From a virus: a stretch of DNA of 20,659 bases. Below are positions 1-20,659 of this stretch, piece after piece. Each line of letters begins with the position of its first letter. Positions within the stretch are counted from its first letter, which is position 1. The stretch covers positions 1-20,659 of the IMG/VR virus record IMGVR_UViG_3300047463_000283; one strand, 5' to 3'. The notes below the pieces were generated by a model. The model did no database searches and was not told the DNA's origin. It saw only the letters and a list, made by a program, of their open reading frames with translations. A program made the position numbers and the translations under genes.

Positions 1-23
1 ATATCTTTTAGATTTAGTGCCAT
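1..23 (-). CDS. 5' end of a leftward gene (partial, 7 codons)
   Basis: Only the first codons are inside the window (MALNLKD, continuing past base 1). The call rests on the initiation signals: ATG at 23-21, a strong Shine-Dalgarno AAAGGAGG at 39-32 eight bases upstream, and a late-type box GATAAATA at 103-96. The leader between box and start holds a 9-bp stem-loop (63-88). The gene follows the 525-aa unknown gene in the same direction. In T4-like phages this region would carry prohead or capsid genes, but seven residues do not allow an identification. Confidence 0.7.
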
Positions 24-62
24 TTTATGTGCCTCCTTTATGTGCCTAAATTGAGATAAAGA

Positions 63-88
63 CTCTAGCGAAGATTCCCTCGCTAGAG
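63..88 (-). promoter_or_regulatory. Stem-loop in the 5' leader of the gene starting at 23
   Basis: Perfect 9-bp inverted repeat: CTCTAGCGA (63-71) and TCGCTAGAG (80-88), with an 8-base loop. If the late box at 103-96 starts transcription at about 90, the hairpin begins two bases from the mRNA 5' end, a position where stem-loops are known to protect bacterial transcripts from decay. Read leftward it is followed by TCTTTATC, so a weak terminator is an alternative, but the promoter lies upstream of it. Confidence 0.5.
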
Positions 89-95
89 ACAATAC

Positions 96-103
96 TATTT
101 ATC
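96..103 (-). promoter_or_regulatory. Late-type promoter box GATAAATA
   Basis: GATAAATA on the minus strand, one mismatch from the T4 late box TATAAATA. It lies between the 525-aa gene (ends 144) and the next leftward gene (starts 23). The predicted start of transcription is about base 90. The same octamer recurs in front of several other structural genes in the window. Confidence 0.6.
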
Positions 104-124
104 ACGGAGGACAAAAGCAAATAT

Positions 125-183
125 GTTTGGGCAGATTTTTTTATTAAATTCCGGAAAGTTTTTTAATCCTGCCCAAACTTTCC
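125..183 (-). repeat. Two overlapping, mutually exclusive inverted repeats
   Basis: Pair A: GTTTGGGCAG (125-134) with CTGCCCAAAC (169-178), 10 bp, 34-base loop. Pair B: GGAAAGTTT (153-161) with AAACTTTCC (175-183), 9 bp, 13-base loop. They share bases 175-178, so both cannot fully form at once. They cover the last codons and stop of the 525-aa gene. There is no clean T-run on either side, so this is not called a terminator. Confidence 0.5.
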
Positions 184-1721
184 ATAAGGTGTTGATCTGT
201 CTGGACTTCTGGAATTTCTGGTTCAGGTGTTTCTTCTACCACATCCACAGACTCAGTATTCATAGCCTGATAATCATCGTGATCAATATATAAATCACTG
301 TCAGGGTCATAGTATTTGCCCTCTTTGGGGTCATAATACACGGTCTTGCCAGCCTTGGTCATAAATGGACCTTCTAAACCCTTACGCTCACCATATCTTT
401 CAGTGTCAACGGGCTTGGTATATGACCAGCCTTCATCGGTTTCTTCTTCACTGAAGATTGATTCGGGTGTATAACTATCAAGATATTCTTCCAGTTCCTG
501 CTCTTCGGGAATGGTATCTGTTTCTGTAAAGTTCAGGCTGCTGGCAATTGCTTCTCTCACCAGAGCAATGTCTTCATTACTGGGCTTGATATTATTGGCA
601 AGCATTTCTGCAATTTCATTCAAGCGTGCTGCTGTGTGTGCATTAGCACAGGCATCAGCCAATTCACTGATTTGCCAGTGTAGTCTTTCCAAAACTTCTT
701 TATCACCCGGAACAGCACTGATATTTGGGCGGCGATTCCAGGTGAATGCAACTGGTTCTGGTTCCATATTCACGCCAGTGAGATACTTGGCAGCAGTGCC
801 CAAATCACTCCATTGTGGGTCATCTCCACCACAACTGCATTTTTCAGCCAGAATTTGCAGGATATTGGCAGTAGCAGTTTCATCAAGAATTACACTCTGG
901 CTACCAGCAAGAATTGACTCAGCATTAGCATAGGTTTTTGGTCCAGCAACACCACGCATACTTTTATTAATACCATCCATTTTTTCACGCAGGCAAACAA
1001 TCCATTCACTTACCACCTGACGCTGACGCATAAAATGAGCGGCACGACGCAGACTAACATAATCACCAGCAAGTGTCTTGATGCTTTCTGCAATTGTATC
1101 ACTGTTGGTGCCACCTTTACTGATGTGTCTGGCAAATGCTCTCGCACCAGCAATATAGGCGTGAGGGAATGCAAATCTTTCACCCAGGGCATTTTCAACA
1201 AATATGGCACGAATATGACGAGTTCTGGCACCGTGCTTTTCTTCATTAACAACATCTGTATGACGGATAATCAAGCGTGCTTCACCAATTCTCTGGAAAC
1301 TGCTTCTGGTGGTTCCAGTTAGTTTGCTAACATCTTTGCTTTCTTTAATATTATGCACGGCTTCCTCCCTTGGGTCTATTGCGTGGTCAAACACTTGCCA
1401 AACTGTTTTTATACCTTCTCGTTGTCCAACTGTTTTACGAATTAAATTTCTTACTCGATAAACCTGTTCAAAATCTCCATCTTCTTTTAGTTCTGGAGTT
1501 TTGATATTGATATAACTGCTTTGACCTTCATCGTGAACTGCTACCAGGATAGTAAAATCATCCAGTTCTGGATTTTTACTACTAAATGTAGCAAAGAATC
1601 TGGTGCCCTTTTCTGGGTCTATGGTTTCATTGCCTCGGGCATCATACATAACAAGGTTTTTTGCACTGCCTTTGACAATTGCATAAATCTTGTCGGAAAT
1701 TATTTTCCAGTTGAAACTCAT
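144..1721 (-). CDS. Uncharacterised 525-aa phage protein
   Basis: I do not recognise an assigned function. The N-terminal two thirds look globular and mixed alpha/beta. A stretch around residues 175-215 (FVENALGERFAFPHAYIAGA, then ARAFARHISKGG) is the most conserved-looking part and resembles unnamed proteins of large aquatic myoviruses. Residues about 400-510 are acidic and low in complexity, with Tyr/Asp-rich segments (YYDPKEGKYYDPDSD). There is no signal peptide or membrane segment. The start is supported by GGAG at 1731-1728, six bases before ATG, and by a late-like box GCTAAATA at 1752-1745. It lies directly downstream of terL and upstream of another late gene, which suggests a virion or head-assembly protein; this is inference from context only. 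Confidence 0.85.
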   Translation of the reverse strand: MSFNWKIISDKIYAIVKGSAKNLVMYDARGNETIDPEKGTRFFATFSSKNPELDDFTILVAVHDEGQSSYINIKTPELKEDGDFEQVYRVRNLIRKTVGQREGIKTVWQVFDHAIDPREEAVHNIKESKDVSKLTGTTRSSFQRIGEARLIIRHTDVVNEEKHGARTRHIRAIFVENALGERFAFPHAYIAGARAFARHISKGGTNSDTIAESIKTLAGDYVSLRRAAHFMRQRQVVSEWIVCLREKMDGINKSMRGVAGPKTYANAESILAGSQSVILDETATANILQILAEKCSCGGDDPQWSDLGTAAKYLTGVNMEPEPVAFTWNRRPNISAVPGDKEVLERLHWQISELADACANAHTAARLNEIAEMLANNIKPSNEDIALVREAIASSLNFTETDTIPEEQELEEYLDSYTPESIFSEEETDEGWSYTKPVDTERYGERKGLEGPFMTKAGKTVYYDPKEGKYYDPDSDLYIDHDDYQAMNTESVDVVEETPEPEIPEVQTDQHLMESLGRIKKLSGI

Positions 1722-1744
1722 TATAGACTCCAGAATCAGTATTA

Positions 1745-1752
1745 TATTTAGC
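1745..1752 (-). promoter_or_regulatory. Late-type promoter box GCTAAATA (weaker match)
   Basis: GCTAAATA matches the T4 late box at 6 of 8 positions. It sits in the 41-base gap between terL (ends 1763) and the 525-aa gene (starts 1721), with GGAG downstream of the predicted transcription start at about 1739. It is weaker than the GATAAATA copies, so confidence is moderate. Confidence 0.4.
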
Positions 1753-1762
1753 CGCAGAACGG

Positions 1763-4342
1763 TTAATTAATCATAATGCTGAATGGTAGTGGATCTCTGG
1801 CTTCACCTTCTGTGTCATCAAACACATCCCGCATCAGTTCGCCCACACGGTCATCCCAGTTTGTAACCATCTGCATTAGACGCACACACAGTATGGTGCT
1901 CATTACACAGTCATCGTGCTCACCAGTTTTGGCTTTGAATCCATCTCCTGTTGCTACGAAAAACTTTAATTGTTTCACCAGCATTTTGCTGCGTATATGC
2001 AGTTTATTGCTTTCAATCAAACTCTTTAATTTTGCACACGCTGCTGCTTTTGTTCTGCCGTTGGTGTTCAATCCACGACGAATTCTCACCATACCAGTTT
2101 TTCTGGGTTCATTCAGTAACTGTCCCTGGAAATTTTCTTCGCCAATATCCAGGATAGTTTGCAGTGCAGCCTCACCCATTGTATTGTTTTCAAATGTATA
2201 ATAGATTTCCGGCTCGCCCTTTTGTCCGGCTTTTTTACAATCCTCGTGTATCTTGGCAATGGTATTTTGAAGTATTCTCACCTGCTGTGGAATGGGTGTT
2301 CTATTACTGGTCCATTCTGCTACTTGAACCATATCAGGCAGGCTCCAGACCTCTATCGCAGCATAGTCTTTGCCAACTCCCTGACTTGGGTCAAGACTTA
2401 CAAGATATGTTTTACCAGCGGCTGGCTTTTCATACCATCTTACATCAGCGGTTCTGTAGATAGGGTCTACACCTCGCATTCTTTGTAGAGCCATACTGCT
2501 TATGAGAGTGCTTTCTTCACCGGCAAAGATGCACTCGTATTCTCGTTGAAATTTTTCAGCACCAATCTTGGCTCGCTCAGTTTCTGCCCATTCATCATCT
2601 CTGCCAGGCACATCGCTGTAGTGGGCACTGAAACTTTTGAAACCATTCACACCGATCCCGTCTGGTCTTTCATTACCACGCTCATCTATGGTGTTGATAG
2701 CACCCAACCAGATTTGTGCAAACATATCTTCATCACTGGCAGGAGTGGATGTAATGATGCATTTACCACCGGTTGCAAGTGTTGGCGACATTGCCGTCCA
2801 GAATTCACTGGCCACCCTGGGTTTAACGAACGCAAACTCGTCTAGATATAATAAACTGATACTCATACCGCGACCACTATCTGGTGTAGTAGTTGTGGCA
2901 ACAATTCTACTGCCATTATCAAACCGAATACTGGTAACATTGTATTCAACAACACCACAACGAATTGTATTGGGCATTTCTTCATAAGCGTATTTGATAC
3001 GCATCATAATTTCACTGGCTGCCTTGAATTTGTTAGCAGCAATCAACACCGTGACATCATCGTGGAACATAGCATACCATAGCAAATAGCCTGCTGCAGT
3101 GGTGGTGTTGTGGGTTGGCACCATAGTTTTTCCGCAAAGAAAAAGATGGCGTTCATCACTAACCTGTATACAACGCACAGGCACACTTTCAACGGGAATA
3201 ATGTCAGTAATATATAAGCGTGTGTTTTTGGGATGATTATGGGCTTTATGCAGTCTTGTTAATTTTCTGTTTAATCTAACAACATCGAAGGTGTTTGTGG
3301 TGAATACCAAAATATTATAAATCTGCCCATTTACAGTTTTCTTTCTGTGGCGACTCTTAATTCCAAGGCTTGAAAGCAGTTCTCTAACTTGTAGTATAAG
3401 AGTTTCATTCTTTTGATAAAATTCACAGTGTCCACCTGGATCAATACTTCCATCTGTATCCATTAACCCCTGTAATAGTTCTAATCTTTGTTGAATTGAA
3501 CCACGAAGATAAGATTGTGGAATGTGTTTATTTTTAAGGACACCTAGTTGCCTTAATAGGGGTCTAATACCATAAATGGTTCTGATGTGACTATTAGTGC
3601 TGTTAATTCTTGGCTTACTCAGTGTATATCCATCCACTTGTATGAATTGGGAAATTTCTTCATCATCTATAACAGATTGTGTATATCGTCCATCATAACT
3701 ATTTCCATCACCAAGCCATACTCCAAGAGTATATGGTTTAATCAATAGTTCTTGTTCAGGTAATTCAACTGCTTCCCCAGTCTCAATATACATACGACGA
3801 TTTTCTTGTGGGTTAGAAAACAGATATTCCCATATTTCTTCAGTTGTTCTTGTCTGTCGCTTCTTGGACCAATAGGAAGAAGTAACTTCCCATAAATGCT
3901 CTGCATCTGCGACAACTATCTCTCCATTATCAAACTTAACCTGATAACATTTTCTGTCATACATAATTTCGGTTGCAAATGTAACAGTGGTTGGTTTTCC
4001 CGTTGCACCTAAAATTTGGTCACCAACTTTAATATCACCCATGGTTGTCCAACCAGACGGTGTAGGAATTGGTGTATCCAGAGACAGTGCCTTGCCACTC
4101 TGCCTAGGTATCATTGCCACAGTATTTTTATACTGCCAATAGGTTTTTACTAGGTCTCGTTGAAACTCATAGGCAGTAAATGGTTGTCTGCCCCGTGTAG
4201 GATGTTGTATATACATGTGGTTCTCCATGAAATACAGAGGGTCCTTCATGCATTTGCTAAATTCTATCAATTCTTGTTGTGTATATGAGACTTTCATACC
4301 TGCTGGTTTAAGTTTTTGAAAGTCTGTGGTATTTTTTGCCAT
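1763..4342 (-). CDS. terL: Terminase large subunit (gp17/TerL) containing an intein
   Basis: This is the DNA-packaging motor ATPase and headful nuclease. The reading frame is 859 residues; removing the intein (85-412) leaves 531, near the size of aquatic T4-like gp17 and shorter than T4's 610. The Walker A PRQSGK ends at K84 and resumes as TTTAAG at T413. Walker B is LLYLDEF, with D501 and E502. The coupling motif is IITSTPAS (529-536). RNase H-like nuclease residues are D651 (SLDPSQG), E718 (TFENN) and D810/D811 (EHDDC), matching the acidic triad of T4 gp17. The start has GAGG upstream, overlapping the stop of the Usg-like gene at 4350, so translation may be coupled. TerS lies further upstream in the same leftward run. 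Packaging would require intein splicing because the P-loop is split. Confidence 0.97.
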   Translation of the reverse strand: MAKNTTDFQKLKPAGMKVSYTQQELIEFSKCMKDPLYFMENHMYIQHPTRGRQPFTAYEFQRDLVKTYWQYKNTVAMIPRQSGKALSLDTPIPTPSGWTTMGDIKVGDQILGATGKPTTVTFATEIMYDRKCYQVKFDNGEIVVADAEHLWEVTSSYWSKKRQTRTTEEIWEYLFSNPQENRRMYIETGEAVELPEQELLIKPYTLGVWLGDGNSYDGRYTQSVIDDEEISQFIQVDGYTLSKPRINSTNSHIRTIYGIRPLLRQLGVLKNKHIPQSYLRGSIQQRLELLQGLMDTDGSIDPGGHCEFYQKNETLILQVRELLSSLGIKSRHRKKTVNGQIYNILVFTTNTFDVVRLNRKLTRLHKAHNHPKNTRLYITDIIPVESVPVRCIQVSDERHLFLCGKTMVPTHNTTTAAGYLLWYAMFHDDVTVLIAANKFKAASEIMMRIKYAYEEMPNTIRCGVVEYNVTSIRFDNGSRIVATTTTPDSGRGMSISLLYLDEFAFVKPRVASEFWTAMSPTLATGGKCIITSTPASDEDMFAQIWLGAINTIDERGNERPDGIGVNGFKSFSAHYSDVPGRDDEWAETERAKIGAEKFQREYECIFAGEESTLISSMALQRMRGVDPIYRTADVRWYEKPAAGKTYLVSLDPSQGVGKDYAAIEVWSLPDMVQVAEWTSNRTPIPQQVRILQNTIAKIHEDCKKAGQKGEPEIYYTFENNTMGEAALQTILDIGEENFQGQLLNEPRKTGMVRIRRGLNTNGRTKAAACAKLKSLIESNKLHIRSKMLVKQLKFFVATGDGFKAKTGEHDDCVMSTILCVRLMQMVTNWDDRVGELMRDVFDDTEGEARDPLPFSIMIN
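3107..4090 (-). mobile_element. Intein with LAGLIDADG homing endonuclease, class 3 type, in the TerL P-loop
   Basis: In-frame insert of 328 residues (A85-N412 of the TerL frame). It starts ALSLDTPIPTPSGW with Ala at position 1 instead of Cys or Ser, continues with the block A pattern (IKVGDQILG), and ends VPTHN before extein Thr413. Block B has H149-L-W151. Block F has Cys391 (VRCIQV). Together W151, C391 and T413 make the Trp/Cys/Thr signature that defines class 3 inteins, which start splicing from the internal Cys rather than residue 1. Two dodecapeptide motifs, LGVWLGDG (206-213) and LLQGLMDTDG (289-298), mark a LAGLIDADG endonuclease with apparently intact acidic residues. The insertion falls between K84 and T413 of Walker A, a typical highly conserved ATPase site. 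Confidence 0.93.
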
Positions 4343-4349
4343 TAGTTCC

Positions 4350-4595
4350 TCAATTCAGCGAGATTATACTATCCACTGAACGATAAGATTTAGCATAACC
4401 TCCTGATATACTTATCAAGACTTCACTAATAACTGCATCTATATTATATTGCCAATGTTGTAAAAAGCGGTGTGTTTTATATAATTCTGGAATTCTATCA
4501 TCAAATCCCCAACTAAACTCCTGTAATAAACTGGGATAGTCTGGTAAAAAGTAAATGACTTTTAATAATACAGGTTTAGTTGTAGTGATTAACAT
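4350..4595 (-). CDS. usg: Usg-like small protein
   Basis: An 81-residue protein. Residues 14-60 follow the pattern I know for the Usg family: Y-x-x-PDYPSLLQ-x-F-x-W, then D-x-x-P, then FLQHW, then ID-x-x-I-x-x-V. Usg proteins are small, of unknown function, found mainly in alphaproteobacteria and originally named for a gene upstream of trpF. The family match is by eye, from memory. The start is supported by AGGAAGGAAA about nine bases before ATG. The stop (4350-4352) lies seven bases before the terL ATG and overlaps its Shine-Dalgarno, so the two are probably translated together. The last 20 or so residues are not typical of the family. No role in packaging is known; position alone suggests a link to terL. 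Confidence 0.8.
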   Translation of the reverse strand: MLITTTKPVLLKVIYFLPDYPSLLQEFSWGFDDRIPELYKTHRFLQHWQYNIDAVISEVLISISGGYAKSYRSVDSIISLN

Positions 4596-4635
4596 GATAG
4601 AGTTTCCTTCCTTTCTTACAGGTTCCGGGACTCCA

Positions 4636-5655
4636 TCATGCGAATAAGTCCCTGACTTTTTCTAATCCGGTCAAGATTTTTTTCCGGTCTTGTTCTGCTC
4701 GTTCTTTGGCAGCAGGTGTTTCTGCTTTGTCTCGCTTGGCTGCTTCAAGGTCTTTCATAGCCTTGGCTTGATAAATGTTCCAGAATTTTTGGAGAAATTC
4801 AGTTGCATTACTGTAATGAGCCAGATCACCACGACCAAACATGCCGTTCATTTCAAAACTATATGCCAGACCTTTTACACCATTGACTAAATTGCTGATT
4901 TTTACATCTTGTAGATCTTTGCCAGGATGTTTTGCCAGTAGTGGATGAATTTTTGGGTCGGTGATTTTTTCTACAGCACACTCATGGTCAAAAATATCAC
5001 GAATGAAAGTTTCTGGATTTTTGGTTAGAGTTTCTAATTCGTAATTTGTTCTTGTAGTAGTAAATGGTTGCTTTATACCACCCCTGCTTTTAAATTGAAC
5101 ACCGCTGTATTGGATGCTCATCTTTAACAATTCACCAAGAACACTATAGATATTGCCATGCAGGGCACCTTTTACCCCACGCTCGGGGATTGCACGAGCA
5201 CTGCCCCAGCCTGCTATATCAGGAGTGTGTGGCATCAAATCAATCTGCACCCAGTCATCTGTGCCCACTTTCATAATTGGATGACCTGCTGTGCTTTCTG
5301 GATGTATATATGGTGGATGAACTTGCTTCACAAACTCATCTGCAAGATTATACCAAAATGCTTGTTTTTGGCTTTGACTTTTATCAGCAAGAGATTCAAT
5401 CTCTGGCACAACAATTTGCAGGTCAATATCGCCATATACTTTATCTTGAGGATCAACATGATGATATGCTGTTGAACCAGTAGGTGTGCCTAGTTTTGTT
5501 GGTGCTATGTTTCTCTTTGCCAGCCAACCGTTAAAGTCACGAACGAATTTTTCCGCCGTTTGTAGGGCTGATTTAACTATACCAGGGGTAATTACTGTGC
5601 CCTGTGTAATTTTGTTAGCCCAGCCACCCTCACAGATGATTTCACGAATCAGCAT
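4636..5655 (-). CDS. DNA polymerase beta-type nucleotidyltransferase-like protein
   Basis: A 339-residue protein. It carries the core signature of the pol-beta nucleotidyltransferase superfamily: G60-S61 (GTPTGST), then YGDIDLQIV with D76 and D78, then a third acidic residue D139 in WVQIDLM. All three metal-binding carboxylates are present, so it is probably active on an NTP. Substrate cannot be told; the superfamily includes tRNA-modifying, antibiotic-modifying, second-messenger-making and toxin-type enzymes. The C-terminal 35 residues are a charged helix (many K/E/A). No good Shine-Dalgarno is visible, but ATG lies one base after the stop of the upstream 244-aa gene, so coupling is likely. 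Position between virion-type genes and usg/terL suggests a role in assembly or host takeover, which is speculative. Confidence 0.85.
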   Translation of the reverse strand: MLIREIICEGGWANKITQGTVITPGIVKSALQTAEKFVRDFNGWLAKRNIAPTKLGTPTGSTAYHHVDPQDKVYGDIDLQIVVPEIESLADKSQSQKQAFWYNLADEFVKQVHPPYIHPESTAGHPIMKVGTDDWVQIDLMPHTPDIAGWGSARAIPERGVKGALHGNIYSVLGELLKMSIQYSGVQFKSRGGIKQPFTTTRTNYELETLTKNPETFIRDIFDHECAVEKITDPKIHPLLAKHPGKDLQDVKISNLVNGVKGLAYSFEMNGMFGRGDLAHYSNATEFLQKFWNIYQAKAMKDLEAAKRDKAETPAAKERAEQDRKKILTGLEKVRDLFA

Positions 5656-5656
5656 A

Positions 5657-6391
5657 TTATTTAAAGGCGTGTTGCCTTACAATAGTGCTCATAGGACTAT
5701 GACTACCATCATCAACAGGCTCTTTATCACTGAGTGGGTCTTTGTCAAAACTTGGCTTGGTGGGGTCGCTTAATGGACTCATTACACCATCATCATTTTC
5801 TCTATCCGCTTCAGCAAGATATTGCTCATACTGTGTGAGAAGATGAGAATGTAGTTCTTGAATTAGTCCATTATCACCAGGACTGCCCTTGATTCTCTGT
5901 GGATTTTCAACTGCCTTCCATATCAGGTCTGGCTCGTCAATTTCTTCACCTTCATCCTTGAACTTCTTGTGACCATAGTCATATTCAGCCTGTGCCTCAT
6001 CTAAATCCAGACTTTCGGGAGATTCTGGTTCAGCCATATCCACAGGCTCTACAGTATCTAGTGGCTCATCGGCTGGAGGTGTGACTGGCTCAGCAACTGG
6101 AGCAGGCATTGGTGCCATACCAGCATTTTTACGCATGGTGTTTATGTCTCCCATGGCATCTGGTTCCACGGGTGAGATATCCAAGGGTTCTGCACTCATA
6201 TCAGCAACAGGCATAACAGCAGGGGCTGCAACATCAGCAGGAGCAGGTGATACTGCACCAGTCATAGTGCCTTTATATGGCTCTACAAGTCCTGCAAGTT
6301 GGGCAATACGTGCTACTTCATCGCTGTTTACACTCTGCACATTGATACTTGTGGTGTCACTGGTGACTGACAATTGATATTTGCGTTCCAT
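5657..6391 (-). CDS. Uncharacterised acidic Pro/Ala-rich phage protein (244 aa)
   Basis: Residues 1-40 look folded (ERKYQLSVTSDTTSINVQSV). Residues about 45-130 are a low-complexity, Ala/Pro/Val/Asp-rich linker. The C-terminal part is better ordered, with a conserved-looking stretch (YDYGHKKFKDEGEEID, then HSHLLTQYEQYLAEADREN) and a tail MSPLSDPTKPSFDKDP. This tail style recurs in aquatic T4-like phages in proteins of unknown function. An AAGGAA site precedes the ATG by about ten bases. It starts one base after the 262-aa gene and ends one base before the nucleotidyltransferase start. A head or neck accessory protein is possible; I cannot assign a function. Confidence 0.85.
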   Translation of the reverse strand: MERKYQLSVTSDTTSINVQSVNSDEVARIAQLAGLVEPYKGTMTGAVSPAPADVAAPAVMPVADMSAEPLDISPVEPDAMGDINTMRKNAGMAPMPAPVAEPVTPPADEPLDTVEPVDMAEPESPESLDLDEAQAEYDYGHKKFKDEGEEIDEPDLIWKAVENPQRIKGSPGDNGLIQELHSHLLTQYEQYLAEADRENDDGVMSPLSDPTKPSFDKDPLSDKEPVDDGSHSPMSTIVRQHAFK

Positions 6392-6392
6392 G

Positions 6393-7181
6393 TTAGTTCT
6401 TTCCTTTTGGCTGCACTGCCTGCTTTGCCTTGCCGGTCTTTGGGTCCTTGAAGAACATTACCTTGGGGATAGCATTATCGCTCATTGAGCCACGGCTATT
6501 GACATATTCATCATCAACGGGTGCAGTGTCACTGGTTTTTGTAGTTGGTTTTGGTGTATTGTATTGGGCATTAAAATCACTGGTATCCTGTATAGGCTGT
6601 CCAGGTTCAATATCTTCCATTTGCAGCCAACTAAAAAGAGGACTCTTTGGTTCAACGTGCATGCTTGGACGTTCTGCACTTACACCAGCCAGATATGACA
6701 GGAACTTTTTGTTATACTCATCACCAAACAAATCTTGGACAGGCGGCTGCTCTGCATCTTGATAGAATCTGTCTGTGCTTAAACGTGGGGCGTGTTCATC
6801 ACCTGCTTTCTCAGCAGCCTCCTGTTCTAAACGCTTCCAGGAATCATACTCACTATAGCGTTCTACAGGTTCATTTGCACCACGCACCACGATATACTTT
6901 TCAGGTATATTAGCACAGTGTCGGAGATCCTGCTGCAAAATATAGGATACGCAAGGTGTCCCAATAGTAAATGTCATCATATGCACATCTTTGTTTGGGA
7001 TGTCAATGAAATCTTTGTGATCTTCTTCTACTTTTTCTGGTGTAGAAATGGTCTTTAGGTCATATCTCTTCAGCCATTCACCAATTATCTGCACCTGTTC
7101 TTCGGTTGGTGCTTGTGAAAAACGTATCACATAATTGTGTTCTCTTGAGCTTTCTTCGAGATATTGTTTGAAATTTTTCAT
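6393..7181 (-). CDS. Uncharacterised phage protein (262 aa)
   Basis: It begins MKNFKQYLEE, an N-terminal style shared by many virion and scaffold proteins of aquatic T4-like phages. Residues 15-105 look like a compact mixed alpha/beta domain (YVIRFSQAPTEEQVQIIGEW); the C-terminal half is polar, Pro/Asp/Thr-rich and probably disordered, ending in a basic tail (KTGKAKQAVQPKGKN). The start is supported by AGGAG nine bases upstream and by a late-type box GATAAATA at 7211-7204 that overlaps the stop of terS. It heads the run of genes leading to terL. Function unknown. Confidence 0.85.
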   Translation of the reverse strand: MKNFKQYLEESSREHNYVIRFSQAPTEEQVQIIGEWLKRYDLKTISTPEKVEEDHKDFIDIPNKDVHMMTFTIGTPCVSYILQQDLRHCANIPEKYIVVRGANEPVERYSEYDSWKRLEQEAAEKAGDEHAPRLSTDRFYQDAEQPPVQDLFGDEYNKKFLSYLAGVSAERPSMHVEPKSPLFSWLQMEDIEPGQPIQDTSDFNAQYNTPKPTTKTSDTAPVDDEYVNSRGSMSDNAIPKVMFFKDPKTGKAKQAVQPKGKN

Positions 7182-7202
7182 ATTAGGCAGCTCCTGTGTT
7201 GT

Positions 7203-7664
7203 TTATTTATCATCACTACCCAGTTGGCGCAGATGTTTTAGGATTTCATTACGATCCAGGGCTACTGCAGTGCCTTCCACAGGCTTCTCGCTTGCATATG
7301 CACGGTCAAGTTTCATCTTGTCCAGTTGCAATCTCAGTAATTTTAGTTTCTTTTCCACCTTGTTATTTTTGGCATCCACGGCGATTTTCAGCATCTGACT
7401 AGAACTAGTAAAAATTTCACCTGCGTGACGAACTTCAACATTCATTCCCAATTCTTGTAGATCCTTATGTGCCTGAATGGCTAGCGTTGATAACTCATCC
7501 ATTTCAGCATCATGCTGATCATAGCCATCAATTTGATTAAACTGTTTTTCCAGGTCCTGTGCTTGTGCTAATGCTGCTTGAATATCATCTTCCGTGGTCT
7601 CAATAGCCTGATCAATTGGAGGTAAGTCCAGGATTTCTTCTAATTTTGTAAATTTATTACTCAT
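7203..7664 (-). CDS. terS: Terminase small subunit (gp16/TerS-like)
   Basis: 153 residues, close to T4 gp16 (164). It is almost entirely helical and charged. The central segment (VRHAGEIFTSSSQMLKIAVD) followed by a Lys/Leu heptad-like helix (KLKLLRLQLDKMKLD, about 105-120) fits the long antiparallel coiled-coil core of T4-type small terminases, which form rings that regulate the large subunit and recognise DNA. Acidic N terminus and extended C terminus also fit. It lies upstream of terL in the same direction, though four genes intervene, unlike T4 where the two are adjacent. There is no Shine-Dalgarno; a TTTAAATA box sits exactly five bases before ATG, predicting a leaderless late mRNA. Confidence 0.72.
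   Translation of the reverse strand: MSNKFTKLEEILDLPPIDQAIETTEDDIQAALAQAQDLEKQFNQIDGYDQHDAEMDELSTLAIQAHKDLQELGMNVEVRHAGEIFTSSSQMLKIAVDAKNNKVEKKLKLLRLQLDKMKLDRAYASEKPVEGTAVALDRNEILKHLRQLGSDDK
7204..7211 (-). promoter_or_regulatory. Late-type promoter box GATAAATA
   Basis: GATAAATA on the minus strand, overlapping the terS stop codon (7203-7205). The predicted transcription start is about 7198, giving a 17-base leader with AGGAG before the ATG at 7181. Confidence 0.55.
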
Positions 7665-7669
7665 AAAGG

Positions 7670-7677
7670 TATTTAAA
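7670..7677 (-). promoter_or_regulatory. Late-type box TTTAAATA, leaderless spacing
   Basis: TTTAAATA on the minus strand, one mismatch from TATAAATA, between the gp4 stop (7678-7680) and the terS ATG (7664). The five intervening bases are CCTTT. T4 late transcription starts about six bases after the box, which is the A of the ATG. No Shine-Dalgarno is present. Confidence 0.45.
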
Positions 7678-8124
7678 TTATTTCTTGCGACGTTGTGTTC
7701 CTTTGGTCACAAATATTTGGTCTTCTGTAAGAACACGGAAATTTATGCCATTTTTCTTACACCATGTCATGGCAGCAGCCCATTTGGCAGTGTTGAGAAC
7801 CAGTGCTGCTTTGTCACGCTTGCTTCTGGCATTTTCTGCAATTGCTTCTTTAGCAGGTTTGACTTCAATTAACTCGGCTTTTTGCTGACCACGTTTGTCC
7901 TTGTAAACAATTAAAAAATCCGGTATATACTGGTGCATTCTGCCATCAAGTGGGCTTTTGTAAGGTATTGCAACACTTTCACTGGCCCAGTTGATTACAT
8001 ATGGATGCTGGTCCAGTAACATCATGACCCGCAATTCCCAAGAACTTCTATAAACTGGCACAGATTTTCCTACAATTTTCTGTGGATTTTTGGGTATAAA
8101 TTCACCCTGAGAAAATTTACTCAT
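7678..8124 (-). CDS. 4: Head completion protein gp4-like, TnsA-type nuclease fold
   Basis: 148 residues, matching the T4 gp4 (gp50) head-completion family. The sequence shows a PD-(D/E)xK nuclease core of the TnsA type: E30 in YRSSWE, D69 in YIPDF, and E87-x-K89 in IEVKP, with AIPY and HQYIPDF strands as in TnsA N-terminal domains. In T4, gp4 acts late in head maturation, before tail joining; a DNA-trimming role is inferred from the fold. The start overlaps the stop of the upstream 157-aa gene by four bases (ATGA), so translation is coupled. The C terminus is basic (TQRRKK). All catalytic positions appear intact. Confidence 0.88.
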   Translation of the reverse strand: MSKFSQGEFIPKNPQKIVGKSVPVYRSSWELRVMMLLDQHPYVINWASESVAIPYKSPLDGRMHQYIPDFLIVYKDKRGQQKAELIEVKPAKEAIAENARSKRDKAALVLNTAKWAAAMTWCKKNGINFRVLTEDQIFVTKGTQRRKK

Positions 8125-8594
8125 GGCTGATCTGTGAGTGCGGCTGCTATACTACCACGTAATATTTGGTTATTAAACCATACTGGATTGGGGTTTATTG
8201 TTGCTACACCCAGTTGTGCACCAAGAGGTGCCAGAGTATTATATGCCTTTATAAAGGCTTTTGTGACACCATTTTCATTGAACAAATCAGATATAGGCAC
8301 ACCCTGTGTAGAATTAATATATGCTGCAACACTGGCGATTGAATCAACCAATTCTACTGGGACATTTGTCTTGGCAAAATATCCTTTTGCCAGATCCAAT
8401 GATGCTGCGGACAATTTAGGATTGTTGGATTTAATAGGATTATTCAACAACGCCGAGGTTACTGGCGGTAAATTTAATACTGCACCAGTTGCAGTATTGG
8501 TATATTGATATGATGATCCACGTGTGGTGATTGCGATTTGACCACTTTGTTTCGCTATCTGTTGCTTGATTGTTTGGGCTGTAAAATTTACCAC
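8121..8594 (-). CDS. Uncharacterised small structural-type protein (157 aa)
   Basis: Not recognised. The sequence is polar and Ala/Asn/Thr-rich without charged clusters, membrane segments or signal peptide, as is common for tail or baseplate proteins. N terminus TAQTIKQQIAKQSGQ looks helical; the C-terminal half has an AFIKAYNTLAPLGAQLG helix-turn stretch. The start is GTG at 8594 with AAGGAA about six bases upstream; no ATG is available nearby. The 3' end overlaps gp4 by four bases. It sits between the 340-aa tube-family gene and gp4, so a tail or connector role is plausible but unproven. Confidence 0.82.
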   Translation of the reverse strand: MVNFTAQTIKQQIAKQSGQIAITTRGSSYQYTNTATGAVLNLPPVTSALLNNPIKSNNPKLSAASLDLAKGYFAKTNVPVELVDSIASVAAYINSTQGVPISDLFNENGVTKAFIKAYNTLAPLGAQLGVATINPNPVWFNNQILRGSIAAALTDQP

Positions 8595-8618
8595 AAGTCA
8601 TTCCTTATATTGTTGTAT

Positions 8619-9641
8619 TTAAAAATAAACTGGTTGTCCTCCAACAGAACTTGTATCTGCTGCTGGAGTGGGTAAATTTGCTCCCGGTGCAACACTTGCA
8701 TCTTGCGGAGAGTTATCTGTTAGTGAATTTTGTGAAGTTGTAGCGGTTGTAACTGCGTTGGGATTGGTAATATTATTTGTATCCACAAGTGTTTGTGGTG
8801 AACTGCTTTGAGCAGGCTGCTGAGTTGATAAAAAGATCCTTGGATAAGCAGATGGGATTGGGTCGGGTGCATCTCCTGGTGGATTTATATAGTCGTCTGC
8901 ATTAAATCCAAATCTTGACATAAATCCCAGTGATTCATTTGTAATAGGTTGAGCATAAGCAAGATATCTAATGGCTTCGTACTTAAATTGTATATTGAGT
9001 TCGTCCAAATCATTGGAACTGTAGTCATAACTTTGCCAGTCTATTGTTGTTATTTTTGGGTTTACATACTCCCATGCTGTATATGTGTTTGCAAACAATG
9101 AATAAACTATTATTCCTGTAAAAAAATGGTTTTCTTTATCCACTAGGGGTTGAAATCCCCACCCAGTGTCCCAATTCATCTGCGGTTCATATGGAGATTT
9201 AGTATAAGGGGCTGGGGGACTGGCATCATTTAAAGAATCATTTGCTTTTAATCTACTATCAGCAAAATAAAAGGTAAAATAATCAATCCAGGTTGCTAGG
9301 ACACTATTGTCAACGGTATCATGAAGTTTAACAGATGCCTCACTGTATTCAACTCTTTTATATATTAAAACTTTTTTATTATATTGATTTAGTTCCTCAG
9401 TTTGTAGTTGAATTTTTGGTTTATCTATAGTTTTGACCTTGAAAGACAACCCTCTATCACTGAAGTAATTGTTTAGATTGGCATTGCTTTCTATCATAGA
9501 TTTTGCCTGGGCACTGGGAACAAACTGAACATAGAATTCAAATTTGTACCTGGGCACACTTTGCATTATGCTGCCAGGAGAATTTACTCCAAATACACGA
9601 GAGGCTATTTGTGGACTACGTAATGAAACAGTTTCACTCAT
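8619..9641 (-). CDS. Second tail-tube-family (gp19/gp54-like) structural protein
   Basis: 340 residues. Residues about 28-245 resemble the T4 tail-tube fold seen in gp19 and the tube-initiator proteins gp48/gp54: a strand opening (PRYKFEFYVQF), the segment LSFKVKTIDKPKIQLQTEE, then NQYNKKVLIYKRVEYSEASV, then HDTVDNSVLATWIDYFTFYF. Residues about 260-340 are a Pro/Ser/Thr/Asn-rich tail, probably disordered. It lies just downstream of gp19 behind a terminator and has its own late box CATAAATA. The box is five bases before ATG with no Shine-Dalgarno, so the mRNA may be leaderless. Whether it is the tube initiator, a tube-interacting adaptor or another baseplate protein cannot be decided here. Confidence 0.85.
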   Translation of the reverse strand: MSETVSLRSPQIASRVFGVNSPGSIMQSVPRYKFEFYVQFVPSAQAKSMIESNANLNNYFSDRGLSFKVKTIDKPKIQLQTEELNQYNKKVLIYKRVEYSEASVKLHDTVDNSVLATWIDYFTFYFADSRLKANDSLNDASPPAPYTKSPYEPQMNWDTGWGFQPLVDKENHFFTGIIVYSLFANTYTAWEYVNPKITTIDWQSYDYSSNDLDELNIQFKYEAIRYLAYAQPITNESLGFMSRFGFNADDYINPPGDAPDPIPSAYPRIFLSTQQPAQSSSPQTLVDTNNITNPNAVTTATTSQNSLTDNSPQDASVAPGANLPTPAADTSSVGGQPVYF

Positions 9642-9646
9642 GGTAA

Positions 9647-9654
9647 TATTTATG
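9647..9654 (-). promoter_or_regulatory. Late-type box CATAAATA, leaderless spacing
   Basis: CATAAATA on the minus strand between the terminator (9659-9685) and the ATG at 9641. The spacer is TTACC, five bases. Predicted transcription start is the A of the start codon. No Shine-Dalgarno lies upstream of the ATG. Confidence 0.6.
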
Positions 9655-9658
9655 CATT

Positions 9659-9685
9659 AAAAAAGCGGTGACTAGCACCGCTTTT
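9659..9685 (-). terminator. Rho-independent terminator after gp19
   Basis: 10-bp stem AAAAGCGGTG / CACCGCTTTT (arms 9661-9670 and 9676-9685) with a five-base loop. Read leftward, the descending arm continues into six Ts. It ends the gp19 transcript 38 bases past its stop and insulates the next late promoter, which follows at once. Confidence 0.9.
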
Positions 9686-9722
9686 GTTGACAGAAAAAGA
9701 GAATCTATGCTTAGATCTATTT

Positions 9723-10358
9723 TTAGCCGCCTATTTGATTGCCGCCAAGATTCTGCTGAATATCTTGGTGAGAATCTAGGGAATTATAGTTTACGATTTG
9801 TTGTGCATTATCAAACTTGATTGTAAGTGTTAGCTGTACTGCATCTGAACTTGCGTAGTCAAGACTATCATATGCAACCTGTTGTATGAAGCAACCTTCA
9901 AGATACCATTTTTCCAGTATTGCAGAGTTATTACCACCGCTAGTTCCATCAAGGGTATTGATATCCATTTCAAACTTATAGTTGACACCTGCTGGGGCTG
10001 CACTTTGACTCAGGTGATTCATTTGTTTTTGGACCTGATTATTGACTTCATAAGTCACCAAGTTTGTAATATCATCACGTAATACAAGTTCTATTTCGCC
10101 CCACTCGGGTTTTTGGGCAATGTACATGATGTTATTGTAACTATGAATCGGTGTATTGTTGAAATTCAAAGTTGGTCGCCCACATGTAACTACCTGTTGT
10201 GTAAGAAAAAATGGGGCACCAGGGTTTACGCCAAAATGTGTGAATGTAATTTGAAATCTGTGTTTTAGTTTGGGCATCAAAAGCCCAATGCCAGGACCAG
10301 TGCCGTCTGGGCCGATTGGCACACCGAATTGATTAAGAGTTGTAATTGTTCCACTCAT
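9723..10358 (-). CDS. 19: Tail tube protein gp19
   Basis: 211 residues. It forms the inner tube of the contractile tail through which DNA passes. The family is shown by the LKHRFQITFTHFG strand near residue 31, the central IAQKPEWGEIELVLRDD segment, and the conserved C-terminal pattern LEKWYLEGCFIQQVAYDSLD followed by YASSDAVQLTLTIKFDNA. T4 gp19 is 163 residues; the extra length is an N-terminal Gly/Pro-rich arm and a Gln/Gly-rich tail. The start has AAAGGAG eight bases upstream and a late box GATAAATA at 10390-10383. The Shine-Dalgarno lies in the loop of an 8-bp inverted repeat. A strong terminator follows. In T4 this gene directly follows gene 18; here a four-gene cassette lies between them. 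Confidence 0.95.
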   Translation of the reverse strand: MSGTITTLNQFGVPIGPDGTGPGIGLLMPKLKHRFQITFTHFGVNPGAPFFLTQQVVTCGRPTLNFNNTPIHSYNNIMYIAQKPEWGEIELVLRDDITNLVTYEVNNQVQKQMNHLSQSAAPAGVNYKFEMDINTLDGTSGGNNSAILEKWYLEGCFIQQVAYDSLDYASSDAVQLTLTIKFDNAQQIVNYNSLDSHQDIQQNLGGNQIGG

Positions 10359-10383
10359 AGTTTTACTCCTTTGCTGTAAAACT
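10359..10383 (-). promoter_or_regulatory. Inverted repeat holding the gp19 Shine-Dalgarno in its loop
   Basis: AGTTTTAC (10359-10366) and GTAAAACT (10376-10383) form a perfect 8-bp stem; the nine-base loop reads AGCAAAGGA on the message strand, most of the Shine-Dalgarno. A transcript started at the late box (about 10377) lacks most of the 5' arm, so only read-through messages from upstream would fold. Confidence 0.45.
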
Positions 10384-10390
10384 ATTTATC
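10383..10390 (-). promoter_or_regulatory. Late-type promoter box GATAAATA for gp19
   Basis: GATAAATA on the minus strand, 24 bases before the gp19 ATG. Predicted transcription start about 10377, leaving a 19-base leader with AAAGGAG. Confidence 0.65.
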
Positions 10391-10415
10391 AAATTTATTT
10401 TTTTCTAGAATATGG

Positions 10416-10946
10416 TTATGCAGGACAGCATACTAAATGAATTCTAGGTTCCCATCCACCATTAAACACAAAATGCTCTCTAGTTGTATCAACTTTATAC
10501 CAGTAGCCATTTGCTGGTATATGATAGCACATGGCTCTCACAGGACTGTGATTGAAGCATTCTCCGAATATTGCACTTATGTTAGTTTGTAGCACTAGAT
10601 GATAACGTGGTTGATGGTCATAATGCATACTCAACCCTTGTTTTGGACCTGCTAGCATAAATCTAATCCGCCCCCAAGATATGTTTTCCTGTTTTGCCAG
10701 ATTTAGCAATATTTCCTTTGTATATTCTGGACAATCGGCATTCCATTGTGAGAAAAGTAGTTCTTCTTGTTTGTTTGGTAGACCTCCCACAGAATCTTTC
10801 CAAGGGTTTTCGCATAGGTCTCTGTGTCGCAATCCTATTTGTCTATCAGGTTCCCAGGTACAATGATTATTCAAAATATAATCCAGATCATCTCGCACTC
10901 GTTGAATGTCCACATGATAATCTAACTTTTGAATAAATTCGTTCAT
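10416..10946 (-). CDS. 2-oxoglutarate/Fe(II) oxygenase-like protein (Asp/Asn hydroxylase type)
   Basis: 176 residues. The double-stranded beta-helix iron site is visible: H108-Y-D110 in LSMHYDH, distal H158 in REHFVFNGGW, and R168 in PRIHLV for 2-oxoglutarate. The pattern PRYHLVLQTN and NGGWEPRIHLV matches phage and cyanophage proteins grouped with aspartyl/asparaginyl beta-hydroxylases. Such enzymes hydroxylate protein side chains or small molecules; the substrate here is unknown. ATG overlaps the stop of the methyltransferase-like gene by four bases, indicating coupling. The pair sits between sheath and tube genes, so a virion protein could be a target, but this is speculation. Confidence 0.85.
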   Translation of the reverse strand: MNEFIQKLDYHVDIQRVRDDLDYILNNHCTWEPDRQIGLRHRDLCENPWKDSVGGLPNKQEELLFSQWNADCPEYTKEILLNLAKQENISWGRIRFMLAGPKQGLSMHYDHQPRYHLVLQTNISAIFGECFNHSPVRAMCYHIPANGYWYKVDTTREHFVFNGGWEPRIHLVCCPA

Positions 10947-11509
10947 CTCTTGTTACCTATTAACATAAATCTGGAAAATTTCCAATCTGGATAAACAAAA
11001 TCTAAAGTTCCTCTATAATCCAGGTCTAAGTCATAAAACTTGGAAAATTTTTCACATGAATCAAAGCAAAAGCAATGGTCATCATGTTGCATATTATTGC
11101 TCTGTAATAGTAATTTGGTCCCTGATGGTATACTAGTGAACCATTCTTGTGAATCAAAATGTTCTGTACTACAATTAATTATTAAATCGGGTTTTTCTTT
11201 GTCAAACTCTAGATTATTGCAATCAGCCGTAACTGCTTTGAATTTCCATGATTGCCAAACCCAATTTTCAAGCAAGGAATCAGCAATACTCTCACAATCA
11301 GGATTTATGTCAAAACTCCTGATGTGTTTTACAGGAAATTTTTCCCTAGATAGTAAAAGTAATGATGCTAAACCATACCAACCCCCATATACCCAGATAA
11401 TTTGGGGTCTATGAATATCCAGGTTTTCTAATTCTCTGCAAAGCCATAATTTACTGCTTATTTGTCCACTACTGAAAGAATCAGGGTCTACATTTAAGTT
11501 TCTATGCAT
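10943..11509 (-). CDS. Class I SAM-dependent methyltransferase-like protein
   Basis: 188 residues from the chosen start. The Rossmann-type layout is visible: a first strand and Gly-rich loop (IIWVYGGWYGLAS), an acidic end of strand two (IRSFDINPDCESIAD), a D-N pair after strand three (VTADCNNLEF), and DLIINCSTEHFD at motif IV. The glycine motif is degenerate (GGWYG), as in several phage proteins of this type. The substrate is unknown. ATG at 11509-11507 is chosen because it overlaps the upstream stop (ATGCATAG) and fits MHRNLN...SSGQISSKLWLC as a natural N terminus. The open frame extends to a GTG at 11563, which would overlap the upstream gene by 62 bases; Shine-Dalgarno evidence is weak for either. 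Confidence 0.78.
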   Translation of the reverse strand: MHRNLNVDPDSFSSGQISSKLWLCRELENLDIHRPQIIWVYGGWYGLASLLLLSREKFPVKHIRSFDINPDCESIADSLLENWVWQSWKFKAVTADCNNLEFDKEKPDLIINCSTEHFDSQEWFTSIPSGTKLLLQSNNMQHDDHCFCFDSCEKFSKFYDLDLDYRGTLDFVYPDWKFSRFMLIGNKR

Positions 11510-11789
11510 TACCGATCTGCCCATATGTGATACTTGCCATTTTTTCTGTTGCCTCCAATACACTTTTACTCGCCAAATGTAACGCTAATTTATTCCAATT
11601 TTCTTGAAGGTTTTCTGGACTATGTGCTAAAAAAAGACCTAAATTTTTTGACAGTGCAGATATAATTAATTGTAAAGCCGTATCTTGGTCCAGATACTTT
11701 AATGATGTTGAATAACATGACATCACACTTTCATAAATTATGGTAATGAATTGATTTTCAAAATTTTCAGTAACATGCATTTCAGTCAT
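11502..11789 (-). CDS. Small helical protein of unknown function (95 aa)
   Basis: Not recognised. Predicted by eye to be all helical, with two amphipathic stretches (DQDTALQLIISALSKNLGLF and ENLQENWNKLALHLASKS). It has no membrane segment or metal motif. ATG at 11789 overlaps the stop of the preceding small gene by eight bases (ATGACTGA), and its own stop overlaps the methyltransferase-like start, so it is part of a coupled four-gene unit. A weak GAGAAAGA precedes the ATG. It may be a partner or adaptor for the enzymes downstream. Confidence 0.7.
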   Translation of the reverse strand: MTEMHVTENFENQFITIIYESVMSCYSTSLKYLDQDTALQLIISALSKNLGLFLAHSPENLQENWNKLALHLASKSVLEATEKMASITYGQIGNA

Positions 11790-11988
11790 TTTTGTCTTTC
11801 TCTGTATTACTGAATAAACTTGTCAAAATATCGTTTTCATTAAAATTTTGGCAATAATTTACGTTCAACCATTCTTCAACCTCCAAACAGGTGCGTTTGC
11901 CTGCTGCTACTAGCCGGAGCATTTGTATAGCCTCCTCCAACTGTAATTGCAAAGTTTGAGAAGAATTCATGACTTTGGTTTTATACAT
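11782..11988 (-). CDS. Small protein of unknown function (68 aa), first of a four-gene cassette
   Basis: Not recognised. Residues 7-55 look helical (TLQLQLEEAIQMLRLVAAGK), followed by a short Cys-containing segment (TCLEVEEW) and an acidic tail. The frame is open to a TTG at 12024, but that codon abuts the terminator stem and has no ribosome site, so ATG at 11988 is preferred; ATG at 11971 is a further option. A GATAAT -10-like hexamer at 12000-11995 would start transcription at about the A of ATG 11988. It overlaps the next gene by eight bases. Confidence 0.6.
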   Translation of the reverse strand: MYKTKVMNSSQTLQLQLEEAIQMLRLVAAGKRTCLEVEEWLNVNYCQNFNENDILTSLFSNTEKDKND

Positions 11989-11994
11989 CCATAA

Positions 11995-12024
11995 ATTATC
12001 AACAAATGGAAATCGTTTATGCAA
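11995..12024 (-). promoter_or_regulatory. Possible sigma70-like promoter for the four-gene cassette
   Basis: On the minus strand, TTGCAT (12024-12019) and GATAAT (12000-11995) are 18 bases apart. The -10 is a 5/6 match, the -35 is weak. It lies right after the sheath terminator, where a new promoter is needed. No late box is visible for this cassette. Confidence 0.3.
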
Positions 12025-12025
12025 T

Positions 12026-12053
12026 AAAAAAGGGGGCTTTCGCCCCCTTTTTT
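12026..12053 (-). terminator. Rho-independent terminator after the sheath gene
   Basis: AAAAAAGGGGGC (12026-12037) and GCCCCCTTTTTT (12042-12053) form a perfect 12-bp stem with a four-base loop and T-runs on both strands. It begins three bases after the gp18 stop. It should strongly insulate the abundant sheath message from the cassette downstream. Confidence 0.95.
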
Positions 12054-12055
12054 AG

Positions 12056-15000
12056 TTAACCTCCCTTGGGCAGGGTTGCTCCAGTTGCCATAACTCTTAC
12101 TGGAATATATATAAATTCAATCGATTTTTCAGGTTGAATTGCTATATCAATCCAGAGTTGATTGGCATCTATTCTAACAGGAGTATTATTGCTGCTATCA
12201 CAGATCACGGAGAAATCATATAGAGCACGCAAACCTACAAGTCCGTTTAGATAGCCCTTGAACACTGCTGTTACATTTGTTCTTGTTTGAGTGTCATTTT
12301 GTTCAAACAAGAATGGTTGTGCTAACTGATTAAGATGCCAAGAAAGATATGCACAGAGACGTGCAACATTTACACGGTCAAGAGCAGTTGCAATTGGGTC
12401 TAGGGTTTTTTGACCAAATACAACTAGTCCACGACCCGGCATGTATGCGATAGGATTAATGCTATTTGCATAAAGCACATCGCGTTGTCCCTGGGTCAGC
12501 TTTACTGGAACATAATATCCAGATGAATCTAGATATCCAACACTACTAACAACACTGACAAGTCCTCTGGTAAATCCTGCTGGTGCAAACCATGGATATG
12601 CCACTGAGTCGTTATAGGCAATGGTTGTCAAGGCAACTAAACTTGGGGGCACCAACACATCTGTACCTTGTAGATCCTGGGTTAGTCCCCATGGATACCA
12701 TAGTCCCATATATGGGCTATGGGTAATTAGTCCATCTGGTCCATTTTCAGCAACATCAGCTGCATTGGTTGCCCAATTCTGAATTGCTGTTCCAGTTGGT
12801 ACCAGTGTGCTTGGAGTGTCACCGATGACAAATGCGACATTATTGATATCTACATTTAATTGTACCATTTGTGCGATACATTCTGGATAACCAGGAGCAG
12901 ATATAAGTGAATAATAGTTATCTTGTGCACGAATATCCTGATTGGTTTCAAATGCACTGTTCATAGCAGCAACAACCACTGCTCGTTGAGCAGCAGGACC
13001 CATGTATGCAACACCATTAGGAGCATTGCCACTGAATGTTACCCATGTGTCTGTTGGATAAGCAGTACCAAGATTTTGTGGGAATGCACTAACAGTCCAC
13101 TTCTTAACGTTATAAGTACTGTAACGTGTGTTGAAAAGTAACATATAGGGAGGATACAGTAGTGGATCAGGGGCATCTGGATCTAGAACTGGTGCAGATT
13201 GACCTACAGTTCTATTCATAGCGGCGGGCACTTGACTCCCACTTGTAGTACCATCAGCAGTATAACGAGCATCTGCAAATATTATTCCTGCACTGGATGC
13301 ATGGTCGGTGTTATCAATTTGAATCCAAGATGCAGTAGATGCATTATATCTACTAATCTGTGGATATGGCTTCATATCAGTATTGATCCAAAGGTCATAA
13401 TCACTCAGTGGTGAACCTGTACTTTGAGTCAATGGAATTGCTGAACTTAGGATTGGTCCATTTGGATCAGTTCCAGGATACAAATTGCCGTAACATTGCC
13501 ACACAGTTCCTGTATTGACAAGTATATCTGCTCGCAATTCAGTATTATACCAAAGTGTACCATCGGATGGAGGACCAGCAGGTTCACTGATACTGGATAC
13601 ATATTGCAAATTCATCCACTGGAAACCATCCCAGTAATTTAGAAGTACATTTGCAGTGACAGGCATATCATCGTAATAATTATATTGACCGTAGATACTA
13701 CCATAGGCTTTTAAAGCACCAAAGGCCGTATCAGCAGCACTATCACCGGTATACAGTGGTATATTTCCTGTATTAGGTGTAGAGTTTTGACTTACCCACT
13801 CACCACTTTCATATCTCTTCACTACAAGATTGACGCCGTTTCCAGCAGGTGTAGTATTGATCCAGACATTTTCTGCTTTTAGAGCAGACAGTGAAGATGG
13901 TACAGTTAGGGTCGGAGCATAGCCTTGATAGACCATTCCTCGCCCGAATGTCGTACCAGTAGCAATACCTGCTGTTTTTAATGGAGTGCCTGACAAGTCA
14001 GCAAGTGAAAATGCAGTTCCGTTTGTGTTTGTGATCACAAGTTGATTTGAACTGTTTGTTGAAGCAACAATCGGACCACTTGGGAAAGCAACAGTATTGA
14101 TTTGCTGTACCAGCTGTGCTAGGGTTGCGTAGTTAATAGATGGACTGAGTGATGCTGGAACATGAACAGTTACTGGACTTTGACCAGGAATTGTCACACT
14201 AAAGCTGTTACTTGTTAAGAATCCAGATGTCAGTGCAAATGTTGCACCCGTACCTGAACCACCAGATACACTCACAGTACCAACTGGGTATACGGTATAA
14301 TTACCAGCAACAGCCACGTTTGTTGTATTAACACCCCAAACAATTGTAAATGTTGCATTTTGTCCAACACCACTTGTTGCGCTTACTGGTACATCGGAAG
14401 TTGGTGCAGTAAGCCCCGTGTACTGACCGTTTTGAATTATATTAACAGATTCAATTGCACCATTGTTGATTGCTTCAACCACAGCAACTATTGTGGTTGT
14501 GTAATTGGAATCAGATATCCCAAATGTAATAGTATCGTTTACTCGGTATCCAGTTCCAGAAGCACCACCAGTTGGCACCAAACTTACAGCTTCTAGGCTT
14601 TGGACTGAAAGTTGAGTTGCAGTTGAATGGGTTCCGCCAATAACTGTCAAAGTATCTCCAACAACATATCCAGACCCAGGAGCAATAACCCCGGCAGACT
14701 GAGTGAGAAGAGTTGCGGCAACAAATGTAGGTTGACTTGCGGTTCCTGTGACAGATGCCCAATATGTATTGGTTGTTGGAATGCCAGCAAGTGCAAGTGT
14801 TGTCCCTACACCGTTTTGGTCGGTGAGGTCCTGTAGTTTAACAGATGTTGCATCATAATTTGTTAGTGTGAGATATTTTGATGCTCCATTAACTGTAATG
14901 GTAGCAATTGTGTTTGTACTTGCAAGAGCAGTATTAATTGTACTTACTAATCCAGGAAGAGATGTATCTCCAACTGTAACGGTAATGGGTGATGCGTTAT

Positions 15001-16159
15001 CAATTGATATTGTGAATTGATGACCCGTAACAAAAACTGGATTTGCAGATGTTCCTGTGATCACAGTTGGAACGGCGCCAATCCATGAATATCCAGGATA
15101 TTCAATTTCTCCACTACCAACTGGGAACCACCAAGTATTTGTGGTTTGGCTTGTAGCCAGAGTGATCATCTGGAAAACGGTATTTGTATAATTACCCATT
15201 TCATCGGCAAGCGTATTGACGGCATAATTTCCAGAAATTCCCAAAGACATGACGGGCTCAATTACTGTCAAAGGCTCGTCAGTACGGGAAAACCCTAAAT
15301 CATCCAGAATGGTAGGCATAGAAGATGGTGAACCTCCTTCACTGAAAAAGGTAAATGGTACACGGCAATTTGAATTAGTAAGACGTATATTGCAAATATC
15401 ACCAACTGAGTTGGATGTTAATTTTGCTGTACGTGTAAAGATAGTAGCTGTTATTCCTTGAATCTTTAATTGAGAGTTGGCATTTATTGCACTAACAACT
15501 CCGGCCAGACTTTGACCTGCGGTTAGCGGAACTGCCACGCCATTTATCACGAGATTTCCGCTATAAGATATAGCTGCAACAGAACTACTAGTTAGAGGTC
15601 CGCCAATATTACGATTGCCCTGTGTTACGGCGCAAAGTTTATTATCACTAGAAATTACAATAGGCTTTTGTGATTGCCATGCATATGCTGGATTGATGTT
15701 TCCGTTACTCTGGAATATTCCCCAGGTTGAATTCTGTGTATCTAACCAATATGTACCATTCAATGTTGGACCTGTTGGTGTAGAGGTATTGGGCACTAGT
15801 TGTTCTAGATCAACATTTGCACGAATTACATATGCACTATTTGCCACACCCAGGTATTGATAAAGAGTGAATAGTCCTATCTCGTTTAGTTCATTATCAT
15901 ACTGAGCACTTCCAGCTGCACTATAGAAAGTTGGATTGCCAAATGTTTGAAGAGCATCTCGTTGACTTGTAATTAGATACAAATCTCCGGCATTTTGTGG
16001 AAGAGTTCCTGGTGCAATATTTGTAGTTGAACCTGGCGCTAGTTTATTAGCAGCCGTGGCGATTACAATAAGTGGAACAGTTCCTGGACCTGATGCTCCG
16101 TAAGCACTTTCATCAATGATGCTTACTTTTACGCCTGGTGAAACTAGAGAACCTGACAT
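12056..16159 (-). CDS. 18: Tail sheath protein gp18, greatly enlarged
   Basis: 1367 residues, about twice T4 gp18 (659). It forms the contractile sheath around the tube. Sheath parts are the N terminus (SLVSPGVKVSIIDES...VPLIVIATAANK, 1-115) and the C-terminal 300 residues (AVVVAAMNSAFETNQDIRAQ, GRGLVVFGQKTLDPIATALD, RVNVARLCAYLSWHLNQ, EFIYIPVRVMATG). Between them lie extra surface domains: three repeats like the flagellin/FliD IN motif (about 197-290, 380-462, 648-736), Gly-rich repeats GSGYVVGDTLTV and GTGYRVNDTITF (about 494-645), and four Trp-containing modules of the type DLWINT...SW (about 130-160, 761-790, 863-890, 916-949). The start has GAGG six bases upstream and a late box. A strong terminator follows. 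The frame is unbroken, so the insertion is presumably functional. Confidence 0.95.
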   Translation of the reverse strand: MSGSLVSPGVKVSIIDESAYGASGPGTVPLIVIATAANKLAPGSTTNIAPGTLPQNAGDLYLITSQRDALQTFGNPTFYSAAGSAQYDNELNEIGLFTLYQYLGVANSAYVIRANVDLEQLVPNTSTPTGPTLNGTYWLDTQNSTWGIFQSNGNINPAYAWQSQKPIVISSDNKLCAVTQGNRNIGGPLTSSSVAAISYSGNLVINGVAVPLTAGQSLAGVVSAINANSQLKIQGITATIFTRTAKLTSNSVGDICNIRLTNSNCRVPFTFFSEGGSPSSMPTILDDLGFSRTDEPLTVIEPVMSLGISGNYAVNTLADEMGNYTNTVFQMITLATSQTTNTWWFPVGSGEIEYPGYSWIGAVPTVITGTSANPVFVTGHQFTISIDNASPITVTVGDTSLPGLVSTINTALASTNTIATITVNGASKYLTLTNYDATSVKLQDLTDQNGVGTTLALAGIPTTNTYWASVTGTASQPTFVAATLLTQSAGVIAPGSGYVVGDTLTVIGGTHSTATQLSVQSLEAVSLVPTGGASGTGYRVNDTITFGISDSNYTTTIVAVVEAINNGAIESVNIIQNGQYTGLTAPTSDVPVSATSGVGQNATFTIVWGVNTTNVAVAGNYTVYPVGTVSVSGGSGTGATFALTSGFLTSNSFSVTIPGQSPVTVHVPASLSPSINYATLAQLVQQINTVAFPSGPIVASTNSSNQLVITNTNGTAFSLADLSGTPLKTAGIATGTTFGRGMVYQGYAPTLTVPSSLSALKAENVWINTTPAGNGVNLVVKRYESGEWVSQNSTPNTGNIPLYTGDSAADTAFGALKAYGSIYGQYNYYDDMPVTANVLLNYWDGFQWMNLQYVSSISEPAGPPSDGTLWYNTELRADILVNTGTVWQCYGNLYPGTDPNGPILSSAIPLTQSTGSPLSDYDLWINTDMKPYPQISRYNASTASWIQIDNTDHASSAGIIFADARYTADGTTSGSQVPAAMNRTVGQSAPVLDPDAPDPLLYPPYMLLFNTRYSTYNVKKWTVSAFPQNLGTAYPTDTWVTFSGNAPNGVAYMGPAAQRAVVVAAMNSAFETNQDIRAQDNYYSLISAPGYPECIAQMVQLNVDINNVAFVIGDTPSTLVPTGTAIQNWATNAADVAENGPDGLITHSPYMGLWYPWGLTQDLQGTDVLVPPSLVALTTIAYNDSVAYPWFAPAGFTRGLVSVVSSVGYLDSSGYYVPVKLTQGQRDVLYANSINPIAYMPGRGLVVFGQKTLDPIATALDRVNVARLCAYLSWHLNQLAQPFLFEQNDTQTRTNVTAVFKGYLNGLVGLRALYDFSVICDSSNNTPVRIDANQLWIDIAIQPEKSIEFIYIPVRVMATGATLPKGG
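13940..15577 (-). repeat. Inserted repeat region of the sheath (flagellin-IN-like and GxGY repeats)
   Basis: Covers sheath residues about 195-740. Three divergent units share the order: a strand with ING or a similar turn, V-x-V or V-P-L, a helix ending in INA/INT, then a strand pair ending in a leucine/glycine (LDDLGF, LALAGI, LKTAGI). This order resembles the flagellin hook IN motif. Between units two and three lie Gly-rich repeats with GYxVxDTxTxxG. Identity at the protein level is low, so no clear DNA repeat is expected. Confidence 0.65.
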
Positions 16160-16191
16160 GATTTACCTCACAATAAGATTTTGTTGCCTTT

Positions 16192-16199
16192 TATTTATC
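16192..16199 (-). promoter_or_regulatory. Late-type promoter box GATAAATA for gp18
   Basis: GATAAATA on the minus strand. Predicted transcription start about 16186, with a 27-base leader containing GAGG before the ATG at 16159. Confidence 0.65.
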
Positions 16200-16239
16200 A
16201 AGAGGGGTAAAAAATAACCCAGATTTGGCGTGGAGCATC

Positions 16240-16268
16240 TTGCACTTAAACAAATGCTGGATTATCCT
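16240..16268 (+). promoter_or_regulatory. Possible sigma70-like promoter of the kinase/SLOG pair
   Basis: TTGCAC (16240-16245) and TATCCT (16263-16268) with 17-base spacing on the plus strand. The matches are moderate. Predicted start of transcription is about 16275, next to the kinase ATG at 16276. The -10 lies inside one arm of the palindrome 16260-16290. Confidence 0.35.
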
Positions 16269-16290
16269 GTTTATTATGAACAGGATAATC
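16260..16290. promoter_or_regulatory. Perfect 12-bp inverted repeat around the kinase start codon
   Basis: GATTATCCTGTT (16260-16271) and AACAGGATAATC (16279-16290) are exact reverse complements; the seven-base centre TATTATG contains the ATG (16276-16278). It could be an mRNA hairpin with the start codon in its loop or a DNA operator overlapping the -10 and start site. There is no T-run, so it is not a terminator. Confidence 0.75.
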
Positions 16291-16872
16291 GGACTAGTTG
16301 GATTTATTGGTAGTGGCAAAGGCACTGTCGGGGATTATCTTGCCGACCGTGGATTTACACCAGTTTCTTTTGCAGCATCACTGAAAGATTGTTTGTCTGC
16401 GATATTTGGCTGGGATAGAGACCTTTTAGAGGGTGTGTCCTCGCAAAGCAGAATTTGGCGAGAAACACCAGACCCATATTGGAGTCTAAAGATGGGCAGG
16501 ACAGTAACCCCAAGATGGGCAATGCAATACATGGGCACAGACGTTATGCGTAATCATTTTTTCAATGATATCTGGGTTGCCAGTCTGGAAAAACAAATCA
16601 ACACACTTGACACAGATATAGTAGTTACAGATGCAAGATTTCCCAATGAACTTGCCATGATTCGAGAAAATTCTGGAGAATTATGGTGGGTACAACGTGA
16701 TGAGTTACCACCATGGTATAATACGGCTCTAACTAATCCTGATACTATGTCTATTGATTATCCTGATGTTCATCCCAGTGAATATCGTTGGATAAACCAA
16801 GGACCGTTCACTATATTACAAAACGATTCTTCTCTAGAGTATCTGCACGCACAAGTTGATAGATTACTATGA
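16276..16872 (+). CDS. Deoxynucleoside monophosphate kinase-like protein
   Basis: 198 residues. It has an N-terminal P-loop GFIGSGKGT (residues 9-17), an adenylate-kinase-like segment (YLADRGFTPVSFAASLKDCL), and the stretch SRIWRETPDPYW followed by TPRWAMQYMGTDVMR, typical of the phage dNMP kinase family related in role to T4 gp1. Such enzymes raise dNMPs to dNDPs for phage DNA synthesis. DIVVTDARFPNE carries the second acidic strand. The frame opens upstream to a TTG at 16225, but a P-loop is expected within about ten residues of the N terminus, so ATG 16276 is chosen. There is no Shine-Dalgarno; the ATG is in the centre of a 12-bp inverted repeat. The 3' end overlaps the SLOG-like gene by four bases (ATGA). 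Confidence 0.85.
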   Translation: MNRIIGLVGFIGSGKGTVGDYLADRGFTPVSFAASLKDCLSAIFGWDRDLLEGVSSQSRIWRETPDPYWSLKMGRTVTPRWAMQYMGTDVMRNHFFNDIWVASLEKQINTLDTDIVVTDARFPNELAMIRENSGELWWVQRDELPPWYNTALTNPDTMSIDYPDVHPSEYRWINQGPFTILQNDSSLEYLHAQVDRLL

Positions 16873-17432
16873 AGTCTATTTGTTTCAGTGGTGGAGCAAC
16901 TGGTGCGGACCACGCATGGGGTCTAATGGCAGTGGATAACGGTCATGACCTTGTACATTTCACCTTTAGACAGCACCGTCCCGCAGTAAATGAAAATTTA
17001 AAAGTTCTCACTGATGCGGAATTAATGGAAGCAGAGCCCTATGTTGCTGCTGCAGCCAAGCCAATGCGAAGAAAATATCCAGCAAAAAAAGAAGGTATCA
17101 ATAATCTTCTACGTAGAAATTGGTTTCAAATCCGATTTGCCCAACGAGTCTATGCAGTTGCCAATTTAGTAGAGGATGATCCAGGCACACTGAAAATTTC
17201 CGGGGGCACTGCTTGGGCATGTCAAATGTATGTGAACAGATGGTACACTGAAAGAAATTTTCCAGAATGTGAATTATATCTGTTTGACATGCAGACAAAC
17301 ACCTGGATGCAGTGGTGGGAAACCTGGAAGACAATAAAAAAGCCGCCAGTCCCAACAGGCAGATATGCTGGAATAGGCAGCCGTGAGATTACTGATGCTG
17401 GTATTCGTGCTATATTTGAGGTTTATGGATAA
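16869..17432 (+). CDS. SLOG/DprA-like Rossmann protein
   Basis: 187 residues. The N terminus ICFSGGATGADHAWGLMA (4-21) is the nucleotide/ligand-binding SGGAxGAD motif of the SLOG superfamily (DprA, LOG, DUF2493). A second Gly-rich turn ISGGTAWACQM lies near residue 110. The C terminus YAGIGSREITDAGI (from 166) resembles the segment that usually opens SLOG domains, here placed last, as if the domain were permuted or a second one begun and cut short. Relatives of this arrangement occur in phages, without a known function; SLOG proteins bind nucleotides or nucleotide-derived ligands. It is coupled to the kinase by a four-base overlap and converges with pth2 (10-base tail overlap), suggesting nucleotide metabolism. 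Confidence 0.8.
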   Translation: MKSICFSGGATGADHAWGLMAVDNGHDLVHFTFRQHRPAVNENLKVLTDAELMEAEPYVAAAAKPMRRKYPAKKEGINNLLRRNWFQIRFAQRVYAVANLVEDDPGTLKISGGTAWACQMYVNRWYTERNFPECELYLFDMQTNTWMQWWETWKTIKKPPVPTGRYAGIGSREITDAGIRAIFEVYG

Positions 17433-17872
17433 AGTTCAAAGTTTTTGAACAGACTTGTGAACCCAATATCATCCTTGTCACCATAAAACCATGCACAGGT
17501 AGTTTCTGGGCGAACCATTAGTACCCTGCCATCTTCGTAAGTTTTTACAATTTTTGTATCCTGATTCTGTGGAATAAGATCAGCGATTTCCATATTAGGC
17601 ACAATGAATGGATAGGAAGGGTCCAGAACTCTACCACGAAGCCAGATGGATTCACTTGTAAAATCCAGCATAGAATTGATACCGTAAAGGGTTGAACCCA
17701 ATACAATTGTCGTGCCAAACCCATCTGCCTGTTGTTTATACGATTGCATGGTTTCATAATGACCATATTTTGCCATCATTTGCACACCTGCATGATGTAC
17801 CTGTGCGGCCGCCTTGCCTGGGTTTAGGCTAGGAAGGTCTTTCCTCAACAAAACATACACTACTTGATCCAT
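17423..17872 (-). CDS. pth2: Peptidyl-tRNA hydrolase 2 (PTH2) family protein
   Basis: 149 residues. It begins with YVLLRKDLPSLNPGKAAAQV followed by HHAG, the PTH2 signature (D-L, GKxAAQxxHA), and has the later conserved patch (MVRPETTCAWFYGDKDD). PTH2 enzymes free tRNA from stalled peptidyl-tRNA, or in viruses may act on other tRNA-linked substrates. The start is ATG at 17872, chosen because AAAGGAG lies six bases upstream (17885-17879); a longer frame to 17902 has no ribosome site. A sigma70-like promoter lies upstream. It is the only leftward gene between the kinase/SLOG pair and gp13, and its promoter overlaps the gp13 stop. Similar genes occur in aquatic T4-like phages. Confidence 0.85.
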   Translation of the reverse strand: MDQVVYVLLRKDLPSLNPGKAAAQVHHAGVQMMAKYGHYETMQSYKQQADGFGTTIVLGSTLYGINSMLDFTSESIWLRGRVLDPSYPFIVPNMEIADLIPQNQDTKIVKTYEDGRVLMVRPETTCAWFYGDKDDIGFTSLFKNFELYP

Positions 17873-17894
17873 GATAATCTCCTTTGAGATTACT

Positions 17895-17921
17895 AGTATC
17901 ACACCACTGGATATTTGTCAA
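17895..17921 (-). promoter_or_regulatory. Sigma70-like promoter for pth2
   Basis: On the minus strand, a perfect TTGACA (17921-17916) and an extended -10, TGT-GATACT (GATACT at 17900-17895), 15 bases apart. The spacing is short, but the extended -10 compensates. It overlaps the end of gp13 and contrasts with the GATAAATA boxes of structural genes. Confidence 0.5.
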
Positions 17922-18670
17922 CCAATAACTATCAATGGCGGGCTGCTGGCATCAATATAATTGTCAAGTTCTTTTTCAAGAACTTCTCGCTCAGCGAGGG
18001 CTTCTTGCTTAAGAGCATCACCTTTAAGGGTTGTTCCACCACCTGGACCAATAATGGTATTGAATTTGCTGTATGCTTCTCCCAACTGAGTTTTACACCA
18101 TGTAAGAGCATATGAACGAATCCAAGGTCGGATGAAAGGGTCCTGTAGTAATTCTTCATCAACTCTGGTTCGCATGCACCATAGAACCATGGTTTCACCT
18201 CCAGTTGGTTTGCGAATTAGAGTCAACAATTTGGTAACTGGATTAAATGTATAATTGATGTAGGCACCGAACATACGTCCAGCCTGCTTCAAATATTCAT
18301 TAAAAAGTTCGTAGGTCAACAACCCCGCTGTGTAACCACCACCAGCACCTGCCTGAAGAAGATACAAATTGGTATATGCCAGTGAAAATGGGTCCAGATA
18401 TGTGCCACCCTGAGTAGAACCAAGACCTCTACGATAAATTCCTCTAACTTGAATGATTTCTTCAGGTAGCGTGTATTGATTGGTGTCATAGAGAACATGC
18501 AAAAAATAATAGGATTCTTCTGCTGAATTTCCTGCTCTTTGACGATATCTATCAAAAGCCAGAGTCATAGCATTTTCATAATGCTCTGGATCAAGTTCAA
18601 TATCAACCATCTGTCCACCCATCATAAGGCGGATTTGGTCAATAATTTGCTGTCTTAGTGGTGTTGCCAT
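17918..18670 (-). CDS. 13: Neck protein gp13
   Basis: 250 residues (T4 gp13 is 309). It forms part of the neck that closes the filled head and joins it to the tail, working with gp14. The family is shown by the N-terminal LRQQIIDQIRLMMGGQMVDI helix with ELDPEHYENAMTLAFDRYRQ, the strand YTLPEEIIQVRGIYR, and the conserved C-terminal helix block PWIRSYALTWCKTQLGEAYS with KFNTIIGPGG. ATG at 18670 has no Shine-Dalgarno; a late box GATAAATA ends five bases before it, predicting a leaderless mRNA. It is divergent from gp14, unlike T4, where 13 and 14 run in the same direction. Confidence 0.9.
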   Translation of the reverse strand: MATPLRQQIIDQIRLMMGGQMVDIELDPEHYENAMTLAFDRYRQRAGNSAEESYYFLHVLYDTNQYTLPEEIIQVRGIYRRGLGSTQGGTYLDPFSLAYTNLYLLQAGAGGGYTAGLLTYELFNEYLKQAGRMFGAYINYTFNPVTKLLTLIRKPTGGETMVLWCMRTRVDEELLQDPFIRPWIRSYALTWCKTQLGEAYSKFNTIIGPGGGTTLKGDALKQEALAEREVLEKELDNYIDASSPPLIVIG

Positions 18671-18675
18671 ACCAA

Positions 18676-18703
18676 TATTTATCGTTTTACATGTAGATAA
18701 ATA
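18676..18703. promoter_or_regulatory. Divergent pair of late boxes between gp13 and gp14
   Basis: TATTTATC at 18676-18683 (GATAAATA read leftward) and GATAAATA at 18696-18703 (read rightward) are an exact inverted repeat with 12 bases between. The left box is five bases from the gp13 ATG; the right box predicts transcription from about 18709 with a 19-base leader and AGGG before gp14. Confidence 0.7.
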
Positions 18704-18727
18704 TTCAAAACCACATAGGGAATTGTA

Positions 18728-19870
18728 ATGCCGCCTCTAGCACTTTGGAAAGGCCAAGCCGTAAAAACCAACGACTACAAATTCATAGACAGAGTAGTTG
18801 CTCAAATGTATGATGTAGGTGGCACAGAATTTTATATTCACAAATACATGGGAACCTATGAACAGGACCCAGGCACAAATAGCACACTGCCACTTGATAT
18901 AAGTGCGTCTGGTTCAGGAGACCCAACCCTGACAATTCAAGATGTGCTTAACATGGAAAATCGTGACAGAAAGTACGATCCAAATGTATACAGTATGAAG
19001 GGTCATTATCAGTTAGCAGATACTGAATTTGATTTACGGCAATTTGGATTATTTTTAAGTAACGATACAATTTTTATTACTTTTCATCTAAACAAGATGC
19101 TAGACCAATTGGGTAGAAAAATCATGAGTGGAGATGTAATAGAAATTCTTCACGTGCGAGATGATGCCGTTCTTGGAACAAATGCCGCAATAAATCGCTA
19201 CTATGTTGTAGAAGAGGGCACCAGACCTGCTGAGGGATACAGTCCAACTTGGTGGCCACACATGTGGAGAATCAAGTGCAATCCCATGCCAGATAGCACA
19301 GAATTTAGAGACATCATGCAAGCACCATTACTGGATGCTAGCGGAGATCCTGTGCCAGCACTTGATGGCAGCGGTGGATTTGCTACACTTGGTGATGCAT
19401 TAAGTACTAGAAATGCTGAAAATGCAATCAGCGATGCAGTTGATGCTGCAGCACAGGCAGAGGTACCATTCTGGTATTTCCAAACACAGAGTTGGTATAT
19501 TCTGCCCAACCAAAACCCAAATCCTGTTGGCAGTCCTGTTATCGGTGATAATGATATTTGGACTGGAAATGGTATCCCACCAAATGGCAGCAAACCAGTA
19601 AACATGGGTACAAGTTGGCCAGCATCTCCACTTAATGGCGATTACTTTTTGCGAACTGACTGGGCACCGCCACAATTGTTTAACTATCAAAATGGTATTT
19701 GGACCTGGATCCAAACTGATTTTAGAAATCAGTGGTTGCCAGCAAATGATACACTAGTGAGTTTCATAAATAATAAAAACATTACTACCCTATCCAACGG
19801 AACTGTTCTGCCGGAACAACAAAATTTAAGAACAGCCATCCGACCAAAACTTGATCCGGACATCTTATAA
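18728..19870 (+). CDS. 14: Neck protein gp14, with extra C-terminal module
   Basis: 380 residues, versus 256 in T4. The conserved neck part is residues about 15-195: VVAQMYDVGGTEFYIHKYMG, the NMENRDRKYDPNVYSMKGHY segment, GLFLSNDTIFITFHLNKM, and the RPAEGYSPTWWPHMWRIKC region. In T4, gp14 joins gp13 in the head-to-tail neck. Residues about 200-345 are extra: an Ala-rich linker then Trp-rich modules, including SPLNGDYFLRTDW (300-312) followed by NYQNGIWTWIQTD, which resembles a module in the sheath. ATG has AGGG seven bases upstream and a late box at 18696-18703. The GH19 gene follows after 11 bases. Confidence 0.88.
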   Translation: MPPLALWKGQAVKTNDYKFIDRVVAQMYDVGGTEFYIHKYMGTYEQDPGTNSTLPLDISASGSGDPTLTIQDVLNMENRDRKYDPNVYSMKGHYQLADTEFDLRQFGLFLSNDTIFITFHLNKMLDQLGRKIMSGDVIEILHVRDDAVLGTNAAINRYYVVEEGTRPAEGYSPTWWPHMWRIKCNPMPDSTEFRDIMQAPLLDASGDPVPALDGSGGFATLGDALSTRNAENAISDAVDAAAQAEVPFWYFQTQSWYILPNQNPNPVGSPVIGDNDIWTGNGIPPNGSKPVNMGTSWPASPLNGDYFLRTDWAPPQLFNYQNGIWTWIQTDFRNQWLPANDTLVSFINNKNITTLSNGTVLPEQQNLRTAIRPKLDPDIL

Positions 19871-19881
19871 GGGAGAAAAAA

Positions 19882-20511
19882 ATGAGTTTTGATTTTGATT
19901 TTACACAAGAACACCTGGCTCGCTGTATACCAAGTCACACAATAGGTGAATGGTATGAAGCCATTTGTGACAACCTACCAGACTACCAAATTACTTCAGT
20001 TCGCCGTGTTGCTGCTTGGCTAGCACAAATGGGTCACGAGAGTGGTGACCTTCGTGAACTACAAGAAAACCTAAATTATGGTGCCAAAGGCTTACGAGTT
20101 ACATTCCCACGGTATTTTCAAACCGACGAAATTGCACTGGAATACCAGCGTAAACCAGAAAAAATTGCCAACCGAGTTTATGGTGGCAGAATGGGCAATG
20201 GTCCCGAAGAAACTGGTGAGGGTTGGAAATTCCATGGTCGCGGACTTGTTCAAATCACCGGCAAGGAAAATTACACACACTGTTCCACAGCGTTGTATGG
20301 CGATGATCGACTTTTAGACAATCCTGACCTTCTTGCTGATATGGATGGCGCTGTTCGCAGTGCCTGCTGGTTCTGGAACAGCCGCAATTTGAATCCACTT
20401 GCAGATGCTGGTGATATTGTGACTATTACCAAACGTATCAATGGTGGTACCATAGGCTTACCTGACAGAGAGGCACGCTACCGTCATTGTCTTTCAGTTC
20501 TTGGCGGTTAA
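19882..20511 (+). CDS. Glycoside hydrolase family 19 lysin (chitinase-like muramidase)
   Basis: 209 residues, a single GH19 catalytic domain. Visible motifs: AQMGHESGDLRELQENLNYG with catalytic E53 and second acid E62, RGLVQITGKENY (120-131), and IVTITKRINGG (179-189). Phage GH19 enzymes cleave the glycan of peptidoglycan. There is no signal peptide and no separate wall-binding domain, so export would need a holin (none seen here) or it is carried in the virion. AAGGGAG precedes the ATG and overlaps the gp14 stop, so it is made together with neck proteins. In T4 genes 14 and 15 are adjacent; this gene is inserted between them. Confidence 0.92.
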   Translation: MSFDFDFTQEHLARCIPSHTIGEWYEAICDNLPDYQITSVRRVAAWLAQMGHESGDLRELQENLNYGAKGLRVTFPRYFQTDEIALEYQRKPEKIANRVYGGRMGNGPEETGEGWKFHGRGLVQITGKENYTHCSTALYGDDRLLDNPDLLADMDGAVRSACWFWNSRNLNPLADAGDIVTITKRINGGTIGLPDREARYRHCLSVLGG

Positions 20512-20516
20512 AATCA

Positions 20517-20524
20517 GTTAAATA
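20517..20524 (+). promoter_or_regulatory. Weak late-like box GTTAAATA
   Basis: GTTAAATA on the plus strand, one base different from the GATAAATA form seen elsewhere, six bases after the lysin stop. Predicted start about 20530, leaving a 16-base leader with AGGTG. Weaker than the other boxes. Confidence 0.3.
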
Positions 20525-20560
20525 TGCCAATATTAGGTGTGAGTAATGCAATATTGGTAT
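20524..20560 (+). promoter_or_regulatory. Hairpin with ribosome site and start codon of the gp15-like gene in its loop
   Basis: CCAATATT (20527-20534) pairs with AATATTGG (20550-20557). Three outer pairs (ATG with TAT, one G-T) extend the stem to 11 pairs. The 15-base loop AGGTGTGAGTAATGC holds the Shine-Dalgarno (AGGTG) and the ATG (20546-20548). The structure needs a transcript coming from gp14 or the lysin. Confidence 0.5.
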
Positions 20561-20659
20561 TCTGAACAAATTCGCAATTATCGTCTGCAGTTTATCCGTG
20601 CATTTGGCGGATTTAGTGTAAAAACTGGACGTGGGGGTCCAAATAATACAGAGCAACTT
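20546..20659 (+). CDS. 15: Tail completion/sheath terminator gp15-like (partial, 5' end)
   Basis: The first 38 residues are present and the frame is open to the window edge. The N terminus YWYSEQIRNYRLQFIRAFGG followed by FSVKTG matches in spacing the start of T4 gp15 (YFYNSSFRRYATLMGDLFSN then IQIK): aromatic-x-aromatic, Arg-x-Tyr, Phe, then an amphipathic strand. T4 gp15 caps the tube and sheath and binds the neck. The gene order 14-15 supports the call. AGGTG lies six bases before the ATG. The ATG is inside the loop of a stem-loop. Confidence 0.68.
   Translation, partial: MQYWYSEQIRNYRLQFIRAFGGFSVKTGRGGPNNTEQL

What the first reader, a model, noticed from the sequence alone, without database searches (positions are those of the whole stretch)
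3107..4090. Class 3 intein splitting the TerL Walker A motif
The insert begins with Ala, so it cannot use the standard N-terminal acyl shift. It carries W151 (block B), C391 (block F) and extein T413, the set that defines class 3 inteins as described in phage proteins. It sits between Lys and Thr of the P-loop, so packaging ATPase activity should be zero until splicing occurs. Both LAGLIDADG motifs look intact, so it may still home. A T4-like TerL with this intein class at this site would be a useful addition.
Basis: partly seen in the sequence, partly recalled or inferred. Interest (0 to 1): 0.75.

Follow-up and report, generated by a model that had tools for sequence, protein, structure and literature searches.

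The report
Class 3 intein in phage terminase
A self-splicing, self-spreading protein segment (an intein of the less common 'class 3' type) interrupts the DNA-packaging motor gene of an uncultured phage at the exact codon of its ATP-binding loop; the reading is right, but the same kind of intein at the same spot is already common in many phages.

Summary
Confirmed, and of a known kind. Window 3107-4090 (-) encodes a 328-residue intein splitting TerL (1763-4342) between Lys and Thr of Walker A (RQSGK|TTT). The borders are exact: a colinear contig with a 98.7% identical TerL C-extein (L056) has the empty site. The intein aligns without gaps to crystallised class 3 DnaB inteins: A1, H65, W67, C307, T326, N328. 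AlphaFold gives a HINT domain plus LAGLIDADG endonuclease (pLDDT 94.4; best fold match PI-SceI); both LAGLIDADG acids (D128, D213) are present. Correction: the Thr of the WCT triplet is T326 (TerL T410), inside the intein; T413 is the separate +1 nucleophile. Not novel in kind or site: all 49 full-length viral-contig relatives follow 'GK' with the same triplet, and isolates already carry it in TerL (Krischvirus ECD7, RaK2, cyanophage B23, mycobacteriophage Kanye). The intein is ~50% identical to cyanophage TerL inteins although the exteins share only ~31%, pointing to horizontal spread. Added value: the near-identical empty partner as a homing test pair, and sister phages whose same codon junction holds an unrelated, apparently split class 1 intein. 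Splicing and cleavage are inferred, not shown.

The parts
4091..4342 (-). TerL N-extein, residues 1-84, ending in Walker A ...IPRQSGK
   Evidence: 96% identical in the intein-free relative
3107..4090 (-). class 3 intein, 328 aa (TerL residues 85-412): HINT splicing domain with inserted LAGLIDADG endonuclease
   Evidence: borders shown by empty-site L056
4088..4090 (-). intein residue 1, Ala: no N-terminal nucleophile
   Evidence: A, P or S in relatives
3890..3898 (-). block B H65-L66-W67 (TerL H149, W151): catalytic-triad His and Trp of the WCT triplet
   Evidence: ungapped alignment to MchDnaB1 H65/W67; invariant in 23 sequences
3701..3727 (-). LAGLIDADG motif 1 (LGVWLGDGN, residues 122-130; acid D128)
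   Evidence: D128 invariant in 23 sequences; helix 119-128 in the model
3446..3478 (-). LAGLIDADG motif 2 (LLQGLMDTDGS, residues 205-215; acid D213)
   Evidence: helix 199-213; Pfam LAGLIDADG_3 201-261
3170..3172 (-). block F C307 (TerL C391): branch-point nucleophile, C of the WCT triplet
   Evidence: aligns with MchDnaB1 C124; invariant
3107..3115 (-). block G T326-H327-N328 (TerL T410-H411-N412): T of the WCT triplet, penultimate His, terminal Asn
   Evidence: aligns with MchDnaB1 T143-N145; invariant
3104..3106 (-). +1 residue Thr413, Walker A Thr and acceptor of the second transesterification
   Evidence: T or S in relatives
1763..3106 (-). TerL C-extein, residues 413-859 (Walker B region LLYLDEF; RNase H-like nuclease) and stop
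   Evidence: Pfam Terminase_6N E 7e-11; Terminase_6C 21.8 bits, just under its cut-off of 22.6; 98.7% identical in L056

Best explanation
A mobile cis-splicing class 3 intein. After translation of the whole 859-aa precursor, C307 (not residue 1) attacks the Lys84-Ala1 bond, helped by H65 and T326, giving a branched thioester; the +1 Thr413 takes over the N-extein; N328 cyclises and releases the 328-aa intein; an O-N shift makes the native Lys-Thr bond and restores Walker A of a 531-aa TerL. The inserted LAGLIDADG endonuclease probably cuts intein-free terL alleles at the same junction, so that the intein is copied in by recombination; the host gene is essential and the site nearly invariant, which protects the element from deletion. 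Shown: gene structure, exact borders, catalytic residues in register, predicted fold, empty-site allele, patchy distribution, intein/extein discordance. Inferred: that it splices, that the precursor is inactive as an ATPase, that the endonuclease cuts.
For: Ungapped register with crystallised class 3 inteins at both ends, placing H65, W67, C307, T326 on MchDnaB1 H65, W67, C124, T143. Residue 1 is Ala. WCT, block B His and terminal HN invariant across 23 aligned relatives. AF2 model pLDDT 94.4, pTM 0.92; Foldseek: PI-SceI 1ef0 E 2.9e-19, TM 0.80 by query, and class 3 DnaB intein 6bs8 over the splicing domain, TM 0.87 by target. Empty-site allele L056. Intein vs extein identity: cyanophage B23 49.5% vs 30.0%; RaK2 41.5% vs 42.8%; trees place the intein next to the cyanophage TerL inteins but the extein with jumbo-phage TerLs. 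Of 33 TerL relatives one (L079) has a class 3 intein, 22 are empty. Published TerL inteins splice fast and two (TerL1-b, -c) cut intein-free alleles (PMC5050341).
Against: No splicing, ATPase or cleavage assay exists for this intein. Its cut site is unknown. No co-conversion tract is visible round the site against L056, so there is no direct trace of a recent homing event in this pair. The nearest inteins are only 50-60% identical, so purifying selection on the endonuclease could not be measured.
Confidence: 0.95

Rival explanations
1. Class 3 intein that still splices but whose endonuclease is dead; it is inherited vertically in this phage line and lost elsewhere.
For: The closest intein, L079 (60%), lies in the same TerL clade; no co-conversion tract against L056; an intein relative with a damaged second motif exists (L002, LMDTGGS), so decay does happen.
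Against: Both acids and the core motifs are intact and model confidence in that domain is high; the intein is far closer to cyanophage TerL inteins than the exteins are, so movement between lineages occurred at some time.
Confidence: 0.25
2. A conditional switch: slow or redox-sensitive splicing through C307 delays packaging until late infection.
For: The site is in Walker A, so splicing gates activity in principle; mycobacterial DnaB inteins respond to oxidants and zinc (titles and abstracts PMC6195587, PMC8557812, PMC7360933).
Against: Five tested mycobacteriophage terminase inteins all splice fast (PMC5050341); the near-identical L056 does without the intein, so it is not needed for packaging control.
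Confidence: 0.07
3. Class 1 or class 2 intein misread, or a degenerate non-splicing intein.
For: Lack of a residue 1 nucleophile is also seen in class 2 inteins (PMC7664689); a non-functional class 3 relative has been reported (PMC3196547, title and abstract).
Against: Complete WCT triplet plus block B His and terminal HN in exact register; an unspliced intein in Walker A of terL should be lethal to the phage.
Confidence: 0.03

Closest known systems
TerL inteins of T4-like cyanophages (Synechococcus phage B23 b23_0267) and like viral contigs L002-L043
   Same: Class 3, LAGLIDADG, same GK|T/S junction of a T4-type TerL, about 328-331 aa
   Different: Host TerL only about 31% identical; intein 46-52% identical
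Krischvirus ECD7 gp17 intein and Klebsiella jumbo phage RaK2 TerL intein
   Same: Class 3 with WCT at the same Walker A junction, in isolates; the RaK2/K64-1 TerL intein is noted in PMC5259590
   Different: 37-42% identical; other phage families
TerL1-a inteins of mycobacteriophages (Kelley et al. 2016, PMC5050341)
   Same: Between the invariant Lys and Thr of the TerL P-loop; phage Kanye (Kostyavirus) carries a WCT intein there
   Different: Distant TerL family; extein about 15% identical to this one
Mycobacterial DnaB class 3 mini-inteins (6rix, 6bs8)
   Same: Splicing-domain sequence, fold and catalytic residues
   Different: Different host protein; no endonuclease in the solved inteins
PI-SceI (yeast VMA intein)
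   Same: Overall HINT + LAGLIDADG architecture
   Different: Class 1 chemistry (Cys1, own knowledge), larger, 15-16% identical over the fold match

Membership tests
Class 3 intein | No N-terminal Cys/Ser nucleophile at residue 1 | tested here: met
   Residue 1 is Ala
Class 3 intein | Trp at block B:12 | tested here: met
   W67 on MchDnaB1 W67, no gaps
Class 3 intein | Cys at block F:4 | tested here: met
   C307 on MchDnaB1 C124; invariant in 23
Class 3 intein | Thr at block G:5 | tested here: met
Class 3 intein | Terminal Asn and Cys/Ser/Thr at +1 | tested here: met
   N328, Thr413
Class 3 intein | HINT fold | tested here: met
   AF2 pLDDT 94.4; 6bs8 TM 0.87 by target length
Class 3 intein | Splicing through a block F branched thioester | not testable with these tools
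   Needs biochemistry
LAGLIDADG homing endonuclease | Two LAGLIDADG motifs with their acids | tested here: met
   D128, D213; Pfam LAGLIDADG_3 above cut-off
LAGLIDADG homing endonuclease | Cuts the intein-free allele | not testable with these tools
   Natural empty allele L056 found, no assay
T4-type terminase large subunit | ATPase domain with Walker A restored by splicing, and RNase H-like nuclease domain | tested here: met
   Terminase_6N above cut-off; Terminase_6C 21.8 bits against a cut-off of 22.6; phrog_36964 over residues 8-856

The most novel reading that the evidence does not exclude
The Walker A Lys|Thr codon junction of terL in this jumbo-type phage clade is a contested homing site: one lineage holds a cis class 3 intein with a LAGLIDADG endonuclease, sisters hold an unrelated split class 1 intein with a separate endonuclease gene, and the near-identical empty phage L056 (six substitutions within 16 bp of the junction, a Ser codon changed to Ala) may be a homing-resistant allele.
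Probability: 0.2. Interest if true: 0.5.

Novelty: new member of a known kind. Interest (0 to 1): 0.3.

Why it matters
It adds a clear class 3 intein with a natural, near-identical empty-site partner, which is what a clean homing and splicing test needs, and it shows one codon junction of an essential motor gene being occupied by different intein lineages in closely related phages. It does not change how class 3 inteins or their TerL site are understood.

Tried and rejected
Megablast of the whole window against phage isolates: no match. GC content of the intein (37.2% against 40.6% for the window; 16% of 984-bp windows are as low) and GC3 are not distinctive. Search for a co-conversion tract against L056: mismatch density near the site equals the background at 60-bp scale; only a small cluster at -13..+2 (binomial about 7e-4, chosen after seeing it). 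Cellular genomes: one scan, only three weak partial relatives (30-32%), so no host or prophage source seen. Class 1, class 2 and pseudogene readings rejected on the catalytic register. AceL-TerL/GOS-TerL as the same thing as the split inteins in sister phages: those have Cys at +1 (PMC11766414), so a different junction. Two original papers, on class 3 inteins (PMC3133030) and fractured genes (PMC2677866), were not held.

Full report
The observation. The minus strand of the window carries one open frame, 1763-4342, of 859 residues. It reads as a T4-type large terminase subunit interrupted after Walker A Lys84 by 328 residues and resuming with Thr413. Pfam finds Terminase_6N (413-620, above its cut-off) and a Terminase_6C match (649-816) of 21.8 bits, just under its cut-off of 22.6, in the C-extein, and LAGLIDADG_3 in the insert. 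phrog_36964, a terminase profile of 890 positions, matches residues 8-856 end to end, so an intein-bearing form is already part of a phage protein family. The window is a 20.7-kb uncultivated virus record; its neighbours include tail sheath, two tail tube proteins, head closure, a head-tail adaptor and endolysin. Its nearest TerL relatives among isolates are jumbo phages (Phosso, PA5oct/MIJ3, Atu_ph07, 50-53%).

Exact borders. TerL relatives in viral contigs were collected. L056 encodes a TerL whose C-extein is 98.7% identical and has no insert...IPRQAGK|TTTAAG. About 4.0 kb upstream and 3.1 kb downstream of the junction align at 91.7% and 93.6%; with the 984 bp left out, the flanks align to L056 with only 3 nt of net gap in 7.1 kb. 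This fixes the insert at 3107-4090.

Class. The PDB sequences closest to the insert are class 3 DnaB inteins of Mycobacterium (6rix, 6bs8; E to 5.5e-33), aligned ungapped over the first 69-72 and last 30-35 residues. This puts H65, W67, C307 and T326 on H65, W67, C124 and T143 of MchDnaB1, the catalytic triad plus the Trp of the WCT motif described in PMC7664689. PMC7891396 and PMC5050341 define the triplet as Trp B:12, Cys F:4, Thr G:5; the terminal tripeptide of class 3 inteins is THN (PMC12245125). The Thr is therefore T326 of the intein (TerL T410).

Fold. An alignment of 23 inteins from the window and viral contigs gave an AlphaFold2 model of mean pLDDT 94.4 and pTM 0.92. Foldseek finds PI-SceI first (1ef0, E 2.9e-19, TM 0.80 by query) and the class 3 DnaB inteins for the splicing domain (6bs8, TM 0.87 by target). 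The endonuclease acids D128 (invariant) and D213 (at least 90%) are present.

How common. tblastn finds 764 phage records, 604 with at least 80% coverage, all below 60% identity; PMC7891396 counted 1701 class 3 inteins in public proteins, 82.5% with LAGLIDADG motifs. In all 49 full-length viral-contig relatives read out, the intein follows 'GK' and has the block B Trp, block F Cys and THN end; 45 have T4-type TerL flanks, while L045-L047 and L052 have other exteins. Among isolates the same junction is occupied in cyanophage B23, RaK2, Krischvirus ECD7 (LSRQLGK|ALDVNT...FIPTHN|TTAV), Slicko01, mycobacteriophage Kanye and Vibrio phage 489E54-1; Nebkiss has it elsewhere in TerL. Kelley et al. named the Lys|Thr site TerL1-a and showed that terminase inteins splice quickly and that two of them cut intein-free alleles (PMC5050341).

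Movement. Intein identity to cyanophage TerL inteins (48-52%) exceeds extein identity to the same genes (30-32% for those read in full length); for RaK2 the two are equal (41.5 and 42.8%). The intein tree joins window + L079 with the cyanophage inteins; the extein tree joins window with L056, L057, L074 and L079, then with L086 and RaK2 (FastTree, moderate support in places). With 22 of 33 TerL relatives empty, the distribution fits repeated horizontal spread and loss.

Same junction, another intein. In L064-L067, L077 and L084-L086 the same Lys|Thr junction is occupied by a Cys-starting, class 1-like intein (...YDVSV..HRYYSNGILSHN|TTTAAG in L064) whose N part ends in a stop 37-59 residues after the Lys, and whose C part starts again at its own Met (123 residues in L064, L077 and L084). 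Four contigs agree at 99.8-100% over the L064 region, so this is not a stray sequencing error. An ORF overlapping or between the halves resembles MTES_1575/DUF559 nucleases: only weakly in L064 (E 0.1), better in L085 (DUF559, E 1.8e-4, above cut-off). Atu_ph07 shows a two-gene TerL of the same layout in an isolate, with Ser as first intein residue, and contiguous class 1-like relatives sit at the same junction in Ackermannviridae such as LIMEstone1 and Vibrio phage VP-1. The layout resembles the 'fractured gene' arrangement cited in PMC6892783; that the halves splice in trans is inferred from sequence only.

Homing resistance, a weak lead. Against L056 there are six differences between -13 and +2 of the junction, including Ser to Ala; the other printed members of the same TerL clade keep Ser. 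The region was chosen after looking, so this is only a lead.

Verdict. New member of a known kind; confidence in the identity 0.95, interest 0.3.

Noticed in passing
L064 2951-5344; L077 3138-5344; L084 3228-5257; L085/L086 980-5329: TerL relatives (49-77% identical) carry at the same Lys|Thr junction an apparently naturally split class 1 intein: N-extein + IntN of 37-59 aa ending in a stop, IntC + C-extein as a separate ORF with its own Met; a possible DUF559/MTES_1575-like nuclease ORF overlaps or lies between the halves in L064 and L085.
   Followed up: partly
L100 2674-4865 (Agrobacterium phage Atu_ph07): An isolate with TerL annotated as two genes (ASV44708, ASV44707); the halves look like N-extein + IntN and IntC + C-extein at the same junction, first intein residue Ser.
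   Followed up: partly
L056 around 4001; window 3104-4104: Six differences within -13..+2 of the intein junction between two otherwise about 93% identical phages; the empty allele changes a Ser codon that the other printed members of its TerL clade keep. Possible altered homing site.
   Followed up: partly
L002 4001-4990: Class 3 TerL intein with a damaged second LAGLIDADG motif (LMDTGGS) but intact splicing residues: a candidate for endonuclease decay.
   Followed up: no
window 12056-16159 (-): Tail sheath of 1367 aa, long for a sheath; the best family match starts near residue 674, so a large part upstream of it is unexplained.
   Followed up: no
window 10416-10946 (-): Aspartyl/asparaginyl beta-hydroxylase family protein (Pfam PF05118, E 2e-9) in the structural gene block.
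   Followed up: no
window 17423-17902 (-): Weak match to peptidyl-tRNA hydrolase PTH2 (E 2e-4, just below the curated cut-off).
   Followed up: no

Follow-up and report, generated by a model that had tools for sequence, protein, structure and literature searches.

In the 20,659-base virus record IMG/VR IMGVR_UViG_3300047463_000283, analysed over its whole length and here called the window, the start codon of a gene of the tail-tube family is preceded at a distance of only five bases by an octamer of the bacteriophage T4 late-promoter type, which raises the question of whether transcription of such a gene could begin on its own start codon and yield a messenger RNA devoid of a leader. The window encodes a terminase, a tail sheath, two tail-tube-family genes, a gp13-like head-tail adaptor and a virion structural protein, and its nearest named relatives, as judged from a comparison of its tail-tube proteins, are jumbo phages of the PA5oct, Phosso, Atu_ph07 and CBB/RaK2 groups.

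In the current work, the distance between a late box and a start codon is indicated as Nx, where x is the number of bases from the box to that codon, and genes with a box at N4 to N6 (N4 to N7 among orthologues) are referred to as the short class. The T4 late octamer TATAAATA is reported to occupy positions -13 to -6 of the start site (PMC1524935), which agrees with the start about six bases past the box assumed in a preliminary description of this locus; a box at N5 would therefore put position +1 on the A of the ATG. The -35 region of T4 late promoters is reported not to be conserved (PMC2988020).

Late boxes in the window

The arrangement of box, five bases and ATG described for the 340-aa gene at positions 9639-9654 was confirmed on the minus strand (Table 1). 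The same layout, as had also been proposed, precedes the gp13-like gene and the gene starting at 7664, although the designation of the latter as TerS did not hold, its sole PHROG match being of unknown function. All three sites carry TATAAATA-like octamers (CATAAATA, TTTAAATA and GATAAATA) in the -10 position, and all three ATGs are the most upstream ATG, GTG or TTG of their reading frames. The core of the window boxes is NTAAATA, with first bases that vary as in other T4-like phages, and the boxes stand before structural genes (tail tube, sheath, gp13 and virion structural protein). A box at N21 to N32 is present in seven further genes, mostly with a Shine-Dalgarno (SD)-like stretch. The terminator claimed just upstream of the box of the 340-aa gene is real, consisting of a 10-pair hairpin and a U run which none of 200 shuffled sequences equalled; this hairpin is absent from the list produced by a consensus scan for terminators.

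Table 1 Positions of late boxes and associated features in the window
Feature	Position	Strand	Remarks
T4-type late box CATAAATA	9647..9654	-	N5 upstream of the ATG of the 340-aa tail-tube-family gene
Five-base spacer, 340-aa gene	9642-9646	-	
ATG of 340-aa gene	9639..9641	-	Predicted first codon and predicted transcript +1
340-aa tail-tube-family gene	8619..9641	-	phrog_13438 E 6e-18, phrog_4542 E 8e-10
Intrinsic terminator hairpin of upstream transcript	9661..9685	-	Directly ahead of CATAAATA box; -13.1 kcal/mol, z -4.5
Late box TTTAAATA	7670..7677	-	N5 from ATG 7662-7664; adjoins stop codon of preceding gene
153-aa gene	7203..7664	-	phrog_16202, unknown function, sole PHROG match
Late box GATAAATA	18676..18683	-	N5 from ATG 18668-18670 of gp13-like gene
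gp13-like head-tail adaptor gene	17918..18670	-	phrog_211 E 8e-30
Late box GATAAATA, leadered	18696..18703	+	N24; divergent from gp13 promoter (putative); upstream of gene at 18728
Late box GATAAATA, leadered	10383..10390	-	N24; upstream of 211-aa tail-tube gene (9723-10358)
Late box GATAAATA, leadered	16192..16199	-	N32; upstream of tail-sheath gene (12056-16159)
Late box GATAAATA, leadered	7204..7211	-	N22; upstream of gene 6393-7181
Late box GCTAAATA, leadered	1745..1752	-	N23; upstream of gene 144-1721
Late box TTTAAATA	8616..8623	-	N21; upstream of GTG 8594
Late box GTTAAATA	20517..20524	+	N21; upstream of ATG at 20546

The two opposed boxes between 18676 and 18703 lie about 12 bases apart, the gp13 side having the layout predicted to be leaderless and the 18728 side being leadered; most orthologues have the leadered layout on both sides. 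At gene 4636-5655, TTTAAATA is located only two bases from the ATG, as it is in the related locus L038, and this box is probably due to chance or part of a different arrangement because it is too close for the leaderless model. As a separate observation, the terminase large subunit (1763-4342) is 859 aa long with a LAGLIDADG domain (residues 285-345) preceding the terminase match, while that of the 517-kb relative described below measures 532 aa; the window terminase probably carries an intein.

Considering the window alone, an ATG is present at exactly N5 in three of the 13 NTAAATA boxes, which corresponds to P=0.0019 for N5 alone and to P=0.077 once 41 spacings are allowed for. The number of late boxes is not above chance (12 seen versus 12.1 expected), and sigma-70-like sites between 7000 and 19000 are at chance level (38 versus 40.2 expected), with no late box forming the second hexamer of a sigma-70-like site among the matches listed for this interval. 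The pattern in the window is suggestive only, and since this evidence is not conclusive by itself, relatives were examined.

Spacing between late boxes and start codons in relatives

The relatives included IMG/VR records of 517 kb (G010), 561 kb (G009), 453 kb (G001) and 75 kb (G012). Genes were called by a simple iterative script covering approximately 90% or more of the large genomes, which replaced a first gene caller covering approximately 65%, and counts vary slightly between analyses depending on the box variants included and on the portion of an ORF accepted as its “start”. Several sequences were used in part (560,000 of 561,116 bases, 60,000 of 62,864 and 120,000 of 147,743, as well as 380,000 of 384,670 for XacN1, 280,000 of 286,783 for PA5oct and 400,000 of 490,380 for Atu_ph07), and a 170-kb record was left out as a separate count, its matches recurring in the 453-kb record. 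Spacing controls consisted of permuted and rearranged A/T motifs and of a ranking of all 7-mers; the reversed box was rejected as a control, since both patterns contain ATAAATA.

WTAAATA boxes with an ATG at exactly N5 numbered 44 of 175 in G010, 20 of 139 in G001 and 17 of 114 in the 560,000 bases of G009 that were used, the corresponding numbers being 0, 3 and 2 for GTG and 1, 1 and 0 for TTG. When all 7-mers were ranked at spacings 0 to 30, ATAAATA-N5-ATG represented the strongest combination of 7-mer and spacing in G010 (39 seen, 2.2 expected), the second in G001 and the 13th in G009, in which a repeated coding motif takes the top rank, and the rearranged A/T motifs produced no peak comparable to that of the late box. 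The preliminary description had made its reading depend on a genome-wide enrichment of the five-base spacing, and this enrichment was found when the relatives were scanned; the box, given there as [GCT][AT]TAAATA, is better written NTAAATA, and N4 and N6 also occur.

Sorting of the ATGs at gene starts by the presence of a box at N4-6, N7-15 or N16-44 gave counts of 60/3/78 for G010, 51/7/70 for G009, 34/13/81 for G001, 9/1/10 for G012 and 3/0/5 for the window. Among cultured phages, Stenotrophomonas phage RAS14 gave 7/4/60 and Xanthomonas phage XacN1 gave 16/5/67, its 16 short-class genes including two pairs that resemble terminal-repeat copies, so that approximately 14 are distinct. The short class is missing from T4 (0/8/40) and Syn9 (0/2/24), and no enrichment is seen in Atu_ph07 (2/8/78) and PA5oct (2/7/53) although these are relatives. 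Smaller pieces gave 2/1/15 (G003), 2/0/10 (G004), 2/0/4 (G007) and 3/0/6 (G005), G011 gave 2/0/22, and the closest larger relatives of the window (pieces of 60 kb and 51 kb) contain two short-class genes each. Some lineages therefore show the short class as a separate peak, which T4 lacks. A box beyond N7 but nearer than about N16 would result in a leader too short for an SD, and this zone is nearly empty. In G009, N4 is nearly as frequent as N5 (21 versus 25), and therefore the start site may be flexible, or not fixed at N5.

Other motifs were noted in the same records. The sequence FKLKW is found within the last 14 residues of 58 of the 944 called proteins of G009 (L127-L154) and elsewhere in none, and FKMRW within the last 14 residues of 16 of 149 proteins of G012 (L090-L093); the proteins listed are mostly small, occur in arrays and have an acidic stretch preceding the motif, and six that were tested had no convincing Pfam or PHROG match. 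In G001 (L061-L083), the top pair of 7-mer and spacing is GGTTGAC 21 bases upstream of ATG (28 seen, 3.8 expected); 34 of its 43 broader matches are outside same-strand genes, the consensus TGCTATGTT follows, and the element resembles a strong early promoter, its ATG apparently not serving as a start codon.

Orthologous genes in two layouts

For nine box-bearing window genes, 203 start regions including those of the window were collected, of which 22 lacked a box at N4-44 and a further 44 duplicated an upstream sequence; their removal left 137 distinct starts. Two further box-bearing genes were omitted, namely 4636-5655 (box N2; one orthologue) and 8121-8594 (GTG), no box being present upstream of the listed orthologues of the latter. 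Among the 137 starts, the box is located at N4-7 in 25, at N8-15 in none and at N16-44 in 112.

The 340-aa tube gene, whose N-terminus diverges, has its box at N5 in eight of nine distinct cases including the window and at N7 in the remaining one, while the 153-aa gene has a [TG]TAAATA box at N5 in seven of eight (six of the seven other box-bearing orthologues). For gp13, the box is at N5 in the window, L004 and L027, at N6 in L036 and in a leadered position (N17-22) in 21 others; the same start codon is used in both layouts, close orthologues share a MATPLRQ-type start, and gp13 proteins of close relatives with switched layout are >90% identical. The 20546 gene, with its box at N21 in the window, has orthologues at N5 in L018, L020, L021 and L036. 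Judged from box positions, orthologous genes are switched between leadered and short layouts.

Shine-Dalgarno sequences and start codon identity

As previously described, the three N5 genes have no SD, with a mean anti-SD duplex energy of +0.97 kcal/mol compared to -6.28 for five window genes with a box at N14-45, though this is forced by geometry. Duplex energies of N4-6 genes are around zero or positive in every set because the box and spacer fill the SD site, and hence this absence does not constitute independent evidence. An SD is present upstream of leadered box genes (mean duplex energy -4.5 to -8.2 kcal/mol versus -0.9 to -2.6 at random sites of the same genomes), and SDs are therefore in use elsewhere by the translation system.

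The orthologue starts include no GTG among the 25 with short spacing, all being ATG, versus seven among the 112 leadered ones, and in the three large relatives the N4-6 total is five GTG/TTG versus 145 ATG; the bias is less clear in XacN1 (four versus 16). Leaderless messages are reported to require a 5’-terminal AUG, with GUG or UUG working poorly in E. coli (PMC9031893), which would fit the ATG bias of the short class. Purine preference at N5 of leadered boxes is weak, and low 5’ structure was dropped as a leaderless signature, being inconsistent across the short class.

Genomic context and functions of short-class genes

A divergent gene is located upstream of 60% of the 60 short-spacing genes of G010 versus 25% of 502 unboxed genes, and a co-directional upstream gene at short distance precedes approximately 40% (G010) and 65% (G001) of short-spacing genes. 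Short-class genes would appear from this context to often begin transcription units.

Of 20 large short-spacing genes scanned in G010, seven match a structural PHROG (the terminase large subunit, proteins of the tail fibre and collar, a gp13 homologue and two virion proteins), one is an esterase, and 12 have no match or unknown function. Ten short-class genes of G001 include one tail tube and one endolysin, together with four others resembling a homing endonuclease, two kinases and a methyltransferase, and ten of G009 include one tail sheath-related protein and one virion protein. Among six short-class genes of RAS14 and four of XacN1 are those for a baseplate wedge, for an endolysin and for a protein homologous to the 18728 protein of the window. 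These functions fit late genes, with exceptions and with late function shown for a minority, in a comparison that is uneven as the short-spacing sets contain larger proteins and the comparison set consists of ten unselected genes.

A proposed late promoter merged with the start codon and alternative explanations

A gp55-like late sigma factor is encoded by G001, G009 and G010, and also by XacN1, RAS14, T4, Syn9, PA5oct and Atu_ph07; none was seen within the window record, which covers only 20,659 bases, nor in seven other IMG/VR records searched, possibly fragments. We consider it highly likely that the three sites of the window are T4-type, gp55-dependent late promoters yielding leaderless mRNAs, and that they represent a second, discrete late-gene architecture. 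Position +1 would coincide with the A of the start codon or be at most one or two bases away, and the resulting late mRNA (5’-pppAUG...) would be translated independently of an SD, the most likely route being that a 70S ribosome binds the 5’-terminal AUG directly. Other late promoters of the same phages would be of the ordinary kind, with an SD and a leader of roughly 10 to 40 nt, resulting in two discrete architectures between which orthologous genes have switched. As predicted from the position of the box, late messages of short-class genes are probably leaderless; the promoter role of the box in this phage, the precise point at which transcription starts, its late timing and the translation route are all things we infer.

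It is doubtful, and at present a speculation, that leaderless translation would in addition represent regulated late output, whereby the phage alters host initiation at a late stage of infection (for example through initiation-factor or initiator-tRNA levels) such that the leaderless subset of late genes is favoured in translation, and the layout switch tunes timing or dose per gene. A phage initiator tRNA as enabling factor was dropped, as initiator-like Met tRNAs are also found in two phages without the layout, PA5oct and Atu_ph07. A Met tRNA of RAS14 (OP752703 c299847-299920) has an anticodon stem of the initiator type (GGG..CAT..CCC); CAT-anticodon tRNAs of G001, G010 and G012 look initiator-derived by eye, and only that of RAS14 passed the GGG..CAT..CCC test.

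The box-N5 promoters could be real while protein is made mainly from upstream read-through transcripts, by translational coupling or 70S scanning, with the leaderless transcript as a by-product. The near co-directional upstream genes in G010 and G001 would allow for this, as would the stop codon adjoining the box of the 153-aa gene, yet most G010 short-spacing genes have a divergent gene upstream, a strong terminator stands ahead of the box of the 340-aa gene, and coupling predicts neither the exact N4-N6 spacing nor the empty N8-15 zone nor ATG-only starts, so that we regard this explanation as improbable.

Even less credence is given to TAAATA before the ATG being an A/U-rich translation element that replaces the SD rather than a promoter. 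Its fixed distance from the ATG would suit such a role, and A/U-rich contexts are possible in non-SD genes elsewhere; however, orthologues hold the same box at N16-N44, where it could not act as a ribosome site and is accompanied by an SD, rearranged A/T control motifs lack a comparable peak, and the box matches the T4 late promoter in phages whose relatives encode a gp55-like sigma. Least plausible of all is that the start codons are wrong and translation in fact begins further downstream, behind a separate leader and SD, for although leaderless starts are often mis-annotated and the deposited start differs in two of eight RAS14 and XacN1 genes checked, the other six coincide with the N5 ATG, leadered gp13 orthologues with an SD begin MATPLRQ at the same codon, no start codon lies further upstream in the frames of the three N5 ATGs of the window, and the 340-aa gene has no further ATG, GTG or TTG ahead of a conserved LRSP.

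Comparison with known systems

The proposed leaderless late promoters share with those of T4 (gp55/gp33/gp45) the core of the box, its position and its location upstream of structural genes. T4 itself is without the box-N5-ATG layout: it has no called genes with a box at N4-6, whereas here a large share of late boxes is fused to the ATG, and of eight HTAAATA-N5-ATG matches in T4 seven were checked, none being an annotated start. For the jumbo relatives CBB and GAP32, the same late box is reported, with ATAAATA as the late motif and leaderless messages unmentioned in the passage concerned (PMC5259590); CBB differs in showing no N5 excess (three N5 matches versus six for the reversed control pattern).

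A -10 motif adjoining ORFs is reported to give leaderless mRNA in Deinococcus-Thermus (PMC12340547), which resembles the present layout in that a -10 element lies a few bases ahead of the ORF; that system involves host genes and a host sigma factor, whereas here a viral late box, a gp55-type sigma and leadered and leaderless promoters would operate together. The lambda cI transcript is a reported leaderless phage mRNA (PMC9031893) and likewise a phage message starting at AUG; cI is a single regulatory gene, whereas the largest relatives each have tens of short-class genes, and these encode, among others, tail, connector, terminase and lysis proteins. There are precedents for leaderless mRNAs, for T4 late promoters and for the placement of a -10 element against an ORF; their combination, as predicted here, is apparently new. 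In the accessible open-access literature, no report was found of leaderless T4-type late mRNAs or of late promoters systematically fused to starts; counter-examples may exist among T4-like phage transcriptomes published in subscription journals.

Implications

If this reading is true, a large group of environmental jumbo phages would express many of their virion genes via leaderless late mRNAs. The start codons and promoters of such phages would be jointly predictable, and two of the eight deposited starts checked disagree with the layout. The switch in gp13 layout between close relatives would provide natural matched pairs with which to address why leaderless mRNAs exist, how translation proceeds during infection and how the dose of late genes is set by where the promoter lies.
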